Part shown: piece after piece, positions 1-64,000 of the stretch
How the letters are laid out: every line of letters begins with the position of its first letter
Position numbering within the stretch: position 1 is the first letter of the stretch
DNA from: Planctomycetota bacterium
GTDB taxonomy: Bacteria; Planctomycetota; UBA1135; GCA-002686595
Assembly (NCBI GenBank): GCA_012960475.1
Contig: DUBE01000040.1
Span: 1 to 64,000 of the forward strand
Direction: 5' to 3'
DNA length: 64,000 bases
Translations under genes and position numbers: made by a program
Notes under the pieces: generated by a model
Database searches by the model: none
Told to the model about the DNA's origin: nothing
Seen by the model: the letters and a program-made list of their open reading frames with translations, nothing else

Positions 1-643
1 TCATGAGCGCAGTGACAGAGGAAGCCAGGAAGGAGTGTGAGAGGAATTGGGTATCGCCTCGGCCACCTGCGAATTCGTTGACGTCGCCGCCCAGAGTGAT
101 GATCTTGCCCAGAAAAAGTCCCAGCTGCTTGGACAGGAACTGCGTGTAGCGAAATTCGGTGATGGCCAGCAGCAGGTTCTCTTCTCCATCCGTCAGGGGA
201 AAGAAATGTACGTCGTTGGCAGCGAGTAGCACGCGGGTGTCGCGATTCACGGAGCTTCCGTGCTTCGATTCGGTGCGGAATGTGAAGAGTGCTCCGGGGA
301 GGATTCCCATGCGGTCGAGATCAAAGTTGATAGGAATATCCAACTTGCCCCCATACTCGCTGGACTGCCTCGCTCCGCCACTCGCCACATTCTGGAGTAC
401 CTGTGTCCAGATGACGTCGTAACGGATGCCGGCTTCGGTCAGTTGATCGCGCCTGCCTCCCCAGTCTCCACTCAGAAAAGCCCGCTCATCAAGTGCACCA
501 CCATGTTTGCGAAGTGGGAGCAGTCCCTTGCGTTGGGGAGATTGCTCGGTCTGTGGGGGACTTTCGGTGGAGTCCATGACCTTCTCCTGCGCCAGGGCCG
601 GGACAGCAAGAAGGGGTAGCAGGATCAGAAACGGCGTGGGCAT
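1..643 (-). CDS. OprB-family carbohydrate-selective porin, N-terminal part (runs off the window)
   Basis: Only the first 214 codons are inside the window; the reading frame is still open at base 1. Residues 1-18 look like a signal peptide (LLPLLAVPALA, cleavage before QEK). Residues 57-73 read LSGDWGGRRDQLTEAGI, the hallmark opening of OprB porins, followed by alternating beta-strand-like segments and the G-x-I-T-x-G-G-D type turn seen in the family. OprB proteins form outer-membrane barrels that pass sugars. The start ATG (641-643) is the first in frame before the signal peptide. The gene implies a double-membrane envelope. Substrate cannot be told. No neighbour on the left is visible. Confidence 0.85.
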   Translation of the reverse strand, partial: MPTPFLILLPLLAVPALAQEKVMDSTESPPQTEQSPQRKGLLPLRKHGGALDERAFLSGDWGGRRDQLTEAGIRYDVIWTQVLQNVASGGARQSSEYGGKLDIPINFDLDRMGILPGALFTFRTESKHGSSVNRDTRVLLAANDVHFFPLTDGEENLLLAITEFRYTQFLSKQLGLFLGKIITLGGDVNEFAGGRGDTQFLSHSFLASSVTALM

Positions 644-947
644 TGTTGCTTTCTTGTTGGCGTTCTTGACAGCGGCTTCGATTGCTGCTGTGCGGGCTCC
701 CGTAGGTTAGCGATGCGGCCGGGGGGAGGTTGCCGGTTCCATGGACGTTGCATGGATTCGGTAGAATCCGATTGTTGATTTTTATGGAACTTCAGCTGGC
801 TTGGACCGTCAACGACTTTGCGGTCTCGGTCCAGGGGCTGTTCCGGGAGGGATGGGCATCAGAATCAACTCCTGACTTGCCCTACGAGCACTCACGCGAG
901 TTCAAGTCTTGAAGATCAGGCTGTGTCCTGCCTGCAACCTGACCCTC
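644..947. other. Intergenic stretch between porin and lipoprotein genes
   Basis: About 300 bases with no convincing gene. It holds a TTGACA hexamer at 666-671 without a good -10 at 17 bases, and a small inverted repeat GGATTC (754-759) / GAATCC (764-769) that contains a TAGAAT hexamer (762-767). A 42-codon frame begins at ATG 784, 16 bases after that hexamer, but it has no recognisable sequence, so I do not call it a gene. Confidence 0.4.
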
Positions 948-1322
948 TCAGCGCCGGGCAAGAATCGCGCTTTGAATCTTGAGCAGAACTGCGTCGCCCA
1001 CTGCCCGCGCTTCCTGTCCCTGGCGCTGGGAGCTGACTCGAAGGACCGAACCGCCGGAACTGTGCAGCACGCATTCGATGGTTACATCTGCCCCTTGGTA
1101 GGTCATGCGGGCCAGGCGGGGGTTGCTGGTGAAGCTGGCTTGACCACCAGAGAGTTCCTGAAAGACAGTGCGTGTTGCTTGCCAGGCCGTGGCGGGGGCG
1201 GCGCTGATCACCGAGCCATAGGTCTTGACCAGGACCCCTTCACTGGCCTGGGGGGTGCAGCAGGCAAAGAGGCTGGAGCACACCAGCAGGGAGAGGAGTC
1301 GTGCCTTGGGGAGTCGCTTCAT
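948..1322 (-). CDS. Small DUF3568-like lipoprotein
   Basis: This 124-residue protein starts with a basic signal peptide and a lipobox-like SLFACC around residues 18-22, so it is probably lipid-anchored. The body (VLVKTYGSVISAAPATAWQ, then beta-rich LARMTYQGADVTIEC and a SVLRVSSQ strand) has the size and strand pattern of small periplasmic DUF3568-type lipoproteins, whose role is unknown. It is transcribed towards the porin gene and diverges from the DUF983 gene at 1539. No good -10 box is seen near its ATG. Function unknown. Confidence 0.7.
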   Translation of the reverse strand: MKRLPKARLLSLLVCSSLFACCTPQASEGVLVKTYGSVISAAPATAWQATRTVFQELSGGQASFTSNPRLARMTYQGADVTIECVLHSSGGSVLRVSSQRQGQEARAVGDAVLLKIQSAILARR

Positions 1323-1525
1323 GGTGGGGGATTTTGGGGAAGATGCGGTCCGGGTGATTGAGTTTGCACGCTTGGGTACCTGCTGGGGACGCAGCCTTGC
1401 GTCGCAGCGGGCTCTGATTCACATGCACTCTCTTCTTGCTGGCAGTATAGGCTGGCTTGACTGGGGTTTTCACCGGAGCATTCCCAGGGAAGTCCCTGGA
1501 ACAGTCCGGGGAACCCATTGCGGGT

Positions 1526-1531
1526 TAGAAT
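1526..1531 (+). promoter_or_regulatory. -10 box TAGAAT of the DUF983 gene, leaderless layout
   Basis: TAGAAT ends 7 bases before ATG 1539, so transcription would begin at or next to the start codon. No matching -35 hexamer is obvious. Confidence 0.55.
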
Positions 1532-1538
1532 GCTGGCC

Positions 1539-1946
1539 ATGTCCAATCCAGAGAATTCAGGGCCCGCCTCTGCTGCTCCCTCCATCCCCGGAGCCATACG
1601 CCGTGCGTTCTTGCGTCGCTGCCCTCGTTGCGGCCTGGGGGAGTTGCAGGAGTCGCGCTTCGGGCTGCGGACTTCTTGCTCGGTGTGTGGACTCTGTTAT
1701 CGCAAGGAAGCCGGAGCAATGACCGGACAGATGTATCTGACAGCGATCATCACCGAGATCTTTACCGTGCTGCTGGTGTTGGCTGTGTTTTTCTTGACCG
1801 ACCTGGACACCCTGTCCTCGATCGCCCTGGGCCTGCCTTTGGTGGTGCTCTTCAGCTATCTGGTATTGCCCATCAGCATGCGCATCTGGGTGGCGGTGGA
1901 GTATGTCACCGACCGGGTGGGCGAGGCGGCGGATCGCTCCCACTGA
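1539..1946 (+). CDS. DUF983 family zinc-ribbon membrane protein
   Basis: The protein has an N-terminal zinc-ribbon-like pair CPRCG (near residue 28) and CSVCG (near residue 46), then GAMTGQMYLT and two hydrophobic helices, which is the DUF983 layout. The biochemical role of the family is not established. I chose ATG 1539 (MSNPENSG) over in-frame starts at 1518 and 1530 because a TAGAAT box sits 7 bases upstream and overlaps the region a longer form would need. MutM follows 11 bases after the stop, so the two are probably one transcript. Confidence 0.8.
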   Translation: MSNPENSGPASAAPSIPGAIRRAFLRRCPRCGLGELQESRFGLRTSCSVCGLCYRKEAGAMTGQMYLTAIITEIFTVLLVLAVFFLTDLDTLSSIALGLPLVVLFSYLVLPISMRIWVAVEYVTDRVGEAADRSH

Positions 1947-1957
1947 GGGGCCCTACA

Positions 1958-2827
1958 GTGCCTGAACTACCTGAAGTTGAAACGACCTTGCGCCTGGTGC
2001 GCCCTGGCATCTTGGGGCGCACGATTCGGGGCGTTGAGGTTTGCTGGCCGCGCACCATTGGGGGGCTTGGGGAGCATGAGTTTTCTTCTTTGGTGCTGGG
2101 TGCGCGCATTGCTCAGGCTCGGCGCAGGGCCAAATACATTCGCTTGGATCTTGAGCGCGGGAGCGCGCGGACCGGGTACGAGGCTGCGGGCAGTATCCTG
2201 ATTCACCTGCGCATGAGTGGGCGGCTCTTGCTTGGGAGGCGCGGGGCAGCGGCCCCCGGGTGGCGCCGGGTTTCACTGGAACTGGACCGGGGGGTGTTGC
2301 ACTTTGTCGATGTGCGCAAATTCGGGCGTTTTGTCTGGACGGCAACCCCCGCTGAGGATCTGGCGCACCTGGGACCTGAGCCCCTCTCCCATGAGTTCAC
2401 TGCCGAATGGTTGCATGGGGCTCTCGCTCGACGCAGGCGTCAGTTGAAAGCGCTCCTCCTGGATCAGAGCTTTCTTGCGGGACTGGGCAACATCTATGTG
2501 GACGAGGCCCTGCACGAGGCGCGCTTGCATCCTCTGACCCCAAGTGACAGGGTTTCGAAGGCCCGGGCCCGAGAATTGCATCAGGCCATTCAGCGTATTC
2601 TGGGCGAGGCGATCGAGCGCGAGGGGTCCTCCTTTGATGGCTTCTATGTGACCCCTGAAGGCAACCCTGGGGCCTACCAGGACCAGTTCCAGGTCTATGG
2701 TCGCGAGGGATTGCCCTGTCGTTCCTGTGGAATACGGCTGATCAAGATGCTGGTGGCCCAGCGGGGGACGCATGTCTGCACCCGCTGTCAGGTCCTGCCT
2801 CGCAAGCTCTTGGCTCGCAAAGCTTGA
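1958..2827 (+). CDS. mutM: Formamidopyrimidine-DNA glycosylase (MutM/Fpg)
   Basis: Base-excision-repair enzyme that removes 8-oxoguanine and formamidopyrimidines and nicks the DNA backbone. It begins at GTG 1958 with PELPEVE, giving the N-terminal catalytic Pro and Glu after Met removal. Lys in RRAKYI is the second conserved active-site lysine, and GLGNIYVDEAL is the helix-two-turn-helix signature. The C-terminal zinc finger is present as CRSCG (residues ~258-262) and CTRCQ (~278-282). At 289 residues it has full family length. The frame stays open upstream to 1628, but that extension is the DUF983 gene read in another frame. Confidence 0.96.
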   Translation: MPELPEVETTLRLVRPGILGRTIRGVEVCWPRTIGGLGEHEFSSLVLGARIAQARRRAKYIRLDLERGSARTGYEAAGSILIHLRMSGRLLLGRRGAAAPGWRRVSLELDRGVLHFVDVRKFGRFVWTATPAEDLAHLGPEPLSHEFTAEWLHGALARRRRQLKALLLDQSFLAGLGNIYVDEALHEARLHPLTPSDRVSKARARELHQAIQRILGEAIEREGSSFDGFYVTPEGNPGAYQDQFQVYGREGLPCRSCGIRLIKMLVAQRGTHVCTRCQVLPRKLLARKA

Positions 2828-2881
2828 GTACCAAGGCGCCCGCTCCGAAAACACCAACCCAGGAAACTGCGGCCCGAGGGG

Positions 2882-2909
2882 ATGACACGGGATGGGACCT
2901 CGCTAGAAT
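2882..2909 (+). promoter_or_regulatory. Promoter of efp: ATGACA, 16 bases, TAGAAT
   Basis: ATGACA (2882-2887) and TAGAAT (2904-2909) are 16 bases apart. The -10 ends 9 bases before ATG 2919, so the mRNA would have almost no leader. This is the best-formed sigma70-type promoter in the left part of the window. Confidence 0.6.
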
Positions 2910-2918
2910 GGCCCTTCC

Positions 2919-3491
2919 ATGATCGACACCAGCAACTTCAAGAAGGGCGTTTGCCTTGTCTACAAGGGTGATCCCTGCGTCATCGTCTCCTATACCGTCT
3001 CGACTCCCACCGCCCGGGGCGCCAACTCGATCTACAAGACCAAGATGCGCAATCTGCTCACGGGTCAGATCCTGAACGAGTCGATTCGTTCAGGGGAAAA
3101 GTATGAAGAGGTCGACATGGAGCGTCATCCCTGCAGCTATCTCTACAACGATGGCAGCAACTGGTACTTCATGGATGATGAGACCTATGAGCAGTTCGAT
3201 CTGGCCAGCAACAACATGGGCGGCGACGAGGGCTACATCTCAGATGGCATCGAAGGCATGCAGGCTGTGTTGATCGACAACAACGTGGTGGGTATTCAGA
3301 TGCCCTTGGCTGTGACCCTGACCGTGGCCGAGTGCGATCCCACCATCAAGGGGGCCTCCGCCCAAGCGCAACTCAAGCCGGCTACCTGTGATACTGGTTT
3401 CGGGGTGCAAGTGCCGCCCTATGTGGAGTCCGGTGAGCGCATCCGGGTGGATACCCGCGACGGGCGCTTCATCGAGCGGGCAAAGGACTGA
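2919..3491 (+). CDS. efp: Elongation factor P with arginine loop tip (EfpL/YeiP-like)
   Basis: A 190-residue EF-P with the three expected domains: the KOW-like N-terminal domain, a central OB domain and the C-terminal OB domain ending GERIRVDTRDGRFIERA. EF-P binds stalled ribosomes and relieves arrest at polyproline. The loop that carries the modified Lys34 in E. coli EF-P reads TPTARGANSIYKTK here, putting Arg33 at the tip. The PTARGA sequence is what I know from YeiP/EfpL proteins rather than from lysine-type EF-P (PGKGQ). No EpmA/EpmB or EarP modification gene is in the window. Single-gene transcript with its own promoter. Confidence 0.9.
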   Translation: MIDTSNFKKGVCLVYKGDPCVIVSYTVSTPTARGANSIYKTKMRNLLTGQILNESIRSGEKYEEVDMERHPCSYLYNDGSNWYFMDDETYEQFDLASNNMGGDEGYISDGIEGMQAVLIDNNVVGIQMPLAVTLTVAECDPTIKGASAQAQLKPATCDTGFGVQVPPYVESGERIRVDTRDGRFIERAKD

Positions 3492-3521
3492 TTTTCTCGC
3501 CAGGGCTCCGGAGAACCAGGC

Positions 3522-3998
3522 TCAGCTTTCCAATCGCTTGCGCCAGGCGGCTTCGACCTCGGGTACCGAAGGCCATTGCTCGCTGCAGAGGGACAGGTAC
3601 AAGGTCACATCTTCCGCCTTGTATTTTTGATCCAACTCCGCCAGGGCACCGTTCAGCCTGGCGGGGTCCGGCAGGGCTTCGGCCACATTCGAGATCATGC
3701 CCTTGTCGTGCTCCACGCCTACGCCATCGAGAAAGTCGAGCACCAACTGTTTGTGCTTGGTGAATAGATAGGTGCCAAACAGCTCGTAGCACATTTCCGC
3801 ATTGGCTTCGCCGTCGAGAATCCGCCGCGCCCGCTGGGCCCGCTTGGCCATGGGAATCTTGACGATCGCCTGGGGCCGGAACTTCAAGGCCTTGGCCACT
3901 TCACCGTCGAGGGGACCATAACCATCGCGCACGAGCGCTTCGTAAATGGAAAGGAAGCGCTCGTCCGAGAGCAGCCGGAGTTGTTCGATGACCTTCAT
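3522..3998 (-). CDS. Conserved-looking protein of unknown function, 158 aa
   Basis: I do not recognise the family. The protein is helical, soluble and charged, with no signal peptide or membrane segment. Features are MKVIEQLRLLSDERFLSIYEALVRDG at the start (split here as a leucine-rich helix), RPQAIVKIPMAKRAQRARRIL in the middle and a C-terminal helix with EVEAAWRKRLES. Its promoter is a TAGAAT box at 4008-4013 on the reverse strand, 9 bases before the ATG. Upstream of that lies one copy of a repeat also found ahead of the SGNH lipoprotein gene. Converges on efp with a 30-base gap. Coding evidence is the promoter, codon bias and lack of competing frames. Confidence 0.65.
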   Translation of the reverse strand: MKVIEQLRLLSDERFLSIYEALVRDGYGPLDGEVAKALKFRPQAIVKIPMAKRAQRARRILDGEANAEMCYELFGTYLFTKHKQLVLDFLDGVGVEHDKGMISNVAEALPDPARLNGALAELDQKYKAEDVTLYLSLCSEQWPSVPEVEAAWRKRLES

Positions 3999-4007
3999 GG
4001 GGTGGCG

Positions 4008-4013
4008 ATTCTA
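4008..4013 (-). promoter_or_regulatory. -10 box TAGAAT (reverse strand) of the 158-aa gene
   Basis: On the reverse strand TAGAAT ends 9 bases before the ATG at 3996-3998, the same spacing as efp. A repeat copy (4028-4058) lies 14 bases further upstream, where a regulator could bind. Confidence 0.55.
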
Positions 4014-4027
4014 ACCAGGGTGGGGGG

Positions 4028-4058
4028 GAGGATCGAACCAGAGGAGCTGGGGTGGATC
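4028..4058. repeat. Imperfect direct repeat, copy 1
   Basis: A 31-base element matching 4918-4948 at 27 of 31 positions: GAG-GAtCGAaCCA-GAGGAGCtgG-GGTGGATC here, with lower case marking differences. It lies upstream of the promoter of the reverse-strand gene 3522-3998. Copy 2 lies in the same orientation upstream of the next reverse-strand gene. A shared operator is the simplest reading. Confidence 0.6.
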
Positions 4059-4143
4059 TGAGAGCAAGACCCATGGTCCGTGCCGGGGCCCCGGCCGTGA
4101 ATATTGAGCGATGCCTTGCGACAAGAGAAGTTACCGGGTCGTG

Positions 4144-4878
4144 TCAGACACCCCAGGGGTCGTATTCCTGCACGGTTTCCCAAGCAATCCGGCGCAACCA
4201 AGTGTCTTCTTCCTTGGAAATGCCCCACTTCGCAGCAGGGGCAAAGTCCAGTTCTTCTGCGCTCTCCCCGTAAATCGTCGAGTAGATCACCAGCAAGGTG
4301 AGATATGTACCGTGCGCGCTGGGATGTTCCAAGTCCTCGCCATACATGTCGATGCCGGGGCGTTCCGATTGCGCTCGTTGCCAGGCCAGGCCGCAGGGGG
4401 CTACTTCAGCGCTTAGGGTCTCCGCCATCTTGCGGTGCTCGGCCGCAATCTCTTCCATGGAAATCCAATCCAAGCGTTCGTAGTCCCAGGCCATGAAGAA
4501 GATCAGGCGCGATCCCGCCTCGCGGGCAAGGGCGTTGAACTTGGCGGCGTAGGTGTGGAAGTCAGCGACCGTGGTTTCGGGCAGGTCCTCCTGCAAGACG
4601 ACCACGTCGAATTTCCCATTGGCGATGGTGTCTCTAGCGTTCGTGCGTTTCCAAAGGACCTTGAGCGATGCGCCCCCGCGCACGACTTTGGATGTCTTGG
4701 CCCCCTGCGCTTCTCCTCGCGCTGCGCTGAAGCTCTCCATGGCCTTCCAAAGTCCTCCCCCGTTCCAGAATGTGAAACTGTTGCCAACGAAGAGGATCGT
4801 GGCGGGGGGCGTGGGAATGGGCGTGGTGCTGCGGCAGGCTGAGATGGAGAGGGCTGCGAGGATGAACAGGAGTCTCAT
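4144..4878 (-). CDS. SGNH/GDSL-like hydrolase lipoprotein
   Basis: A 244-residue protein with signal peptide and lipobox (LSISAC, Cys15), so it is lipid-anchored. The core begins ILFVGNSFTFWNGG (residues ~28-41), which is SGNH block I with its Ser nucleophile in GNSFT. A GGASL segment may be the Gly block. LQEDL takes the block III position, and EHPSAHGTYL near residue 190 supplies the catalytic HP of block V. SGNH hydrolases are esterases or lipases; this variant with GNSFT and E-H-P-S is common in proteins of unknown substrate. Its promoter (TATGAT at 4887-4892) gives a nearly leaderless mRNA, and a repeat shared with the downstream gene lies upstream. Confidence 0.8.
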   Translation of the reverse strand: MRLLFILAALSISACRSTTPIPTPPATILFVGNSFTFWNGGGLWKAMESFSAARGEAQGAKTSKVVRGGASLKVLWKRTNARDTIANGKFDVVVLQEDLPETTVADFHTYAAKFNALAREAGSRLIFFMAWDYERLDWISMEEIAAEHRKMAETLSAEVAPCGLAWQRAQSERPGIDMYGEDLEHPSAHGTYLTLLVIYSTIYGESAEELDFAPAAKWGISKEEDTWLRRIAWETVQEYDPWGV

Positions 4879-4886
4879 GGGTTGAG

Positions 4887-4892
4887 ATCATA
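4887..4892 (-). promoter_or_regulatory. -10 box TATGAT (reverse strand) of the SGNH lipoprotein gene
   Basis: TATGAT on the reverse strand ends 8 bases before the ATG at 4876-4878. Repeat copy 2 lies about 25 bases further upstream. Confidence 0.5.
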
Positions 4893-4917
4893 CTGGTCTT
4901 CTTTTGGGTCAGGGGAG

Positions 4918-4948
4918 GAGGACCGAGCCAGAGGAGCGAGGGTGGATC
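4918..4948. repeat. Imperfect direct repeat, copy 2
   Basis: Counterpart of 4028-4058, 890 bases away, 27 of 31 identical. It sits in the divergent region between the SGNH lipoprotein (reverse) and the queuosine-precursor transporter (forward), so it could act on either. Confidence 0.6.
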
Positions 4949-5034
4949 GTCTTGCAGGATCCCGTTTGGACTTGCGGGTCTGGGGGGTGTCCGCCCCTTG
5001 CGTCAGGACCTCCGGCAAGCGAGGATGATCGTGC

Positions 5035-5847
5035 ATGGCCGGACCCCCTCACGAAGCAAGCAGGCCCTTTCCCAGGGGAGAGGCCACTTATGCCTTCATG
5101 GCGGCTTTGTTCGTGGTGGCCCTGGTCTTGACCAATGTGATTGGCACCAAGCTGTTTGTGGTGGACCTGGGTCTGCCGACGACCGGTTTTTGGAGCTGGA
5201 TCTGTGCACCCTTGAATTTCTTCGAGGGCGCGACCCTGACATCTGGAATCTTGACCTATCCCTTGACCTTTCTGTTGACCGACCTGGTCAGCGAGATCTG
5301 GGGCAGGCGGCGGGCGAACATGATGGTCATCTTCGGCTTTGTGATGAGCTTGATGATGCTGGGCATCTTGCAGATGGCAGTGCACTTGAGCCCTAGCCCC
5401 TACTGGACCCAAACCGGTTTTGGACTGGATGACGCGGATCAGATGCAGAATGCTTTTTCTGCGGTCTTTGCCAATCCGGGCGTGCTGCTCGGGGCGTCCA
5501 TGTGCGCCTACCTGGTAGCCCAGTTGTTTGATGTGCGCCTGTACCACTTCTGGTGGCGCGTGACCCGGGGCCGTCACATGTGGCTACGCAACAATGGTTC
5601 CACAGGTATCAGCCAGCTGGTGGACACGATCATCGTCAATGGAATCTTCCTGCACTTCGGAACGGGCTTTGGTCCTGACAACGGTTGGGATTTTGCGCGC
5701 ATCGCGCAGGTGATCTGGATGGTCTACCTCTTCAAGCTGATGCTGGCCTTGATCGACACGCCCTTGATCTATGGCGGGCGGTATCTGCTGGAGCGATTCC
5801 TGGGGATTGCGCATGACCCGGAGCGGGTTGAGGCGCCCCTGGCCTAG
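5035..5847 (+). CDS. Queuosine precursor transporter (YhhQ/VUT family)
   Basis: A 270-residue inner-membrane protein with about six hydrophobic helices. LTYPLTFLLTDLVSEIWGRR (residues ~74-93) is the family signature, followed by STGISQLVDTIIV with the conserved Asp-Thr. E. coli YhhQ takes up preQ0 for queuosine tRNA modification. The N-terminal region before the first helix is short and polar. It stands alone, diverging from the SGNH gene and converging on slyD. With Dus, TrmJ and MiaE nearby, the window has an unusual number of tRNA-modification genes, although they are not in one operon. Confidence 0.9.
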   Translation: MAGPPHEASRPFPRGEATYAFMAALFVVALVLTNVIGTKLFVVDLGLPTTGFWSWICAPLNFFEGATLTSGILTYPLTFLLTDLVSEIWGRRRANMMVIFGFVMSLMMLGILQMAVHLSPSPYWTQTGFGLDDADQMQNAFSAVFANPGVLLGASMCAYLVAQLFDVRLYHFWWRVTRGRHMWLRNNGSTGISQLVDTIIVNGIFLHFGTGFGPDNGWDFARIAQVIWMVYLFKLMLALIDTPLIYGGRYLLERFLGIAHDPERVEAPLA

Positions 5848-5880
5848 GTGCCTTGGGTGCCCCATGTGGCCCAGGCTGAC

Positions 5881-5906
5881 AGGATCCCAGGGGTAGAATC
5901 GATCCT
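5881..5906. terminator. Possible bidirectional hairpin between convergent genes
   Basis: AGGATC (5881-5886) and GATCCT (5901-5906) form a perfect 6-base inverted repeat with a 14-base loop between the stop codons of the transporter gene and slyD. There is no T tract, so the assignment is weak. Confidence 0.3.
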
Positions 5907-6366
5907 AGGTCGTCTCGCAAGCCAGGACCTTGACGGCAACGCGCACTTCCTGGCCAGCCAGAGGGTGGTTGAAGTCCAGCACCACCGCTTCGGGGTTGAT
6001 CTCGATGATCAATGCGGTGATCGGCTCGTCGGGAACCTCATCATCTGATTCGCCCTCTTCCGCTTCGAATACAAGTTCCACCGACTCGCCCACAGTGAAG
6101 TTGTCGGCTTCGGGGAACTCCGCCCGGGGCACGGTTTCGATGCGGCTTGGGTCGACCTCACCAAAGGCATCGTCGCCAGCCAGGGTCAGGTTCAGCTCGG
6201 CGCCTACATCGAGGCCCGTAAGAGCGTTTTCGATGCCGGCGGGCAATTCGCCGGAGCCCAGTACGGTCTCCACCGGGCCGCCCTCTTCGCTGGATTCGAA
6301 CAATTCGCCTGAGGCGTCGAATACTTGGTATTCCAGGCGCACAAGCGCCCCTTCTTCAATCTTCAT
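5905..6366 (-). CDS. FKBP-type peptidyl-prolyl isomerase, SlyD-like
   Basis: A 153-residue cytosolic prolyl isomerase and chaperone. It opens with a KIEEGALVRLEYQVFDASGE strand pair, has a PVETVLGSGELPAGIENALTG segment (the FKBP half containing G-x-x-E-x-A-L-x-G-M-like residues), an inserted-flap region with FGEVDPSRIETVPR, and ends LDFNHPLAGQEVRVAVKV, the diagnostic SlyD closing motif. The His-rich nickel-binding tail of E. coli SlyD is absent; the flap insertion is instead strongly acidic (EAEEGESDDEVPDEP). Its ATG overlaps the speA stop by 4 bases, so the two are one transcript. Confidence 0.92.
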   Translation of the reverse strand: MKIEEGALVRLEYQVFDASGELFESSEEGGPVETVLGSGELPAGIENALTGLDVGAELNLTLAGDDAFGEVDPSRIETVPRAEFPEADNFTVGESVELVFEAEEGESDDEVPDEPITALIIEINPEAVVLDFNHPLAGQEVRVAVKVLACETT

Positions 6367-8330
6367 GGTTGTTGCTTTGGTTGGGCCAGAGAGGCCTTGG
6401 GATCAGGAGCCGGAGTGTCTTGATGGGTGAGATAGGTGTAGCCCCGCAGGCCCGCTTCGTAGCGTTCCCAAAATGCGCCGGATTCTTCAAAGGTCATGCG
6501 CCCTGCTTCAAGAGCGTCTTCCACATGTCCGCGCAGGCTGCGCAGCAGGTCCTCTTCAAAGTACTCTACATAGGAAAGCACTTCCTTGACACGGTCCCCG
6601 CGCAGGATGTTGGAGAGGCGCGGCCTGCCCCGCTCGTCTAGGTCCACATGCACCACATTGGTGTCCCCGAAGAGGTTGTGCATGTCCCCTAGAATCTCCT
6701 GGTAGGCGCCGGTCAGGAAGAAGCCCATGTGATAGGGCTCGGAGTCCTTGAGAGCGTGGACCTCAAGCACATCCTTGGTGCCCTGTTGATCTAAGAAGCG
6801 TCCGATGCGTCCGTCAGAATCGCAGGTCAGGTCCGCCAGAGTGGCGCGACGGGTGGGCTCCTCGTTCAGCCGTTGAATTGGCATCACGGGAAAAACCTGA
6901 TCGATGGCCCAGGCGTCCGGCAGGGACTGGAAGATCGACATGTTGACGAAGTAGGTGTCCGAGAGAGTGAGCTCCAGGCCCTGCATGTCCTCGGGCACCA
7001 CATCCATCTGGCGTACGACTCTCAGCACCCCGTTGGCGGCCCGCCAAAAGTGTTCTTCCACCTGGCCGCGCTGCACCAGGTTGAGCAAGCCGGTCTCGAA
7101 CAGCAGCCCCGCCTTTTCGCGCAGGTCCAGAGCATCGTGATAATGCTCCTGGGCGTTGCCCTCGGTCAGCCCGCTTGCCAGCGCCGCCATCTCGCGCACC
7201 ACGTCAGGCGCGTCCAGCGTCAGAGGCTGGGGGTCGTGGCCGTCCTCGAATGAGGAAACGCCCACAACCTCGGCTACCAGCACCGCGTGGTGGGCGGCGA
7301 TGGCCCGGCCGGACTCGGAAACAACCGTCGGCTGGGTGATGTTGTGTTTGCGGCAGGCTTCCCCCAGGCTCCAGACCACATCGTTGGCGTACTCCTGCAG
7401 GGAGTAGTTCATGGTGGAGTCGCTGTCCACCGCGTCCCCTTCGTAATTGACCCCCAGGCCTCCTCCCACATCGAACCAATCGATGCGGCAGCCGAGTTCA
7501 CTGAGGCCTACAAAGATGTGGGTGGCTTCCCGCAGGGCTTGTTTGAGCGAACGGATCTGGGTGATCTGGCTGCCGATGTGGAAGTGGCAGAGGCGCAGGC
7601 AGGAGAGCATGCCCCGTGCCCCAAGGGTTTCGGTAACCGCCACGATCTCCCGTGCGGTCAAGCCGAATTTGGAACGGTCCCCTGAAGAATCCTGCCAGCG
7701 ACCTGATCCGCGCAGCGCCAATTTGCTGCGCACCCCGATCACCGGCTGGATGCCCAAGCGTTCGGACGCGGCCAGAATCGTGTCGAGTTCGGTGAGTTTT
7801 TCCACCACCAGCACTGCGGTGATGCCCAGGTGCGAGGCCAGGAGCGCCATCTCCACATACTCCTGGTCTTTGTACCCGTTGCAGATCATCAGGGTGCCCT
7901 CGCCCGCCTGGATCGAGATGCCCGCGATCAGCTCGGGCTTTGAGCCCACTTCAAGACCCATGCCATAGGAGCGGCCTTCCTTGAGCAGAGCCTCCACCAC
8001 ATGGCGCTCCTGGTTGACCTTGATGGGAAAGACCCCGCGGTAGGGCGCATTGAAATCGTATTCCCGGCGGGCGTGGTTGAAGGCCGTGTTGATCTGGCGT
8101 ACCCGGGCGCGAAGCAAGCCGTCGAAGCGCAGCAGGAGCGGCGCGCTCACGCCTCGCTGGCGGATTTGTTCCACCAGCTTGGGCAGATCGATGCTGCCCC
8201 CCTCGGGGCCCTCGGGGGTCACGGTCAGGTTGCCCAGGGGGCTGACCCCGAAGAAGGGCTGGCCCCAAGCGGAAATGTTGTAGAGCTCTTCGCTCCTGGC
8301 AGCATTCCAGGGTTGGGGGGACGTGTTCAT
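6363..8330 (-). CDS. speA: Biosynthetic arginine decarboxylase (SpeA)
   Basis: PLP enzyme turning arginine into agmatine, the first step of polyamine synthesis. The 655-residue length is typical. RGVFPIKVNQ contains the PLP lysine, GLEVGSKPEL follows, DVGGGLGVNYEG is the phosphate-binding glycine loop, and TCDSDGRIG carries the second-subunit catalytic Cys. The start MNTSPQPWNA (ATG 8328-8330) replaces a longer frame opening at 8444 because that extension is proline-rich low-complexity sequence and overlaps a TATAAT box at 8361-8366. The downstream slyD overlaps by 4 bases. Agmatine and putrescine metabolism recurs conceptually in the amine operon at 58.8-64 kb. Confidence 0.96.
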   Translation of the reverse strand: MNTSPQPWNAARSEELYNISAWGQPFFGVSPLGNLTVTPEGPEGGSIDLPKLVEQIRQRGVSAPLLLRFDGLLRARVRQINTAFNHARREYDFNAPYRGVFPIKVNQERHVVEALLKEGRSYGMGLEVGSKPELIAGISIQAGEGTLMICNGYKDQEYVEMALLASHLGITAVLVVEKLTELDTILAASERLGIQPVIGVRSKLALRGSGRWQDSSGDRSKFGLTAREIVAVTETLGARGMLSCLRLCHFHIGSQITQIRSLKQALREATHIFVGLSELGCRIDWFDVGGGLGVNYEGDAVDSDSTMNYSLQEYANDVVWSLGEACRKHNITQPTVVSESGRAIAAHHAVLVAEVVGVSSFEDGHDPQPLTLDAPDVVREMAALASGLTEGNAQEHYHDALDLREKAGLLFETGLLNLVQRGQVEEHFWRAANGVLRVVRQMDVVPEDMQGLELTLSDTYFVNMSIFQSLPDAWAIDQVFPVMPIQRLNEEPTRRATLADLTCDSDGRIGRFLDQQGTKDVLEVHALKDSEPYHMGFFLTGAYQEILGDMHNLFGDTNVVHVDLDERGRPRLSNILRGDRVKEVLSYVEYFEEDLLRSLRGHVEDALEAGRMTFEESGAFWERYEAGLRGYTYLTHQDTPAPDPKASLAQPKQQP

Positions 8331-8360
8331 GGACCTTGCTCGCTTGTTTTGAGCCCGGCG

Positions 8361-8366
8361 ATTATA
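8361..8366 (-). promoter_or_regulatory. -10 box TATAAT (reverse strand) of speA
   Basis: Perfect TATAAT on the reverse strand, 30 bases upstream of the chosen speA ATG, leaving a leader of about 23 bases. The -35 region is GC-rich and unremarkable. Confidence 0.5.
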
Positions 8367-8558
8367 GGGAGGTGGTTTGCCCCCCGGGGGGGGCGGCGTC
8401 GGTGATTGAGGAAAAACTGAAGGGTGGGGCGAATCGAATGGCAAGGGAGCGGGGGGCGGCGTCGGGACATGAACCCTGGGGGCGGGACCCTGGGCAAACA
8501 GATCGAAGCGATGGGCATGAGTGTCTTGAGCCCCGTCGCGGACTGCAGTTTCATTCTG

Positions 8559-8564
8559 TAGGCT
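8559..8564 (+). promoter_or_regulatory. -10 box TAGGCT of pepA, leaderless layout
   Basis: TAGGCT ends 9 bases before ATG 8574. The same hexamer is found 7 bases before GTG 34961. Confidence 0.45.
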
Positions 8565-8573
8565 GCCCCTCCC

Positions 8574-10037
8574 ATGACGACCCTGCGATATCCCCGAACC
8601 ATCGATTCACTCCTGCGCGGCACCGATCACCTTCTGGTGGTGGGCAGCGAAGCGACTCTGAAGGCCAAGCGAAACGCTGGGCTGTCTGCTCTTCCCAAAG
8701 AGATCAGAGCCTGTTGCAAAGACCTGGCCAGCGACCTGAGTGCGGGTCGGCGAGGCAATGCTGCGGGCAGTCTGTGCGCTGGGAGCGTGCGCAAAGTTGC
8801 GATCGGCATGCTGCCTGACAGGGTCTCCCGTCACAACAGCCCCTCCCGCGCGGAGGCAGTGCGTAGCGTGATGGCACGTTCCAATACGGGCAAGAAGGGC
8901 AAGGGTGCGGTGCTGCTGCTGCTGGACGATCCCGCCCATCAAGAGGCGGCGACCTTGGCTCTTGCACGGAACCTGCATCTGTTCAACGGCCGTTCAGGGG
9001 CCAAGAAAAAGAGCCCGAGCCTCGGGATCCTGGCTATCGACCGCAAGGGCAAGGTTCTTACGACGAGCAGGTACCTTCAACAGGCGGTGGTTTCTCTGCG
9101 GGATGCGGCGCGCATGGTGGACACTCCGCCCACAGAACTAGATCCCGCTGGTTTCCAGAAGGACGCCTGGCGACTTGTGCGTGGCATGCCCGGGGTGACC
9201 AAGCGCGCGATCATCGGAGACAAACTGCTGGAGGCCGGGCTCGGAGGAATCCATGGGGTTGGTCGTTGTGCCCTCTCGCCCCCGCGTCTGTTGATCCTGA
9301 GCTACAAGCCCAGGAATGCCAAGGGGCATGTGGCTCTGGTGGGTAAGGGCGTGACCTATGACACGGGCGGACTGTCTCTCAAGGTGGGCGGCGGCATGGT
9401 GGGCATGAAAGGCGATATGGGAGGTGCGGCGGCTGTGCTTGGGGCCTTCCGCACCCTGGCCAGCTCAGGGATCAAGAAACGCGTCAGCGCCCTGTTGTGC
9501 ATGGCAGAAAACGCCATCGGCCCTGACGCTTTCAAGAACGACGACATCTTGGACTTGCACTCGGGCTTGCGGGTGGAAATCAACAACACGGATGCGGAGG
9601 GTCGTCTCGTGCTGGCAGATGGGGTGAGCTATGCCGCGCGCATACTCAAGGCCGACACCATCATTGATGCGGCCACCTTGACCGGGGCCCAACTGGTGGC
9701 CACGGGCCGCTTGCACGCGGGGCTGGTGTCCGATGATGAGGACCTGGAGAACATCTTGGTCCAAGCGGGTCGCCATACGGGTGAATTGGTACACCCCCTG
9801 CCCTATGCCCCGGAATTCCACCGCAAAGAATTCGTCAGCACCGTGGCGGACATGCGTAACTCGGTCAAAGATCGCATGAATGCCCAGAGCTCCTGCGCGG
9901 GCGAGTTCATCCGTTGGCAACTGGACGGAACCAAGGCCCGTTGGGCCCATGTGGATCTGGCCGGTCCAGCGATGATTGCTGGGCGAGGGTCTGGTTTTGG
10001 CGCGGCCCTATTGGCCGAAGCGGTGCGCGGGTTGTAG
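8574..10037 (+). CDS. pepA: Leucyl aminopeptidase, M17 family (PepA-like)
   Basis: A 487-residue cytosolic two-metal aminopeptidase. The C-terminal catalytic domain carries all family landmarks: VALVGKGVTYDTGGLSLK (metal-binding Lys and Asp), MKGDMGGAAAVLG (Asp), and NTDAEGRLVLADG (residues ~341-353), which holds the metal-binding Asp and Glu and the catalytic Arg. The N-terminal macro-like domain is divergent, as is normal for M17. TAGGCT 9 bases upstream supports the start. The 3' end overlaps the convergent dihydrouridine synthase gene by 30 bases. Confidence 0.95.
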   Translation: MTTLRYPRTIDSLLRGTDHLLVVGSEATLKAKRNAGLSALPKEIRACCKDLASDLSAGRRGNAAGSLCAGSVRKVAIGMLPDRVSRHNSPSRAEAVRSVMARSNTGKKGKGAVLLLLDDPAHQEAATLALARNLHLFNGRSGAKKKSPSLGILAIDRKGKVLTTSRYLQQAVVSLRDAARMVDTPPTELDPAGFQKDAWRLVRGMPGVTKRAIIGDKLLEAGLGGIHGVGRCALSPPRLLILSYKPRNAKGHVALVGKGVTYDTGGLSLKVGGGMVGMKGDMGGAAAVLGAFRTLASSGIKKRVSALLCMAENAIGPDAFKNDDILDLHSGLRVEINNTDAEGRLVLADGVSYAARILKADTIIDAATLTGAQLVATGRLHAGLVSDDEDLENILVQAGRHTGELVHPLPYAPEFHRKEFVSTVADMRNSVKDRMNAQSSCAGEFIRWQLDGTKARWAHVDLAGPAMIAGRGSGFGAALLAEAVRGL

Positions 10038-10973
10038 GTCTGTCTGCAAGGCATGGAGTCGATCCATCACCTTGTTTGGATCACGCTCATGCAACCAACT
10101 GCGGCGGCCGTCTGGGCCTTCGGCGATGCCGCCCACGGACCAGTGGCGCAGGAGCTGTTTGAGTCGTGAGACGGTTCCTCTTAGGGGCGCGTTTCGGGCG
10201 AGCAGGCCGTCAGCGTAGGAGAGCAGGAAGTCGGCGCACTCGGCGGCGTCAGGCTCGTGGCCGGAGAAAATCCAGGGGTTGCCCAGGGCCGCGCGGCCCA
10301 CCATGGCGTATTGACAACCGGTCTCGCTGCGCATGCGTTCGAAGTCCTGGTGTGTGTTGATGCCGCCATTGCCGCAGAGGGGTACGCTGCTGGCGGCGAC
10401 GGCGCGGGCCAGGCGTTCCCAGGGAGCCAGAGGGGCGTAGGCTTCCCGGCGGGTGCGGGCGTGCAGGGTGACCATCGCGGCTCCGCCCGCGCAGGCGGCG
10501 CGGATCAGGTCTTCGAGCAACTCGTCGTCCTCTCCGCCTGCACGCAGTTTGGCGGTTACGGGAACCTGCTCTCCCACGGCGGCGTGAATGTCCGCGACGA
10601 CCCCTTCGAGACTCTTCGGATCGTCGAGCAAGGACGAACCGGCGCAACCCTTGAGGGCTCCCTTGGAAGGGCAGCCGAAGTTCAGGTCGATCAGCTTGAC
10701 TCCGCTGTCGACGGCAGTGCGCGCGGTTTGGATCAGGGCCTCGCTCGCGCTGCCCATCAACTGCAGTCCCACGGGAATCGGACCCTGGGGGCCCAGGTGT
10801 TCTTGGATCGTGCGCGCGGTACGTGCTTGGTTGGAGACCCGCAGGAACTCGGTGAAGGTGCCCCCCAAGTCGTTTGGGCTGTGAAGATCCAGCACCAGTC
10901 GCCGAAAGAGGGGATCGGTGACGCCCTCCATGGGTGCCAGGAGGTTTCGGGCTGTGAAGGGCAGGCTGGGCAT
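10008..10973 (-). CDS. tRNA-dihydrouridine synthase (Dus family)
   Basis: FMN-dependent enzyme reducing uridine to dihydrouridine in tRNA D-loops. The 321-residue protein has LLAPMEGVTDPLFRR at the start of the TIM barrel, LIDLNFGCPSKGALKGCAG (residues ~95-113) with the catalytic Cys region, VTAKLRAGG, the HARTRREAY His-x-Arg-Thr motif and CGNGGINTHQDF for FMN phosphate. The C-terminal helical RNA-binding domain is present. Length and the GALKGCAG spacing resemble the DusC branch, but I would not fix the tRNA position. Its -10 (TATTCT, 10994-10999) is 20 bases upstream. Confidence 0.9.
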   Translation of the reverse strand: MPSLPFTARNLLAPMEGVTDPLFRRLVLDLHSPNDLGGTFTEFLRVSNQARTARTIQEHLGPQGPIPVGLQLMGSASEALIQTARTAVDSGVKLIDLNFGCPSKGALKGCAGSSLLDDPKSLEGVVADIHAAVGEQVPVTAKLRAGGEDDELLEDLIRAACAGGAAMVTLHARTRREAYAPLAPWERLARAVAASSVPLCGNGGINTHQDFERMRSETGCQYAMVGRAALGNPWIFSGHEPDAAECADFLLSYADGLLARNAPLRGTVSRLKQLLRHWSVGGIAEGPDGRRSWLHERDPNKVMDRLHALQTDLQPAHRFGQ

Positions 10974-10993
10974 GGGAGGCTGGACTGCTGAGC

Positions 10994-10999
10994 AGAATA
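10994..10999 (-). promoter_or_regulatory. -10 box TATTCT (reverse strand) of the dus gene
   Basis: TATTCT on the reverse strand lies 20 bases before the dus ATG, within the 74-base divergent region shared with the dehydratase gene. Confidence 0.4.
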
Positions 11000-11008
11000 C
11001 CAGCAGAC

Positions 11009-11042
11009 GGGCATGATGAGTGGGGCTTCGTTGGGCATGATG
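11009..11042 (+). promoter_or_regulatory. Direct repeat GGGCATGATG x2 with -10 CATGAT for the dehydratase gene
   Basis: GGGCATGATG occurs at 11009-11018 and again at 11033-11042. The second copy contains CATGAT (11036-11041), which ends 6 bases before ATG 11048, a leaderless arrangement. The repeat pair spans the dus/dehydratase divergent region and could be an operator. Confidence 0.35.
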
Positions 11043-11047
11043 GGGGC

Positions 11048-12034
11048 ATGGCTGAAGAAAGAGACCTGAGCGCTTTTGACGCCATCGATTTTGAAGCGGC
11101 CCGGCAACGGCTTGAGGGAGTCGTGGAGCGCACGGAATTGCTGCCTTTTGATGGGGGCGAGGGCATCGAGTTGCGCCTCAAGCTGGAGAACCGTCAGGTG
11201 GTCGGGGCTTTCAAGGCTCGTGGGGCTTGGAACAACATGCAGCGCTTGAGCGAGGCGCAACGCGCAGCGGGGGTGGTCTGCACATCATCAGGAAACCATG
11301 GCAAGGCTCTGGCCTGGGCAGCGGCCAAGGCCGGAGTGCAAGCGACGATTGTCATGCCCGATGACGCCTATCCCAACAAGATTGCCGCATGCCGCGAGGC
11401 CGGAGCAAGAGTGCATCTGGCCCCCGGGCGCATGGCGGCGGAAGAGCTCTGCGCCGAGTTCGTCGCGAATGGTCTCGTGCTCGTGCATCCCTACGATGCG
11501 GCTGGAACCGTGGAGGGAGCGGGCACCGTGGGCTTGGAGATCGCAGAACAATGGCCCGAGGTGGAGTGCGTCCTGATTCCCGTGGGGGGCGGCGGTCTGG
11601 CTGCCGGGGTTTCGTTGGCCTTGCGCCGGAGCCTGGGTTGGGATGTCTGCATCCTGGGGGTCGAGCCCAAAGGGGCCGCCAGCATGAGTCGGGGACTGGA
11701 GGCGGGTGCGCCGGTGACCCTGGAAGAGATCGAGACCCGTGTGCAGGGGCTGTGTCCTCCCGACAGCGGGGCCTTGAATATTTCGATCTTGAAGCTGACC
11801 CTGGATCGCATGTTGACCCTGGAGGACGCGCCCATTTTTCAAGCGCAGAAGGTTCTGGCGCGCGCGGGGGAAACCGTGGAAGTGGCCGGGGCGGCGAGTC
11901 TGGCCCTGGCGCTTGAGCTGCAATCCCGGCACGAGTTGCCCGTTGCCAGAGATCACCCACTGCGGGTGGTCGCCATCGTGTCCGGCGGCAATCCGGATCC
12001 CGCCCAGTTCGCGGCCCTGCTAGAGGATCAGTGA
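11048..12034 (+). CDS. PLP-dependent threonine/serine dehydratase-like enzyme
   Basis: A 328-residue fold-type II PLP enzyme of the short (catabolic) threonine dehydratase group with no C-terminal ACT domain. GAFKARGAWN holds the PLP lysine, TSSGNHGKALAWAA is the phosphate/substrate loop (S-S-G-N-H-G), VGGGGLAAG is the glycine loop for the PLP phosphate, and AIVSGGN closes the fold. Known relatives deaminate threonine or serine to 2-oxo acids, or racemise serine or aspartate; which applies here is open. The lipoprotein gene that follows starts at its stop codon, so the two are co-transcribed. Confidence 0.85.
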   Translation: MAEERDLSAFDAIDFEAARQRLEGVVERTELLPFDGGEGIELRLKLENRQVVGAFKARGAWNNMQRLSEAQRAAGVVCTSSGNHGKALAWAAAKAGVQATIVMPDDAYPNKIAACREAGARVHLAPGRMAAEELCAEFVANGLVLVHPYDAAGTVEGAGTVGLEIAEQWPEVECVLIPVGGGGLAAGVSLALRRSLGWDVCILGVEPKGAASMSRGLEAGAPVTLEEIETRVQGLCPPDSGALNISILKLTLDRMLTLEDAPIFQAQKVLARAGETVEVAGAASLALALELQSRHELPVARDHPLRVVAIVSGGNPDPAQFAALLEDQ

Positions 12035-14112
12035 TGAGTACGGCAAGCAGGGTTGGTTGGGTCTTGATGGTCGGGCTAGGGCTTGCTGCTTGCGGGGATT
12101 CGAAGTTGCAGACCGATGCACCCGAGGAGATCCGGGAGCCGGTTGCACAAGGTCATCTGCTTGTCACTGGCCAGCCTGACTTGATTCTGGTGGCCCTGGA
12201 CGGTTTGCGTTTGGATGATGCCTGGGCCGAATCAGAGGTGGCGCCGTTTCTGAGCGAGTGGATGCCTCGCGCTCATGCTCCTGGGACCATGATTGGCAGC
12301 GCCAGTGGACTCAACAGCGCAATGGCTTCTTTGCTGACTGGACTGAGCGCTCAGGAGCACGGCATCGCATCTCTGCGGGATCCCTTTGGGCAGAAACTTC
12401 CCGCCTCGGCCCAAACCCTGGCGGAAGACCTTGCGCGCCAGGGCTGGCAGCCCTTCGCCAGCGTGGCCGCACCTCAGTTGCGGGACGAACTCAGTGGCTT
12501 TGGGCAGGGATTCTTGGAGTGGTCCGCCCCGATCCTGGATCCGCGGGCGTTTCTGGGTGCGAGCAACATCGCGGCCTTGAGCAGCAATCAGTTGCGCGGC
12601 CTGCCCGATCCTGCGGCGCCGGTGTTTTTGATGTTGCAGTTCTCGGACATGGCTCAGGAGGGGAGGCCGAACCCCTCCGCTGCGATTGCCCGTTTGGAGC
12701 ATCATCTTGCGCCGCACCTGGGGCGCCTGCCCCATGTGCAGAAGGCTCTGGTTCTGGGGCAGACCGATCCGGAAGGGGCCCTGGATGAGATCAAGTCGCT
12801 CTTGGGACGCGCTCGGGGTTCCCAGCCCTATCTCGCCTGGCGTCGGGGTCTGCGTGAGGCGCGGCTTGGGGCGATCGATCAGGCCCTGGCAGCGGTGCTT
12901 GAACAACTGCGGGCCCTGGGTCGCGGACGGTCCGTGCTGCTTTGCGTGACCTCCCTGCGCGGTGCGCCACTGGCTCCTCCCCAGGGTCGTGTGCGACCGG
13001 CTTTTCTGCCCGATCAGATGCGGGTGGTGGCGCGGGTAGGCAGCTTGGATGCAAAGACCGGGCGGACCTTGCACGGGGTCTTTGATCTGGCGAGTTTGTC
13101 CAAGTACTGCCGAGGCCAGTTGTTTGGCGGTGGACCCCATGAACCCAGGGCAGGGGTGCTGGTGCAGGACCCGGGGCTTGAGCGCTTTGGGGCCTTTGGC
13201 CGCTTTTTCCAGATGGAAGAATATCGTTTGACCGAGCAGGTGCTTTGGAGTGCGGAGGGCGAGCTGCAGGATCTGGTCTCGAATCCGGGGCCGGTGGCGG
13301 TCCTGGGCTCGATCCTCAGACAGAAGCCCTTGTTTGGTTGGCGCCTTGGCGGTTCGCCCGTGGCTCTTGATTTGCGTTGGCGCGTGATGGAGGGCACCCT
13401 CAGGTCAGCGCGGGTGCAAGGCGAGGGCAGCACGGCCTCGGCCAAGGGCGTGCGTGGGCAGGCGCACTTGGAGCCCGGTGGTCAGGTAGACATGCTCGGG
13501 GGGGCGCGCTCACAGAACTGGGTGCTGCATGTGGGGGCAGACACGGCTCTGCCCCATGGACCTTGGTCGGCGGGGATGCCCGCGCTTTCTGTGACCCAGG
13601 ACCCGCTGGCCTGGACCGGCGAAGAACCCCATCCGAGTCTGACCCAGGGCAGCGGGTGGGCGCGTTTGGAATTGCCTGCCGGGGGAGACTTTGAGGTCTG
13701 GATGGTGCGCCATCCCGTGCGCCTGCGTGAGCCCTTTCCGTTGGAGTGGGCGGCGGATCAGGGCCTGCAGGTTACGCAAGTGGGATCCGAGGCGATTTAC
13801 GTGCAGGGCACGGGCGCGGCGGTGATTCAGTTGGGGCTGCCTCCCAAGCGTGAGTGTGCCTTGTCGATTCGGCTGGGAGATCGCTGGCTTGCGCCCTGGG
13901 AGATCGAGAGCGCGGGCATGAAACTGGGGAGTGAGTCCCAGGTGCGGTTGCTCTTGCCGCCGCACTTTGGGGTGCCTGATGGTGCGGGGGGTGTCAGTGG
14001 ATCTGGTCCAGTACACCTGGAGAACCTCACCCCTCAACCCATCTTCGGTCCCCTCGCTGCCGCGCCCTCCGAGGCCCGCGATTTCATCCATTCATTGCCA
14101 CCTGCCGAGTAA
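12034..14112 (+). CDS. Sulfatase-superfamily-like lipoprotein, probably inactive
   Basis: A 692-residue lipoprotein (lipobox GLAAC, near residue 20). PDLILVALDGLRLDDAW (residues ~48-64) resembles the first metal-binding strand of sulfatases and alkaline phosphatases, and SASGLNSAMASLLTGLSAQEHG matches the helix that follows their nucleophile (split as SASGLNSAM and ASLLTGL). The usual Cys/Ser-x-Pro-x-Arg sulfatase motif and the C-terminal metal His residues are not visible, so I infer a non-catalytic or highly divergent member. The last 250 residues are beta-rich without known signatures. A GTG at 12031 is an alternative start; ATG 12034 overlaps the dehydratase stop by one base. Confidence 0.7.
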   Translation: MSTASRVGWVLMVGLGLAACGDSKLQTDAPEEIREPVAQGHLLVTGQPDLILVALDGLRLDDAWAESEVAPFLSEWMPRAHAPGTMIGSASGLNSAMASLLTGLSAQEHGIASLRDPFGQKLPASAQTLAEDLARQGWQPFASVAAPQLRDELSGFGQGFLEWSAPILDPRAFLGASNIAALSSNQLRGLPDPAAPVFLMLQFSDMAQEGRPNPSAAIARLEHHLAPHLGRLPHVQKALVLGQTDPEGALDEIKSLLGRARGSQPYLAWRRGLREARLGAIDQALAAVLEQLRALGRGRSVLLCVTSLRGAPLAPPQGRVRPAFLPDQMRVVARVGSLDAKTGRTLHGVFDLASLSKYCRGQLFGGGPHEPRAGVLVQDPGLERFGAFGRFFQMEEYRLTEQVLWSAEGELQDLVSNPGPVAVLGSILRQKPLFGWRLGGSPVALDLRWRVMEGTLRSARVQGEGSTASAKGVRGQAHLEPGGQVDMLGGARSQNWVLHVGADTALPHGPWSAGMPALSVTQDPLAWTGEEPHPSLTQGSGWARLELPAGGDFEVWMVRHPVRLREPFPLEWAADQGLQVTQVGSEAIYVQGTGAAVIQLGLPPKRECALSIRLGDRWLAPWEIESAGMKLGSESQVRLLLPPHFGVPDGAGGVSGSGPVHLENLTPQPIFGPLAAAPSEARDFIHSLPPAE

Positions 14113-14131
14113 TTGGCGATCATAGATCCCC

Positions 14132-14929
14132 GTGAAACGAATCGTCCTGTGCCGGCCCGAGGGGCCTAGGAATGTGGGCATGGCTCTGCGAGCCTGCCAG
14201 AACTTCGGTCCTTGCGAGTTGCATCTCGTGGCGCCCAGGCGACCGAGTTGCCTCGTGCACCCGGACTTTCAGCAGATGTCCCATGGGGCCGATGAAGCGA
14301 GGCGTGCAATCGTGGTGCATGACACCTTGAAGAACGCCCTGGCGGACACTCACCATGTGGTGGGCTTCACCGCCCGGCCGCGGGACTTGCGCGACCGTCG
14401 GGACTGGCGCAAGGTTGCGCCGGACTTGGAGCAGGTGGCCAGTTCGCCCGACGAGTGTCTGGCCCTGGTCTTCGGCACGGAGGAAACCGGGTTGGATCGC
14501 GGGGAAGTGGACCAGTGCGCGGAACTCGTGCACATTCGAACCAGCGCTTCCCATACTTCGCTGAATCTCGCCATGGCGGTGACCGTGGTACTCTCGGATC
14601 TGTTTGTGGGGGAGGGACATCGGGAGCGTGAGCGGGGCTCCAAGCGTCTGGACCAGGAGGGCCGCTACTTTCTTGCCGGTCGCATGAAGGAGGTCTTTGC
14701 GGAAAAGGTCATGCGCTCCGCCGAGGCGTCAGATCTGGTGATCCAGATGATCGATCGGGTCATGCTGCGAGCGCCTTTGGAGAATCGGGACGCCAAGGCC
14801 TGGCATTTGATCCTGAAGAATCTTGGTTCCGAGCTGACACCTAAGGACCTGGGGCTGGTGACCCACGAAAAGGGACAGCGCCGAAAGGAACTGAAGGAGC
14901 GTCGGGACGCGGGAGAGGACTCCCAATAG
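14132..14929 (+). CDS. SPOUT tRNA/rRNA methyltransferase, TrmJ-like
   Basis: RNA 2'-O-ribose methyltransferase of the SpoU class. Motif 1 is RPEGPRNVGMALRACQNFG (residues ~8-26) with the catalytic Arg-Asn, motif 2 ALVFGTEETGL and motif 3 SHTSLNLAMAV form the trefoil knot that binds S-adenosylmethionine. A helical C-terminal extension of about 90 residues (RSAEASDLVIQMIDRVMLR) matches the TrmJ dimerisation tail, which favours modification of tRNA position 32. It starts at GTG 14132, 19 bases after the previous gene, with no Shine-Dalgarno sequence. Substrate assignment is by family only. Confidence 0.88.
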   Translation: MKRIVLCRPEGPRNVGMALRACQNFGPCELHLVAPRRPSCLVHPDFQQMSHGADEARRAIVVHDTLKNALADTHHVVGFTARPRDLRDRRDWRKVAPDLEQVASSPDECLALVFGTEETGLDRGEVDQCAELVHIRTSASHTSLNLAMAVTVVLSDLFVGEGHRERERGSKRLDQEGRYFLAGRMKEVFAEKVMRSAEASDLVIQMIDRVMLRAPLENRDAKAWHLILKNLGSELTPKDLGLVTHEKGQRRKELKERRDAGEDSQ

Positions 14930-14949
14930 TCGCGGCCCCTCTGGTCCCG

Positions 14950-14955
14950 TAAGCT
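14950..14955 (+). promoter_or_regulatory. -10 box TAAGCT of the cobalamin adenosyltransferase gene
   Basis: TAAGCT ends 6 bases before ATG 14962, giving a leaderless layout even though the upstream gene ends only 32 bases before. Confidence 0.4.
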
Positions 14956-14961
14956 GCATCC

Positions 14962-15558
14962 ATGGTTCACCTCGGCCGCATCTACACCAAAACCGGCGAC
15001 GATGGTTTCACGGCTCTTGGCGATGGAACGCGAGTGCCCAAGGACAGCGCGCGGGTAGCAGCCTATGGAGATGTGGACGAGTGCTCGAGTGCCCTGGGTC
15101 TGGCCCTTGCACAGGGGCTCAGCGAGCCCTGGGCCGAACGCCTGACCCAGGTGCAAAACGACCTGTTTGATGTGGGTTCGGACCTCTGTCGACCTGGAGA
15201 TTCCGAGGGCGAGGCGCGCATCGGCGAGGCCTATGTAGAGCGTCTTGAGGGCTGGATTGATGAGGCCAATCAGGACCTGCCGGATCTGACCTCGTTCATC
15301 CTGCCGGGGGGCACTCTTAGCGCCGGCTGGTTGCATCTGGCGCGTACGATCTGCCGGCGGGCTGAGCGTTCGGTGGTGACCCTGTTTGGGGATCCCGATG
15401 AAGCCGCCCAGTCCAATCCCAAAGTGCTGCTGTACTTGAACCGCCTTTCGGACCTGCTGTTCGTCCTGGCGCGCCGGATGAACCACGACAGTGCGAGCCA
15501 GGAGGGCGGCGAGGGCGATGTGCTCTGGCGTCCCGCGGGGAAGAAAGAGGACGACTGA
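14962..15558 (+). CDS. Cob(I)yrinic acid a,c-diamide adenosyltransferase, PduO type
   Basis: A 198-residue ATP:corrinoid adenosyltransferase that makes adenosylcobalamin. IYTKTGDDGFTALGDG (residues ~6-21) is the ATP-binding N-terminal signature, VAAYGDVDECSSALG follows, and ARTICRRAERSVVTL near residue 130 carries the conserved Arg residues of the PduO fold. It implies a B12-dependent enzyme elsewhere, since none is in this window. MiaE starts directly at its stop codon (TGAGTG), suggesting an operon. Confidence 0.92.
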   Translation: MVHLGRIYTKTGDDGFTALGDGTRVPKDSARVAAYGDVDECSSALGLALAQGLSEPWAERLTQVQNDLFDVGSDLCRPGDSEGEARIGEAYVERLEGWIDEANQDLPDLTSFILPGGTLSAGWLHLARTICRRAERSVVTLFGDPDEAAQSNPKVLLYLNRLSDLLFVLARRMNHDSASQEGGEGDVLWRPAGKKEDD

Positions 15559-16143
15559 GTGGGCCTCGACCTTTGTTGGGCCACGCCGGTGGAATGGGTC
15601 GAGCGCATCGCTCCCTATGAACACGCTCTGCTGAGCGATCATGCTCACTGCGAATTGAAGGCGGCCGCAATGGGTCAGGTGTTGATCGCCAAGAATCCCG
15701 AGTACCCCGCTCTGGTGCAGGCGATCACACCCATGGTGATCGAGGAGATGGAGCATTTCGCTGTGGTGCACGCTGAACTGACCGCTCGGGGTGGTCAACT
15801 GGGGGAACAAGCCCCCAGCCCCTATGCAGACGGCTTGCACCGGGGCTCATCCGAGGGCCGCACTTCCATGCTGCTGGACCGTCTCCTGATCGCGCATCTG
15901 ATCGAAGGCCGCAGCTTGGAGCGCTTGAACCTGCTCTCCCATCATCATCCCGATGAGCAGCTGCGAGTTTTTTTTCATGGCTTCTGTGCCAGCGAGGCCC
16001 AGCACCGGGCCTTGTTCTTGGGCCTGGCAGAGGAGTTTTTCGGCCCCGCAGCAGGACTGCGGCTGGAATATCTGACCGGCCTGGAGTCAAGGGTCCTTGC
16101 AGGCCTGAGCTTCGCGCCGCGGGTGCATTCGGGCTTGGGCTAG
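15559..16143 (+). CDS. miaE: tRNA-(ms2io6A)-hydroxylase MiaE
   Basis: Non-haem di-iron monooxygenase that hydroxylates the isopentenyl side chain of ms2i6A37 in tRNA. The ferritin-like four-helix bundle ligands are visible: E in KNPEYP region, EEMEHFAVVH (E-x-x-H, residues ~62-71), ARLIEGR-type helix AHLIEGRSLERL, and CASEAQHRALF (E-x-x-H). Length (194) agrees with the family. It starts at GTG 15559 immediately after the adenosyltransferase stop. Oxygen dependence suggests an aerobic life. MiaA and MiaB, which must make its substrate, are outside the window. Confidence 0.92.
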   Translation: MGLDLCWATPVEWVERIAPYEHALLSDHAHCELKAAAMGQVLIAKNPEYPALVQAITPMVIEEMEHFAVVHAELTARGGQLGEQAPSPYADGLHRGSSEGRTSMLLDRLLIAHLIEGRSLERLNLLSHHHPDEQLRVFFHGFCASEAQHRALFLGLAEEFFGPAAGLRLEYLTGLESRVLAGLSFAPRVHSGLG

Positions 16144-16188
16144 GGGGACTCTTGATCGTCGAGGAGGATCTGTCGATGATCTGACCCC

Positions 16189-16202
16189 GGGGCCATCGCC
16201 CC
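16189..16202 (+). terminator. Short GC hairpin after miaE
   Basis: GGGGC, loop CATC, GCCCC: a 5-base GC stem in the 71-base gap between miaE and the MBOAT gene, without a T tract. A weak terminator at best. Confidence 0.25.
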
Positions 16203-16214
16203 GTCGACCTTGCC

Positions 16215-17624
16215 GTGCTCTTCCATTCCCCTCTGTTCCTGACCGCATTCCTGCCCCTGGTGGTGCTGCTGGCCTGGGTCGCCGGTCGGCGCGGCCGGAA
16301 CTGGGTGCTGCTCGCCGCGAGTCTGTTGTTCTATGCCTGGGGCGAAGGCCCCATGGTGGCGGTGCTGGCCGCTTCAGGTTTGGTGCACCATTTGCTCGGT
16401 CTGCTGGTGGGCCGCAGGGGAACTCTGCTTTCTCACTGGGCCCTGGGCCTGGGGGTGGCCTTTGATCTGGGACTCCTGGTGCTCTTCAAGTACTCGGCCT
16501 GGCTCTTTGGAGAGACTCCCGACCTGGCCCTGGCACTGCGTTCCGATGGGGCCACGGGACCGCCCATCGGAGTCAGTTTCTTTACCTTCCAAGCACTCTC
16601 TTATCTAGTGGATGTGCACCGCGGTGTGGTTGAGCCCCAGCGCAATCCCTTCAAGTTTGCGTTGTATCTCTCGCTCTTTCCCCAGTTGATCGCTGGCCCC
16701 ATTGTGCGCTACGCAGATGTGGCCAGTCAGATCGATGGGCGCGAGGTCAAATTGCAGCGCGTGGCGGAGGGTTTTCGTCGCTTTGCCACGGGCTTGGGCA
16801 AGAAGGTTCTGTTGGCTGGCAGCATTGCTCCGGTGGCTGATCAGGCCTTCAACCTGGCCCCCGGCGAGTTGGGTTTTGGCCTGGCCTGGCTGGGCCTGGC
16901 GTGTTACTCGCTGCAGATCTACCTGGACTTCTCAGGCTACAGCGACATGGCCATCGGCATCGGGCGCATGTTGGGCTTTGAGTTCCTGGAGAACTTCTTG
17001 CACCCCTATTCCAGTCGTTCGGTGACCGAGTTCTGGCGACGTTGGCATGTGTCTCTTTCCAGTTGGTTCCGGGACTATCTCTACATTCCCCTGGGGGGCA
17101 ACCGTCACGGGCGGGTACGCACGGGCTGCCATCTGGTGGCGGTTTTTCTCTTGTGCGGCCTGTGGCACGGAGCGGCCTGGACATTTGTGCTTTGGGGAGC
17201 CTGGCATGGTGCCCTGTTGGTCATGGAACGGGTGGGCCTGGGACGCCTCTTGGCGCGCCTGCCCCGGGTCGGTCAGCACCTTTGGCTGCTGCTGGCGGTT
17301 TGCTTGGGCTGGGTACCCTTCCGCTGTGAGTCCATGAGTCAGGCCGGGTCCTACTTTGGCGCCTTGTTTGGTTTTGGATCCTCCAACAGTCCCTGGACCT
17401 TGGAGCGATTCATGACTCCGGCGGTGTTTCTTGGATTGCTGCTGGGAGCTCTGGCCAGCGTGCCCTGGGTTCCCTGGGCCCGGCGCGCCCTGGCAGAGAT
17501 CAACACTTCTGCCCGCCGTCGCTGGCTGGTGGTGGCCGACCTTTCGCTTTTCCTGGTTCTAGCCTTGAGTCTGGCTGAGGGCTTGGGCGGTACGAGCACT
17601 CCCTTCATCTATTTCCGCTTCTAG
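16215..17624 (+). CDS. MBOAT O-acyltransferase, AlgI-like
   Basis: A 469-residue polytopic inner-membrane protein of the AlgI family, which moves acetyl groups across the membrane to modify exported polymers such as alginate or cellulose. GVSFFTFQALSYLVDVHRG (residues ~117-135), SLFPQLIAGPIVRY, DFSGYSDMAIGIGRMLGF, FWRRWHVSLSSWFRDYLYIP and CGLWHGAAWTFVLWG (with the catalytic His) are all canonical. It starts at GTG 16215, the first start before MBOAT sequence. The AlgX-like gene follows after 4 bases, so acetyl transfer and polymer acetylation are co-transcribed, although no polymer synthase lies nearby. Confidence 0.94.
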   Translation: MLFHSPLFLTAFLPLVVLLAWVAGRRGRNWVLLAASLLFYAWGEGPMVAVLAASGLVHHLLGLLVGRRGTLLSHWALGLGVAFDLGLLVLFKYSAWLFGETPDLALALRSDGATGPPIGVSFFTFQALSYLVDVHRGVVEPQRNPFKFALYLSLFPQLIAGPIVRYADVASQIDGREVKLQRVAEGFRRFATGLGKKVLLAGSIAPVADQAFNLAPGELGFGLAWLGLACYSLQIYLDFSGYSDMAIGIGRMLGFEFLENFLHPYSSRSVTEFWRRWHVSLSSWFRDYLYIPLGGNRHGRVRTGCHLVAVFLLCGLWHGAAWTFVLWGAWHGALLVMERVGLGRLLARLPRVGQHLWLLLAVCLGWVPFRCESMSQAGSYFGALFGFGSSNSPWTLERFMTPAVFLGLLLGALASVPWVPWARRALAEINTSARRRWLVVADLSLFLVLALSLAEGLGGTSTPFIYFRF

Positions 17625-17628
17625 ATCC

Positions 17629-19206
17629 ATGAGTGAGCAGATCAAAATCGAAGGCACCAACGGGGATCGCATCCTTGTCATGGCCTGTCTGCTGCTGCTG
17701 GCGGTACCGGGGCTGAGTTCCCTGGGTGTGGACATGGAGCAACGGGGCGAAGAACTTCGGCGCCGAGAACGGCGGCCTGTTCAAGGATGGCAGGCCCCTG
17801 CGGCTATCAAGGACAAGACCGGCTGGGCGGAGAAAGCCTACTCGGATCGTCTTGGATTGCGCACACCGCTTCTGCAACTGAGGTCCCTGTTTCATTGGGG
17901 AGTGTTGGGGCAGGCTCCGGGCACTGAGATGGTGCGTGGAAAGGGCGGTTGGCTCTTCCTTGACTATGGTCGCCACTTGGACAACTGGCGCGGCGCTGCA
18001 CCCATGAGTGATGCCTTGTTGCAGGACTGGGTGAAGAACTTCTTGATCCGCAAGGACTCTGCTGAGGCGGGTGGGTCCAAGTACATAGTCTGTCTCTTGC
18101 CCGGCAAGCCGAGCATCTATCCCGAGCGTATTCCCGAGCGTTTTGCTCGGGTGGGTCCCTCACGAAGGGATCAGTTGATGAGTGCCCTGCGCGAGGCGGG
18201 CGTGTCGGTGCGTGATCTTCTGCCCAGCATGTTGGCGGGCAAGGCGCATGACAGTCAGGAGCAGTGGGATTTCATGGTGCACCCAACGGGCACCCACTGG
18301 TCGGGGCGGGGCGAGCGTGTGGCTGAGGCCTGGCTACGGGCAGAGCTTGAGATTGAGCCAGTGCGCGTCCCGTGGGTGCGGCGCAAGGGACAGCGAGCTG
18401 TGGGGGATTCTTGGACCACGAGGCTCTATCTCGATGGGCTGGCTCCTTTCAGTGATCTGGAATGGTGGACCGTGCAAACGCCTGATATGGGGACCAAGCT
18501 GCGCAACAAGCGCTTCAGTCGTCAATGGAAGAACGGGGAGCGCCGCTTCCACATGAACAATGACTCCTATGGTCGTGGCGTTCGCGACCTGCTTGGCAGG
18601 AATATCTGGCTGCGATCCGTATGGGAACACTCCCTGGACGGGGGCCGCACGAGGACCAGTCAAGCTGAGGTGGTTGTGGACTGGTTCGTGGAACGCATTC
18701 TCGATGATCTGGTTCCAAGTGAGTTCATGACAAGCACACCCGCAGACATGGAGCGGGCTTTTGCCAGGGGTGAGTCGAGTGGGTGGAGCCTGGAGCCTGG
18801 CAATCCAGGGACCTGGCGTGTGCTTGGCGAGCAGGCTGTGCACCAGGACCTGGAACAGCCAGGAGAAATCCTCGCGGGAGTCAAGCCCGCGACCTTGTTC
18901 CTGGACGGCCTGCCTGAGTTGGAACAGGACTGTGTTCTGGAGTTGGACCTTGTGGCGCCCGGGTTCGGCGGCGTTGAAGTGGGAGTGGTTTCCAGTCCCA
19001 AGGGTCTCAAGAAGGCCGAAGCGAGTCAGTGTGTTGCCCATCTGGGGGGGCGCAGGGTTCTCCATGTTCCGATCCTGGGTTTCAAGCTGAAGCGTGGGGA
19101 TCGGCTGCAGGTGCTCTTGGATTGCGGTCCTGGGACCTATGTCCTGCACCGGGCGCGTCTGAGGAAGGTCGAACCTCTGCGTGGGCTGGGTCTGCGGGCG
19201 AGATAG
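17629..19206 (+). CDS. AlgJ/AlgX-like SGNH acetyltransferase with an altered active site
   Basis: A 525-residue protein with one N-terminal membrane anchor (residues ~14-32) and a periplasmic AlgJ/AlgX-type SGNH domain. MVRGKGGWLFL is the family opening (G-K-x-G-W-L-F). The usual D-T-H-W catalytic pair reads GTHWS here (near residue 223), so the Asp is replaced by Gly while His is kept. The serine block reads MNNDSYGRG (near residue 307). The C-terminal 150 residues form a beta-rich, carbohydrate-binding-like domain, as in AlgX. Paired with the MBOAT gene it should acetylate an exported polysaccharide, but the missing Asp makes catalysis uncertain. Confidence 0.82.
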   Translation: MSEQIKIEGTNGDRILVMACLLLLAVPGLSSLGVDMEQRGEELRRRERRPVQGWQAPAAIKDKTGWAEKAYSDRLGLRTPLLQLRSLFHWGVLGQAPGTEMVRGKGGWLFLDYGRHLDNWRGAAPMSDALLQDWVKNFLIRKDSAEAGGSKYIVCLLPGKPSIYPERIPERFARVGPSRRDQLMSALREAGVSVRDLLPSMLAGKAHDSQEQWDFMVHPTGTHWSGRGERVAEAWLRAELEIEPVRVPWVRRKGQRAVGDSWTTRLYLDGLAPFSDLEWWTVQTPDMGTKLRNKRFSRQWKNGERRFHMNNDSYGRGVRDLLGRNIWLRSVWEHSLDGGRTRTSQAEVVVDWFVERILDDLVPSEFMTSTPADMERAFARGESSGWSLEPGNPGTWRVLGEQAVHQDLEQPGEILAGVKPATLFLDGLPELEQDCVLELDLVAPGFGGVEVGVVSSPKGLKKAEASQCVAHLGGRRVLHVPILGFKLKRGDRLQVLLDCGPGTYVLHRARLRKVEPLRGLGLRAR

Positions 19207-19218
19207 TCCAAGTGGGGA

Positions 19219-19246
19219 TGGACCTCTCCTTCTCAGGGGCTAGGAT
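19219..19246 (+). promoter_or_regulatory. Promoter of the seleno-thioredoxin gene: TGGACC, 16 bases, TAGGAT
   Basis: TGGACC (19219-19224) and TAGGAT (19241-19246) are 16 bases apart, and the -10 ends 6 bases before ATG 19253. This supports the upstream start and therefore the reading through TGA 19454. Confidence 0.5.
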
Positions 19247-19252
19247 CAGTCC

Positions 19253-20752
19253 ATGGCGTTGCGACCCTTGGCGTTGATTGTGTTCTTGCTTTGTAGTTCC
19301 TTGTCTGCCCGTCAGGTTCAAGTCACGGGTACTGCCGAGGGACAGGTCCTGCCGGATTTGGAGCTGCCTCTGGTGGGAACCGAGGGCACTCTGCGTTTGC
19401 GCGGGGAGGCCGGGGATTCTCGCCCGATTCTGTTGGTCACCTTTGCATCCTGGTGAGCTGGTTGTCGCAAGCACGTGCCCGTGTGGCATGCCGCGACAAG
19501 AGAACTGGTGGCTGCGGGCAGATTGCGCGTGATCGGCGTCGTGCAGGAGCAGCATCGGGAGCGCGCGGCCCTATGGCTCAAGTGGCAGGGGATCGAATGG
19601 CCGGTGGCTTGGGATCCTTTCAACCAACTGGAAGTCAAGTTGGTGCCGAAGGTGTTGGCCGTGCAGCCAGGAGGGTTGGTTCTCAAGGATCGCCTGCATC
19701 CCAATAGAATTGAAGGAGAGGGTGGCCTGCTGGAAGTCATGGGGCGCATGCAGGGGGTGACGGCCGAGTTGGAGCAACCAGCGCAATTTGGTCCTCATCT
19801 GGCCCGGGCCAGGGGAGCCATCACCCCTGATGACGACCCGGGGGAATTCGTTCCGGCGGCAATGGCGATCTTGCTGATGGACCGGCAGGGAATGGACGCC
19901 GGATCGTGTAGTCGGCGGCGGGCCGCTGTGCGGACTCTTGTGGACCGTGCCCTGGCCCCCAACGCCTCGGCCCGCGATCACTTTCGCGCGGGGGTAGCCC
20001 AGAGATTGTTGTTGGACCTGGAGGGCCCCAGCCAACGACCTGGTGAACAACCCAACGAGGGCCGTTTTCAAGGGGCGCTCAATTCCTGGTCCCGGGCCTT
20101 GAGTCTGGATCCCGGCCAGTACATCTGGCGCCGACGGATCCAGCAATGGGGGCCGCGCCTGGACAAGCCCTATCCTTTTTACGATTGGGTTCCCTTGGCG
20201 AGGAAAGAGTTGGCTGCCCGTGGCCTGAAGCCGGCAGTTTGGAAGGTGCTGCTCTCAGGAGCGGAAACAGCCAAGGGTGGTTATGACCTGCCCGTGCCCG
20301 TGATCCAAGAGAACCCCGATCCTCTCGCACGTATTCCACTGGACGAGAAGCAGCGCGCGATTCTGCACTGGGCCGTGGCGCCCCACACTGGTTTTGCTGG
20401 ACCCAATGTGCGCGTTGCCCCGGGGACTTCCCGGGTACATTTGAGCCTTGTTCCCGCAGAGGATGTGCGCATCGAACCCGAGGGTGGGCCTCTGGGAATC
20501 TGGATCGATCTGCCTGATGGCTGGCGAGCGAGGAGTTCCTGGATTGACCTGCAGTCCGTGGGTGAGGCGGACTATCAGAATCCGCGCCTGGATTTTGAGT
20601 TGGTTGCCTCGGCTCCGGGCCCACCTGGGGAAGCGCCTCCCCCCGTGCCCCGCCTGACGGGCTTTGTGCTCTACCCGGTTTGCATCGGCGAGAACGGCGT
20701 CTGCAATCTGTTGCGCCGCAACTTCGACCTGGACCTCCGTCCCGCGCGCTAG
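19253..20752 (+). CDS. Selenocysteine thioredoxin-like (TlpA-like) periplasmic protein with DsbD-alpha-like tail
   Basis: Reading the TGA at 19454-19456 as selenocysteine gives one 499-residue protein. Residues 1-19 are a signal peptide. LPDLELPLVGTEG begins the thioredoxin fold, and FASW-U68-A-G-C71-RKH puts Sec in the first Cys position of the C-x-x-C motif, exactly where TlpA proteins have W-C-x-x-C. VPKVLAV supplies the cis-proline region. A helical repeat-like segment follows (~220-330). The last 100 residues are beta-rich and end FVLYPVCIGENGVC (C477, C484), resembling the N-terminal domain of DsbD. The frame is identical on both sides of the TGA, and a hairpin follows it. I infer a periplasmic thiol or peroxide reductase with its own electron-relay domain. 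Confidence 0.85.
19454..19490 (+). promoter_or_regulatory. Sec codon TGA and candidate bacterial SECIS hairpin
   Basis: TGA 19454-19456 is followed after 17 bases by stem CGTGCC (19474-19479), loop CGTGT (19480-19484) and GGCATG (19485-19490), one pair being G-T. An outer pair TTGTCGC/GCGACAA (19462-19468 with 19493-19499) can enclose it. Loop distance from the TGA (24-28 bases) is in the range used by SelB in bacteria. Confidence 0.6.
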
Positions 20753-20985
20753 GTTCCGAATGCTCGAAAGCGCTGCCAGAGGCTGGCCTTTCCCGGCGCT
20801 GCTTCAAAGCTGACGCAATCTTTGCGCAGGTTGATTTGTTGGTGGTTGCCCGGCACCTGCTGCTCATCCAGCCAGGCGTCCTTTTGGGTGGTCTGCATGT
20901 GGTCGGGATGCCAGCAGCCCGTTCGTGGGGCCTGGTAGGGGGCCATCTTCAGGTGGCAGCAATTCTTGCAGAGGATCTTGGTCAT
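20749..20985 (-). CDS. Small Cys/His-rich protein of unknown function
   Basis: A 78-residue protein with CKNCCHLKM near the N-terminus and TGCWHPDH near residue 23, giving C-x2-C-C-H and C-x-H spacing that could bind a metal. I know of no named family. It overlaps the seleno-thioredoxin stop by 4 bases on the opposite strand, and both frames show normal codon bias to the end. No strong promoter box is seen upstream. A small zinc- or iron-binding protein is plausible, but this is inference from residues only. Confidence 0.55.
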   Translation of the reverse strand: MTKILCKNCCHLKMAPYQAPRTGCWHPDHMQTTQKDAWLDEQQVPGNHQQINLRKDCVSFEAAPGKASLWQRFRAFGT

Positions 20986-21021
20986 GGGATCTGGGTGCAG
21001 GTCGTGGCTGGAAAGGATAGT

Positions 21022-21058
21022 GACCGAGACCCTGGCTGGGAAGGGCTTGGGCTCGGTC
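21022..21058 (-). terminator. Hairpin downstream of the patatin gene
   Basis: GACCGAG (21022-21028) pairs with CTCGGTC (21052-21058); CCCT and AGGG inside can extend the structure. It lies 17 bases past the patatin stop, without a T tract. Confidence 0.4.
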
Positions 21059-21074
21059 TAGGCCGCCATGATTT

Positions 21075-22235
21075 TCAAAGTCCCAGACTGCGGGCAACTT
21101 CCGGGGCGTTGTTGCGACCATCCTCCTCGCCGAGTTCCATCAACAGGCTCACATAGCCCGGATCGAAGAGCACCGTTGACAAGAGGTCCTGGCTGTCGGC
21201 GCCCTTGGTGCCCAGGTTGCGCAGCAGGCGTCGGAAGAACCAGGGCAGCTCGGGCTCGAAACGCGATGCCAAACGCCCCAGGTCCACCGAAGGTCGCATC
21301 AGGGCCAGATCAATGGCGCGCAGATTGCCCGGAGGATCGCATTGGTTTTCGATCAAGCGGTTCAAACGCCGCAGGTTGGCCGCGTCCTGATCAAGGGAAT
21401 CCAAGAAGATTGCATTGAACAGGTTGCCCGCGATCAGGGCCGGGCTGGGGGGGCCCTTGCCTCCACCTTCGTCTGCTTCGCTGTCCGTGCGCGCGTAGCG
21501 CGTTGAGAGGGCCAGGATCTTGGTGGCCCCAAGGTGCACCGCAGGAGCCAAGGGGGCAATCAAGCGCACACCCCCGTCCCCGTACCAGTCCTCTTTCAAT
21601 TGAATGGGCGGAAAGAAAAGGGGCAGAGCCGCTGAAGCCATCACATGCTCCACGGTCAGATTGCTGGCGATTCCCCTGCGATTCGGTCGGTTCCAACCAT
21701 CGATCTCGCCACCTTGAAAAAAGCAGATCGTTTGGCCCGTGTTGTAGCGCGTGGTCAGGAGAGCCAGAGAATCCAGTTGGCCGCTGGCGATGTTGGCGCG
21801 TACGCCGTCCAGAGAACCGCTGGGTCCTGTGCCCAGGCCGTGGCTGAGGGTTTCGCGCAGAGGATCAGTGTTGACCATGCCCAGGATCGGATTCTTTCGG
21901 GCCCTGAGGCCAAAGGCAACGCGCAGGCCCACACGCAGTACCCGGCTCATGAGGCTGGTGGGGTGGGCCTCGAAGACCCGTTCCACGTTCAGCATGTGCC
22001 AGAGTTCTGCCAGTTCTTCCACCGCGGCGGGCATGGGCTGAACAGAGTTCGCCAGACTGGAGGCGTTGATTGCTCCTGCGCTGATGCCCACAATGATGCG
22101 TGGCGAGAGTTCCGGCAGTTCGCTCAGGAGGCCGCGCAGGGCGCCCACCTGCCAGGAGGCGCGGGCTCCGCCACCCTCGAGCACAATTGCCAGACGAGGT
22201 GCCTCTACGGTTTCATTCGTTGGACCGTCATTCAT
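21075..22235 (-). CDS. Patatin-like phospholipase
   Basis: A 386-residue cytosolic or membrane-associated serine lipase. LEGGGARASWQVGALRGLL (residues ~18-36) gives the oxyanion-hole G-G-G-x-R/K, GISAGAINAS the nucleophile elbow G-x-S-x-G (Ser near residue 53), and YGDGGVRL the Asp of the Ser-Asp dyad in D-G-G. A C-terminal extension of about 130 residues after the patatin core is helical and unassigned. It overlaps the asparaginase gene by 8 bases on the same strand, so both come from one transcript. Substrate unknown. Confidence 0.9.
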   Translation of the reverse strand: MNDGPTNETVEAPRLAIVLEGGGARASWQVGALRGLLSELPELSPRIIVGISAGAINASSLANSVQPMPAAVEELAELWHMLNVERVFEAHPTSLMSRVLRVGLRVAFGLRARKNPILGMVNTDPLRETLSHGLGTGPSGSLDGVRANIASGQLDSLALLTTRYNTGQTICFFQGGEIDGWNRPNRRGIASNLTVEHVMASAALPLFFPPIQLKEDWYGDGGVRLIAPLAPAVHLGATKILALSTRYARTDSEADEGGGKGPPSPALIAGNLFNAIFLDSLDQDAANLRRLNRLIENQCDPPGNLRAIDLALMRPSVDLGRLASRFEPELPWFFRRLLRNLGTKGADSQDLLSTVLFDPGYVSLLMELGEEDGRNNAPEVARSLGL

Positions 22236-23268
22236 TTTCGCTTGTCAGGGGCGTGAGTTCCCCACGCAGATTCTGCTGCATCATGCGCCGGACCTCGGCG
22301 GAGTCTGTAGTGCAGGCAAAGAGGTACGACATTTTGGTCAGGGCAGCTTCGGGGGTCATGTCAAAGCCGCTGACCACGCCCGCATCCAGCAGGGCGCGCC
22401 CTGTGGCATATAGAGACAGAGCCGCGCTGCCCCGTAGGGGCTGGGGCACCGCAACGATCACTGTCCCCGAATCGCAAGCGTTGCGCAGCACACCCATGAA
22501 CTCCTTGTCCCGGTTGGGGGCATTGCCGGCCCCGTAGCATTCAAGCACACAGCCTTCGACTCCGTCCAAGAATGCCGCCAGGGTGTGTGCAGACATGCCC
22601 GGGTACAAACGACAAGCGCCAACTGAAGTGTCACCCAGTTCACGCACCCTGAGGGGCAGGCTTTCCGCTTGGGGCCGACGCAACATGTTCCAATTCAGTT
22701 CAAAGTCGATGCCGATGGTGCCCAGCAGTGGATGGTTGGGGGACTCGAAGGCGTCAAAGCCCTCTGAGTCGGTCTTGCTGGCTCGGTTGCCCCGCAGCAA
22801 GCGGCCACCGAAACAAATGCAGACTTCGCACATGCGGTGTGCGTAGCGTTCGATGAGCAACAGGCCGGTGGTCAGGTTTTCCAGGGCATCGCTGCGGGTT
22901 TCGCAGAGGGGAATCTGCGAGCCAGTCAGAATCACCGGTTTCTCAAGCCCTTCCAGCAGGAAAGACAGAGCGCTGGCTGTGTAGGCCATGGTGTCCGTGC
23001 CATGCAGTACCAAGAATCCGTCGTGGTTTTCCTGTTGGGCTTTGAGATCTTTGCCGATCGCCACCCAGTCGGCGGGAGTCATGTTCGCGCTGTCGAGCAG
23101 GGGGTTGTACTCGCGCAGGGTTATCTCGGGCATTTCTGGTGCCTGGAACTGTGGCAGGCGGCCGAGCAACTCTGCCAGTTGCCCGGGGGCCGGGGCATGG
23201 CCCCGTTCCGTGGGCAGCATGCCCACTGTGCCGCCTGTGTAGGCGATGTATACCTTGCGCATTCCCAT
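22228..23268 (-). CDS. ansA: L-asparaginase, type I (AnsA-like)
   Basis: A 346-residue cytoplasmic asparaginase hydrolysing asparagine to aspartate and ammonia. YIAYTGGTVGML contains the first catalytic Thr, HGTDTMAYTASALSFLL the second Thr-Asp pair with the conserved Tyr, followed by KPVILTGSQIPL. There is no signal peptide, which argues for the cytosolic type. A TACCCT box (23280-23285) lies 11 bases before the first ATG; a second in-frame ATG two codons later is equally possible. First gene of a pair with the patatin. Confidence 0.93.
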   Translation of the reverse strand: MGMRKVYIAYTGGTVGMLPTERGHAPAPGQLAELLGRLPQFQAPEMPEITLREYNPLLDSANMTPADWVAIGKDLKAQQENHDGFLVLHGTDTMAYTASALSFLLEGLEKPVILTGSQIPLCETRSDALENLTTGLLLIERYAHRMCEVCICFGGRLLRGNRASKTDSEGFDAFESPNHPLLGTIGIDFELNWNMLRRPQAESLPLRVRELGDTSVGACRLYPGMSAHTLAAFLDGVEGCVLECYGAGNAPNRDKEFMGVLRNACDSGTVIVAVPQPLRGSAALSLYATGRALLDAGVVSGFDMTPEAALTKMSYLFACTTDSAEVRRMMQQNLRGELTPLTSENE

Positions 23269-23279
23269 GGCTGGGCAAC

Positions 23280-23285
23280 AGGGTA
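23280..23285 (-). promoter_or_regulatory. -10 box TACCCT (reverse strand) of ansA
   Basis: TACCCT on the reverse strand, 11 bases before the ansA ATG at 23266-23268. Confidence 0.35.
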
Positions 23286-23330
23286 CTGATCCGAGCCCCG
23301 CTTGTCCGTACCTCTACTCAGGCAGGCCGA

Positions 23331-23657
23331 TCAGGGGTCCGGAGTTGGCTTGGGTGCTTGTCCAGGGGCGTAGAGGTCCACCCGGAAGGCGCCCCCCTGC
23401 CTCTCCGGCTGCACATTCTTGACCCCCTTGGTCCGGGCTTCGGCACTGTGCAGGAACTTCTTGACCATAGCCTGCACTGGGGATTTTCCCCCTTCGGAAT
23501 GGACGCCGCGACCGGTGATGACCAGGCCCGGGCTGTGTCCCCGGGGGTAGCGTGAGGCGATTTCCTGTTGCACCAATTGCAAGGCGCGCGCGGTGTCAGT
23601 TCCGTGCAGATCGAGTGTCCAGAGCGGGGCAGGCAGGGGCGAGCGCTTGGCGGTCAC
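23331..23657 (-). CDS. Stand-alone Smr-domain protein
   Basis: A 108-residue small MutS-related (Smr) domain. LDLHGTDTARALQLV carries the D-L-H-G motif, and LVITGRGVHSEGGKSPV carries the T-G-R-G-x-H signature. Smr domains act as endonucleases on branched DNA or on RNA near stalled ribosomes; which applies to a single-domain form is unclear. It starts at GTG 23655-23657, 3 bases after the pta stop, so it belongs to the AtuA/pta operon. A C-terminal tail (APGQAPKPTPDP) is unstructured. Confidence 0.85.
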   Translation of the reverse strand: MTAKRSPLPAPLWTLDLHGTDTARALQLVQQEIASRYPRGHSPGLVITGRGVHSEGGKSPVQAMVKKFLHSAEARTKGVKNVQPERQGGAFRVDLYAPGQAPKPTPDP

Positions 23658-23660
23658 GGA

Positions 23661-24611
23661 CTAGTCTCCAAGAAGTGCGGCTATGCAGGACACATGCACG
23701 ATGTCCTCCGTAACGCAGCCGCGGGAGAGGTCCATGAACGGCCGGCGGAAGCCCTGCACCAGTGGGCCGAGAGCGGTGAAGCCCGCCAGCCGCTGGGCGA
23801 GTTTGTAGGCCATGTTGCCTGCGTTCAGGTCGGGGAAGATCAGGACATTGGCGCGGCCCCCGAGTGGTGAGCGCGGGGCTTTGCGCTCGGCCACCTTGGG
23901 CACGATGGCCGCATCCAGTTGCAGTTCTCCGTCTACGGTGAGTTGCGGTGCTCTTTGGCGCAGCAGTTCCGTGGCTTCGACCATTTTGTCCACCATGGGG
24001 TGCTCGGCGGATCCCTTGGTGGAGAAGGACAAGAGGGCCACTCGCGGGGCGGTTCCCGCCAGACGGCGGTGCCCTTCGGCGGAGGCGAGCGCAATGTCCA
24101 CCAATTGTTCAGGGCTGGGGTCCGGAACCACGCCGCAGTCGGCGAAGGTGAAGACTTCATCCTCGCGGATCATCAGGAAGCTGCTAGAGACCGTGCGTAG
24201 GCCGGGGGTCAGACCGATGACTCCCAGGCCTGCGCGCAGGACATTGGCGGTGGATGAGATGGAACCGGAGACGCCCCCGTCGCACTCACCGGACGCAACC
24301 AGGGCGGCACCGAACCAAAGGGGGTCGAGCATGCGCTCGCGCGCGTCTTCAATGGTCATGCCCTTGGCTTTTCGACGTTGAAAAAGTGCCTCCGCAAAAG
24401 ATTCAAGGCGCGGATCCGATGAAGGTCGCACGGTCTCCACCCCAGGAGGCAGGCTGGTCATACCACGGGCTTCTACCAGTACCGGTCGTACCAGGCCTTC
24501 GCTGGCCAGGCGAGCAGCTGCTTGCACCACGCGCTCGTCGGACGCTTCGGGCAGCACGATGGTGCTGTTCTTGCGTCGAGCCTTTTCGTGCAGTTCGAGG
24601 ATCAGGTCCAT
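23661..24611 (-). CDS. pta: Phosphate acetyl/butyryltransferase (Pta family)
   Basis: A 316-residue enzyme exchanging CoA and phosphate on acetyl groups. It opens [19 protein letters not shown] as in short Pta enzymes, has the [21 protein letters not shown] segment (split by me as [14 protein letters not shown]) with the substrate-site residues, [15 protein letters not shown] and [22 protein letters not shown] near the C-terminus (key part FPDLNAGN). It lacks the N-terminal regulatory domain of E. coli Pta. No acetate kinase is adjacent. Sits 3 bases after the AtuA-related gene in the same operon. Confidence 0.93.
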
Positions 24612-24614
24612 GGT

Positions 24615-24968
24615 TCAAGCGGGAGGGGCGGGGGTCGCGTTCAGCACCTCATCGGGTACATCCAATTCCATGCGCAAGAGCCCAATTCCATGGGTCTTGC
24701 CCTGGGCATCGGTCTTGAGAGAAGCGGAGCCTCCGCCCCCCAAGCTGTCCTCCAGCAAGAAGTTCAAGACACGCATGTTTGGCGCCAGGTACCGGGTTAC
24801 GCCGCCCTGGTTGATCCCCTTGAAGAACTCTTGCACCCGTTCTTCGGTCAGGGTCTCAGCCAGGAAGGCGTAGGCTTTTTCTGAGCGAGCCAAGACGCCA
24901 GCGTTTGAGCCTTCGCCCTTGTCGCCGGAGCGCGCTTGGGCAATGCGGTGGAGGGGAACGGTGGGCAT
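24615..24968 (-). CDS. AtuA C-terminal-domain-like partner protein
   Basis: A 117-residue protein opening LHRIAQARSGDKGEGSNAGV, the conserved A-R-S-G-D-K-G-x-x-x-N-x-G-V start of the small protein that accompanies AtuA (DUF1446) proteins, or forms their C-terminal domain. In Pseudomonas the Atu system degrades acyclic terpenes such as citronellol and geraniol. Here the two parts are separate genes 4 bases apart. The function of the small part is not known. Confidence 0.85.
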   Translation of the reverse strand: MPTVPLHRIAQARSGDKGEGSNAGVLARSEKAYAFLAETLTEERVQEFFKGINQGGVTRYLAPNMRVLNFLLEDSLGGGGSASLKTDAQGKTHGIGLLRMELDVPDEVLNATPAPPA

Positions 24969-24972
24969 GGGG

Positions 24973-26340
24973 CTAACTCGTCACGAGGGTGACATTGGGT
25001 TGGATCAGTTGCTTGTTCATCAGGGCGGGCCAGTAGCCGATGATCTCCTGGGCCTTGGGACGTCCGCCAGCGAAACCTGTGACTCCCGGGGGACCGCTGG
25101 TGACCAGGGGAACCAGTTCCGGACCAAAGCGCATGACTTTGGCCTTGTCCGGGCCTTTGACACCCAAGCGCAAGACTACCTCGGGAGGATCTTCTGAGGT
25201 GCCTCCGGGCAGACCCGCGTGACACTCTCCTGCGCCCACGTATTCTTCGAGGCGCTCTTGGGGTTCGTACTCGCAGCCGTCGTAGGCCAATCGATCCCAG
25301 ACGATCTTGGCGCACAGGCGCGCCTTGGCCAAGGCATCGGGGCCGCTGATGGTCAGCTGTCCTACGCTCTTCCAGCCATCGGAGTAGCTCATGGAAACTT
25401 TGTAGGTCTCCGTGGCGGGCAGGCCCTGGGTGTCGCTCACTCTTACCCGGTTCTCTCCTTCTTGGTTCAGGCGGAAGCTGGTGAAGTCAGCGATCACATC
25501 CGGTGTCAGGTAGCGCGCAGGGTCGCCCATTTCGTAGGCCAGTTGGTGGGTCACGGTTTCTACGCTGACCAGACCGCCTGTGCCCTCGTGCTTGGTGACG
25601 CAGAAGTCCCCGCTGGGTTCAACTTCGAGCACCGGGTAACCGACCATCGACAGATTGGGGATCGATTGCCAGTCGGTGAAGTTGCCCCCTGTGCATTGGG
25701 CGCCGCACTCGACGATGTGTCCCGCCACTGTTCCCGCGGCGAGCTTGTGCCAGTCTTCTTGGCCCCAGTTGAATTCATGGATCAGGGGTCCGAGGACCAG
25801 CCCTGGGTCCGTGCCTCGACCTGTGACTACGATTTGGGCCCCGGCGTTGAGGGCCTCGGCTATGGGGAAGGCCCCCAGGTAAGCATTTGCGCTGGTAACG
25901 CGCGAACGTACATCCGCCAGGGGAGCACCCGTGTCCATGTTCGTGAATTCCTCACCACCGCCGATCAGGTCGTCCAGGTTCGGCAGTATGTCGTCCCCGT
26001 CCACCACTGCGATGCGCACGCCCTTGGCCCCGTGTCTGCGGCAGACCTCAAGCAGAGCATCCTTGCAGGCGTGGGGATTGACGCCTCCCGCGTTGGCCAC
26101 TACCCGCACTTTTTTTTCCAGCAGCTCGGGCAGCACTCGGTCGATGAGGGTCACGAAATCCGTGGCATATCCTGCCTTCGGGTCCCGCTGCCGGAGTTTT
26201 TGCATGATCGACATGGTGACCTCCGCCAGGTAATCGAGGGTCAAGTAGTCGAGGGGGCCCTCGCGCAACAGGCGTATGGGGCCCAGGATCGAGTCGCCCC
26301 AAAAGCCTTGGCCATTCCCAATCAGGACCTTGTTCTTCAT
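24973..26340 (-). CDS. Acyclic terpene utilisation AtuA family protein (DUF1446)
   Basis: A 455-residue protein matching the AtuA family by IGNGQGFWGDS at the start, VVANAGGVNPHACKDAL, VTGRGTDPGLVLGPLIHEF, ECGAQCTGGNFTDW and EGTGGLVSVETVTHQLAYE. Enzymatic activity is not firmly established in the family; members cluster with acyl-CoA and isoprenoid degradation genes. I start it at ATG 26338-26340 (MKNKVLIGNG), since the longer frame to 26514 overlaps the divergent pcp gene and lacks family sequence. With the small partner gene and pta it forms an operon. Confidence 0.9.
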   Translation of the reverse strand: MKNKVLIGNGQGFWGDSILGPIRLLREGPLDYLTLDYLAEVTMSIMQKLRQRDPKAGYATDFVTLIDRVLPELLEKKVRVVANAGGVNPHACKDALLEVCRRHGAKGVRIAVVDGDDILPNLDDLIGGGEEFTNMDTGAPLADVRSRVTSANAYLGAFPIAEALNAGAQIVVTGRGTDPGLVLGPLIHEFNWGQEDWHKLAAGTVAGHIVECGAQCTGGNFTDWQSIPNLSMVGYPVLEVEPSGDFCVTKHEGTGGLVSVETVTHQLAYEMGDPARYLTPDVIADFTSFRLNQEGENRVRVSDTQGLPATETYKVSMSYSDGWKSVGQLTISGPDALAKARLCAKIVWDRLAYDGCEYEPQERLEEYVGAGECHAGLPGGTSEDPPEVVLRLGVKGPDKAKVMRFGPELVPLVTSGPPGVTGFAGGRPKAQEIIGYWPALMNKQLIQPNVTLVTS

Positions 26341-26445
26341 CGCTTGCGTCTCTTGCCGGGGGCTGGATCTGCTCCCCAGCCGGGGGAGATTGACTGGGCA
26401 GAGGGTAACGGGCGGGCTGCACTCCCGTCCATGCCCGCGAGGCAG

Positions 26446-26451
26446 TACTCT
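26446..26451 (+). promoter_or_regulatory. -10 box TACTCT of the pcp-like gene
   Basis: TACTCT ends 7 bases before ATG 26459, again a leaderless spacing. Confidence 0.35.
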
Positions 26452-26458
26452 GTCAGCC

Positions 26459-27031
26459 ATGGGGGCGCCCCTTCTGATTACCGGCTTTGGGCCCTTCGAG
26501 GGGGTCGAGCACAACCCATCGGGGGAACTGGCCCGCTTGCTGGGTCAGCGGCCTGATTGCCGTGGGTGTGAGCTGCCGGTGACCTTTTGCGGGGCGCCTG
26601 AGGTGCTGGATCAGGAACTCATGGATCTGGGGCGGCCGCCCCTGGGCATCCTGAGCCTGGGGGTGCATCCGGGCCCGGGTTTCCGATTGGAGCAGCAGGC
26701 CCGGGGGACTTTGCTCGGGGATCGGCCGGACAATGAGGGGATCACGGTCTCCTCTCTGGGGCTTGAGGGGGAGGTGTTGAGCACATCCCTGGATTTGGAA
26801 GCCCTCGAAGCTGCTTTGCGGGGAGCTGGGGCCCGACAGGTGGAGCAGTCCCAGGATGCGGGGGCCTATGTGTGTGAGCGCGTCTATTTTTGCAGCTTGC
26901 AGCGGGGTAGGGATCTGGGGGTTGTGGTTCTTTTCCTGCATGTACCTCCGGCCAAAATCTTAGGCGTGGAGAGTCAGTTGCCTTTGGTCTCAGCACTGGT
27001 GGACGAGTTCATGCGTCAGGCCCGTTCTTGA
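26459..27031 (+). CDS. Pyroglutamyl peptidase I-like (C15 family)
   Basis: A 190-residue cysteine peptidase that removes N-terminal pyroglutamate. ITGFGPFEGVEHNPSGELA is the family opening (normally G-F-x-P-F-x-G-x-x-x-N-P-S). Catalytic residues are in place: Glu in PGFRLEQQARG, Cys in SQDAGAYVCERVY (family S-x-x-A-G-x-Y-x-C-N) and His in LFLHVPPA. The Asn after Cys is replaced by Glu and GVHPG replaces the usual G-x-A-x-G-R, so it is a divergent member. ATG 26459 is chosen for family fit and the TACTCT box 7 bases upstream. Confidence 0.82.
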   Translation: MGAPLLITGFGPFEGVEHNPSGELARLLGQRPDCRGCELPVTFCGAPEVLDQELMDLGRPPLGILSLGVHPGPGFRLEQQARGTLLGDRPDNEGITVSSLGLEGEVLSTSLDLEALEAALRGAGARQVEQSQDAGAYVCERVYFCSLQRGRDLGVVVLFLHVPPAKILGVESQLPLVSALVDEFMRQARS

Positions 27032-27072
27032 GGACTGGATTTTCGCGTCAGGGACCCCCTGCTCCTGGACTC

Positions 27073-27101
27073 TTGCGCTTTGGCTCTCTGGTTCCCATCC
27101 T
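27073..27101 (+). promoter_or_regulatory. Promoter of the ArsC-like selenoprotein gene: TTGCGC, 17 bases, CATCCT
   Basis: TTGCGC (27073-27078) and CATCCT (27096-27101) have ideal 17-base spacing, and the -10 ends 7 bases before ATG 27109. It supports the start upstream of the in-frame TGA. Confidence 0.45.
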
Positions 27102-27108
27102 GGCCCCC

Positions 27109-27459
27109 ATGGCAAAGCGCATTGACTTCTATTACCACCGTAAGGGCTGAACGAGTTGCACACGGGCTGACGACTGGATGGACGGTCGGCCCCTCACCAT
27201 CCGTGAGACGGTGAATGCAGCTAAGGACAAGATAGGCGCCAAGGACTTGAAGGGCGTCCTCAAAGATGCCACCAAGTTGGTGGTGGCTAAGGGCAAGAAG
27301 GTGATGACCTTTGATCTGGTCAGGCAGAAAATGACCGGCGCCGAACTTGCCAAGGTCATGCTCGGTCCCACGGGTAATTTGCGTGCACCCACCATGCGGC
27401 TGGGCAAGAAGGTCTTGGTGGGATTTTCAGCCGAGGCTTTTGAAGAGTACCTTGGCTGA
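27109..27459 (+). CDS. ArsC/Spx-like thioredoxin-fold selenoprotein (U-x-x-C)
   Basis: Reading TGA 27148-27150 as selenocysteine yields a 116-residue protein: IDFYYHRKG-U14-TSC17-TRADDWM, where Sec stands in the first Cys position of a C-x-x-C motif at the end of strand 1, as in ArsC, Spx and glutaredoxins. The remainder (DGRPLTIRETVNAAKD, LRAPTMRLGKKVLVGF, EAFEEYLG) has the Spx/ArsC order of helix, cis-Pro strand (R-A-P-T) and final helix. Arsenate-specific Arg residues of classical ArsC are not evident, so a general thiol oxidoreductase is more likely than an arsenate reductase. An M at 27178 is the start a standard gene caller would choose, losing the active site. Confidence 0.87.
27148..27192 (+). 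promoter_or_regulatory. Sec codon TGA and candidate SECIS hairpin
   Basis: Thirteen bases after TGA 27148-27150, GGGCTGAC (27164-27171) pairs with GTCGGCCC (27185-27192) through 8 pairs, one of them T-G, closing a 13-base loop containing GG. Stem position matches the hairpin of the SelW-like gene to within one base. Confidence 0.6.
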
Positions 27460-27491
27460 GGCCTGCCCAAGTGGCCAGCGGTTTGGCCCGC

Positions 27492-28001
27492 TCAGTCGTC
27501 CAGCACGATCATCGGCCGCGTTTCTGTGTCTTTTGGCTGGGATGCAGCAAAGGCGCGGAAGGCTTCGAGGAATGTCTGCACGGAGAGCCCCATGTAGACG
27601 CCCCCGCTTTGTTGCGCCACTCGCTCCAAGCGTTCGGTCCCCATGCGGGCCAGAGCTTCGAGGCCCTGGGGCTGGCCCATGCGCACCTTGAGAGTGGCCG
27701 CGGTACATTGAATCAAGCCCTGCAAGAAGTCCGCCCGTAGGGGATCGGGCTTGGCCAGATGCCAGAGCGCTTCCCAGGCTTCGTGCGCTTCCCACAGGTA
27801 GCCGTGGTTGTAGAGGTCGATTCCGAACAGATACTCTGGAGTGGTCGCCCAGTCTTCTATGTCCGTCAACTCCTGTGGAGTCGAGTCGTTCTCTGTACCC
27901 GCAGAATGTCCCCGCGGGTCTCTGGTGGGGTGGGGATCCCTGCCCGGCAAGAACGCATAGGGCGGAAAAGGTCGTTGGGGCAGGAGGCGGGAGAGCGTCA
28001 T
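27492..28001 (-). CDS. DUF309 family protein
   Basis: A 169-residue cytosolic protein. YLFGIDLYNHGYLWEAHEAW (start near residue 58) is the DUF309 core, with the conserved F-N/D-x-G-x-(Y/F)-(W/F)-E-A-H-E-x-W-E pattern, followed by FLQGLIQCTAATLKV. Family function is unknown; the conserved Glu and His residues suggest a small metal or ligand site. The start is ATG 27999-28001 (MTLSRLLPQR), 9 bases after a CATAAT box, rather than the upstream in-frame 28067. The N-terminal 50 residues are disordered and proline-rich. Converges on the ArsC-like selenoprotein gene. Confidence 0.82.
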   Translation of the reverse strand: MTLSRLLPQRPFPPYAFLPGRDPHPTRDPRGHSAGTENDSTPQELTDIEDWATTPEYLFGIDLYNHGYLWEAHEAWEALWHLAKPDPLRADFLQGLIQCTAATLKVRMGQPQGLEALARMGTERLERVAQQSGGVYMGLSVQTFLEAFRAFAASQPKDTETRPMIVLDD

Positions 28002-28010
28002 GGCGGGCTG

Positions 28011-28016
28011 ATTATG
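28011..28016 (-). promoter_or_regulatory. -10 box CATAAT (reverse strand) of the DUF309 gene
   Basis: CATAAT on the reverse strand ends 9 bases before the ATG at 27999-28001. Confidence 0.5.
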
Positions 28017-28048
28017 CTCTTCGCCTGTGCCCTTGGCCCCATTAGAAG

Positions 28049-28081
28049 TGGCCCCCGTAAGCGTCAAGCTTCCGGGGGCCA
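28049..28081 (-). terminator. Strong hairpin after the Met-rich protein gene
   Basis: TGGCCCCCG (28049-28057) pairs perfectly with CGGGGGCCA (28073-28081), and AAGC/GCTT inside adds four more pairs. It lies 30 bases past the stop of the reverse-strand gene 28111-29187. No long T run follows, but the stem is the strongest in the window. Confidence 0.65.
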
Positions 28082-28110
28082 GTGTTACTCAAGCGTCTCT
28101 AACGCTCTGG

Positions 28111-29187
28111 TCACTCTACCTCGACGGTGAGCTCCGTCGTTCCGGACATTTCCATCGCCATTTCCATATCCATCTGCTGGCCGCCCGCGTCCATGCCCAT
28201 GGCCATTTCCATGCTCATGGCTACTTCCAATTCGAGGCTCAGTCCAGCAATGTGTCCGGCGCTTGCGTTCCACAGGAGTTCGCCCTCGCCCTCCATGACA
28301 TAGCTCACATCCACTGAACTCAGATCCATTTCGATGCCAGCGTCCGGGGGCAGGCTCTCCTCGATCTTCTCACGCATCATGTCGATCATGTCGGTGCTGC
28401 AGTCAACCTCGATATCGATCTCAATGACCGCCACGCGGGCTCCGTCTGCGTCGCGGTAGCCCGTGAGCTTACCGGTGACTGTGCCATTCATGTTGCCGCT
28501 CAGCATTTCCCGGATGTCACTCATCATGTCCGTATCAGGGCCCATGGACATGGCGTTGTCTCCACCTTCCATTTCAAGTTCAAGGCCGAGGTCGCCACCG
28601 GGGGCCAGTAGGTCGAGCATGATGGACAAGTCGATGTCCCAGGATTCGCCTTCGGCGACCTCTCCCTCTGGCAGCAAGCCGCGCAGGCTGACATCCTCCA
28701 GCAGATTTTCGAGCAGCTCGTCATCGCCTTCTTCTCCTTCGGGCCAACTCTTGATGTATTCCCCATCCTTCAAGTTGAAGAGAACCGAATCCCCTTCCAA
28801 CCCTGAGGTGCCGCTGCCCGCGACGTCTTCTGTTTGTTCTTCGCCCATCATCTCCATCCTGGTTTCGCCGCTTATGGCGCTCTGGATGGAGTCGTAGGTG
28901 CGCTTGAGGCGCGCGGGCTGGCCTTTTGCCATGCGCTCATAGGTGTCGCTGAACTGATATTCTGTGGTCGTGATCATGTCCATCTCTATGCTGGGCATCA
29001 TCGCATTCTCTTGCCCGTTCATCAGCATCTGCATGTCATCAAGGGTCAGCTCGTTGGAGCTGAGAAAGGTAACGCTGACACTGGTGCCGTCTTCGGGGGC
29101 GAAGGCGATGGTGTCACGGGTGGGCAGAGCGGAGAGCAGCAGGGGTGCGGCCAAGAGGCCAAGCAGAGTCCAGGGCAGATTCTTCAT
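28111..29187 (-). CDS. Exported acidic, methionine-rich protein of unknown function
   Basis: A 358-residue protein with a signal peptide (residues 1-20, LLAAPLLLSALP). It is very acidic, with EGEEGDDELLENLLEDVS near residue 155 and EGEVAEGESWDID, the latter resembling the D-E-x-W substrate-domain turn of DUF6263-like exported proteins. The last 35 residues alternate Met and acidic residues (EVAMSMEMAMGM, DMEMAMEM), a composition that could bind copper or another soft metal. I do not recognise a family with confidence. It is transcribed divergently from the SelW-like selenoprotein gene and ends at a strong hairpin. Confidence 0.75.
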   Translation of the reverse strand: MKNLPWTLLGLLAAPLLLSALPTRDTIAFAPEDGTSVSVTFLSSNELTLDDMQMLMNGQENAMMPSIEMDMITTTEYQFSDTYERMAKGQPARLKRTYDSIQSAISGETRMEMMGEEQTEDVAGSGTSGLEGDSVLFNLKDGEYIKSWPEGEEGDDELLENLLEDVSLRGLLPEGEVAEGESWDIDLSIMLDLLAPGGDLGLELEMEGGDNAMSMGPDTDMMSDIREMLSGNMNGTVTGKLTGYRDADGARVAVIEIDIEVDCSTDMIDMMREKIEESLPPDAGIEMDLSSVDVSYVMEGEGELLWNASAGHIAGLSLELEVAMSMEMAMGMDAGGQQMDMEMAMEMSGTTELTVEVE

Positions 29188-29229
29188 GTTGGTTTATGGG
29201 TTCTACGTGCGGTGCACGGGCTGAGTGGG

Positions 29230-29273
29230 GGTTTGGATGGGTTGGCGCAGGGGGGGCGCGCAGGGTCCAAACC
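29230..29273. promoter_or_regulatory. Inverted repeat in the divergent region
   Basis: GGTTTGGA (29230-29237) and TCCAAACC (29266-29273) are perfect inverted copies 28 bases apart, between the Met-rich gene and the SelW-like gene. They could be an operator pair; the G-rich spacer could also form structure. Confidence 0.3.
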
Positions 29274-29402
29274 AGCAGGGAGGGAGAGTTTACGGGGCAA
29301 GACCCCCGATCTTTGGCTTCTGAGAGATTCCCTGGAACAAAAAATACCCGATTCATACCCAGCAAGTCACCAGGGGAAGCTCTCGGCACCTCCTGGATGG
29401 GC

Positions 29403-29408
29403 TATGGT
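29403..29408 (+). promoter_or_regulatory. -10 box TATGGT of the SelW-like gene
   Basis: TATGGT ends 6 bases before ATG 29415, again predicting a leaderless mRNA. Confidence 0.4.
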
Positions 29409-29414
29409 GCCCCC

Positions 29415-29639
29415 ATGAAGGTCAGCATCGAGTACTGCGTCACCTGAAACTACCTCCCCCAAGCGGTCGGTCTGGCCGCTGAATTGAAGGAGGTCTTCGG
29501 TGAGATCGATTTCACTGCGGTGGAGGGATCCGGGGGGGTCTTCGAGATCACTATCGATGACTCTCTTGTGTTCTCCAAAAAGGCTTTGGGGAGGTTTCCC
29601 GCCTACCAAGAGATCCCCACGCAGATTCAGATGGGGTGA
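29415..29639 (+). CDS. SelW/Rdx family selenoprotein (C-x-x-U)
   Basis: Reading TGA 29445-29447 as selenocysteine gives a 74-residue protein: MKVSIEY-C8-VT-U11-NYLPQAVGLAAEL, the exact Rdx/SelW pattern of strand, C-x-x-U, N-Y, then a helix with LA-x-EL. GSGGVFEITIDDSLVFSKK supplies the G-x-F-E/D-V strand pair and KALGRFPAYQEI the F-P motif near the C-terminus typical of SelW. The frame is uninterrupted on both sides. Rdx proteins are small thioredoxin-fold redox proteins, and the Sec form is well known in bacteria and animals. A conventional caller would report nothing here. Confidence 0.93.
29445..29480 (+). promoter_or_regulatory. Sec codon TGA and SECIS hairpin with GGTCT loop
   Basis: Fourteen bases after TGA 29445-29447, AGCGGTC (29462-29468) pairs with GGCCGCT (29474-29480) through 7 pairs (one T-G), closing loop GGTCT (29469-29473). 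To my recollection the E. coli fdhF SECIS has the same GGUCU apical loop, which SelB contacts. Loop to TGA distance is 22-26 bases. Confidence 0.8.
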
Positions 29640-29691
29640 TCCAGATCGGATCGAAGTCAGTTGGCCGCAAATTTCGTGGCCCAGGCACCAC

Positions 29692-29706
29692 CCTCGCGGA
29701 GCGAGG
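29692..29706 (+). terminator. Hairpin after the SelW-like gene
   Basis: CCTCGC, loop GGA, GCGAGG: a perfect 6-base GC-rich stem, with GGCA (29684-29687) and TGCC (29707-29710) able to pair outside it. Position 53 bases after the stop fits a terminator; no T tract. Confidence 0.45.
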
Positions 29707-29760
29707 TGCCGGGTTGGGAATGGACCCTGAATGCTCCATCCGGTTTTGGTATTCGTCCAG

Positions 29761-29777
29761 CGGGTACCAGGTACCCG
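29761..29777. repeat. 17-base palindrome
   Basis: CGGGTACC and GGTACCCG flank a single A, a perfect 8-base dyad. It looks like an operator rather than a hairpin, since the loop is one base. The nearest gene downstream is pyk, 359 bases away. Confidence 0.45.
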
Positions 29778-30135
29778 TCAGATCGAGGTCCCTAAATAGC
29801 GTAGACCACTAGGGCCAGGACCAGTGCGAGGAGGAAGGCTGTGGTCGCAGCTGGCACGGACCCGCGTCGGGTAGATTCTGCTCGGATACCCATGGGGAGG
29901 AGGGGAAAAGAAGAGAAAAGGAATAAAGGGGAGAGTGACCTATCCGAACGATCGGTAACTACCCCCTTAGGTCTACCAAGGTCTGGGAATCTGTGGGGCA
30001 GAATCGGGAGAATCTCAGCCGGACCCCTATCCAGGTTCCTTGGGAGGGCTTTGAGGCTTCGAGCCGTGATAGTGGGCCCCAAAGATGTATTCTCTGCTCA
30101 TCAGTTGGTCGTCCCAGGGCGTCCTATGAGTATTT

Positions 30136-31614
30136 ATGTCCCAGTCACGCGCTACGACCGACCCCTCCTCTTCACCCCCCAAGAAGGGTGCTCGGCAGGT
30201 GCCCTTCACAAAAATTGTCGCCACCATCGGTCCCGCTTCGGAGGATCGCATCGGCGAACTGATTGATGCCGGTCTCTCTGTCGCGCGCATCAATTTCAGC
30301 CACGGGGGAGAAGAGGAAGCCCGGCAACGGATTGCAAAGGTGCGTGCCGCGGCCCAGGAACGCTGCACTCCCATCGGAATCCTGGTGGATCTGCCCGGCC
30401 CCAAGATGCGCACTGGCACCTTTCCTGAAGGCCGTGTCGACCTGGTTGAACGGGAGGTGATTCGCCTGCGTACGGGATCCAGCGAAGCTCTGCCCGGTGA
30501 GGTCCAGATCGATGTACCGGCCATACACGAGAGCCTCAAGCCTGGCCATCGGGTTTTCTTGAACGATGGCCAGATCGAAATCCTGGTGGAAGACGGTTTT
30601 GGGGAAACGGTGGTCGGACGAGTGGTACGAGGCGGTTCCCTGGGAAATCGCAAGGGTGTGCATATGCCCGATTCCGTTGTGAATTATGAACTGCCTACTC
30701 CCCGGGACCGCGAGTGGCTCAAGTTTGCCAAGGAGCTTGATGTGGAGATGGTGGGGGTCAGTTTCGCGGCCCAGGCATCGGAGCTACGCGAAATTCGCTC
30801 GTTGATGCCCGACGCAGCCATAGTCGCCAAGGTAGAACGCCGCGCCGCGGTGGATAATCTGGACGAGCTGCTTGAAGAGGCAGACGGCATCATGGTTGCC
30901 CGGGGCGACCTGGGTGTGGAACTCGAACTCGCCGATCTGCCACTGGTGCAAAAGTCAGTCTTGGCCGCAGCCGTACGAGCGGGCAAGTTCACCATCACCG
31001 CTACCGAGATGTTGGAGTCCATGATCCACTCCAGTCGTCCCACTCGGGCGGAGGTGACCGACGTTGCCAACGCCGTATTGGACGGTACCGATGCGGTGAT
31101 GCTTTCCGCGGAGACGGCCATTGGTGAATATCCCGTGGAAGCGGTGCGCCAGATGTCTCAGATCGCTTTCTCTGTGGAACAGTCCCAGCGTTATCAGCAT
31201 CGTCCGCGGCTCAAGCTGAACCCCTCGGAGGCAACTTTCTTCAATGCGATTGCCATGGCCGCTGTACACACGGCCAATAGTCTGGGACTCAAGCGCATCG
31301 TGGCCTTCACCGAGACCGGCAATACCGTGCGCTTGATCTCAAGATACCGACCCAATGCCGAAATCATCGGGCTCTCCCCGAATCCTTCGGTTGTGGCGCG
31401 CATGACCAGTCTGGCCCACGTGCGTCCGGTGCTATTTCGCCGGGAAGCCAGCCTGGAGGACATGATCCACATAGCTTCCGAGGCCCTGGAACTGCGGGGG
31501 ATCTGCGAACCTGGCGAAGAAATTGTGATCGTTGCTGGAGTTCCTCCGGGGGTGGCGCGCAGCACCAATGTGATGAAGCTCCATCGCATCGGGGAAGAGG
31601 TCAAATTTCATTGA
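30136..31614 (+). CDS. pyk: Pyruvate kinase
   Basis: A 492-residue glycolytic enzyme making ATP and pyruvate from phosphoenolpyruvate and ADP. FTKIVATIGPAS (residues ~24-35) and ARINFSHG open the barrel, LVDLPGPKMRTG is the substrate loop, IVAKVERRAAVDNLDELL has the catalytic Lys and metal Glu, GIMVARGDLGVEL the metal Asp, and TITATEMLESMIHSSRPTRAE the Thr-rich signature. The allosteric C-terminal domain is present. About 20 disordered residues precede the barrel. The start is ATG 30136; no convincing -10 lies within 10 bases, so it may have a longer leader from the palindrome-bearing region upstream. Confidence 0.95.
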   Translation: MSQSRATTDPSSSPPKKGARQVPFTKIVATIGPASEDRIGELIDAGLSVARINFSHGGEEEARQRIAKVRAAAQERCTPIGILVDLPGPKMRTGTFPEGRVDLVEREVIRLRTGSSEALPGEVQIDVPAIHESLKPGHRVFLNDGQIEILVEDGFGETVVGRVVRGGSLGNRKGVHMPDSVVNYELPTPRDREWLKFAKELDVEMVGVSFAAQASELREIRSLMPDAAIVAKVERRAAVDNLDELLEEADGIMVARGDLGVELELADLPLVQKSVLAAAVRAGKFTITATEMLESMIHSSRPTRAEVTDVANAVLDGTDAVMLSAETAIGEYPVEAVRQMSQIAFSVEQSQRYQHRPRLKLNPSEATFFNAIAMAAVHTANSLGLKRIVAFTETGNTVRLISRYRPNAEIIGLSPNPSVVARMTSLAHVRPVLFRREASLEDMIHIASEALELRGICEPGEEIVIVAGVPPGVARSTNVMKLHRIGEEVKFH

Positions 31615-31630
31615 ACCCTGGGGCCGACCC

Positions 31631-31657
31631 TTGACCTTGGGGGCTTTGAAGTAGAAT
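31631..31657 (+). promoter_or_regulatory. Promoter of the MinD-like gene: TTGACC, 15 bases, TAGAAT
   Basis: TTGACC (31631-31636) and TAGAAT (31652-31657) are 15 bases apart, and the -10 ends 13 bases before ATG 31671, giving a leader of about 6 bases. Confidence 0.5.
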
Positions 31658-31670
31658 CTGGCTCGGCCCC

Positions 31671-32576
31671 ATGTTGAATCGCCTCCAATTTTCGCGCCTG
31701 AATCCCTTGCGTCGTTACGCCGGCGGCGGTGTCCAGAGTCGATCTGCCCCCGAAGCGCAGGTTCCGTACGACCCAGGACACGTGAGCGCAGCGCGTGTGG
31801 TGTGTGTGGCCAGCGGCAAGGGCGGCACGGGCAAGAGTGTGCTGGCTTCCAACCTGGCGATCCAACGGGCGCGCCGGGGCGAGCGCGTGTTGCTGGTGGA
31901 CTTTGACGCAGGCATGGCCAATGCCCATCTGCTCCTTGGAATGACGCCGGTGCATGACCTGGGGCATGTGCTTGATGGCCAGGTCAAGGCGCGCGAAGCC
32001 GTGATCGAAGGACCCTATGGGCTGAAGCTGCTCTCGGGTGGTGTGGGTCGTCAGGCGCTGGTCAATCCCACCCGGCGCCAGCTCGACCGGCTCTTCAAGG
32101 CCCTGATTCCCCTTGAGGGGGAGTTTGATCTGATCGTGATCGACCACGGGGCGGGGCTCGGGTACTCCACCTTGGCCCATCTGGCAGCCACCAGCACCCT
32201 GATCCTGGTCACCAATCCAGAACTCACCGCTCTGAGCGACGCCTATGCTCTTTACAAGCGTGCGGTGACAGTCAATCCCTCCATCAGAGTCGGGGTTGTG
32301 GTCAATCGAGCGGGCGATGAGGCCGTGGCCGCAGCTGCCTGGGCGCGCTTCCGGGGGGCGGCCCTGCGCTTCCTAAAGCGTGAACCGGAATACATTGGCT
32401 GGGTGCCTGCTGATCCTGCCGTCACCCAGAGCGTACAGCAGCGCAGCCCCGTGACCGTGGCCTGGCCAGCTTCTCCGGCGGCGCAGGCCTTGCAGGCTGT
32501 GGTGGAGTGGGGGCCCTTGGATCTGGCCCGTACGTCCACCTCCTTCTTCCAGGGTGCCCGGCGCGCCTTGCGCTGA
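31671..32576 (+). CDS. MinD/FlhG-like deviant Walker ATPase
   Basis: A 301-residue P-loop ATPase of the ParA/MinD superfamily. VCVASGKGGTGKSVLASNLA (residues ~44-63) is the deviant Walker A with the signature lysine (KGGTGKS), LLVDFDAGMANAHLLLG is switch I with D-x-D-x-G-x-A-N as in FlhG/YlxH and MinD, and IVIDHGAGL is Walker B. The C-terminal membrane-targeting helix of MinD is not clear; the tail FFQGARRAL is amphipathic and basic. There are no flagellar genes in the window. It is followed by a ParA and a helix-hairpin-helix protein, suggesting a positioning or segregation role. Confidence 0.85.
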   Translation: MLNRLQFSRLNPLRRYAGGGVQSRSAPEAQVPYDPGHVSAARVVCVASGKGGTGKSVLASNLAIQRARRGERVLLVDFDAGMANAHLLLGMTPVHDLGHVLDGQVKAREAVIEGPYGLKLLSGGVGRQALVNPTRRQLDRLFKALIPLEGEFDLIVIDHGAGLGYSTLAHLAATSTLILVTNPELTALSDAYALYKRAVTVNPSIRVGVVVNRAGDEAVAAAAWARFRGAALRFLKREPEYIGWVPADPAVTQSVQQRSPVTVAWPASPAAQALQAVVEWGPLDLARTSTSFFQGARRALR

Positions 32577-32626
32577 CTAGTCCGATCCTCGGTCGTGTTT
32601 GTCTGGCTTGCCCCATCAATCGGCGG

Positions 32627-32632
32627 CATAAT
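32627..32632 (+). promoter_or_regulatory. Possible -10 box CATAAT upstream of the ParA gene
   Basis: CATAAT 56 bases before ATG 32689 in the 112-base gap after the MinD-like gene. No fitting -35 hexamer; a leadered transcript could start here. Confidence 0.3.
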
Positions 32633-32688
32633 CAGACCGGAGCGAGTCTCGGCATTGTTCGGGGCCTGGTTCAAAACAGCAAAACCCC

Positions 32689-33579
32689 ATGACTCCTCAA
32701 ACCAGCATTCCCAAGCGCGGCCGCCATCCGGGTGGACCCTTGCAAGTGCTGGCGTTGGTCAACCAAAAGGGGGGCTGTGGCAAGACTACCACCGCGGTCA
32801 ATCTGGCTGGCGCACTGGCCCAACGGGGGGAGCGTGTGTTGCTGGTGGATTTGGATCCCCAGGCCCACGCTACCATGGCCCTTGGTTGCGCGCCCTTGGA
32901 AGAACCCACGATCGCCGAGGTGTTGCTCGATGAGGCCTACATCGAGCAGGCGATTCAGAGCGGCCCCTTGGGAATCGACTTGGTTCCTTCTCGGCCGCGG
33001 CTGGTGGAGTTCGAAGAGACCGCCGAGCGTTTGCTGCATCCGGAGCAGCGACTGAAGGTTTCCCTCGATGCGGTGCGCGATCGTTACGACTGGGTCATTG
33101 TGGATTGCCCGCCTCGTGCCGAGGGGGTGCTCTGCGCCAATGCGCTCTTCGCTTGTACGTCTGCCTTCCTGATTGTGGAGACTGGTGCCTTCGCCTTGCA
33201 GGGTGCCCTGCAAGCCTTGAGGATTCTGGACGAGATGGGGGAGAACCAGGGGCGTGCCTACGAGGTGCGCGTGGTGGGGACCCTTTTTGATCGTCGCATG
33301 CGCTTCGCTCGGGAACTGTTGGTGGCCTTGCATGCGCGTTTTGGCGCCGCCATGTTCGATACGGTGATTCGTACCAGCGTGCGCCTGCGCGAAGCCCCTG
33401 CGGTGGGCCTGCCGGTGCAGGCTTTGGATGCCTCCTGCCGCGCGACCCAGGACTTTGCTGCCTTGGCCGGCGAGGTGGCCGTGATGTTTGGTCCGGAGGC
33501 GGATCCTGCCAGCCTGCTGCAGGCTGGCTTGAACTCTGCGCCTGAGTCCCCTGTTTTGATTACCAGCAAGAACCACTAG
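32689..33579 (+). CDS. ParA family ATPase (Soj-like)
   Basis: A 296-residue ParA. VLALVNQKGGCGKTTTAVNLA (deviant Walker A KGGCGKTT, residues ~24-35), VLLVDLDPQAHATMALG (switch), WVIVDCPPRAEGVLCANAL (Walker B, D-C-P-P) and GTLFDRRMRFARELL are typical of chromosomal Soj/ParA. No parB-like gene follows; the next gene encodes a helix-hairpin-helix protein instead. About 15 disordered basic residues precede the ATPase. Separate from, but same strand as, the MinD-like gene. Confidence 0.9.
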   Translation: MTPQTSIPKRGRHPGGPLQVLALVNQKGGCGKTTTAVNLAGALAQRGERVLLVDLDPQAHATMALGCAPLEEPTIAEVLLDEAYIEQAIQSGPLGIDLVPSRPRLVEFEETAERLLHPEQRLKVSLDAVRDRYDWVIVDCPPRAEGVLCANALFACTSAFLIVETGAFALQGALQALRILDEMGENQGRAYEVRVVGTLFDRRMRFARELLVALHARFGAAMFDTVIRTSVRLREAPAVGLPVQALDASCRATQDFAALAGEVAVMFGPEADPASLLQAGLNSAPESPVLITSKNH

Positions 33580-33601
33580 ACGAGTACCCCTCAAGAACAC
33601 C

Positions 33602-34894
33602 ATGGAAGCTCTAGCCCTGCTTTGCACCCTGCATGCTGACGGTCCCTCTACTCTCAAGCGCTTGCGTAGGGGTGGTTGTAATTCCCTGCGAGCCGTTGAG
33701 GACCTGCCTGCAGAGGAACTGGCCAGGCTGGTGGGTATTTCCGCCTCCACTGCCCGGCGCTTTGTTCGCGAGGCGACCAACCTGCGCCAGCGTCTGGCGC
33801 CCGGTGAAGAGGCCCCTTCCTTGGATGTGGAGGAAGTGCCGGAGTTCTTGGATGCAGATCCGATTCAGGCGCCCGTGGGGGCTGCCCTGGATCAGCGAGA
33901 TGAACTGGCCATGGAGCGCATGTTGGCGGTGCCGATGGCAGAGCCACCGATCGAGGAGCCCCGGGGAGAACAAGTTGAGGTTTTCCAGCAAGCTGAAAGG
34001 GAGTCTGAGCCGATTCCCGAGACTGTTCGGGATTCCAACCCGGGTCTCGAACCCGGCGCAGTGGACGGCTTGGATCGGGAGTTGATTGATGTGCTGGCCA
34101 GACAGGGCGTGGCATCCCTCTGGGACCTGGCCAACCTGGATGCGGGAGCCTTAGCCCGTTCCAGCGGGGTGGCCTTTGGGCGCTTGACCCGGATTCGATT
34201 CCTGGCCCGTCGGGAGAACCCCGAGCCGCCGCCGGAACAACTGCCCAAGGAGGAGTCCAAGCATTCCGATGAGATCTGGATCGATCTGCGCGAAGAGCCG
34301 GTTGTGATTGAGTCCAAGGCAGTGGAGCCCGAAGCAATCGACTGGCAACCCCTCGAGTTGGAGCCGGTGGACCCTGAGCCGGTGGACCTCGCCGCTGAGC
34401 AAGCGGATCTTGAGAATGCCCCGCCTGTAGAAGATTGGCAGAGCGAAGATGAGGACAGTCCCATGCCGGGCACGCCGACCACGCTCTATGTTGCGCCCAG
34501 CGCCTACGAGCAGCCCGTGCCCCTCGATGGAGATCCCACCCAACGGCCGCCCTTCTGGGAAGTCCGCGAAGAATGGCGTGCGGGGGCCCATCGGGTGAAC
34601 GAGCAGGAGGTCCAAGAGGAGCTTCCAGCAACCGATGCACTTCCCGAGTCTGGTGCACCTTCCACCGCTGAAGTCCCATTCACCAGCACGACCCTGGGCT
34701 GGGACTTTAAGGTTCCCACTCCTCCGGGTTATCTGGCACCCAGCAGCTATCCTCCGGTCCATCTGCCAAAAGCCGCGCATGTGCGCATCGATCGCTTGAC
34801 AGAGGGAGACAACGCAGGCGCGTCTGCCAGTCCCGATGAGCTCTGTACGGGCTCTGACGAGCCCGATGAGGGCATCGCCGGGCCATTTGCCTGA
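33602..34894 (+). CDS. Acidic protein with two helix-hairpin-helix domains and a repeated peptide motif
   Basis: A 430-residue protein starting 22 bases after parA. Residues ~5-62 (SLRAVEDLPAEELARLVG, then SASTARRFVREA) and ~160-203 (GVASLWDLANLDAGALARSS) each read like a helix-hairpin-helix domain of the kind that contacts DNA backbone. The region between and after is acidic, proline-rich and probably disordered (EPVDPEPVDLAAEQ). Two copies of a short motif occur near the C-terminus: YVAPSAYEQPV (296-306) and YLAPSSYPPV (377-386), consensus Y-[VL]-A-P-S-x-Y-x-x-P-V. Such repeated linear motifs often bind a partner. I infer a DNA-bound partner of one of the two ATPases; function otherwise unknown. 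Confidence 0.75.
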   Translation: MEALALLCTLHADGPSTLKRLRRGGCNSLRAVEDLPAEELARLVGISASTARRFVREATNLRQRLAPGEEAPSLDVEEVPEFLDADPIQAPVGAALDQRDELAMERMLAVPMAEPPIEEPRGEQVEVFQQAERESEPIPETVRDSNPGLEPGAVDGLDRELIDVLARQGVASLWDLANLDAGALARSSGVAFGRLTRIRFLARRENPEPPPEQLPKEESKHSDEIWIDLREEPVVIESKAVEPEAIDWQPLELEPVDPEPVDLAAEQADLENAPPVEDWQSEDEDSPMPGTPTTLYVAPSAYEQPVPLDGDPTQRPPFWEVREEWRAGAHRVNEQEVQEELPATDALPESGAPSTAEVPFTSTTLGWDFKVPTPPGYLAPSSYPPVHLPKAAHVRIDRLTEGDNAGASASPDELCTGSDEPDEGIAGPFA

Positions 34895-34947
34895 TGTTTC
34901 CCCCTCCGGGGGACACAGTTCGGACCCGGGCCGCGGGGATTCTTGAG

Positions 34948-34953
34948 TAGGCT
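34948..34953 (+). promoter_or_regulatory. -10 box TAGGCT of the exported-protein gene
   Basis: TAGGCT ends 7 bases before GTG 34961 and is the same hexamer as in front of pepA. It overlaps the alternative TTG start at 34943, which argues for GTG 34961. Confidence 0.4.
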
Positions 34954-34960
34954 GGGGTTC

Positions 34961-36130
34961 GTGCTGACCCTTCCGATCTCTTCCCTTGCAGCATCGCTGC
35001 TGCTTTGCATGCCTTGTTCCGTTGGTGGTGAAGACTATCCCTGGGTAGGGGACTTGGACGGTCAGCCCGCTTTTGGATCCAAGGCGCAACTGCGGCAGGT
35101 GGAGAAATTCTGGCGCAAGCCAAGTACGGCGGATCAAGCGGTGCGCTTGGCTCTGGCGGATCTGGTGCCGCGCTTTGAATTGGAAGTTGCCATGGCGAGG
35201 GCCGAGGATCAGCGCCAGGGGCTTGATCGATTGGTACTGGCTTTTCACTCCGATCTGGCGGACCCCGAATTTGATCCTTCGGCTTTGGTCCTGGAGGAGC
35301 TGATTATCGATCCTTTCAGCGTTGGCTTGAATGCTCAGTACGCACTGATCTTGGTTCGAGTGGCGGGAGACGCCCGTCGACAGGTGCGCATCTGGTTGCT
35401 GCAGGAGGGAGCGCAGGAGGTGCGAGAACTGACGGCGGCCTATTCGCTCCTGAACTCCCACACCTATGGCCTCGGCCGCTTGGAAGAGGTTGGTTTGTTG
35501 CAGTTGATCACCGCGCGCCTCGACCTTGCGGCGCTTCGCTTGCGAGCGATTCTGGCGGATCTGGAGGTTTTTCAGGAGGGTCCCGGTTCGGAGATTTCGG
35601 TGCCCAACTCAGATGCGGTGCGTTTGGCTCAGGCTTTTGTGATGGGCGAACGGGAGGCGGGGGGCGCCTGGAGTCAGTGGGTCAGCGGGGCCAAGCAATC
35701 TGCTCGGGACTTTCAGTCTGGAACTAAGCTTGCCGCCTTGAACAAGAACCAAGCCGCTACCCTGGCCCTGCGGGAGGCGGGCCGCAAGAAGGCGGTCCAG
35801 AACCTGGTTCAGATGCGCGACCTGGCGCCTGCTGATGGGACCTTCCCACTTCTCACTGGCAGCAACTCCAGGCTCTCCCGCTTCGAGCGCTGCCAGGAGG
35901 TTATTCGTCTGGGCCTCGTGGCTCTTGCCCAGGACCCTTTCACGGCGGAGGTTCATCAACTGGTGGGCGTCAGTTTGGATTTTACCCGCAGCCGTCGGGA
36001 CGCCGCGGTCTATCTGGACCGTTACCTGCACCTCAAGGGGATCCGTTTCTACGACACTTGGACCGTGGCGCCCGGTGGGCAGAACACAGCCGAACAGGAC
36101 GCGTTGCTGCGGGTCTTGAGTCCATCATGA
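34961..36130 (+). CDS. Exported protein of unknown function, 389 aa
   Basis: The protein has a signal peptide (VLTLPISSLAASLLLCMPC, cleavage after CSVGG) and a helical, repeat-like mature part. FRLARAD-type helices such as MARAEDQRQGLDRLVLAFHSDL and the C-terminal VHQLVGVSLDFTRSRRDAAVYLDRYL (split motif RSRRDAAVYLDRYL) resemble TPR-like hairpins, but I find no named family. GTG 34961 is preferred to TTG 34943 because of the -10 box overlapping the latter. It follows the helix-hairpin-helix gene by 66 bases and precedes the aminotransferase by 82, so it seems to be its own transcript. Confidence 0.65.
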   Translation: MLTLPISSLAASLLLCMPCSVGGEDYPWVGDLDGQPAFGSKAQLRQVEKFWRKPSTADQAVRLALADLVPRFELEVAMARAEDQRQGLDRLVLAFHSDLADPEFDPSALVLEELIIDPFSVGLNAQYALILVRVAGDARRQVRIWLLQEGAQEVRELTAAYSLLNSHTYGLGRLEEVGLLQLITARLDLAALRLRAILADLEVFQEGPGSEISVPNSDAVRLAQAFVMGEREAGGAWSQWVSGAKQSARDFQSGTKLAALNKNQAATLALREAGRKKAVQNLVQMRDLAPADGTFPLLTGSNSRLSRFERCQEVIRLGLVALAQDPFTAEVHQLVGVSLDFTRSRRDAAVYLDRYLHLKGIRFYDTWTVAPGGQNTAEQDALLRVLSPS

Positions 36131-36184
36131 CCATCGATTCTCTTTGGTCTGAGGGCTTGTTCCCCAATCCACCTCCCTTCTGGG

Positions 36185-36190
36185 TAGAAT
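36185..36190 (+). promoter_or_regulatory. -10 box TAGAAT of the aminotransferase gene
   Basis: TAGAAT lies 22 bases before ATG 36213. An ATG at 36189 overlaps the hexamer itself and is therefore an unlikely start. Confidence 0.45.
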
Positions 36191-36212
36191 GGTCGCTCGG
36201 ACTGCTGCTTCG

Positions 36213-37469
36213 ATGAATACCTTGACCACCCGCCAGAATGATTCCCATCTGATCGCTGCCGCCTCCAATCGGCCAGGGGACGATCCCATTTTTGCCTTGC
36301 ACGGGGAAGCCGTGCGGCGCGCCGCAGAAGGGGAGGACATTCTCAATGCCACCTTGGGCGCGCTGGTGGAAGATGACGGTTCACTGTGCGTGATGCCCAG
36401 TGTGTTCGAGGCTTTCACCAGCGTGGATCCCGTTCGGGCAGCGGCCTACGCGCCCATTTCCGGGGACAAGGAGTTCCTCGAGGGTGTACTGGAGGATGTA
36501 TTTGGGGGTGACCGGGAGTTGGCGGTTCATGCGGTGGCCAACGCTACGGCTGGCGGCACCGGTGCTCTTCATCACTCGGTGGTGAACTTTCTTGAGCCGG
36601 GTCAGTCGCTCTTGACCACTGATTTCTATTGGAGTCCCTACCGCATCATTGCTGAGCATACGGGCCGCAAGGTGAATACCTTTCGCATGTTTGACAGCAA
36701 GCGGTGCTTTGATCTTTCGGCGTTGGAGGTGGGGCTCAGCCAACAGATGAAGACTCAGGGGCGCGCTCTCTTGGTACTCAATTTTCCCTGCCACAACCCC
36801 ACGGGCTACTCCCTCGATTCCTTCGAGTGGCAGCGCATCGTCGAGATCTTGAACGCTGCGTCCAGTCAGGGTCCGGTGGCCATCTGTTTGGATCTGGCCT
36901 ATGCTCGCTATGCTACGCCTCCCGGCGCAGCCTGGGTGGAAGCTGTCAAGGGGCTGGCGCCCGGGGTAACTCTGCTGGTGGCCTGGTCCGCGTCCAAGTC
37001 CTATGCCCAATACGGCGCACGGGTGGGCGCCCTGGTCGCTGTAGTCCGCAACCAGGATCAACGAGAGCGCATCAAGTGTGCTCTGCAGCATTCCTCCCGG
37101 GGTACCTGGTCCAATTGCAATCACCTCGGTCTCCTGGCCATTGCCAATCTTCTGCAGGATGCGGATCTGCGCAGTCAGGCGGACAGGGATCGTGCGCGCC
37201 TTGTGCGTCTGCTGAGCGAACGGGTGGCCGCCTTCAACGGAGCCGCGCGTACCGCAGGCCTGGACTTCCCACGCTACGAGGGAGGCTTCTTCGTCACCGT
37301 CTTCACACCCCATGCACGCAAGGCCGCCGCGATCTGCCGCGAGGACGGGGTCTTTGTGGTGCCCCTGGATGGGGGCCTGCGTCTGGCTCTTTGCGCGACT
37401 CCCGTGGCACAGGTGGCTCGCTTGGTCAAGAGTCTGGCCCATGGGATTCAATCGGCCGGAGGCGCCTGA
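36213..37469 (+). CDS. PLP-dependent aminotransferase, class I/II
   Basis: A 418-residue fold-type I aminotransferase. NATAGGTGALHHSVVNFL gives the cofactor-phosphate G-G-T region, LNFPCHNPTGYSLD the N-P-T-G turn, LDLAYARY the D-x-A-Y that binds pyridoxal nitrogen and oxygen, and AWSASKSYAQYGARVG the Schiff-base lysine in S-x-S-K-x-x-x-x-x-G-x-R-x-G. FVVPLDGGLRLALC carries the C-terminal substrate Arg. The pattern resembles aspartate and aromatic aminotransferases; substrate cannot be fixed. ATG 36213 is chosen because the upstream ATG 36189 lies in the -10 box. The next gene starts 3 bases after its stop. Confidence 0.88.
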   Translation: MNTLTTRQNDSHLIAAASNRPGDDPIFALHGEAVRRAAEGEDILNATLGALVEDDGSLCVMPSVFEAFTSVDPVRAAAYAPISGDKEFLEGVLEDVFGGDRELAVHAVANATAGGTGALHHSVVNFLEPGQSLLTTDFYWSPYRIIAEHTGRKVNTFRMFDSKRCFDLSALEVGLSQQMKTQGRALLVLNFPCHNPTGYSLDSFEWQRIVEILNAASSQGPVAICLDLAYARYATPPGAAWVEAVKGLAPGVTLLVAWSASKSYAQYGARVGALVAVVRNQDQRERIKCALQHSSRGTWSNCNHLGLLAIANLLQDADLRSQADRDRARLVRLLSERVAAFNGAARTAGLDFPRYEGGFFVTVFTPHARKAAAICREDGVFVVPLDGGLRLALCATPVAQVARLVKSLAHGIQSAGGA

Positions 37470-37472
37470 GCC

Positions 37473-38288
37473 ATGGGCGTTTCCTCTCCGGAGGTTCGGG
37501 ACCATTCCAAGGTCGGTTTGAAGCACGCCTATGGAGAGAGCGTGTACATTCAGGACGATGCCTTGAGCGCTACACTACTGGCGCGTCTTTCCTCCGCTGA
37601 CACACCCCATCCTGAACTGATGGGGGTTCTGCGCGCGGCCTACCAACACCTGGGCATGCAGGCCTTCGGTATGTCCTTGCCTGTATGCGAGGCCGAGAGC
37701 CCTACGCGTATGCATGCTCTGCAGCCCGATGCCGGGGTCTGGCGAGGCATGCTGCTCGACCCCTCCCAGAGGGTTGTGGTGTTGGACATCATGCGCGGAG
37801 GCATTGTTCCGGCCCAGACCCTGTTCGAGTTGCTGACCCTGGTATTGCCATTGGATTCTCTGCGCCTCGATCACTTGGAGATGGCGCGCATCTCGGACGA
37901 GAGCGGGCGCGTGAGCGGAGTCGATCTGCGCGCTGCCAAGGTTGGAGGCACTCTGGAAGGGGCGACTCTGGTGATTCCCGATCCCATGGGAGCTACCGGG
38001 GGAACTCTCGGGCAAGCAGTTTCCTGGCTCTGCGAGAACCATGGGACCCCGAAGCAGATTCTGGCCCTGCCCTTGATTGCGACCCCTGAATTCTTGGCGG
38101 CGGCCCGGGATTTGGATCAGGAAGTGCAGGTTTTTGCCGGCCGTGTGGATCGTGGGCTCTCTCCCGCCCATGTGCTCAGGGAGATGCCCGGAGCTTGCTG
38201 GGATGAGGAGCGAGGTTTGACCGAGACGGGCTACATAGTTCCCGGTGCCGGTGGCTTGGGCGAAGTGATCAACAACTCCTGGTGCTGA
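37473..38288 (+). CDS. Uracil phosphoribosyltransferase-like protein, divergent
   Basis: A 271-residue type I phosphoribosyltransferase. VVLDIMRGGIVPAQTLFELL (split RGGIVPA), VIPDPMGATGGTLGQAV (PRPP loop; UPRT has D-P-M-L-A-T-G-G) and GYIVPGAGGLGEVINN (UPRT has Y-I-V-P-G-L-G-D-A-G-D) align with uracil phosphoribosyltransferase in order and spacing. The C-terminal G-D-A-G-D element that binds uracil is altered to G-A-G-G-L-G-E, and the protein is about 60 residues longer than usual. The nucleobase or other acceptor may differ. Probably an operon with the aminotransferase 3 bases upstream; GGAGG at 37455-37459 could be a ribosome site. Confidence 0.78.
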   Translation: MGVSSPEVRDHSKVGLKHAYGESVYIQDDALSATLLARLSSADTPHPELMGVLRAAYQHLGMQAFGMSLPVCEAESPTRMHALQPDAGVWRGMLLDPSQRVVVLDIMRGGIVPAQTLFELLTLVLPLDSLRLDHLEMARISDESGRVSGVDLRAAKVGGTLEGATLVIPDPMGATGGTLGQAVSWLCENHGTPKQILALPLIATPEFLAAARDLDQEVQVFAGRVDRGLSPAHVLREMPGACWDEERGLTETGYIVPGAGGLGEVINNSWC

Positions 38289-38408
38289 GCCAACAGGGTT
38301 CTGCGGGGGCTGGGTTTGCCCACCCGGGGTCCCTGCGCTAGACTCCTGCGTCTGGAAGTCACGGCTTCCATATTGTTTCCCCGCCAGACCTCAGAAGAGA
38401 AGAAGACC

Positions 38409-38747
38409 ATGACCTACGTTGTCGCCGAACCCTGCGTGAAATGCAAGTACACTGACTGTGTGGATGTCTGTCCGGTGGACTGCTTCGCTGAAGGGGTGAA
38501 CTTCCTTGCCATCAACCCAGACGAGTGCATCGACTGCGGGGCCTGCGTTCCCGAGTGCCCCACCGAGGCGATCTTCGAAGAGACCGAGGTGCCCGAGCAG
38601 TGGGCCGACTATGTGGAGTTGAACGCCAAGCTGGCGGGCCTCTGGCCGTTGATCACCGACAAGAAGGACGCCCTTGATGACGCCGATGATTGGAAGGATG
38701 TGGAGAAAAAGCGCGAGCATCTCTCCGAAGAGGCCTTCAGCGAGTGA
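38409..38747 (+). CDS. fdxA: Seven-iron ferredoxin (FdxA type)
   Basis: A 112-residue [3Fe-4S][4Fe-4S] ferredoxin, a soluble low-potential electron carrier. [18 protein letters not shown] (residues 9-26, with the C-x7-C-x3-C-P order of the 3Fe site) and [12 protein letters not shown] (residues ~40-51) hold the clusters. The acidic helical tail ([15 protein letters not shown]) matches FdxA of proteobacteria and actinobacteria. ATG 38409 is used because a purine-rich stretch (AGAAGAGAAGAAG) lies just upstream, one of few ribosome-site-like sequences in the window. Confidence 0.95.
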
Positions 38748-38855
38748 TTGTTTGGGTGGCAACTTCGCGGCGCTTGATTGCATCGTGAACCCTCACGGCG
38801 CCTCATCACCAAAGCCGCAAGTTCTTTAGGAGGTTCACCAGTTCGGTGGCTGTTG

Positions 38856-40811
38856 CTATTTGCGGCGGTTGGGGCTCTTCTTGGTGTTGGATTTTCTTGT
38901 TCCAGAGAGGTCGGGCTTCCCCTTCCCTTCTTTGTGCTTCGCTGACTTGCGCGCCGCTAGGGCTTCCGGTGGAGGGTTCGACGGGATCAGACACTTGGCT
39001 TGTTTGCCGATCAAGTCCTCCCGCCCTGCGGCAGTCAGGGCCTCGTGCACAAGGAACCAGTTGCTGGGCTCGAAGAACTGCATCAGGGCCTTTTGCACTC
39101 GTCGGTCCCGAAGACGTTGCACAGTCTTCACCGGTTTGAGGGTCATGGGATCGAGCCCCGTGTAGTGCATGCAGGTGGCGATGTCCATTGGCGCCGGGAT
39201 GAATTCTTGTACCTGCCGTGGCCTGTAACCCCGGGTCTTGAGGAACTCGGCCAGTTCGATCATTTCTTCCGGTCCCGTTCCTGGGTGCCCTGAGATGAAG
39301 TAGGGCACCAGGTACTGTTCTTTTCCAGCTCGCTTGCTGGCGGCAGCAAAGCGTTCTGCGAAGCCGTCAAAGTCATCGGCTGCAGGCTTCTTCATTAGCT
39401 CAAGCACCTTTGAGGAGGCGTGTTCGGGAGCCACCTTCAAATGTCCCCCCACATGATGGGCAGCGAGTTCCTCCAGATAGGCGTCGTCCCTCTGGGCCAG
39501 ATCCATGCGGATGCCCGAGGCTATGTGTACCCGCTTGACCCCTTCGGTCTTGCGCGCCTTGCTCATCACGCGGCGGGTGGGTCCGTGGTCCGTGGAGAGC
39601 AGCTTGCAGATGGTGGGATGCACACAGGAGAGCCGACGACAGATCTGTTCGACCTCTGGCTTGGTGCAGTGCATGCGGTACATGTTGGCGGTGGGGCCGC
39701 CCAGATCCGAGATGGTGCCCTTGAAGTCTCGGGCCCTGGCGGTCTTCTGCACCTCCGCCATGATCGAGCCCTCGGAGCGGCTCTGGATCGTGCGTCCTTG
39801 GTGTAGCGTGATCGAGCAGAAGGTGCAGCCCCCGAAACAGCCGCGCATGATCGTGATCGAGTCGCGGATCATGGTGAAGGCTGGGATTTCTTCTTGGTAG
39901 CTCGGGTGAGGTTGTCGCTGGTAGGGCAGATCGTAGATTTCATCGAGACTGCCTTCACTGAGTGGCAGGGTCGGGGGGTTGATCACCGCCAGCCGGTCCC
40001 CGTGGCGCTGCACCATTCGTCGGGCGTTGTGTGGGTTGGTCTCCAGGTGTATCCGCCGGGTGGCCTTGGCGAAGGAGAGTTTGTTGGCCGTGACCTCCTC
40101 GTAGGAGGGGAGTTCTATTGTGCGACCGTCTCCGCGATATTCATCGAAGGGATGCTCGGGGAGCTCCTCTTTGGCACCTAGTAGGTAGGCAGCGCCACGC
40201 AACGCGCGGCAGTCTTTGATGCAGCCACCCGCACTCAATATTTCGGCTACCTGGACGATGAATTCTTCGCCCATGCCATAGCCCACGAGATCAGCTTTGC
40301 TTGAGGTCAAGATACTGGGGCGCACCTTGTCTGACCACCAGTCATAGTGCGCCACTCGACGGAGGCTGGCTTCGACTCCACCGGCCACCACTGGGATTCC
40401 CGGAAAGGCTTCGCGGCAGCGTTGGGTGTAGACATTAGTGGCACGGTCCGGCCGCTTTTCGATGGCTCCTCCGGGGGAGTATGCGTCCTGGTTGCGCCGC
40501 TTGCGATTGGCGGTGTAGTGGTTGATCATCGAGTCCATGTTCCCCGCGCTGACCGCGAAGAAGAGGCGTGGGGGACCCAAACTGCGAAAGGCCTTGGCGC
40601 TGCGCCAGTCGGGCTGGGCCAGGATTCCAACCCGCAGGCCTTTGGCTTCGAGTACTCGCCCAAGAAGTGCCGCTGCAAAGGAGGGATGGTCCACATAGGC
40701 ATCTCCGCTCGCAAAGATTACGTCGAGCTCGTCCCACCCACGGGCCCGCATTTCCTGCTCGTTGGTGGGTAGGTAGCCTTGTTCTCCTGCGGGACCTGGG
40801 ATGATTGCCAT
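38856..40811 (-). CDS. ygiQ: YgiQ family radical SAM protein (UPF0313)
   Basis: A 651-residue radical S-adenosylmethionine protein. GWDELDVIFASGDAYVDHPS near the start and ILAQPDW are YgiQ signatures. GCFGGCTFCSITLHQGR (near residue 320) carries the C-x3-C-x2-C cluster motif, and a long C-terminal domain with VQEFIPAPMDIATCMHYTG follows. The C-terminus is lysine-rich and disordered (RKSAKHKEGKGKPD). The reaction of YgiQ is unknown. The -10 box TATTCT on the reverse strand ends 5 bases before the ATG, so the transcript is probably leaderless. Confidence 0.94.
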   Translation of the reverse strand: MAIIPGPAGEQGYLPTNEQEMRARGWDELDVIFASGDAYVDHPSFAAALLGRVLEAKGLRVGILAQPDWRSAKAFRSLGPPRLFFAVSAGNMDSMINHYTANRKRRNQDAYSPGGAIEKRPDRATNVYTQRCREAFPGIPVVAGGVEASLRRVAHYDWWSDKVRPSILTSSKADLVGYGMGEEFIVQVAEILSAGGCIKDCRALRGAAYLLGAKEELPEHPFDEYRGDGRTIELPSYEEVTANKLSFAKATRRIHLETNPHNARRMVQRHGDRLAVINPPTLPLSEGSLDEIYDLPYQRQPHPSYQEEIPAFTMIRDSITIMRGCFGGCTFCSITLHQGRTIQSRSEGSIMAEVQKTARARDFKGTISDLGGPTANMYRMHCTKPEVEQICRRLSCVHPTICKLLSTDHGPTRRVMSKARKTEGVKRVHIASGIRMDLAQRDDAYLEELAAHHVGGHLKVAPEHASSKVLELMKKPAADDFDGFAERFAAASKRAGKEQYLVPYFISGHPGTGPEEMIELAEFLKTRGYRPRQVQEFIPAPMDIATCMHYTGLDPMTLKPVKTVQRLRDRRVQKALMQFFEPSNWFLVHEALTAAGREDLIGKQAKCLIPSNPPPEALAARKSAKHKEGKGKPDLSGTRKSNTKKSPNRRK

Positions 40812-40816
40812 GCCCG

Positions 40817-40822
40817 AGAATA
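40817..40822 (-). promoter_or_regulatory. -10 box TATTCT (reverse strand) of ygiQ
   Basis: TATTCT on the reverse strand ends 5 bases before the ygiQ ATG at 40809-40811. Confidence 0.4.
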
Positions 40823-40994
40823 CACAATGGCAGAAGTGGCTGTGGTGTGCTGCCTAGAACTCCGAGCCTGTTATGGAGCAGAGGGGGTGCTGGCCCTGTC
40901 GATCATGAGCACGAAGCGTTTCTATGCCGCGCTGGTGCCATGCGGGAAAGGGTCGGGTCAGGCAGTATGAACCGGTCTCTGGATCCGGATCTGC

Positions 40995-42557
40995 TCAGTG
41001 CGTGAATCGTGCAAGGTAGCGCAGGCCCCCGCTACCGCGCTGAACCAGGAGGCTGGTGGCTTTGGCTCCGGCCGGAGTCCATAGGCCCCTCAGGTGCTCG
41101 TTGGCGAAGAGCGGGGGAGCTGCCGCAGACCCTGCAAGTTCCTCGTGCAACAGCACGAAGCATGCGCCCTGTTCGATGTTCTGTCCGAGGTAGTCCAGAG
41201 CCGGGTGTGTGTTTCCCGAGGCGAGAGTTTCTCGTTCTCCCAGGGTGAAGAGAGCATCCTGTCCCTGGCTCGCCAGACGCATGCGTGCGCGCGCCTGCCC
41301 AAAGTGGCCGAGTAGCACCTGCCGGGTGGCCTCGCGTGCTTCGCCGCCGCGGGGTACAAGATCCGCCTGTGTGAAGCGGCCGTTGATGTCCTCGTAATCG
41401 AAGGGCTTCGTGGGGGCCAGTGTTCCGGTACTTGCGGCCAGCCCGCTTATCGCGCGGGTCAGTTGATCCTGCCATTGGTCCGATCCAATGCCGTGGGTGC
41501 GCAACAGGAACTGGCAGGCGCCTGGCGTCGGATCGCACTCAAGGGCAATCAGGGTCGGTGCGTCGATTGTCTTGCCCAGGGTCTCTCCAATGATCGGAAC
41601 GCAGGACACGCTGAGGGCGTTGATTGGGTCGTTGGTGTCTCCCGAGAGGCGCGCGTAAAGGACACGCGGCGCGTCTTCTGTGGGGAGGACCAGAGATCCG
41701 GCTTGAGCGCTGGTCTGGTCCGGGGTGAGGGCGAAGCCGTCAAAGGCGATCTCCATGGTCAAGTCTTCTGCGTTCGCCCAAATGGTGATGTCCATTCGCT
41801 CCGATACGGCCACTGCCGCCGCGAAACCCTGGGGTCCCTGGAACCAGGTCGGGTCGGCGCCCATGAATTCCTGCAAGAGGTCAGTGGTGTCGATGCCTTC
41901 CTCGCGCATGCGAGCTAGATGCACTCGCACCATCACATCGCCCTCTTGCATGTCTTGCAGGTCTAGAGAGTTCGGGTCCTCTAGGTTCCATTCTTGACCA
42001 CCTGCAGGCAGGGCAACCCAAGGGCCCATGCGCACCAATTCTGCCTGACCGGGAGCCACGCGCACCGAGCGCTCAAAGCTAATGCTGTCCCGCACGGGCA
42101 GAATCGGACTCCAATCGGGCGCGTGGCCCTGGGTGAAGTGTCCCACCAGGGCAGCGGCCTGATCCTGTTGTACCTGGCTGGGGTCGGCCCCCCGGGCCCG
42201 CAGGATCTCATGGAATTCAGCGGGATCGGGCAGTGTCAAGGTGAGTTCCAGAGTTTCAACGAGTTCGCGTACCGCTCGAAAACGGTCCAGGTTCTTGAAC
42301 TCGATCCAGATCCCGGCGTCCGTCGGTGCAAGCATGTGCAGGTGAGCTTCCGGACTGTCTGCTTGTTCTTGGGTGGTATCTACCCGGGCCGCTTGTATCT
42401 GAGGAGACACCGGAACGCTTTGCTTGGGTTGGGGGGCGGTCTGCACGCTTGAAGCGGGAGCGCTGGAAAGGGACGTAGAGTCCTCTTGGGAGCAGGCGGC
42501 CAGCAGGACCAGCAGGCACAGGTGAGCGCAGGATTGGGCGGGTTTCATGTGTCTCAT
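40995..42557 (-). CDS. Large lipoprotein of unknown function, 520 aa
   Basis: A lipid-anchored protein: signal peptide LCLLVLLAAC with lipobox Cys near residue 22, followed by a Ser/Pro/Gln-rich linker of about 50 residues (SSAPASSVQTAPQPKQ) and a long mixed alpha/beta region with DAGIWIEFKNLDRFRAV, AAAVAVSERMDITIW and RVLYARLSGDTND. It loosely resembles DUF3352-like exported proteins, which have unknown function, but I cannot confirm this. I start it at ATG 42555-42557, where GAGGA lies 8 bases upstream; ATG 42546-42548 is an alternative and the longer frame to 42719 overlaps the divergent nucleotidase gene. Confidence 0.7.
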   Translation of the reverse strand: MRHMKPAQSCAHLCLLVLLAACSQEDSTSLSSAPASSVQTAPQPKQSVPVSPQIQAARVDTTQEQADSPEAHLHMLAPTDAGIWIEFKNLDRFRAVRELVETLELTLTLPDPAEFHEILRARGADPSQVQQDQAAALVGHFTQGHAPDWSPILPVRDSISFERSVRVAPGQAELVRMGPWVALPAGGQEWNLEDPNSLDLQDMQEGDVMVRVHLARMREEGIDTTDLLQEFMGADPTWFQGPQGFAAAVAVSERMDITIWANAEDLTMEIAFDGFALTPDQTSAQAGSLVLPTEDAPRVLYARLSGDTNDPINALSVSCVPIIGETLGKTIDAPTLIALECDPTPGACQFLLRTHGIGSDQWQDQLTRAISGLAASTGTLAPTKPFDYEDINGRFTQADLVPRGGEAREATRQVLLGHFGQARARMRLASQGQDALFTLGERETLASGNTHPALDYLGQNIEQGACFVLLHEELAGSAAAPPLFANEHLRGLWTPAGAKATSLLVQRGSGGLRYLARFTH

Positions 42558-42721
42558 ATGGGGATCCTCGGGGCGATCTGGGGTCTCATCTGGTCGGACC
42601 CCTTTCTCTCCTCGACCCATCGAGATGGATCTCCTGAATCCTTCCCGCCCTTCACTCGGGCTTTCTGCTGTACCCTGCTTGCCGGCCTCTGGGCCTGCCC
42701 CCCCTGTCTCTTCCATCAATC

Positions 42722-44299
42722 ATGTCCCTTCGAACCTCTACCGCCGCTCTCTTGGGCCTGCTCCTTGTCCCGTTCCTGGTTTTTGCTTCTTGGACTGCTG
42801 CGGCCCAGGATCAGTCGTCAGGGAAACTCCATTTGATCGTGCTGCACACAAACGACATGCATGGTCAAGTGGTGCCCTTGCCCGCGACCTGGGTCAAGGA
42901 TCAGGATCCGCCACCGACTTCCGGTGGTCTGAACCGGGTCGGCGCTTACATCAAGCGCACCCGAGCCGCGGCAAGGGATGAGGGTGCGGAGATCCTGGTG
43001 GTGGATGGCGGGGACTGGTACCAGGGTACTCCAGAAGGTGCCTTGGATAAGGGCCTTGGGATTCTGAAAGCCATGTTGCTAATGGGCTATGACCTGGTCA
43101 CCGTGGGCAATCATGAGTTCGATCACGGGGTCTCGCACTTTGAAAGCCTGCTGAAGGAGGCGCCCTTGCCGGCCTTGTTGGCGAATGCGCGCACCAAGAC
43201 CGGGAGCACTCTGCCGGGAGTGGGTGAATACTTGATCCTGCAGCGAGGCGGCCTTTCGATTTGTGTGGTGGGCATGTGTTCGGTGCAGACCCCTGAGATG
43301 AGCCATCCGTCCACCCGGGATCTGGAATGGGAAGAACCCGCCGTGGCACTCACGCGTATCAAGAAGGAACTCGCCGAGCGTACGGTGCATGTGGACTGGT
43401 GGCTGCCCGTGACACACTGCGGTGTCTACGAGGACAAGCAGTTGGCCAAAGCCCACCCGGATCTGGATCTGATCGTGGGTGGGCACACACATACGGTACT
43501 TCATCGTGGCGAGCGCGAGGGACGCACCCTGATTGTGCAGGCGGGTTCCAAGGCTCGCAGCGTGGGGCGCGTGGATCTCTGGTTTGACATGGAGACAAAA
43601 TCCCTGCTGCGTGGGGAGGCGCGCTTGGTGAACCTCTATGGGGATCCGGCTGAGGGTGAGGGCGTGCCTGCCTTGGCGGAGGCTTGCGCTGAATTGCTTC
43701 GCCGCAGTGCACTGGCCATGGATCAGGTTGTGGGCCGACTTGATGGGGTTCTTGACCGCAGCAAGGATGCCTATAGCACTTCCGCTTCGGGCAATCTGAT
43801 CACTGACCTGATGCGCGCACATACGGGAGCCCAGGTTGCGATTCACAATCGGGGCGGCATTCGTGCTGGGCTTGAGCCTGGAGAAGTGACCCGCCGGGAT
43901 CTGTTCCGGATCCTGCCATTTGACAACGCCTTGGTGACCTTGACCATGACCGGGCGTCAGTTGAGCGATCTCTTGAAGCGTTCTCTCGAAGGCCGTGGCC
44001 GTTCCGGGTTGGAGTTCAGTGGGATTGTCGCGCAAGTCAAGCGCAATGGGCGCCATCCCCAGGTGGTGGCCTTCTTGGTGGATGGCAAGAAGCTCCTTCC
44101 CGAGCAGGAGTACAAGGTGACTACCAACAGTTTCCTGGCCTCGGGTGGGGATGCCTACATAGAGTTCCAACAGGCCCGGGAGCGAGTCACGGATCCGATT
44201 CTGCAACGTACCCTGCTGGAGAATGCTCTGGCTCAGCTTTGGAAGCAGGGCAAGGGGCTGACCCCCAGCATTGAGAACCGTTTTGTGGTTCTGCCCTAG
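42722..44299 (+). CDS. Periplasmic 5'-nucleotidase/UshA-like metallophosphatase
   Basis: A 525-residue exported phosphatase that would release phosphate and nucleosides from nucleotides. Signal peptide residues 1-27. Metal ligands appear in order: VLHTNDMHGQV (D-x-H), VDGGDWYQGTP (G-D), VTVGNHEFDHG (G-N-H-E-F-D), LPVTHCGV (H) and VGGHTHTVLH (G-H-x-H). The C-terminal 5'-nucleotidase domain has SASGNLITDLMRAHTGAQVA and HNRGGIRAGLEPGEVT with the substrate Asn-x-G-G-I-R. Full family length. Diverges from the large lipoprotein gene. Confidence 0.95.
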   Translation: MSLRTSTAALLGLLLVPFLVFASWTAAAQDQSSGKLHLIVLHTNDMHGQVVPLPATWVKDQDPPPTSGGLNRVGAYIKRTRAAARDEGAEILVVDGGDWYQGTPEGALDKGLGILKAMLLMGYDLVTVGNHEFDHGVSHFESLLKEAPLPALLANARTKTGSTLPGVGEYLILQRGGLSICVVGMCSVQTPEMSHPSTRDLEWEEPAVALTRIKKELAERTVHVDWWLPVTHCGVYEDKQLAKAHPDLDLIVGGHTHTVLHRGEREGRTLIVQAGSKARSVGRVDLWFDMETKSLLRGEARLVNLYGDPAEGEGVPALAEACAELLRRSALAMDQVVGRLDGVLDRSKDAYSTSASGNLITDLMRAHTGAQVAIHNRGGIRAGLEPGEVTRRDLFRILPFDNALVTLTMTGRQLSDLLKRSLEGRGRSGLEFSGIVAQVKRNGRHPQVVAFLVDGKKLLPEQEYKVTTNSFLASGGDAYIEFQQARERVTDPILQRTLLENALAQLWKQGKGLTPSIENRFVVLP

Positions 44300-44337
44300 G
44301 GTTGAGGGGCTTGGACCCGAGCGGCCCCGCTGTCCGT

Positions 44338-44343
44338 TATGCT
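44338..44343 (+). promoter_or_regulatory. Possible -10 box TATGCT before the acyl-CoA gene cluster
   Basis: TATGCT lies 32 bases before ATG 44376, so the transcript would have a leader of about 25 bases. TTGGAC at 44311-44316 is 21 bases away, too far for a standard -35. Confidence 0.3.
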
Positions 44344-44375
44344 CTTTGTTCGCGTAACTCCGCGAATGAACTCCT

Positions 44376-45209
44376 ATGAGCCTTCTGGACAATCTTGGTG
44401 AACTGCAAACCCTGCCCAACGGGCTGGTGACTTATCGCAGCGGGGCCGGAGTGGCTCTGATCTGCCTTGAGAACCTGCCCGCCAACGGTTACAGCCACGA
44501 CATGATGCTCGACCTGGATCAGGCGATCTTGAGGGCTCGTTTCGATGACGCGGTGCAGGTGCTGGTCTTGATTGGTGCAGGTGAGAAGTTCTTCTGCGCA
44601 GGTGCGGACATAGGCGTGCTGCAGAGCATCACTCCGACCTTCAAGTACCAGTTCTGCCTGCACGCCAACGAGACCCTGTTGCGGCTGGAGCACACACCCA
44701 AGTTGGTGATCGCTGGACTCGGCGGACATTGCGTGGGGGGGGGCCTTGAGATCGCCTTGGCCTGTGATTTGCGGATTGCTCGCGCAGGGTCCGGAAAGTG
44801 CGGATTGCCGGAAGTGAAACTGGGCGTGCTACCCGGCACCGGCGGTACCCAGCGCTTGTCGCGCATTGTGGGGGCCAGTCGTGCAATCGAGTTGATGGCC
44901 AGCGGGCGGACTTTTGGCTTCGAGGAGGCCTTGGAGCTTGGGTTGGTGGACGAATTGAGCGCCGCGGACAGCGACGAGGCCTTTGTTGAGTCCCTTCTGG
45001 AGTATGCCCAGACCTTCACCAGTCCCAATTGCGCTCCCTTGGCAGTGGGCATGATCAAACGCGCGGTCAAGAGTGGCATGGAGGTGCCTCTGGAGTCGGG
45101 CCTGGCTTTGGAGCGCGAATTGCAGCAGCGGCTGTTTGCCAGTGAAGACGCACAGGAGGGCATGCGCTCGTTTTCTGAGAAGCGCAAGCCTGAATTCCAA
45201 GGGCGCTAG
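44376..45209 (+). CDS. Enoyl-CoA hydratase/isomerase family protein
   Basis: A 277-residue crotonase-fold enzyme. FFCAGADIGVLQ forms the first oxyanion-hole loop, GHCVGGGLEIALACDLRIA (residues ~117-135) the second with one catalytic-position residue, and GLPEVKLGVLPGTGGTQRL holds the conserved catalytic Glu. It would hydrate trans-2-enoyl-CoA in fatty-acid or aromatic breakdown. It heads a five-gene run (44376-48506) with small gaps (21, 23, 2 bases and a 4-base overlap), including a 3-hydroxyacyl-CoA dehydrogenase that would take its product. Confidence 0.9.
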   Translation: MSLLDNLGELQTLPNGLVTYRSGAGVALICLENLPANGYSHDMMLDLDQAILRARFDDAVQVLVLIGAGEKFFCAGADIGVLQSITPTFKYQFCLHANETLLRLEHTPKLVIAGLGGHCVGGGLEIALACDLRIARAGSGKCGLPEVKLGVLPGTGGTQRLSRIVGASRAIELMASGRTFGFEEALELGLVDELSAADSDEAFVESLLEYAQTFTSPNCAPLAVGMIKRAVKSGMEVPLESGLALERELQQRLFASEDAQEGMRSFSEKRKPEFQGR

Positions 45210-45230
45210 GGCGTAGCACCCCATCCGACC

Positions 45231-46262
45231 ATGCAAGCGGTTCAAATCACAAAGCACGGGGGCCCCGAGGTCTTGACTCTAGCCGAGGTTCCGCGCCCAG
45301 AACCCGGCCCCGGTGAAGCACTTGTTCGAGTGATAGCGGTTTCGGTCAACCACTTGGACCTTTGGGTTCGTGGAGGATTGCCTGGGCTTGAGGTGGATTT
45401 TCCGCACATTCTGGGCTGCGATGGCACGGGCGAAGTGCTGGCCGTGGGTGAGGGTGTCAATGCTCTCTCCGTTGGGCAGGCCGTCTTGTTGGAACCCGGT
45501 TTCACTAAGGACCACGACTCAGAGTTGGTGCGTCTGGGGCAGGACAACCTGGCTGCAGACTACGGAATTCGCGGAGAACACTGCGATGGCTTCGCAGCTG
45601 AGTATGTGACCCTGGACGCGCGCTACTGCCTGCCTATGCCCGCAGATCTCGATCCGATCACCACTGCGGCCACACCCCTGACTTTCTTGACTGCTTGGGG
45701 CATGCTGATTGAGCGCGCAGAGATCCGCAAGGGTGAGACAGTAATGGTGCTGGGTGCTGGTTCGGGCGTGGGCTGCGCGGCGATTCAAATCGCTCGGCAT
45801 GAGGGCTGTCGTGTATTTACCAGTGCGCGCAACGCTGAGGCCCGGGCTCTTGGTATTGAACTGGGCGCCGAGGCCGCCGTGGATCACTCCGATCCCAACT
45901 GGCCGAACGAGATCAAGAGACTGACTGGAGGCGCTGGCGTTGATGTGCTGGTGGAACATGTGGGACCTGCTACTTGGAAGGGCTCCCTGCGCGCACTGGC
46001 GCGACTCGGACGCCTGGTGACCTGCGGCGGCACCACGGGCCCTACGGTTGAGCTGCAACTGCGACACCTCTTTATCAAACAGCAGTCCATTCTTGGTTCC
46101 ACCATGGGACCGCGAAGCGCCTTGCCCCTGATCCTGGCTCGACTAGCTGCGGACGTGTATCGGCCCGTGATTGACCGTATCCTGCCCATGGCTGAAGTGC
46201 GCCAGGCTCACCAGTTGCTGGAGGACAGCGCGGTGCGCGGCAAGTTGGTCCTGGTTCCCTAG
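45231..46262 (+). CDS. MDR-family zinc alcohol dehydrogenase/quinone oxidoreductase
   Basis: A 343-residue medium-chain dehydrogenase/reductase. PRPEPGPGEALVRVIAVSVN (start of the GroES domain), LGCDGTGEVLAVGEGV with the catalytic-zinc Cys equivalent, GEHCDGFAAEYVTL, and the Rossmann loop LGAGSGVGCAAIQIA (G-x-G-x-x-G, near residue 172). The four-Cys structural zinc lobe of classical alcohol dehydrogenases is absent. Lying between two beta-oxidation genes, it may act on an enoyl or acyl thioester or on an alcohol; the substrate is unknown. Confidence 0.85.
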   Translation: MQAVQITKHGGPEVLTLAEVPRPEPGPGEALVRVIAVSVNHLDLWVRGGLPGLEVDFPHILGCDGTGEVLAVGEGVNALSVGQAVLLEPGFTKDHDSELVRLGQDNLAADYGIRGEHCDGFAAEYVTLDARYCLPMPADLDPITTAATPLTFLTAWGMLIERAEIRKGETVMVLGAGSGVGCAAIQIARHEGCRVFTSARNAEARALGIELGAEAAVDHSDPNWPNEIKRLTGGAGVDVLVEHVGPATWKGSLRALARLGRLVTCGGTTGPTVELQLRHLFIKQQSILGSTMGPRSALPLILARLAADVYRPVIDRILPMAEVRQAHQLLEDSAVRGKLVLVP

Positions 46263-46285
46263 TTCACATTTCATTTTCGAATTCA

Positions 46286-47143
46286 ATGCAAGCAGACGCA
46301 ATTCAACGGGCCGCGGTCCTCGGTGCAGGCACTATGGGCCATGGCATCGCCCAGGTTCTGGCCCAGGCGGGCATTCAGGTTTGTCTTTTTGATGTGGATG
46401 AGCAGGCCACATCCCGCGGACTCACTGCAATTCAGGGCAACTTGGACAAGGGAGTCAGCCGGGGCAAGGTCACAGAAGAAGACCGTGCTGCGGCTCTCGG
46501 GCGCATTTCGTGCGCGACAGTTTTGGGGGACGCCATCGATGGAGTGCAGCTGGTGGTAGAAGCTGTTCCGGAAAAAATCGAGCTGAAGCATTCGATATTT
46601 GCGGAGCTCGGTGCATTGGGCATGGATGTGCTGTTGGCAAGCAATACCTCAAGCCTCTCCATCGACAAGATCGCCGAAGCGGCGGAGCACCCTGAGCGCG
46701 TGCTGGGCATGCATTTCTTCAACCCGGTGCACCTCATGAAACTGGTGGAAGTCGTGCGCGGGGAGCGAACTTCAGAGCAAGCTGCGCAGTGTGCTCTGGA
46801 CCTGGTGGGTCGCCTGGGCAAGACGCCGATTGATGTGAAGGACGCCCCGGGCTTTGCCTCCAGTCGTTTGGGCATTGCCATCGGTCTTGAGGCCATGCGC
46901 ATGCTGGAAGAGGGTGTGGCCAGCGCCGAGGATATCGACACCGCCATGACGCTTGGCTATGGGTTTCCCATGGGGCCTCTCAAGCTGACCGATCTGGTGG
47001 GGCTTGATGTGCGTTTGGCAATTGCGGAACATCTCTCAAGCACACTCGGCGAACGCTTTAGTCCGCCGGACATCCTGCGCGAAATGGTCGCGCGGGGCGA
47101 ACTTGGCAAGAAGTCCGGAAAGGGCTTCCACAACTGGAGCTAA
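46286..47143 (+). CDS. 3-Hydroxyacyl-CoA (3-hydroxybutyryl-CoA) dehydrogenase
   Basis: A 285-residue NAD(P)-dependent dehydrogenase oxidising 3-hydroxyacyl-CoA. VLGAGTMGHGIAQVLAQAG (residues ~9-27) is the NAD loop, MHFFNPVHLMKLVEVV carries the catalytic His, ASNTSSLSI the Ser/Asn site, and GFPMGPLKLTDLVGLD closes the C-terminal domain. Length and lack of a hydratase domain fit the single-function Hbd/PaaH type. It uses the product of the hydratase encoded two genes upstream. Confidence 0.93.
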   Translation: MQADAIQRAAVLGAGTMGHGIAQVLAQAGIQVCLFDVDEQATSRGLTAIQGNLDKGVSRGKVTEEDRAAALGRISCATVLGDAIDGVQLVVEAVPEKIELKHSIFAELGALGMDVLLASNTSSLSIDKIAEAAEHPERVLGMHFFNPVHLMKLVEVVRGERTSEQAAQCALDLVGRLGKTPIDVKDAPGFASSRLGIAIGLEAMRMLEEGVASAEDIDTAMTLGYGFPMGPLKLTDLVGLDVRLAIAEHLSSTLGERFSPPDILREMVARGELGKKSGKGFHNWS

Positions 47144-47145
47144 AC

Positions 47146-47796
47146 ATGGCTGACGATTGGGGATCGACGGAAAGTGGTGGTGGAAAGAAGCGTAATCCTG
47201 TGCTTTGGGGCTGCGGTCTTGGGTGCTTGGGCTTGCTTATAATCGTTGGTGTGCTGGGGTTCATGGGAGTGGGCTGGGTTAAAGACGCCCTGAACCCCGA
47301 GCGCAGTCTCGACAGGCTGGCAACGAACCTGCCGGTTGAAGAACTGCCCGAAGGCTGGACAATGATGCTCGGCAACGAGATCCCCTTTATGGGCCTTGAA
47401 GTGTTCATCATGCACGGACCGAGCGGAGAGGACAAAGGCCACATGCTCGCTTCGTTCTTTGTTGTCAGTGAAGAAGAAAAGGCGCGAGGGGAATGGGATA
47501 AGACCGCGCCCGATCGGGGAGATGACCGCAGCATCGAAATCCAGGGCCGAGTGCTGGAAGGTGAGTACGACGCCAATGCTGGCGGCGGCGCAAGTTTCCT
47601 TCTGATGCTGAGCGAGGATGGTGACATCCCCGTCATCATGGTTCATATTCAGCGACAGAACTCTTCCGAGGAGATCACAGACGAGGAACTCAGAATCTTC
47701 TTTGATTCTTTCTCGATTGGTCCTGAAGGGCCTGGTTCTTTGATCGAACCCGAGCAAGCCGACAAGGACACTGATGTGGACACCGACGAGCGTTGA
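47146..47796 (+). CDS. Membrane-anchored protein of unknown function
   Basis: A 216-residue protein with a polar N-terminus, one Gly/Leu-rich membrane helix (WGCGLGCLGLLIIVGVLG, residues ~21-38) and an extracytoplasmic domain. DRLATNLPVEELPEGW is followed by strands; the tail is acidic (DKDTDVDTDE). The P-E-G-W element recurs in the next gene's protein (FPEGW), so the two may be distant duplicates. It starts 2 bases after the dehydrogenase stop. No family recognised. Confidence 0.7.
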   Translation: MADDWGSTESGGGKKRNPVLWGCGLGCLGLLIIVGVLGFMGVGWVKDALNPERSLDRLATNLPVEELPEGWTMMLGNEIPFMGLEVFIMHGPSGEDKGHMLASFFVVSEEEKARGEWDKTAPDRGDDRSIEIQGRVLEGEYDANAGGGASFLLMLSEDGDIPVIMVHIQRQNSSEEITDEELRIFFDSFSIGPEGPGSLIEPEQADKDTDVDTDER

Positions 47797-48506
47797 GTAA
47801 TTCCAGAGAGAGTGTTGGGGGTGTGCTGGCTCTTTTCGGCGGTCTGGCCTTGTTGGGCATGACTTTTTCCGGTCAATGCTCCCGCTCTGCGCGAGCTGTG
47901 GATGTGGGGTCATTCCTGGAGGCCGCATTTGATCCCAAGGGCTTTCCCGAAGGATGGCAAGTGCAGGCCTGCGAGGCCATGCCCGATGGGCGCACCCTGA
48001 TGCGACTATCGTCGCTGGGGGAACCTGCGCCTGAATTCGTGGTCGGGGAAGAGGAGAGCGCCGCTCTCGCGAAGATTCCCAAGGGCCTTGGACGGAAGGG
48101 CCCTAGGCCTTGGATGCACCTGAAGGAGCGGCTTGGACTCGGTGCAAGCGCCGCGCTCCTGGTGCAGCACCCTCTCAAGACCAGCATGGATGAGCGCAAG
48201 CGCCTCTTCCGTGGCCTCGGCTACAAGACCATTGAACAGGTCGAATTCAAAGGTGAGGCCATTCCCATGAATGCTGGGCGTCTCGCCTGGGGTCTCTACG
48301 AAGTTCCCTGGGTGCATATTCGGCACTTCGAGAGGGTCGACGACAAGCCGACTTTTCACGATACGATCAGGGTGGATCTCTCCAGCGGTCCCCAGGCGAT
48401 GATCTTGTACCTGACCTTTCCGCCAAGGGCTCGCGGCGCCGAAATAGCATTGGATCCGTTCATCACCGCCTGGGCACCGCTGATTGTAGAACCGGCGAAG
48501 AACTGA
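47793..48506 (+). CDS. Exported or membrane-anchored protein of unknown function
   Basis: A 237-residue protein with an N-terminal hydrophobic segment (GVLALFGGLALLGMTFSG) ending in a Cys (QCSRS), possibly a lipoprotein anchor. The body has DPKGFPEGWQVQ, echoing the preceding protein, and a beta-rich remainder (RLAWGLYEVPWVHIRHFE). It starts at TTG 47793, overlapping the previous stop by 4 bases, which implies translational coupling. Converges on glcF with a 24-base gap. No known family. Confidence 0.68.
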   Translation: MSNSRESVGGVLALFGGLALLGMTFSGQCSRSARAVDVGSFLEAAFDPKGFPEGWQVQACEAMPDGRTLMRLSSLGEPAPEFVVGEEESAALAKIPKGLGRKGPRPWMHLKERLGLGASAALLVQHPLKTSMDERKRLFRGLGYKTIEQVEFKGEAIPMNAGRLAWGLYEVPWVHIRHFERVDDKPTFHDTIRVDLSSGPQAMILYLTFPPRARGAEIALDPFITAWAPLIVEPAKN

Positions 48507-48530
48507 CCATTGCGTACGGAGCAATGGGGC

Positions 48531-49865
48531 CTAGCTCTTGGTCGGGGCGCTGGTTGGCGATCCCCCCGGGGATTCCCTGCCCAAGGAGTCGGCGATTGTC
48601 TCTGCCAGGTGCTGAGTCTGGATTTTCAAATTCGCCCTCTGGAAACCAGCTTGCCAGTGCATTTGGCAGCCGGGATTGGCTGTGATCAGCAGCTCCGCGC
48701 CGCTGGCCTGGAATTCTTCGATTTTTGCGTCGAGCAGCGCGTTTGACTCTTCCGGATGCAGGAGTGCATGGATTCCAGCGGAACCGCAACAGGATTGGGA
48801 GGATGCCAACTCCACGCGCTTGACCCCGGGAATCAGGTCCAGGAGTTCACGTGGTTCGGCGCTGACTCCTTGGCCGTGGCAGAGGTGACAGGGATCGTCC
48901 CAGGCGAGCTTGCGTGCAGGCCCAGCCTTGAACTGTGCTTGCAGTCTCCGCGCACGATCCGGCTGGGCGACGAACTTGGAGAAGTCGGTCACCCGTTGGG
49001 AGAAGGCATTTGCCCGCGCCAGCCAGTCTGGGTCGTCGGCGAAGAGGCGCGGGTACTCGGCCATGTGCGCTCCGCAACCCGCGGAGTTGACCACGATGGG
49101 CAGAGTGTGTTCCCCATCAACAGTTTCAAAGGCCTGAATCGTCTCTTGGGCCAATCGTCGAGCCTCTTCCAAGTCACCGTTGTGTGCGTGCAAGGCTCCG
49201 CAACAAGCGTGATCTGCAGGGGTCAGAACATCCGCACCCAAGGCGTTGAGCGTCTGGACGGTAGCTCGGTTCACAGCTCCATAGAGTTGCCGTTGAATAC
49301 ATCCCTCCAGCATGGTGACGGTCTCCAGGGACTCGTTGGTGCTAGGCGAGATGTTGGGCAGGCTACGGCGCTGGCTTGCCGGCGGAAAGACTGGCAGGCT
49401 GGCCAGGGTTGCGCCGCGGCTACCCAAGAGAGGCGCCATGAGTCTGGGCAGGTGCAATATCTGCGCCAGGCGCACTCCCCCCGCCAGCAACGCCAGCACC
49501 CGCCGATTGGGCAGCACCACCCGGAAGCCCAACCAGCGCAGGAATCCAGGTACCAGACCGGGGGCGGGCAGCTGGTTCCGCGCACTTTCCATCAGGGCTC
49601 CAAACTGGACTCCCGCAGGACAGACGGTTTCACAGTTGCGGCACACCAGGCATGAGTCGAGGGCCTGCACGCAATCGGTGTCCGCTTCCAGGCGTCCTTC
49701 GCCAAGGGCTCGCATCAGGTGAATTCTTCCTCGCGGACTTTCTGACTCCCGGCCGCTCTCGCGATAGGTGGGGCAGGAGTTCAGACACAGGCCGCAGTGA
49801 ATGCAGTCCAGGGTCAGGTCATAGTCAAGTGGCAGCCGCCGGGCCTTTGTGGCGGGGGAGTTCAT
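48531..49865 (-). CDS. glcF: Glycolate dehydrogenase iron-sulfur subunit GlcF
   Basis: A 444-residue electron-transfer subunit. Two 4Fe-4S sites are seen: CIHCGLCLNSCP (residues ~20-31) and CLVCRNCETVCP (~72-83). The C-terminal half has two CCG domains, HACCGALHAHNGD and SQSCCGSAGIH. Together with GlcD and GlcE it oxidises glycolate to glyoxylate and passes electrons to the quinone pool. It is the last gene of a five-gene reverse operon and overlaps glcE by 4 bases. Confidence 0.94.
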   Translation of the reverse strand: MNSPATKARRLPLDYDLTLDCIHCGLCLNSCPTYRESGRESESPRGRIHLMRALGEGRLEADTDCVQALDSCLVCRNCETVCPAGVQFGALMESARNQLPAPGLVPGFLRWLGFRVVLPNRRVLALLAGGVRLAQILHLPRLMAPLLGSRGATLASLPVFPPASQRRSLPNISPSTNESLETVTMLEGCIQRQLYGAVNRATVQTLNALGADVLTPADHACCGALHAHNGDLEEARRLAQETIQAFETVDGEHTLPIVVNSAGCGAHMAEYPRLFADDPDWLARANAFSQRVTDFSKFVAQPDRARRLQAQFKAGPARKLAWDDPCHLCHGQGVSAEPRELLDLIPGVKRVELASSQSCCGSAGIHALLHPEESNALLDAKIEEFQASGAELLITANPGCQMHWQAGFQRANLKIQTQHLAETIADSLGRESPGGSPTSAPTKS

Positions 49866-51103
49866 GGTTGCCTGCCCGGGCTAAAAGCAGCCGCGCCCAG
49901 AATGCCAGCAGGATCGAGCCCTTGGGTCAAACGAGTCGTCCAGGTGCTGGGATCGGTGGGGGAGAGGTCGGCGTGTAAGTCAGCCCCGACGCAAAGGGGG
50001 CGTATGAGCGTAGCTCGTTCTGCAATGCTCTCGGCCCAGGAAGGTCGTACCCGCGCTGGATCATTTCCATCGAGCCCGACCAGTATCCGGCCCGCGCTGC
50101 AGTCCACCCACAGGTTTGTGCTTGCGGGCAACTGGGCTTCAAGTTCGCCCAGCAGAGTTGAACACTGTCTCAGGGAGCTTTGGATGTCCCAGGCGAAGAG
50201 GTTCTCTGAGCCCGCCTCGGTGGCGTCTCTTCGTTGCCTGGTTGCTTCTAGGTCAAAGGATTCGGGCGTGCCCCCGAGGGCGGCCATGACTTGCTCTTGA
50301 TCTACTCGTACTTGACTCGCGCAGCCAGCAAGTCCTCCTTTGAGGAGAACTCTGGACTCAACGCGGGTCAGCACCAGCCATGTCAATCGGGGCATGGCCT
50401 GCTTGACCCCCATGGCCTTGACAAACCCCTCAGCGTAGTCTGCGACAGGTAGGGAGAAGCCCCACTCCTGCTGTGGTTCAGGCACCAGGCGCAGACTGGC
50501 TTCCAGAGTGATCGCCAGGGTTCCGCGCGACCCGGTGTATAGCCGATGCAGATCGAACCCGGTCACATTCTTCACTTGCCGACCGCCGCTCTTGGCGAGG
50601 GTGCCGTCGGATAGCATGACCTGCATGCCCAGCACATGATGGCGCAGGGGTCCATACTTCATTCGATCAGGGCCTGAGCGCCCTGATCCCAGAACTCCCC
50701 CCAGGGTCGAGGATTCGGCAGCGGGCAGGTCCGCAGGCAGGCGCTCGCCTGATGGGGCAACCGCACTGATGAGGTCGCTCCAAGGGGTGCCCGCTTGCGC
50801 GGTAATGGTGCCTTCCCCGGGGATCTGCTCGATGATTCCTGACAAATGAATCAGGCTGATCGGGATGGGTGTGAAGCTTGGAGTTTCGAAGGCATCGGGT
50901 CGACACCAGGCAAGTTGGCTGCCCGAACCGATGGGCAGTACCGGTCTGTTCTTGTTCCGAGCTTCTTTGAGCACCGCTGCCAGCTGAGCCTGATCCCTTG
51001 GTTCCAGGCAGGTCAGCCCCCGGGCTTCTCCAAGGGCGCAGCCAGATGCCTGGGACAACAGCAGTGCGCACTCGGCGGGACTTTTGGCGCTGGGGCCTGT
51101 CAC
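49862..51103 (-). CDS. glcE: Glycolate dehydrogenase FAD-binding subunit GlcE
   Basis: A 413-residue FAD-linked subunit with the PCMH-type FAD domain: PVLPIGSGSQLAW, LPADLPAAESSTLGGVLGSG (FAD pyrophosphate loop), GRSGPDRMKYGPLRHHVLGM and GGRQVKNVTGFDLHRLYTGSRG (split; conserved V-K-N-V-x-G-(Y/F)-D). That last element is typical of GlcE rather than GlcD. It overlaps both neighbours by 4 bases, consistent with stoichiometric synthesis of the GlcDEF complex. Confidence 0.93.
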   Translation of the reverse strand: MTGPSAKSPAECALLLSQASGCALGEARGLTCLEPRDQAQLAAVLKEARNKNRPVLPIGSGSQLAWCRPDAFETPSFTPIPISLIHLSGIIEQIPGEGTITAQAGTPWSDLISAVAPSGERLPADLPAAESSTLGGVLGSGRSGPDRMKYGPLRHHVLGMQVMLSDGTLAKSGGRQVKNVTGFDLHRLYTGSRGTLAITLEASLRLVPEPQQEWGFSLPVADYAEGFVKAMGVKQAMPRLTWLVLTRVESRVLLKGGLAGCASQVRVDQEQVMAALGGTPESFDLEATRQRRDATEAGSENLFAWDIQSSLRQCSTLLGELEAQLPASTNLWVDCSAGRILVGLDGNDPARVRPSWAESIAERATLIRPLCVGADLHADLSPTDPSTWTTRLTQGLDPAGILGAAAFSPGRQP

Positions 51104-52545
51104 GGCTTGCCTTCTGGATGAGCCATGGGAGAGAGAGGCAGTCCCGCGTTGCGCACTTCGCGACAGGCACGCAGTGGCAGGACCTTGGTCGGGTTCATAC
51201 GTCGCTTTGGATCGATGGCGTCCCTTACCCGGTGCATGACGTTCAGGTCGTCGTCGTCAAAGAGATCACACATGTGGACCATCTTCTCGAGGCCCACTCC
51301 GTGTTCTCCGGTCAAGGAGCCTCCGCGTTCAATGCAGGCTTCCATGATCAAGCGACCCGCTTCCAGCACTCGGCGCACCTCGTCCTTGTCTCGCCGGTCA
51401 TAGGCAATGTTGGGGTGCAAGTTACCGTCCCCCGCGTGGAACACATTGCCCAGGCGCAGGTTGCGTTCCTCGGCGATCTCGACGGCCAGGTGTACGATTT
51501 CGCGCAGGCGTGTACGCGGCGCGACCACATCGGCCACATAGAGGTCGGGTGCCACGCGCCCCATGGCTCCAAAGGCGCCCTTGCGTCCGGCCCAGAGCCG
51601 CGCACGTTCGGCTCCATCACTGGCCCGTCGGGTTTCGATGGCCTTGTGCTTCTTCGCCAGCTGTAGCACCAGATCGATGGTTTCCTGAACCTCCAACGCA
51701 CCGCCTTCCGCTTCCACCAGCAGCACTGCTTCCGCGTCCCGAGGATAACCCGCCGCAAAGACGCTGTCCTCCACCGCTGTGATCGTCAGCTTGTCCAGAA
51801 TCTCGATGGCCGAGGCTTCGATGTGGGCCGCAATGGCCTCGGAAACGCAATCGCAGGCCGCGTCCAGGCTGTTGAAGACCGCGATGATGGTCTGGATCTC
51901 TTCAGGGATGACTTCCAGGTGGAAATTGATTTCGGTCACCACTCCGAACATGCCCTCGCTACCGCTGATCAGTCCCACCAGATCCAGTCCGGCAGGATCC
52001 GCGGGGCTGGCCAGGAGGTCGATGATCTCGCCTTGGGCATCGACCAACTTGAGCCCACGCACATGGCGGGTGGTGGCACCGTGCATGAAGCAATGAGGGC
52101 CGCCTGAGTTGTTGGCTACATTTCCCCCTAGGGTGCAAGCAGCCTGACTGGAGGGATCAGGGGCATAGAAGAGGCCGTGGGGTTTGGCCGCCAGACTGAG
52201 ATCCGAATTGACCACCCCCGCCTGCACATGAGCCGTGCGCTCAATGGGATCAATGCTGATGATCCTCCGCATGCGCGCGGTCCCAATGGTTACCCCCCCC
52301 TGCACGGGTGAGGCGCCACCGGTCAGGCCGGTGCCCGCACCCCGGGGCACTATCGGCACCCCCTCCTTTGCAAGCAGCTGCATCACACGCACGGTTTCAC
52401 TCGTGTCCAAAGGCAGCACAATCCCTATGCCTTGCCCACGCACCAAAGAAAAACCGTCCGACTCCCAGGCCAGGGAGTCTGAGCCCGTGATCACATTGCG
52501 CGGTCCGACGATGTTGCGCAACTCGTCGATCCAGGCCTCAGTCAC
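51100..52545 (-). CDS. glcD: Glycolate dehydrogenase catalytic subunit GlcD
   Basis: A 481-residue FAD flavoprotein. VPIVPRGAGTGLTGGASPV (residues ~62-80) is the FAD-binding loop, GGNVANNSGGPHCFMHGATT the second, and the C-terminal half has GNVFHAGDGNLHPNI with the conserved H-x-G-D-G-N-x-H and ERGGSLTGEHGVGLEK with the E-H-G-x-G metal/substrate motif. Length is close to E. coli GlcD. Glycolate is a phytoplankton exudate, which fits an aquatic heterotroph. Starts inside the ROK kinase stop (4-base overlap). Confidence 0.95.
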   Translation of the reverse strand: MTEAWIDELRNIVGPRNVITGSDSLAWESDGFSLVRGQGIGIVLPLDTSETVRVMQLLAKEGVPIVPRGAGTGLTGGASPVQGGVTIGTARMRRIISIDPIERTAHVQAGVVNSDLSLAAKPHGLFYAPDPSSQAACTLGGNVANNSGGPHCFMHGATTRHVRGLKLVDAQGEIIDLLASPADPAGLDLVGLISGSEGMFGVVTEINFHLEVIPEEIQTIIAVFNSLDAACDCVSEAIAAHIEASAIEILDKLTITAVEDSVFAAGYPRDAEAVLLVEAEGGALEVQETIDLVLQLAKKHKAIETRRASDGAERARLWAGRKGAFGAMGRVAPDLYVADVVAPRTRLREIVHLAVEIAEERNLRLGNVFHAGDGNLHPNIAYDRRDKDEVRRVLEAGRLIMEACIERGGSLTGEHGVGLEKMVHMCDLFDDDDLNVMHRVRDAIDPKRRMNPTKVLPLRACREVRNAGLPLSPMAHPEGKP

Positions 52546-53453
52546 TTCTTGTCTCCCGCTAGGCGGGCTGCACCGATCCAGCCCGCATCGGGTCCCAGGG
52601 TGGCACGAACCACGACCGGTTCGGGCGTTCCGTAGCGGCGTTCAGCGAGGGTCTCCATGACACCTGCGTGTAATTGGGGCAGGGCTGCGCTGAAACCGCC
52701 GGCGATGACGAAGAATGTGATGTCCAGCAAGGAGACCACGTAGGAGAGTCCGCGGCCCAGGTCGCGACCCACCGCATGCAGCAAATCTCGCTCGGGGCCT
52801 TCGCCTGCTGCTGCCAGGCGACAGAGTTCGATCGTGTTCTCACAGAGACCCGCTTCGCGGGCGCGACGGCGTACATGGGTGGCAGAGGCCAAGGTCTCCA
52901 GGCAGCCGGCGCTGCCGCAGCCACAGGGGTGCCCCCCCTGTTCCTGGGGCAGGATCACAATGTGACCTACTTCGCAAGCCATACCGTGAGGGCCCGTGTA
53001 GAGCTTGCTGTCTTGTATCAGGCCGCCGCCGATGCCCGTTCCCAGGGTGACTAGGCACATGTCCTCCTTGCCTGCGCCTGCTCCGCGCCATTGTTCTCCG
53101 TAGGCTGCCAGATTCGCATCGTTGTCCACGAGCACTCTTTCTTCGGCGAGGTCCAAACGCGTCGAGATTTCCCGGGTCAGTTTGCGACCAACGAGGTTCT
53201 GCAGATTGGCGCTGGCGCGTAGGGCACCGGTTTGGGGATCAAAGACCCCGGGGCAGCCGATTCCCAGGGCATCGAAGGAACCGAAGGAGCGCGCGTATTC
53301 GCAGAGCCGGTCGAGGAAGACATCAGGGCCATCCTCAAGCTGCGTGGGCAGACTTTCGGGGGCGCTGACGAGTTGACCATCGGGCTCGACCGTTCCAGCC
53401 TTGACCGAAGTTCCACCGATGTCGAGACCCACGAAGCGCCCATTCGGCGGCAT
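52542..53453 (-). CDS. ROK family sugar kinase (glucokinase-like)
   Basis: A 303-residue kinase. FVGLDIGGTSVKAGTV is the ATP phosphate-1 loop, VLVDNDANLAAYGEQ has the catalytic Asp, VTLGTGIGGGLI the phosphate-2 loop, and GHIVILPQEQGG followed by PCGCGSAGCLETLAS the ROK zinc site (C-x-C-x4-C) with the sugar-contacting Glu-x-x-H. No DNA-binding domain is fused, so it is an enzyme, not a ROK repressor. Glucose is the most likely substrate. It lies 6 bases after the glycogen-synthase-like gene and overlaps glcD. Confidence 0.92.
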   Translation of the reverse strand: MPPNGRFVGLDIGGTSVKAGTVEPDGQLVSAPESLPTQLEDGPDVFLDRLCEYARSFGSFDALGIGCPGVFDPQTGALRASANLQNLVGRKLTREISTRLDLAEERVLVDNDANLAAYGEQWRGAGAGKEDMCLVTLGTGIGGGLIQDSKLYTGPHGMACEVGHIVILPQEQGGHPCGCGSAGCLETLASATHVRRRAREAGLCENTIELCRLAAAGEGPERDLLHAVGRDLGRGLSYVVSLLDITFFVIAGGFSAALPQLHAGVMETLAERRYGTPEPVVVRATLGPDAGWIGAARLAGDKK

Positions 53454-53459
53454 CAGCGA

Positions 53460-54947
53460 TCAACTCCTCCTCGGTGGCGAGCGGCGGCGTACTCGTCGGT
53501 AGGCTCTGAGTTGTTCCTTGGCCGCCGCGGCCCAGGAGTTGTCCTCGGCCAGACAGCGCAGGACCATCTGTTTCCAGTCCGTGGCACTCTTGTAATGGTG
53601 GCGCGCCGCATCTATGCCGTCCTCAAGCATGGATTCCGAGTCATAGTTCTTGAAGCCGAACCCCGTGCCGTTGCGTGGATTTACACGCACATCCCGGACC
53701 ACGTCGGAGAGACCGCTGTTCTTGTAGGCCACGGGCACAACTCCGTAGCGCATGCCGATCGCCGGGAGGGTGGGCGCCGCATGAAAGTGGGAGGGCAAGA
53801 GCAGAATATCGGATCCACCCAGCAATACATGGGCGGTGTTGACGTTGTAGCCTTCGATGATGCGGCAGCGACCGGCGAAGGTCTGTTCGATGGTGTGCAG
53901 GCGCTCGAGGACTTCCGGGTTGCCGGGGCCCATCATGACCACTTGCACCGAGCGCTCCAGCAGAGGCGTGATGGCTTCGGAGACAATGTCGAAGCCACCA
54001 TCGCTGTCGAACTGGCCGACCACGCAGATCAGGGGCGTACGCGGGCCGTTGTCCAGCTTGAGCGCACGTTGCAGGGAGACCTTGCACTTGCGCTTGCCGG
54101 TGGTGGGATCCTTGTCCTCGGGGCCATAGGTCTGGGCCAGCAGCGGGTCGCAGGAGGGGTCCCAGGAGCGATAGTTGATGCCAGGGGTAATCCCCACGAT
54201 TTCTTTTTCGCGGCGTCGGAATGTATCGAACACCGTGTTGTCGTTGGGCATGGCCGCCACTGTGTCCACCAGGGTGGGTGAGTTCGTGCCGATGATCGTG
54301 GCGTACTCGGCGCCGGCCTTGAGGTAGTTGATCTTGCCTCCCAGTTCGACGCCACCAATGGCGTGGAACTCCTTGTGGGAGATGCCGACCTTGGGCAGGA
54401 TCTCGCGCTCGAAGCTGCCTTGCATGGCAGTGTTTTGCACCGCGAAGAAGGTACCGGCTTTGGTAGCCGGGTGCTTCTTGTCCTTCTGCAGGTAGTCGAG
54501 CCTTTGGAATACGGGGATCAGGCCGGTGGTCCAATCGAAGCAATGGATCACGTCCGCCGAAAAGCGGATCAACTCCAGTCCTTCCAGGACAGCCCGGGCA
54601 AAGATTGAATAGCGGCGCCAGTTGTCGTCATAGGGACCTTGGGTGTCCCCATAGGGATGGCGAGTGCGAAAGAGTTGCGCGTGGTCCACCAGCACGATGT
54701 CGAGTTCGTTCAGCTGGCCGTGCATCAGGCGCACGCGTACCGAGTCATCCCCGTCCGGCAGGGTGAGGCTGCCTACATTCTTGAGGCCGCTCAGGACGCT
54801 GGTGTCGATGTCCTTGGTCAGGGGCAAAAATACCCGCACATTCGCTCCTGCCGCCACCAGGGCACGGGGCAGTTGTTCAGCGATCTCGGCGAGGTTGGTG
54901 CGTCGCACCAGGCTCTGGAGTTCGGGAGTTGCGAATGCGACCTTCAC
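53460..54947 (-). CDS. Glycogen/starch synthase-like glycosyltransferase (GT5), altered donor motif
   Basis: A 495-residue GT-B enzyme beginning at GTG 54945-54947 (VKVAFATPELQSLV). The N-terminal half has the GT5 layout: NLAEIAEQLPRALVAAGANV, ADVIHCFDWTTGLIPVF (H-x-x-D-W) and VQNTAMQGSF. The second half has GITPGINYRSWDPSCDPLL, the N-G-I-D-x-x-x-W-x-P-x-x-D equivalent, and SDILLLPSHFHAAPTLPAIGMRYG, the acceptor/donor loop. The canonical K-x-G-G-L donor-binding motif near the N-terminus reads RRTNL here, so donor use may differ from ADP-glucose. First gene of the operon with ROK kinase and glcDEF. Confidence 0.8.
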   Translation of the reverse strand: MKVAFATPELQSLVRRTNLAEIAEQLPRALVAAGANVRVFLPLTKDIDTSVLSGLKNVGSLTLPDGDDSVRVRLMHGQLNELDIVLVDHAQLFRTRHPYGDTQGPYDDNWRRYSIFARAVLEGLELIRFSADVIHCFDWTTGLIPVFQRLDYLQKDKKHPATKAGTFFAVQNTAMQGSFEREILPKVGISHKEFHAIGGVELGGKINYLKAGAEYATIIGTNSPTLVDTVAAMPNDNTVFDTFRRREKEIVGITPGINYRSWDPSCDPLLAQTYGPEDKDPTTGKRKCKVSLQRALKLDNGPRTPLICVVGQFDSDGGFDIVSEAITPLLERSVQVVMMGPGNPEVLERLHTIEQTFAGRCRIIEGYNVNTAHVLLGGSDILLLPSHFHAAPTLPAIGMRYGVVPVAYKNSGLSDVVRDVRVNPRNGTGFGFKNYDSESMLEDGIDAARHHYKSATDWKQMVLRCLAEDNSWAAAAKEQLRAYRRVRRRSPPRRS

Positions 54948-55136
54948 GGTGCTGCGGAGGGATTGATGGTGGGGGTCTGAACCCGCTTCGGACCTGTAGA
55001 GGGGCCTCAGGTGGGCCCATGGAGAGGGCGGGGATTGTCCCGCAGTCACAGGAACCTAGAAACCGCAGCCGGATTTAGCTTCCCCGGGGTTCGTAGCACC
55101 GACGTAACTCTCTGACAGGCAAGGGGTTACGATTTT

Positions 55137-55949
55137 TCAGAAATCCGATTCTGTTAAGCTTCCCGGCGCCATCTGGGAGTTTTCCCAGATCGCGAGGGCT
55201 TCGGGCAGGAGGCTTTTGATCTGCTCGATGCGGTGTCCGTGGGAGGGGTGGGTGGAGAGCCACTCGGGTGGTGCACCCCCGCCCTGGGCCTCCATGCGCT
55301 GCCAGAATTCTACCGCCACGCGCGGGTCGTAGCCCGCCCTGGCCATTGTGATCAGCCCGATCCGGTCCGCTTCCAGTTCCGCATCCCGCCCATAGGAAAG
55401 GTTCAGCAGGGCTGCGCTGACAGAGGCGATGGCCAGGGAGTATTCGGGGTGCATATCGTTCTCTTCCAACACCACACCGAGCACGGCCAGTCCGCCGCTG
55501 AGGGCCAGCTGGCGGGTCATGGCCTGCGTGCCATGGCGCAGGGTCGCGTGGGCGATCTCATGGCCCATGACCACCGCCAGCCCCGCTTCGTCCTTTGTGA
55601 TCTCGAGGATGCCGGTGTAGACCCCCATCTTGCCCCCGGGCAGGCAGAAAGCGTTCAGGGTGCCGTCTTCCTTGATCAGCACGGTCTCCCAGGGAAAGTC
55701 CCGGGCAAAGGCTGGGGCGTCGATGAGGGCTCCAGGCACGAGACGCGCAGTCACTCTCAGGACATGCTCGAAGGCAGGCCCCGAGGTGACCAGGGTTTCC
55801 TTGCTGCTCACATCCTCAAAGGCCCTGCTGCCCAGGGTGATGTCTTCCTGGACGCTGAAGGTGTTGAACTGGGCGCAACTGGTCAGCAGACCCAGGGCGG
55901 CCAGGGACAAGGTCTTGCCCAGCCAGGTGGTGGTCTTCGTCTTTTTCAT
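55137..55949 (-). CDS. M48 family zinc metallopeptidase lipoprotein
   Basis: A 270-residue lipoprotein (lipobox GLLTSC, Cys25) of the LoiP/BepA-like class acting in envelope quality control. VMGHEIAHATLRHG carries the zinc motif H-E-x-x-H (residues ~129-133), and ELEADRIGL the third ligand Glu with the A-D. HPSHGHRIEQI near the end is the conserved T-H-P-x-x-x-x-R turn of periplasmic M48 enzymes. Its -10 (CATACT on the reverse strand) ends 8 bases before the ATG. Diverges from gpmI. Confidence 0.94.
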   Translation of the reverse strand: MKKTKTTTWLGKTLSLAALGLLTSCAQFNTFSVQEDITLGSRAFEDVSSKETLVTSGPAFEHVLRVTARLVPGALIDAPAFARDFPWETVLIKEDGTLNAFCLPGGKMGVYTGILEITKDEAGLAVVMGHEIAHATLRHGTQAMTRQLALSGGLAVLGVVLEENDMHPEYSLAIASVSAALLNLSYGRDAELEADRIGLITMARAGYDPRVAVEFWQRMEAQGGGAPPEWLSTHPSHGHRIEQIKSLLPEALAIWENSQMAPGSLTESDF

Positions 55950-55957
55950 GGGCCTTT

Positions 55958-55965
55958 AGTATGGT
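55958..55965. promoter_or_regulatory. Overlapping -10 boxes for the M48 gene (reverse) and gpmI (forward)
   Basis: On the reverse strand CATACT (55958-55963) ends 8 bases before the protease ATG. On the forward strand TATGGT (55960-55965), the same hexamer as before the SelW-like gene, lies 49 bases before the gpmI ATG. The overlap would make the two promoters compete. Confidence 0.35.
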
Positions 55966-56014
55966 GCAGGGGGGGGCTCCTGGCCAAGCGCCGTCCCTTC
56001 CTCTGATCCCACGC

Positions 56015-57547
56015 ATGAAACGCCCCCCGCTCCTGTTGGTTGTCCTTGATGGATGGGGTCACCGGGATGACCCCGAGTCCAATGCGATTGCTTCCTCGGC
56101 GCCGTACTTTCGGGAGCTGATGGGGCGTTATCCCCATGGCCTGCTGCACGCTTGCGGGGCTGAGGTCGGCCTGCCGGAAGGAATAATGGGCAACAGCGAG
56201 GTTGGCCACATGAACTTGGGCGCCGGACGCGTGATCAATCAAGACATCACGCGAATCAACGCGGCGATCGCAAGCGGCGACTTCTTTGAGAACGGTGCTC
56301 TGCTCGAGGCCATGGAGGGCGCGCGCCGAGATGAGCAAAATCTACATCTGATGGGCTTGGTTTCCGATGGTGCGGTGCACGCCAGCGACAAGCACATTGT
56401 GGCTCTGTTGCAAATGGCCAAGAAGGTGGGCTTGCCTGGGGGCAGAGTCCTGATTCACGCTCTGACCGATGGCCGGGATACGCCGCCGCGTTCGGGCGTC
56501 AAACATCTTGCGCGCCTTGAGCAAGCCTGTGCCACGGAGGGCGTCGGCCGAATCGTCAGCGTGATCGGTCGTTACTGGGCCATGGACCGGGACAATCGTT
56601 GGGAGCGCGTGCAAAAGGCTCATGATCTCCTCACGGTCGGTGTTGGCGAACGCCGGGATTCCGCGATCGTGGCCCTTGAGCAGTCCTATGCCGCCGGAGT
56701 CACGGACGAATTCGTGGAGCCCACTGTCATAGGCTCCCAAGACGGCACACGCATCGAAGCAGGTGAGCGTTTGATCATGTTCAACTACCGTGCAGATCGG
56801 GTGCGTGAAATCTCTGATGCTCTTTCCAATGAAGACTTCCGGTCCTTTGAACGGCGCGGAAACGGTCGGCCTGTCATCACCACCTTTACCCAATACCGAT
56901 CAGATTTCCCCTTCCCCATCGCTTTCGCGTCGAACAACTTGTCCGACATGTTCCCGGATGTGATCAGCCGCGCTGGTCTGCGTCAGGCCCGCATCGCTGA
57001 GACTGAAAAGTACGCCCATGTGACCTTCTTCTTCTCCGGCGGAAAAGAAGATGTGCTTCCCGGCGAAAACCGCATCCTGCTCCCCAGCCCCAAGGTTGCC
57101 ACCTATGATCTTGTTCCTGAGATGAGTTCAAGGGCCGTAACCGATGCGATCCTCGCCGAACTCGCTCGCGCCGAAACCGAGGTCTACATCATCAACTATG
57201 CCAACGCCGACATGGTGGGTCACACCGGCGACTACGACGCCGCTTGCCAGGCCGTTGCCGCGGTAGACGGTTGTCTGCGTGAGATCACGGCCGCCGTCAA
57301 CGCCCAAGGAGGTCTGACCGTGATCACCGCAGACCACGGGAACTCCGAACAACTCGTCGATCCCGAAAGCGGCGAGCCACACACGGCCCACACCCTGAAC
57401 CCGGTGCCCATCGTGTTCTGCGGTGCAGAGTTCGAAGGCCAATCGATCCGTCCCCACGGAGTGCTGGCAGATGTGGCTCCCAGCCTATTGCAGGTTCTCG
57501 AACTGGATCAGCCGGAAGCGATGACTGCGCGTAGCCTGATCCAGTGA
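56015..57547 (+). CDS. gpmI: 2,3-Bisphosphoglycerate-independent phosphoglycerate mutase
   Basis: A 510-residue two-manganese enzyme interconverting 3- and 2-phosphoglycerate. LLVVLDGWGHRDD has the first metal Asp, EGIMGNSEVGHMNLGAG (residues ~54-70) the phosphorylated Ser, GDRYYWAMD-type loop reads VIGRYWAMDRDNRW, and the second metal cluster appears as NYANADMVGHTGDY, TADHGNSEQ and PHTAHTLNPVP. Full family length. ATG 56015 (MKRPPLLLVV) is preferred over the in-frame 55961. With pyruvate kinase it gives two lower-glycolysis enzymes in the window. Confidence 0.96.
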   Translation: MKRPPLLLVVLDGWGHRDDPESNAIASSAPYFRELMGRYPHGLLHACGAEVGLPEGIMGNSEVGHMNLGAGRVINQDITRINAAIASGDFFENGALLEAMEGARRDEQNLHLMGLVSDGAVHASDKHIVALLQMAKKVGLPGGRVLIHALTDGRDTPPRSGVKHLARLEQACATEGVGRIVSVIGRYWAMDRDNRWERVQKAHDLLTVGVGERRDSAIVALEQSYAAGVTDEFVEPTVIGSQDGTRIEAGERLIMFNYRADRVREISDALSNEDFRSFERRGNGRPVITTFTQYRSDFPFPIAFASNNLSDMFPDVISRAGLRQARIAETEKYAHVTFFFSGGKEDVLPGENRILLPSPKVATYDLVPEMSSRAVTDAILAELARAETEVYIINYANADMVGHTGDYDAACQAVAAVDGCLREITAAVNAQGGLTVITADHGNSEQLVDPESGEPHTAHTLNPVPIVFCGAEFEGQSIRPHGVLADVAPSLLQVLELDQPEAMTARSLIQ

Positions 57548-57697
57548 TGTGCGGGTCAGGATCTGGCAGGAACCGCCTTCATGCCTGTGGGAGCTCTCCT
57601 TCACAGGTCCTATCTGATGATTGGGTCATCCGTTCGAGGAGACAAGGTGCGGCCTGGCTGGCGTGCAGGGCTCTGTGCCTTTTATCCAATTCCTGGA

Positions 57698-58162
57698 ATG
57701 AACGCGGACCATGACCGTATGGGGCTGGATCAAGGAGAGGTTCCTGTGCATTGGATTGGAAGAGTTAGTATTTGTGTTCTGATTGGACTGGTTGTGGGCC
57801 CCATGATTGGGACGGTACTCACCGGGCCTGGGGAGGGTGGACTTGTCGGCTTCATCTACGGTCTCTTCATCGGCCCACTGGTGGGTGCGTTCTTGGGCCT
57901 GGCATGGGGGGTGCTTGGCCAGAAACGCGCGGGTCTCCTGCTGCACTCTCTCGGGCGGGTGTGCACTCTGGTCCTGGTTGGTTTGGTGCTTGCGCTTGCA
58001 GTGGGGAAATACATTTCCGTTCATCAGGGCGTTGCAGGTTTCAACGGTCTTGGCAAGTGGTTCTGGCTAGGCCCCGGACTGGGTGCCTTGCTGGGGGTGA
58101 TCTGGTCCCTGCGTTCATGGGGTAAGGCGGATCTGCCCGACTCAATGCGGCATACCCAATGA
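57698..58162 (+). CDS. Glycine-rich membrane protein of unknown function
   Basis: Four hydrophobic segments rich in Gly (VSICVLIGLVVGPMIGTVL, GLVGFIYGLFIGPLVGAFLG, VCTLVLVGLVLALAVG, FWLGPGLGALLGVIW) indicate a small polytopic inner-membrane protein, about 154 residues from ATG 57698. The frame stays open to ATG 57581, and ATG 57617 is a further candidate, so the start is uncertain. G-x-x-x-G spacing suggests tight helix packing. No family recognised. Its last codons overlap the next gene by 4 bases. Confidence 0.6.
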   Translation: MNADHDRMGLDQGEVPVHWIGRVSICVLIGLVVGPMIGTVLTGPGEGGLVGFIYGLFIGPLVGAFLGLAWGVLGQKRAGLLLHSLGRVCTLVLVGLVLALAVGKYISVHQGVAGFNGLGKWFWLGPGLGALLGVIWSLRSWGKADLPDSMRHTQ

Positions 58163-58824
58163 CCACATTCGATGTGGAGGCTTTCCGCCAACGGGAAAGG
58201 AGCGAGGGCTTTCCTGCCTACTACAACGGCTGGCTGCACCTCGCGGCCAGTGCCGCAGTCATGCTCGGTCTCTGTGCGTGGTCCTTCACGCAGCTGCAGG
58301 ATGTGCGGGCATGGGAGTGGGGCATGCTGCCGCTGGTTGCCCTACTTGGCAATGGTGCGGTGTTTTTCATTCACCGGGACTTGTTGCACCGCCGCCGTCG
58401 CGGTGCCAGATTCGCCTACTACATGCACTCGGATGTGCACCATAGGTTCTTTACTTACGAGCACATCGTCTGCCAGCGGGTACGGGACCTTCACGCGGTC
58501 TTGTTTCCCGTCTGGGTTGTGGTGCTTGTGCTTGGTGGGATCAATCTGGTGGGCTGGTTCTTGTTGCAGCAACTCGTGAGTGCCAATTGTGCCTGGTTCC
58601 TGATGTTTGGAAGCTCGGCGTACTTCCTGACCTACGAGGTGTTTCATACCGCGTCGCACTTGCGGGATGGTCATCCTCTGCTGATCTTTCCTCCCTTTCG
58701 GTACATGCGCGCCCATCATCGTTTGCATCATGTCCCCAGTCGCATGCGCTCCGAGAACTTCAACATCATCTACCCCTTGGGGGATATCCTCGCCGGGACC
58801 TTTGTTCGTGAGCAGGATTCGTGA
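58159..58824 (+). CDS. Fatty acid hydroxylase/sterol desaturase-like membrane enzyme
   Basis: A 221-residue membrane protein with about four hydrophobic helices and four His clusters typical of di-iron membrane hydroxylases: HRDLLHRR (residues ~75-82), HSDVHHRF (~91-98), HTASHL (~164-169) and HHRLHH (~188-193). The family uses O2 to hydroxylate or desaturate lipid or carotenoid chains. Spacing H-x4-H, H-x3-H-H, H-x3-H, H-H-x2-H-H fits. It overlaps the preceding membrane-protein gene by 4 bases. Substrate unknown. Confidence 0.85.
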   Translation: MTTFDVEAFRQRERSEGFPAYYNGWLHLAASAAVMLGLCAWSFTQLQDVRAWEWGMLPLVALLGNGAVFFIHRDLLHRRRRGARFAYYMHSDVHHRFFTYEHIVCQRVRDLHAVLFPVWVVVLVLGGINLVGWFLLQQLVSANCAWFLMFGSSAYFLTYEVFHTASHLRDGHPLLIFPPFRYMRAHHRLHHVPSRMRSENFNIIYPLGDILAGTFVREQDS

Positions 58825-58851
58825 ATTTGTACGGTGTTGGACACCGTCTTG

Positions 58852-60225
58852 CTAACCCTCTGCCTTCAGATGCCACCCCTTGGGTTGCACGAAGGCGAGG
58901 ATGCCCAGGGTAGAGAGGGTGCTGCCTTGCCCTGAGTGACCGCGACCCGTCCAAGGGAGGTGGGGGCTGACGCGGTCGCAGCAGTTCCAGTAGGCGGTGC
59001 CAGCATTGACTTGGGCGAGGACTCTTGTTGCGCGGTCTTTGTCCTGTGAGTAGACGGCGGCGGTCAGGCCGAAGGGAGTGTCGTTCATCAGTTGCACGGC
59101 TTCGGTGTCCGAGTCCACCACTTGGATGCCGATGATGGGACCAAAGCTCTCATCTGTCATGAGATCCATGGTGTGATCGACTTTGGTCAGGACCGTGGGC
59201 TCAAAGAAGGAACCGGGGCCGGGGGCGCGTTGGCCGCCGGTTTGTAGAACAGCGCCCTTGGCGAGGGCGTCCTTGACTTGTGCTTCGAGCACATGGAGTT
59301 GAGCTGGGCGCGTCAAGGGTCCTAGGGTTGTGGCTGGATCGGTGGGGGAGCCGAGAACGAGTTTTCGAGCGGCGCTGACGAAGTGTTCGATGAAGGAGTC
59401 GGCGATCCTGTCCTGCACATAGATCCTCTCGACTGCGCAGCAGCTTTGACCAGCGTTGTAGAAGGCGCCGTCGGCGAGGGCGAGCGCGGCGGCGGGGATG
59501 TTCACATCGTCCATTACGAAGGCCGGGTCCTTGCCGCCCAGTTCCAGTTGTACTCGCATCAGGCTGGGGGCGGCGGCAGCGGCGATCTTGACTCCGGTGG
59601 CGTGGGAGCCGGTGAAGTAGATTCCGTCGATGGGAAGTTGCAGGAGTTCTGCGCCTGTCTGGCCCTCGCCAATCACTGTGGTGAAGGCTCCCTCGGGCAG
59701 ACCTGCTTCGGTGAACATCTCTTGGATGGCGAGGCCGGTGAGGGAAGCCAGTTCGGAAGGCTTGTAGAGCACCGTGTTACCGGTCAAGAGGGCAGGAATG
59801 AAGGCGTTGACCCCGACCAGGTAGGGATAGTTCCAGGCGGAGATGTTAGCGATCACACCCAGGGGTTCGAAGGCGAGGAGTTCTTGGGGATTGGTCTCTG
59901 GCGGCAGGACTTCGGCTGTTTGGATTGTGCGGGCGGTGTGCTCCAGAAAAAAATCGATGCGGGCGTGGACTCCCTTGAGTTCGTTCAGGGACTGCTGTAG
60001 TGGCTTGCCCGTTTCCGAGGTCAGGAGGTCAGCCAGCTCATCGCAGCGTTCGGTCAGGCGGGCCTTGAAGCCGCGAAGGAGGGTGCAACGGTCTGCCACG
60101 GGGAGTGCGGCCCAGGTGGGTTGGGCGGCTCGCGCGGTGGCGTACTTCTCGTGGATCGACTCGGTCGTGTCCACTGCGAGTTCGCGGATCAGTTCGCCAG
60201 TGGCTGGGTTTGTGACTTGCAGCAT
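58852..60225 (-). CDS. NAD(P)-dependent aldehyde dehydrogenase (amine operon)
   Basis: A 457-residue aldehyde dehydrogenase. It opens LQVTNPATGELIREL, has SAWNYPYLVGVNAFIPALLTGNTV (cofactor region; N of the N-Y catalytic motif), FTGSHATGVKIA, ELGGKDPAFV with the catalytic Glu, NAGQSCCAVERIYV with the catalytic Cys, and TDESFGPIIGI. It resembles succinate-semialdehyde/gamma-glutamyl-aminobutyraldehyde dehydrogenases. ATG 60223-60225 is used because the upstream frame to 60384 overlaps the hydrolase gene. Last gene of the permease/ligase/alcohol dehydrogenase/hydrolase operon, 7 bases after its neighbour; predicted to oxidise the gamma-glutamylated aldehyde to an acid. Confidence 0.93.
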   Translation of the reverse strand: MLQVTNPATGELIRELAVDTTESIHEKYATARAAQPTWAALPVADRCTLLRGFKARLTERCDELADLLTSETGKPLQQSLNELKGVHARIDFFLEHTARTIQTAEVLPPETNPQELLAFEPLGVIANISAWNYPYLVGVNAFIPALLTGNTVLYKPSELASLTGLAIQEMFTEAGLPEGAFTTVIGEGQTGAELLQLPIDGIYFTGSHATGVKIAAAAAPSLMRVQLELGGKDPAFVMDDVNIPAAALALADGAFYNAGQSCCAVERIYVQDRIADSFIEHFVSAARKLVLGSPTDPATTLGPLTRPAQLHVLEAQVKDALAKGAVLQTGGQRAPGPGSFFEPTVLTKVDHTMDLMTDESFGPIIGIQVVDSDTEAVQLMNDTPFGLTAAVYSQDKDRATRVLAQVNAGTAYWNCCDRVSPHLPWTGRGHSGQGSTLSTLGILAFVQPKGWHLKAEG

Positions 60226-60232
60226 GGGGCGC

Positions 60233-60997
60233 TTAGCCTCGGGCGAGTTCGGCGGCGGAGAGGAAGCTGTGCAGGATAGGACTTGGAGAGAGCAGGTCCG
60301 GTGCGCCAGGCTCGATGAACTCCGGGTGCCACTGAACCGCATAAAGGTAGCTCTCGCCCGGACGATGCAGGGCTTCAATGACACCGTCCCCCTCGGACCG
60401 GGCTTCGACGACCAGGCCCTCGGCCAGGTCTTCCACCGCCTGGTGATGAATGCTGTTCACGCGACCGCCAGAGTTTCCGGGGTAGAATTCGCACAGTCGC
60501 GATTCGGGCTCAAAGACCACCTCGTGGTGCAGTTCCTCGTATACAGCCCAGTCACGATGAACCTGGGAATCGGGACGCTTGGCTTCCAGGTCCTGGCACA
60601 ATGTTCCACCGAAGGCCACATTGATCAATTGCAGGCCGCGGCAGATGCCAAGCACTGGTTTGCCCACGCGCAGGCATTCGTTCAGCAATTCGATCTCGTA
60701 GAGATCTCGCTCATGGTCTCCTAGCCACTCGGGTTTGTGCGGAGTACTCCCATAACTCCTTGGTGCCACATCGGATCCACCCTGCAAGAGCAAACCGTCC
60801 ACCTCCTCGATCAGCATCGGCACCCCCACTGAGCCACTGGCCCGTGGCAGCATGAGAGGCAGAGCTCCCGAAGCCATGACCCAGTTGCCCATGGACTGCT
60901 CCATGTACTGCAGGGTCTTGTTCTTGAAGATCGGGCGCGTGGGATCGGCGTGGAAGAAGCACGCGCTGAGACCGATCTTGAGGGGGCGCGAGGTCAT
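60233..60997 (-). CDS. Gamma-glutamyl amide hydrolase, PuuD-like class I amidotransferase
   Basis: A 254-residue hydrolase of the peptidase C26 family. GVPMLIEEVDGLLLQGGSDV marks the oxyanion strand, PVLGICRGLQLINVAFGG (residues ~112-129) the Cys nucleophile, VNSIHHQAVEDLA the region around the conserved His-Q, and YAVQWHPEF the catalytic His-x-Glu. E. coli PuuD cleaves gamma-glutamyl-GABA to GABA and glutamate. Here it would cleave the final gamma-glutamyl acid of the operon's pathway. It overlaps the alcohol dehydrogenase gene by 4 bases. Confidence 0.92.
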   Translation of the reverse strand: MTSRPLKIGLSACFFHADPTRPIFKNKTLQYMEQSMGNWVMASGALPLMLPRASGSVGVPMLIEEVDGLLLQGGSDVAPRSYGSTPHKPEWLGDHERDLYEIELLNECLRVGKPVLGICRGLQLINVAFGGTLCQDLEAKRPDSQVHRDWAVYEELHHEVVFEPESRLCEFYPGNSGGRVNSIHHQAVEDLAEGLVVEARSEGDGVIEALHRPGESYLYAVQWHPEFIEPGAPDLLSPSPILHSFLSAAELARG

Positions 60998-62166
60998 GAC
61001 CCGAGTGCATCCTTGAAGAGTGAGCGAAAGTCAGCTTCAGAAACCGGCACCGGGTTTTCCAGGTGACAGGAATCCTTGAGGGCAAAGGCCACCAGGTCTT
61101 CGAAGTGCCCGGGCTCTACTCCCGCTTCCCTCAAGTTGCTTGGGATGCCAATTGCGGTACGCAGATCGTTGAGCCAGTCAAAGAACCCCTGGGCCGTTCC
61201 ATCCGCTCCCGCCGCAACGCTCATGCGCGCAAATTTTTCATTGCATGCGGCGCGATTGAAGCCAAGGGTGAAGGGCAGCATGATCCCGTTCGCCAGTCCG
61301 TGGTGCAAATCACAGACCGTAGAGAGGGAATGGGCGCAGGAGTGCGTCACCCCGAGGCCTTTTTGAAAGGCTACAGCGCCCATCATGGAAGCGGTCAGCA
61401 TCAGGCCTCGCGCTTCGATGTGTTCGGCCGTGTTGCCTGTTCCTGCAGCAGAAAAATCTACGCAGGCCTTGAGGCTTTTGGAAATCAAGCGGATGCCCTC
61501 CAAGGAAATCCCGTCGGCCATGGGATGGTACCCGTCGACCAGGAATGCTTCGCTCAAGTGGCTCAAGGCATCCATGCCCGTGGCAGCAGTCACTCCCGCG
61601 GGTAGGCCCAGGGTCAACTCTGGATCGAGAAGTACCATGGCCGGCAAGAGGCGTGGGTGAAACAGAATCGCTTTGCGGTGGGAGGCGTCATCGGAAACCA
61701 CCGCCGCACGACCCACTTCGCTGCCCGTGCCTGCGGTGGTGGGGATGGCGATGATCGGGGGGATCAGGTTCTCCACAGGCTTTTGATTTGGGTTGCCGTC
61801 TTCGTAGTCGAGCACCGAGCCCGGATGATGCGCCATCAACGCGATGATCTTGGCCACATCCAGGGACGCGCCGCCGCCCATGGCTACGATGGCGTCCGCT
61901 TGGTGTTCCCTGAAGGCGGCCAGCCCTTGCTCCACCTGACTGATCACCGGATTGCCCCAGATTTCCGAAAAGACTGCGGACTCAAAAGCGGATTGTTCCA
62001 GGGTCTCGCGCAGGGCCAGGCCTATGGGCAGTTGGGCCAGAATCTTGTCGGTAACCAGCAGGGGGCGTTTAGATCCAAGAGTTTCGAGTTGTTGGGGGAG
62101 TTCGCTCACAACTCCCGCGCCGAAACGGATTGGTGTGGGGTAGTTGAACTGGGTGATGTCGCTCAT
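60994..62166 (-). CDS. Iron-containing (group III) alcohol dehydrogenase
   Basis: A 390-residue dehydrogenase. IVAMGGGASLDVAKIIALMAHHPG is the NAD loop (G-G-G-S/A-x-x-D), PTTAGTGSEVGRAAV follows, and GVTHSCAHSLSTVCDLHHGLANG supplies the iron-binding His residues (H-x3-H...H-H-G). Placed between a gamma-glutamyl ligase and a gamma-glutamyl hydrolase, it takes the position that the FAD oxidase PuuB has in putrescine breakdown. That points to a primary alcohol, not an amine, as the group to be oxidised. Starts 9 bases after the ligase stop. Confidence 0.92.
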   Translation of the reverse strand: MSDITQFNYPTPIRFGAGVVSELPQQLETLGSKRPLLVTDKILAQLPIGLALRETLEQSAFESAVFSEIWGNPVISQVEQGLAAFREHQADAIVAMGGGASLDVAKIIALMAHHPGSVLDYEDGNPNQKPVENLIPPIIAIPTTAGTGSEVGRAAVVSDDASHRKAILFHPRLLPAMVLLDPELTLGLPAGVTAATGMDALSHLSEAFLVDGYHPMADGISLEGIRLISKSLKACVDFSAAGTGNTAEHIEARGLMLTASMMGAVAFQKGLGVTHSCAHSLSTVCDLHHGLANGIMLPFTLGFNRAACNEKFARMSVAAGADGTAQGFFDWLNDLRTAIGIPSNLREAGVEPGHFEDLVAFALKDSCHLENPVPVSEADFRSLFKDALGS

Positions 62167-62175
62167 GAGAGAAAC

Positions 62176-63546
62176 TCAGACGATCTCAAAGTAGCGTTCG
62201 GTTTCCCAATTGGTGACCGCCGCCTGATACTGGCGGCACTCCCAGCGGCGGCTGTTGACGAAGTGATCCACAAAGTCGTCATCGAAGAGTTCTCTGGCAA
62301 TCGATGAAGCCGCCATCTGTTCCGTAGCGGCATCCAGACTGTTGGGCAGACGGACTGCGCCTTCATCCTCGTAGGCATTGCCAATGACCTTTGGCCGTTG
62401 GATCTCAAGCTTGTGTCGAATGCCGTACAGACCGCTGGCGAGGGACGCCGCCATGGCCAGATAGGGGTTCGCATCTGAACCTACCACGCGGTTCTCAAGG
62501 CGCGTGGACTTGGCATCCCCGCCGATCACGCGCATGGCAGCAGTGCGGTTGTTGATGCCCCAGGTGACCCTGGTGGGGGCCCAGTGCCCTTCCACCAGAC
62601 GCTTGTAGCTGTTGATATTGGGGGCCAGCAGGGGCAGGATCTCTGGCAGGCAAAGCATCTGGCCCGCCAGGTAGTGGCGGAAGGTGTCGCTCATGCCGTC
62701 GGTTCCTGAGGCGTCGAAGAAGAGGTTCGTGCTGCGGTCTTCATTCCACAGGCTCTGGTGCAAATGCCCGCTGCAGCCGGGCAGGTCGCTGTTCCACTTG
62801 GCCATGAAGCTGGGCATGATGCCGAAGTCGTGGGCGATGGCTTTGGTGCCCCACTTGAAGAGCACCGCCCGGTCAGCGGCTTCGAGGGCATCGCTGTAGA
62901 GAATGGCGGCTTCCAAGACCCCCGGCCCGGTTTCAGTGTGCAGACTCTCGATAGGCACGCCAAAGTCGAGCAGCGCGCCGTTCAGGGCAGCCAAGAACTC
63001 GGAGTTCTGACTGGTGCGAAGCATAGAGTACCCGTGCATGCCCGGGCTGATGGGCTCGGGTCGTATGAAGCCCTTGTTCGCCAGGCTGTCCGCGCTCTCG
63101 TTGAAGTTGAACCACTCGAACTCCATCGAGAAGGCGGAGTGCAAGCCCATGCCTGCTGCTTGGGTGATGACTTCTTTCAGTACTCGGCGCGGGCAGGGCG
63201 GGGCAGTTCCCTTGGTCTGCGCGAAGTCCCCCAAGAAGAAGGGCACATCGTCTTCCCAGGGAATCCATCTGAATGTGGAGAGGTCCAGCTGCGCTTCTGC
63301 ATCCGGATAGCCCGTGTGCCATCCCGTGAACTGGGAGTTGTCGTAGCACTGATCATTGATGTCCCAGCCAAAAATCACATCGCAAAAGCCAAGGTTCCCG
63401 TGGACGACCGAAAGGAACTTTTCCTTGTGCACATACTTGCCCCGTAGAACCCCATCGATGTCGGTCACCGCCAGTTTTACGAACCGTGCGCGGGACTGGC
63501 TGACCTCTTCGATGATCTGCTCGGGTGACATTTCATGGTTGCTCAT
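62176..63546 (-). CDS. Glutamine-synthetase-like gamma-glutamyl-amine ligase
   Basis: A 456-residue type-I-fold glutamine synthetase relative of the PuuA/GlnA-like branch: ATP-dependent coupling of glutamate to an amine. FVKLAVTDIDGVLRGKYVHK opens the beta-grasp domain (W-x-D-x-x-G-x-x-R/K-G), SMEFEWFNF has the metal Glu residues, PGCSGHLHQSLWN the ATP/metal His (canonical G-S-G-x-H-x-H), and GHWAPTRVTWGINNRTAAMRVI the glutamate/ATP loop. The ammonia-binding and adenylylation signatures of true GlnA (N-L-Y-D-L-P) are absent. ATG 63544-63546 overlaps the permease gene by 4 bases. Partner genes suggest an amino-alcohol substrate. Confidence 0.9.
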   Translation of the reverse strand: MSNHEMSPEQIIEEVSQSRARFVKLAVTDIDGVLRGKYVHKEKFLSVVHGNLGFCDVIFGWDINDQCYDNSQFTGWHTGYPDAEAQLDLSTFRWIPWEDDVPFFLGDFAQTKGTAPPCPRRVLKEVITQAAGMGLHSAFSMEFEWFNFNESADSLANKGFIRPEPISPGMHGYSMLRTSQNSEFLAALNGALLDFGVPIESLHTETGPGVLEAAILYSDALEAADRAVLFKWGTKAIAHDFGIMPSFMAKWNSDLPGCSGHLHQSLWNEDRSTNLFFDASGTDGMSDTFRHYLAGQMLCLPEILPLLAPNINSYKRLVEGHWAPTRVTWGINNRTAAMRVIGGDAKSTRLENRVVGSDANPYLAMAASLASGLYGIRHKLEIQRPKVIGNAYEDEGAVRLPNSLDAATEQMAASSIARELFDDDFVDHFVNSRRWECRQYQAAVTNWETERYFEIV

Positions 63547-64000
63547 GGGGCTTCGTCTCCAAAAGTGTGCTGGCGCTGGCGTGTTTCCTTGGGAACCACC
63601 AGGTAGAACCAGCCAAGAGCCAGGCACAGGATTGTGCTGTACAGCAGGGCGATCTTAGGGTTGTGGTAGGTCAAAGCCACCAGGCAAACCAGGGAGAAGG
63701 CCAGGGCGATTCCCGGGATCAGGGGGTAGCAGGGGGCGCGATATGGTCGCGCCAGATCGGGTTCTTTCCTGCGCAGGGCGAAGAGTGAGATCATGGAGAC
63801 TGCATAGAGTGTCAATGCTCCGAAGACCGCCATTGTGATTATCTCGCCTGTGCGTCCGCTCAAGAGTGCACCGAAACCCACCAACATGTTGAGGAGCAAG
63901 GCTGCGGCAGGGGTCTTACGCTTGGCCAGCGTCCGGCCCAGGAAGCGCGGCGCGTAACCTACTCGGCCCATTTCGAACGTCGCGCGGCCCGCCACCAGGA
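63543..64000 (-). CDS. APC-family amino acid/amine permease, C-terminal part
   Basis: The reading frame enters from the right edge, so only about 150 C-terminal residues are seen. GYAPRFLGRTLAKRKTPAAALLLNML matches the loop and helix of APC permeases (x-P-x-x-A-L), followed by four further hydrophobic segments (VFGALTLYAVSMISLFALR, the R-R-K-E-P-D-L-x-R-P-Y-R/K turn, PLIPGIALAFSLVCLVAL, LALGWFYLVV). The RPYRAPCYPLIP element is standard. It overlaps the ligase by 4 bases, so it should import the ligase's substrate: ethanolamine or a related amine on the reading proposed here, putrescine otherwise. Confidence 0.88.
   Translation of the reverse strand, partial: LVAGRATFEMGRVGYAPRFLGRTLAKRKTPAAALLLNMLVGFGALLSGRTGEIITMAVFGALTLYAVSMISLFALRRKEPDLARPYRAPCYPLIPGIALAFSLVCLVALTYHNPKIALLYSTILCLALGWFYLVVPKETRQRQHTFGDEAP

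Follow-up and report, generated by a model that had tools for sequence, protein, structure and literature searches.

Proteins of the CcmG/ResA/TlpA type serve as reductants outside the cytoplasm, and a partner of this kind, CcmG/DsbE, has been captured in a disulfide-linked complex with DsbD-alpha, the thioredoxin-fold protein and the DsbD domain being joined in PDB entry 1z5y. Selenoproteins with a thioredoxin-like fold have been described from several sources. A survey of marine metagenomes, in the portions available to us, lists the UxxC classes Trx-like 1, Prx-like 1 and Prx-like 3 (PMC2398784), and Table 1 of a 2026 review, which by the review's own count holds 119 families, contains UxxC thioredoxin-like and redoxin entries (e.g., 'thiol-disulfide isomerase-like' and 'redoxin family protein'), a 'UGC-containing TlpA' and a rhodanese/DsbD fusion-like protein (PMC13188914, as far as the available part goes). 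Here we compare with these systems a gene encoded in a 64,000-nucleotide stretch of a planctomycete contig (hereafter the window), in which a predicted selenocysteine (Sec) codon interrupts a thioredoxin-fold protein that continues into a DsbD-alpha-like domain.

Between ATG 19253 and the terminal TAG at 20750-20752, the TGA at 19454-19456 is the sole in-frame stop (Table 1). The sequence-only reading of this locus had placed the segments before and after the TGA in one frame and the TGA itself on the leading Cys of a W-C-x-x-C motif, and translation bears this out, the read-through product running ...FASW-U68-AGCRKHVP.... Upstream, 46 bases separate the gene from an AlgX-like gene, which is itself preceded by an MBOAT gene. 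These AlgI/AlgX-like neighbours had been offered as functional context. They are indeed present, but when the flanking open reading frames of 80 loci were clustered (up to 6 kb per side) no cluster occurred in more than 13 of the 80 and no operon partner emerged; hence, the AlgI/AlgX context carries no weight. In 13 of the 80 loci the family gene is preceded, in the same orientation, by a gene judged by eye to be sulfatase/phosphodiesterase-like (in locus L081 at 914-3334 (+), 2.5 kb away), which is likely local synteny. The well-spaced promoter proposed ahead of ATG 19253 was not recovered, as a sigma-70 scan of positions 19100-20900 returned no match; planctomycete promoters may differ from the sigma-70 pattern that was scanned, so that this result takes one supporting point away from the sequence-only reading and does no more.

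Table 1. Positions of the read-through gene, its parts and neighbours in the window, and of the Sec machinery on other contigs (C) of the same genome.
Feature	Position	Strand	Basis or remark
MBOAT gene (AlgI-like)	16215-17624		upstream neighbour
AlgX-like gene	17629-19206		upstream neighbour
Read-through coding sequence	19253..20752	+	499 residues, Sec predicted at 68, stop TAG 20750-20752; similar-length relatives, same frame
Likely signal peptide (about residues 1-20)	19253..19312	+	hydrophobic N-terminus
TlpA/CcmG/ResA-type thioredoxin-fold domain (residues 30-165)	19340..19747	+	active site U68-A-G-C71, cis-Pro candidate P132
In-frame TGA, predicted Sec68 codon	19454..19456	+	TGA in all 130 loci (106 different coding sequences)
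SECIS-type hairpin, 6 pairs, 5-base loop CGTGT	19474..19490	+	synonymous-codon null, covariation
TPR-like helical domain (residues 181-322)	19793..20218	+	helices in predicted model
DsbD-alpha-like C-terminal domain (residues 362-499)	20336..20749	+	profile-profile comparison, Foldseek
Cys477 codon	20681..20683	+	conserved 100/102
Cys484 codon	20702..20704	+	conserved 100/102
selA	C66:4175-5266		own genome
selD with in-frame TGA (L019)	C66:5443-6390		own genome
tRNA-Sec (selC), anticodon tca (UCA)	C66:9279-9372		own genome
selB	C5:5128-7017		own genome

To place the gene in its family, homologous loci were read from a set of relatives (30 loci, 101 genomes), a sample of the phylum (20 loci, 392 genomes) and a named genome collection (80 loci, the best 80 of 223 pattern-matched stretches encoding relatives). 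Once overlaps are removed, these 130 loci come down to 106 different coding sequences and 103 different 60-mers. The aligned codon is TGA in all 130 loci and TAA or TAG in none, and TGA occupies the active-site codon in 106 of 106 distinct family genes, the window's gene included. The surrounding residues A65, S66, W67, C71 and R72 are invariant in a 43-row alignment, as are W67, U68 and C71 taken as the motif, and the differences among five copies from the same genus, before and after the TGA alike, are mostly at third codon positions. The sequence-only reading had allowed for homologues that end before the TGA or begin after it; in the loci read, the TGA and both of its flanks are conserved. 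According to the submitters' titles, 54 of the 80 named loci belong to Planctomycetota, 7 to Acidobacteriota, 5 to Verrucomicrobiota and 4 to Gemmatimonadota, with one bin each from Armatimonadota and Chloroflexota and 8 unassigned, and taxonomic groups cluster in a quick tree of 79 of these 80 loci.

Deposited proteins present the gene differently. Searches of 5.8 billion protein sequences gave 336, 320 and 7 hits from 7,997, 7,999 and 2,381 scored candidates, respectively, and 176 different database proteins among the matches listed (the best 120 of 336, the best 120 of 320 and those of the 7-hit search) were added to the family alignment. Among these listed matches, all 176 start after the TGA and leave the U68 and C71 columns empty, and 173 keep both C-terminal cysteines. 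This is the pattern expected if the TGA were a true stop, leaving a short upstream peptide and a separate TPR/Ig-like protein beginning at GTG 19475; gene callers, however, treat any UGA in this way. A true stop would split the thioredoxin fold in mid-domain, and it is at odds with a codon that is TGA in every locus and never TAA or TAG, with the third-position bias on both sides of it in the five same-genus copies, and with the selection on the downstream hairpin described below. We consider a true stop extremely improbable. Equally improbable is that the TGA reflects a sequencing or assembly error or that the gene is a pseudogene: most of the sequences do come from metagenome assemblies, but the TGA recurs in 106 distinct genes from many assemblies, and the window's gene has no other in-frame stop. 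One family copy is carried by the complete chromosome of the isolate Poly30 (CP036434.1, L081); therefore, bins are not the sole source of the family. This copy (L081:5848-7428) would give 527 residues with Sec91, an estimated 55 kDa, and its annotated form is a fragment of 432 residues (P0038).

Homologues with cysteine in place of selenocysteine are the usual support for a bacterial selenoprotein, and are non-essential to such a case. The search for relatives with Cys at position 68, proposed along with the original reading, came back empty: no Cys form of the full-length protein occurs in the 130 loci or in the 176 database proteins among the matches listed.

A hairpin had been noted 17 bases after the TGA, and its first paired base is indeed 19474, with arms at 19474-19479 and 19485-19490 enclosing a loop at 19480-19484. 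With positions counted from 0 at the T of the TGA, all six pairs (+20/+36 to +25/+31) can form in 88 of the 103 sequences, against 31.7 +/- 4.0 expected and a maximum of 43 under a null in which codons were redrawn synonymously from each gene's own usage (300 draws); the other 15 lack one or two of the six pairs. The 23-base piece folds with a mean energy of -9.3, compared to -5.7 in the null (60 draws). When a 24-base window was moved along 60 of the 103 sequences from offset -60 to +117, the excess fell at +15, +18 and +21 (z of -12.8, -16.1 and -7.0), and at all other offsets z lay between -4.2 and +3.1. Among the 76 less similar sequences, two-sided changes were found in 20 cells versus 2.9 in shuffles, a value that none of 500 shuffles reached, and the true partner columns pair in 97.4% of cells, versus 20-51% when partners are slid by 1-3 columns. 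Counted by pair rather than by cell, two-sided changes are less distinctive: 3 pairs have one, versus 1.6 in shuffles, and 49 of 500 shuffles reach 3. Loop sequences (n=103) are GGTCT (41), CGGGT (27), CGTGT (23), AGGTT (6), GGCCT (4), AGTTT (1) and AGTCT (1), and base 2 is G in all 103, an apical-loop G being a feature of bacterial SECIS hairpins; GGTCT is the loop of the Escherichia coli fdhF SECIS, and SECIS recognition can differ between species. Judged from these alignments, the hairpin is conserved beyond coding needs, with compensatory pairs.

A selenoprotein requires decoding machinery, and the four genes that the sequence-only reading named for checking, selA, selB, selC and selD, were all found in the window's own genome (3.83 Mb in 68 contigs, 90% complete). 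There, selD adjoins selA and lies about 3 kb from the tRNA-Sec gene, with selB on another contig; SelD of this genome is probably itself a selenoprotein. Of the 101 genomes in the relatives set, counting the own genome, 97 have SelA and 95 have SelB. This leaves no contrast in Sec machinery, and the phylum sample was therefore used, in which SelA (E <= 0.001) is present in 38 of the 41 genomes with a strong family match versus 234 of the 351 others (one-sided p 1.9e-4), 'strong' being our choice of E <= 1e-15 and one of the 38 having SelA by a weak hit (G362). The three strong-match genomes in which no SelA match was found (G179, G243 and G348) are drafts rated 92, 84 and 91% complete. The presence of the full Sec machinery also bears on whether UGA has another meaning throughout the genome, as in code 4, instead of being read as selenocysteine. 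Such recoding would account for the reading through of a single internal TGA, but the terminal stop is itself TGA in 69 of the 130 loci (TAG or TAA in the window's genus), and we regard it as the least probable of all the readings discussed here. On the evidence given to this point, a true stop, a sequencing error, a pseudogene and genome-wide recoding are all rejected. The sequence evidence thus far makes a strong case for a predicted selenoprotein family that has gone unannotated.

At the N-terminus, a stretch of 11 residues with mean hydropathy of at least 1.8, starting within the first 40 residues, is present in 101 of the 106 distinct proteins, and the protein is probably exported. The domain that follows has the thioredoxin fold of the TlpA/CcmG/ResA subtype, the W-C/U-x-x-C motif and the cis-proline position, with U68 and C71 found in 102 of 102 rows of the family alignment and P132 in 98 of 102. 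Cysteine is also found at position 105, shortly after an EQH motif, in 52 of 102 members (alanine in the window's protein), and may give half of the family a third redox-active or resolving residue. The TPR-like middle domain contains a near-invariant block, YIWRRRIQQ-x-GPRLDKPYPFYDW (residues 290-312); a TPR_2 match was obtained for 11 of 43 members at E <= 0.01, and the family profile matches consensus TPR proteins. Weak matches confined to the front part of the protein, each with one in-frame TGA (G022:C1:819778-820014, G020:C220:24147-24515, G006:C43:13146-13508, G399:C1:769727-770326 and others), are possibly other thioredoxin-like selenoproteins of planctomycetes.

The nature of the C-terminal domain is central to what the protein might do. 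The sequence-only reading described a C477-x6-C484 pair in a beta-rich C-terminus, and both cysteines do fall within a predicted beta hairpin. With U68 counted as cysteine, a share of 15% Cys or more among the 102 rows is reached at U68 and C71 (102 each), at C477 and C484 (100 each) and at position 105 (52), so that past the thioredoxin domain the C-x6-C pair forms the sole columns of this kind. The likeness to the DsbD N-terminal domain that was also claimed fares differently by method. It is upheld by a profile-profile comparison with 33 DsbD_N-type domains (30 relatives' loci, two Pfam-supported domains of the own genome and, by eye, the second N-terminal domain of L151), which gave a probability of 96.1 and an E of 3.7e-9 over 101 columns with both cysteines aligned. 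The hhalign score was 55.8, compared to at most 19.3 in 40 column shuffles, 14.4 for the reversed profile and 15.9 and 15.8 for the protein's other two domains (control probabilities <=4.0, 0.56 and about 1.0, respectively). In Foldseek the top three matches are DsbD-alpha, at E 2e-3 with none reaching E 1e-3, and 15 of the 25 top rows are DsbD N-domains or ScsB. Pfam's own DsbD_N model does not bear the likeness out: it has no match in the window's domain, and at E <= 1 it picks up 3 of 73 members, the best of them at 0.0066. A profile comparison with only three DsbD_N-type domains gave no match, and the domain went unidentified in sequence searches of Pfam, NCBIfam and PDB. The cysteine spacing is x6 in the window's protein, x5 in E. 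coli DsbD and anywhere from x3 to x6 among the DsbD_N domains of the relatives. Taken together, the domain is likely a divergent DsbD-alpha homologue, or one that works alike, outside PF11412 membership. In some members (L051, L052, L086 and L099) this domain is followed by a long tail of low complexity, in which Gly, Glu, Pro, Gln or Asp predominate.

These data could also fit a selenoprotein whose C-terminal Ig-like domain is no relay, its cysteine pair being a structural disulfide or a substrate or metal site and Sec68 being reduced by DsbD directly or by another thioredoxin. The VIA-align matches are generic Ig-like sandwiches, with many unrelated ones scoring equal or higher; NPCBM_assoc (NEW3 domain) matches more members than DsbD_N (16 of 73 versus 3 of 73 at E <= 1); and the pair is missing in two of 102 relatives (L040 and L064). 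On the other hand, the DsbD_N-type profile match aligns both cysteines and stands far above its controls, the three best Foldseek matches are DsbD-alpha, and the pair is kept in 100 of 102 rows while the domain around it varies, with a mean column identity of 30%. We consider a protein with no relay unlikely, if far less so than the readings rejected above.

Our preferred reading, with a probability of about three in four, is a multi-phylum selenoprotein family with predicted Sec at a thioredoxin-fold active site that is likely reduced by the family's DsbD-alpha-like domain. The sequence-only proposal of a seleno-thioredoxin fused to a DsbD-alpha-like domain and hidden by an in-frame TGA thus finds support in the conservation of the TGA and its flanks, the machinery, the hairpin and the profile match. 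Four family-wide redox residues place two pairs in one chain, one of the CcmG type and one of the DsbD-alpha type. In the simplest reading, which we infer, electrons would pass from DsbD to C477/C484, on to Sec68/Cys71 and then to an extracytoplasmic substrate. Aided by the hairpin at 19474-19490, SelB and tRNA-Sec would insert selenocysteine at UGA 19454, and the chain would leave the cytoplasm by way of its predicted signal peptide. A DsbD with DsbD_N and DsbD_TM domains is encoded in the own genome, and DsbD_N is found in 91 of the 101 genomes of the relatives set. From its similarity to DsbD-alpha, the C477/C484 pair may receive electrons from this membrane DsbD and may in turn reduce a selenenylsulfide between Sec68 and Cys71, either of its own chain or of an adjacent one, after which Sec68 would reduce its substrate, most likely a disulfide or oxidised thiol. 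The TPR-like middle may tether the redox domains to each other or serve to bind a partner. The own genome also contains another unusual placement of DsbD-alpha, an FG-GAP-repeat protein that ends in a Pfam DsbD_N domain (L152 1495-2793 (-)).

A broader proposal, that this is a self-reducing, Sec-only exported family whose own DsbD-alpha relay carries electrons of membrane DsbD into extracytoplasmic selenium chemistry in Planctomycetota and several further phyla, with no cysteine fallback, and that it has gone unseen through UGA-cut deposits, has slightly less than even odds. The family is widespread, with 223 pattern-matched stretches in one genome collection. With the active site missing from all 176 database entries among the matches listed, annotation, selenoprotein counts and studies of the 'hypothetical' or 'TPR' fragments are built on the wrong protein. 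Should the relay be true, a selenoenzyme and its reductant are joined in one chain, and the question of why selenium is used outside the cytoplasm becomes testable.

Comparison with known systems shows which parts of this architecture are shared. The fold and the positions of W-C-x-x-C and the cis-proline are common to the family and to CcmG/ResA/TlpA; it differs in that its first Cys is a predicted Sec and in its fusion to TPR-like and DsbD-alpha-like domains. With DsbD-alpha (PF11412) it shares a predicted beta-sandwich, a Cys pair near the domain end and the profile-profile match, whereas the family's domain lies below the Pfam cut-off, has x6 spacing and is C-terminal, without the DsbD membrane domain. 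The nearest NCBIfam model to the window's protein is NF041054, a ResA-like WAxxUGC selenoprotein, which it matches at 32.4 bits against a cut-off of 300, with UAGC here and UGC in the model's name; this weak match reaches the helical part in two relatives (P0103 and P0109). TsoB (NF045694, rhodanese/DsbD fusion-like) likewise combines a selenoprotein with a DsbD-like part, but has a rhodanese domain and, according to the table available in PMC13188914, a UxxxxU motif, and its model is not among the NCBIfam matches of the window's protein. The marine UxxC Trx/Prx-like selenoproteins share the thioredoxin fold, UxxC and a bacterial SECIS with this family, and its N-terminal domain may have been counted among them as short reads. 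They differ in that Trx-like 1, Prx-like 1 and Prx-like 3 are accompanied in their samples by 2,608 to 7,880 Cys homologues (PMC2398784, Table 2), compared to none in the 130 loci or the listed database matches of this family, and in that no DsbD-alpha-like partner domain is named for them in the available portions of that paper, a comparison made by description only. No three-domain protein of the window's kind is listed in Table 1 of PMC13188914 as available, and no published description of the family or its architecture was found in the accessible literature, including the available parts of PMC1088965, PMC4807772, PMC5029168, PMC9402790 and PMC9312934, most subscription papers falling outside this scope. 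UxxC thioredoxin-like selenoproteins are known, the 'redoxin family protein' representatives HEU0032618.1 and MBA3499694.1 may belong to this family, and the fused DsbD-alpha-like domain is the novel part.
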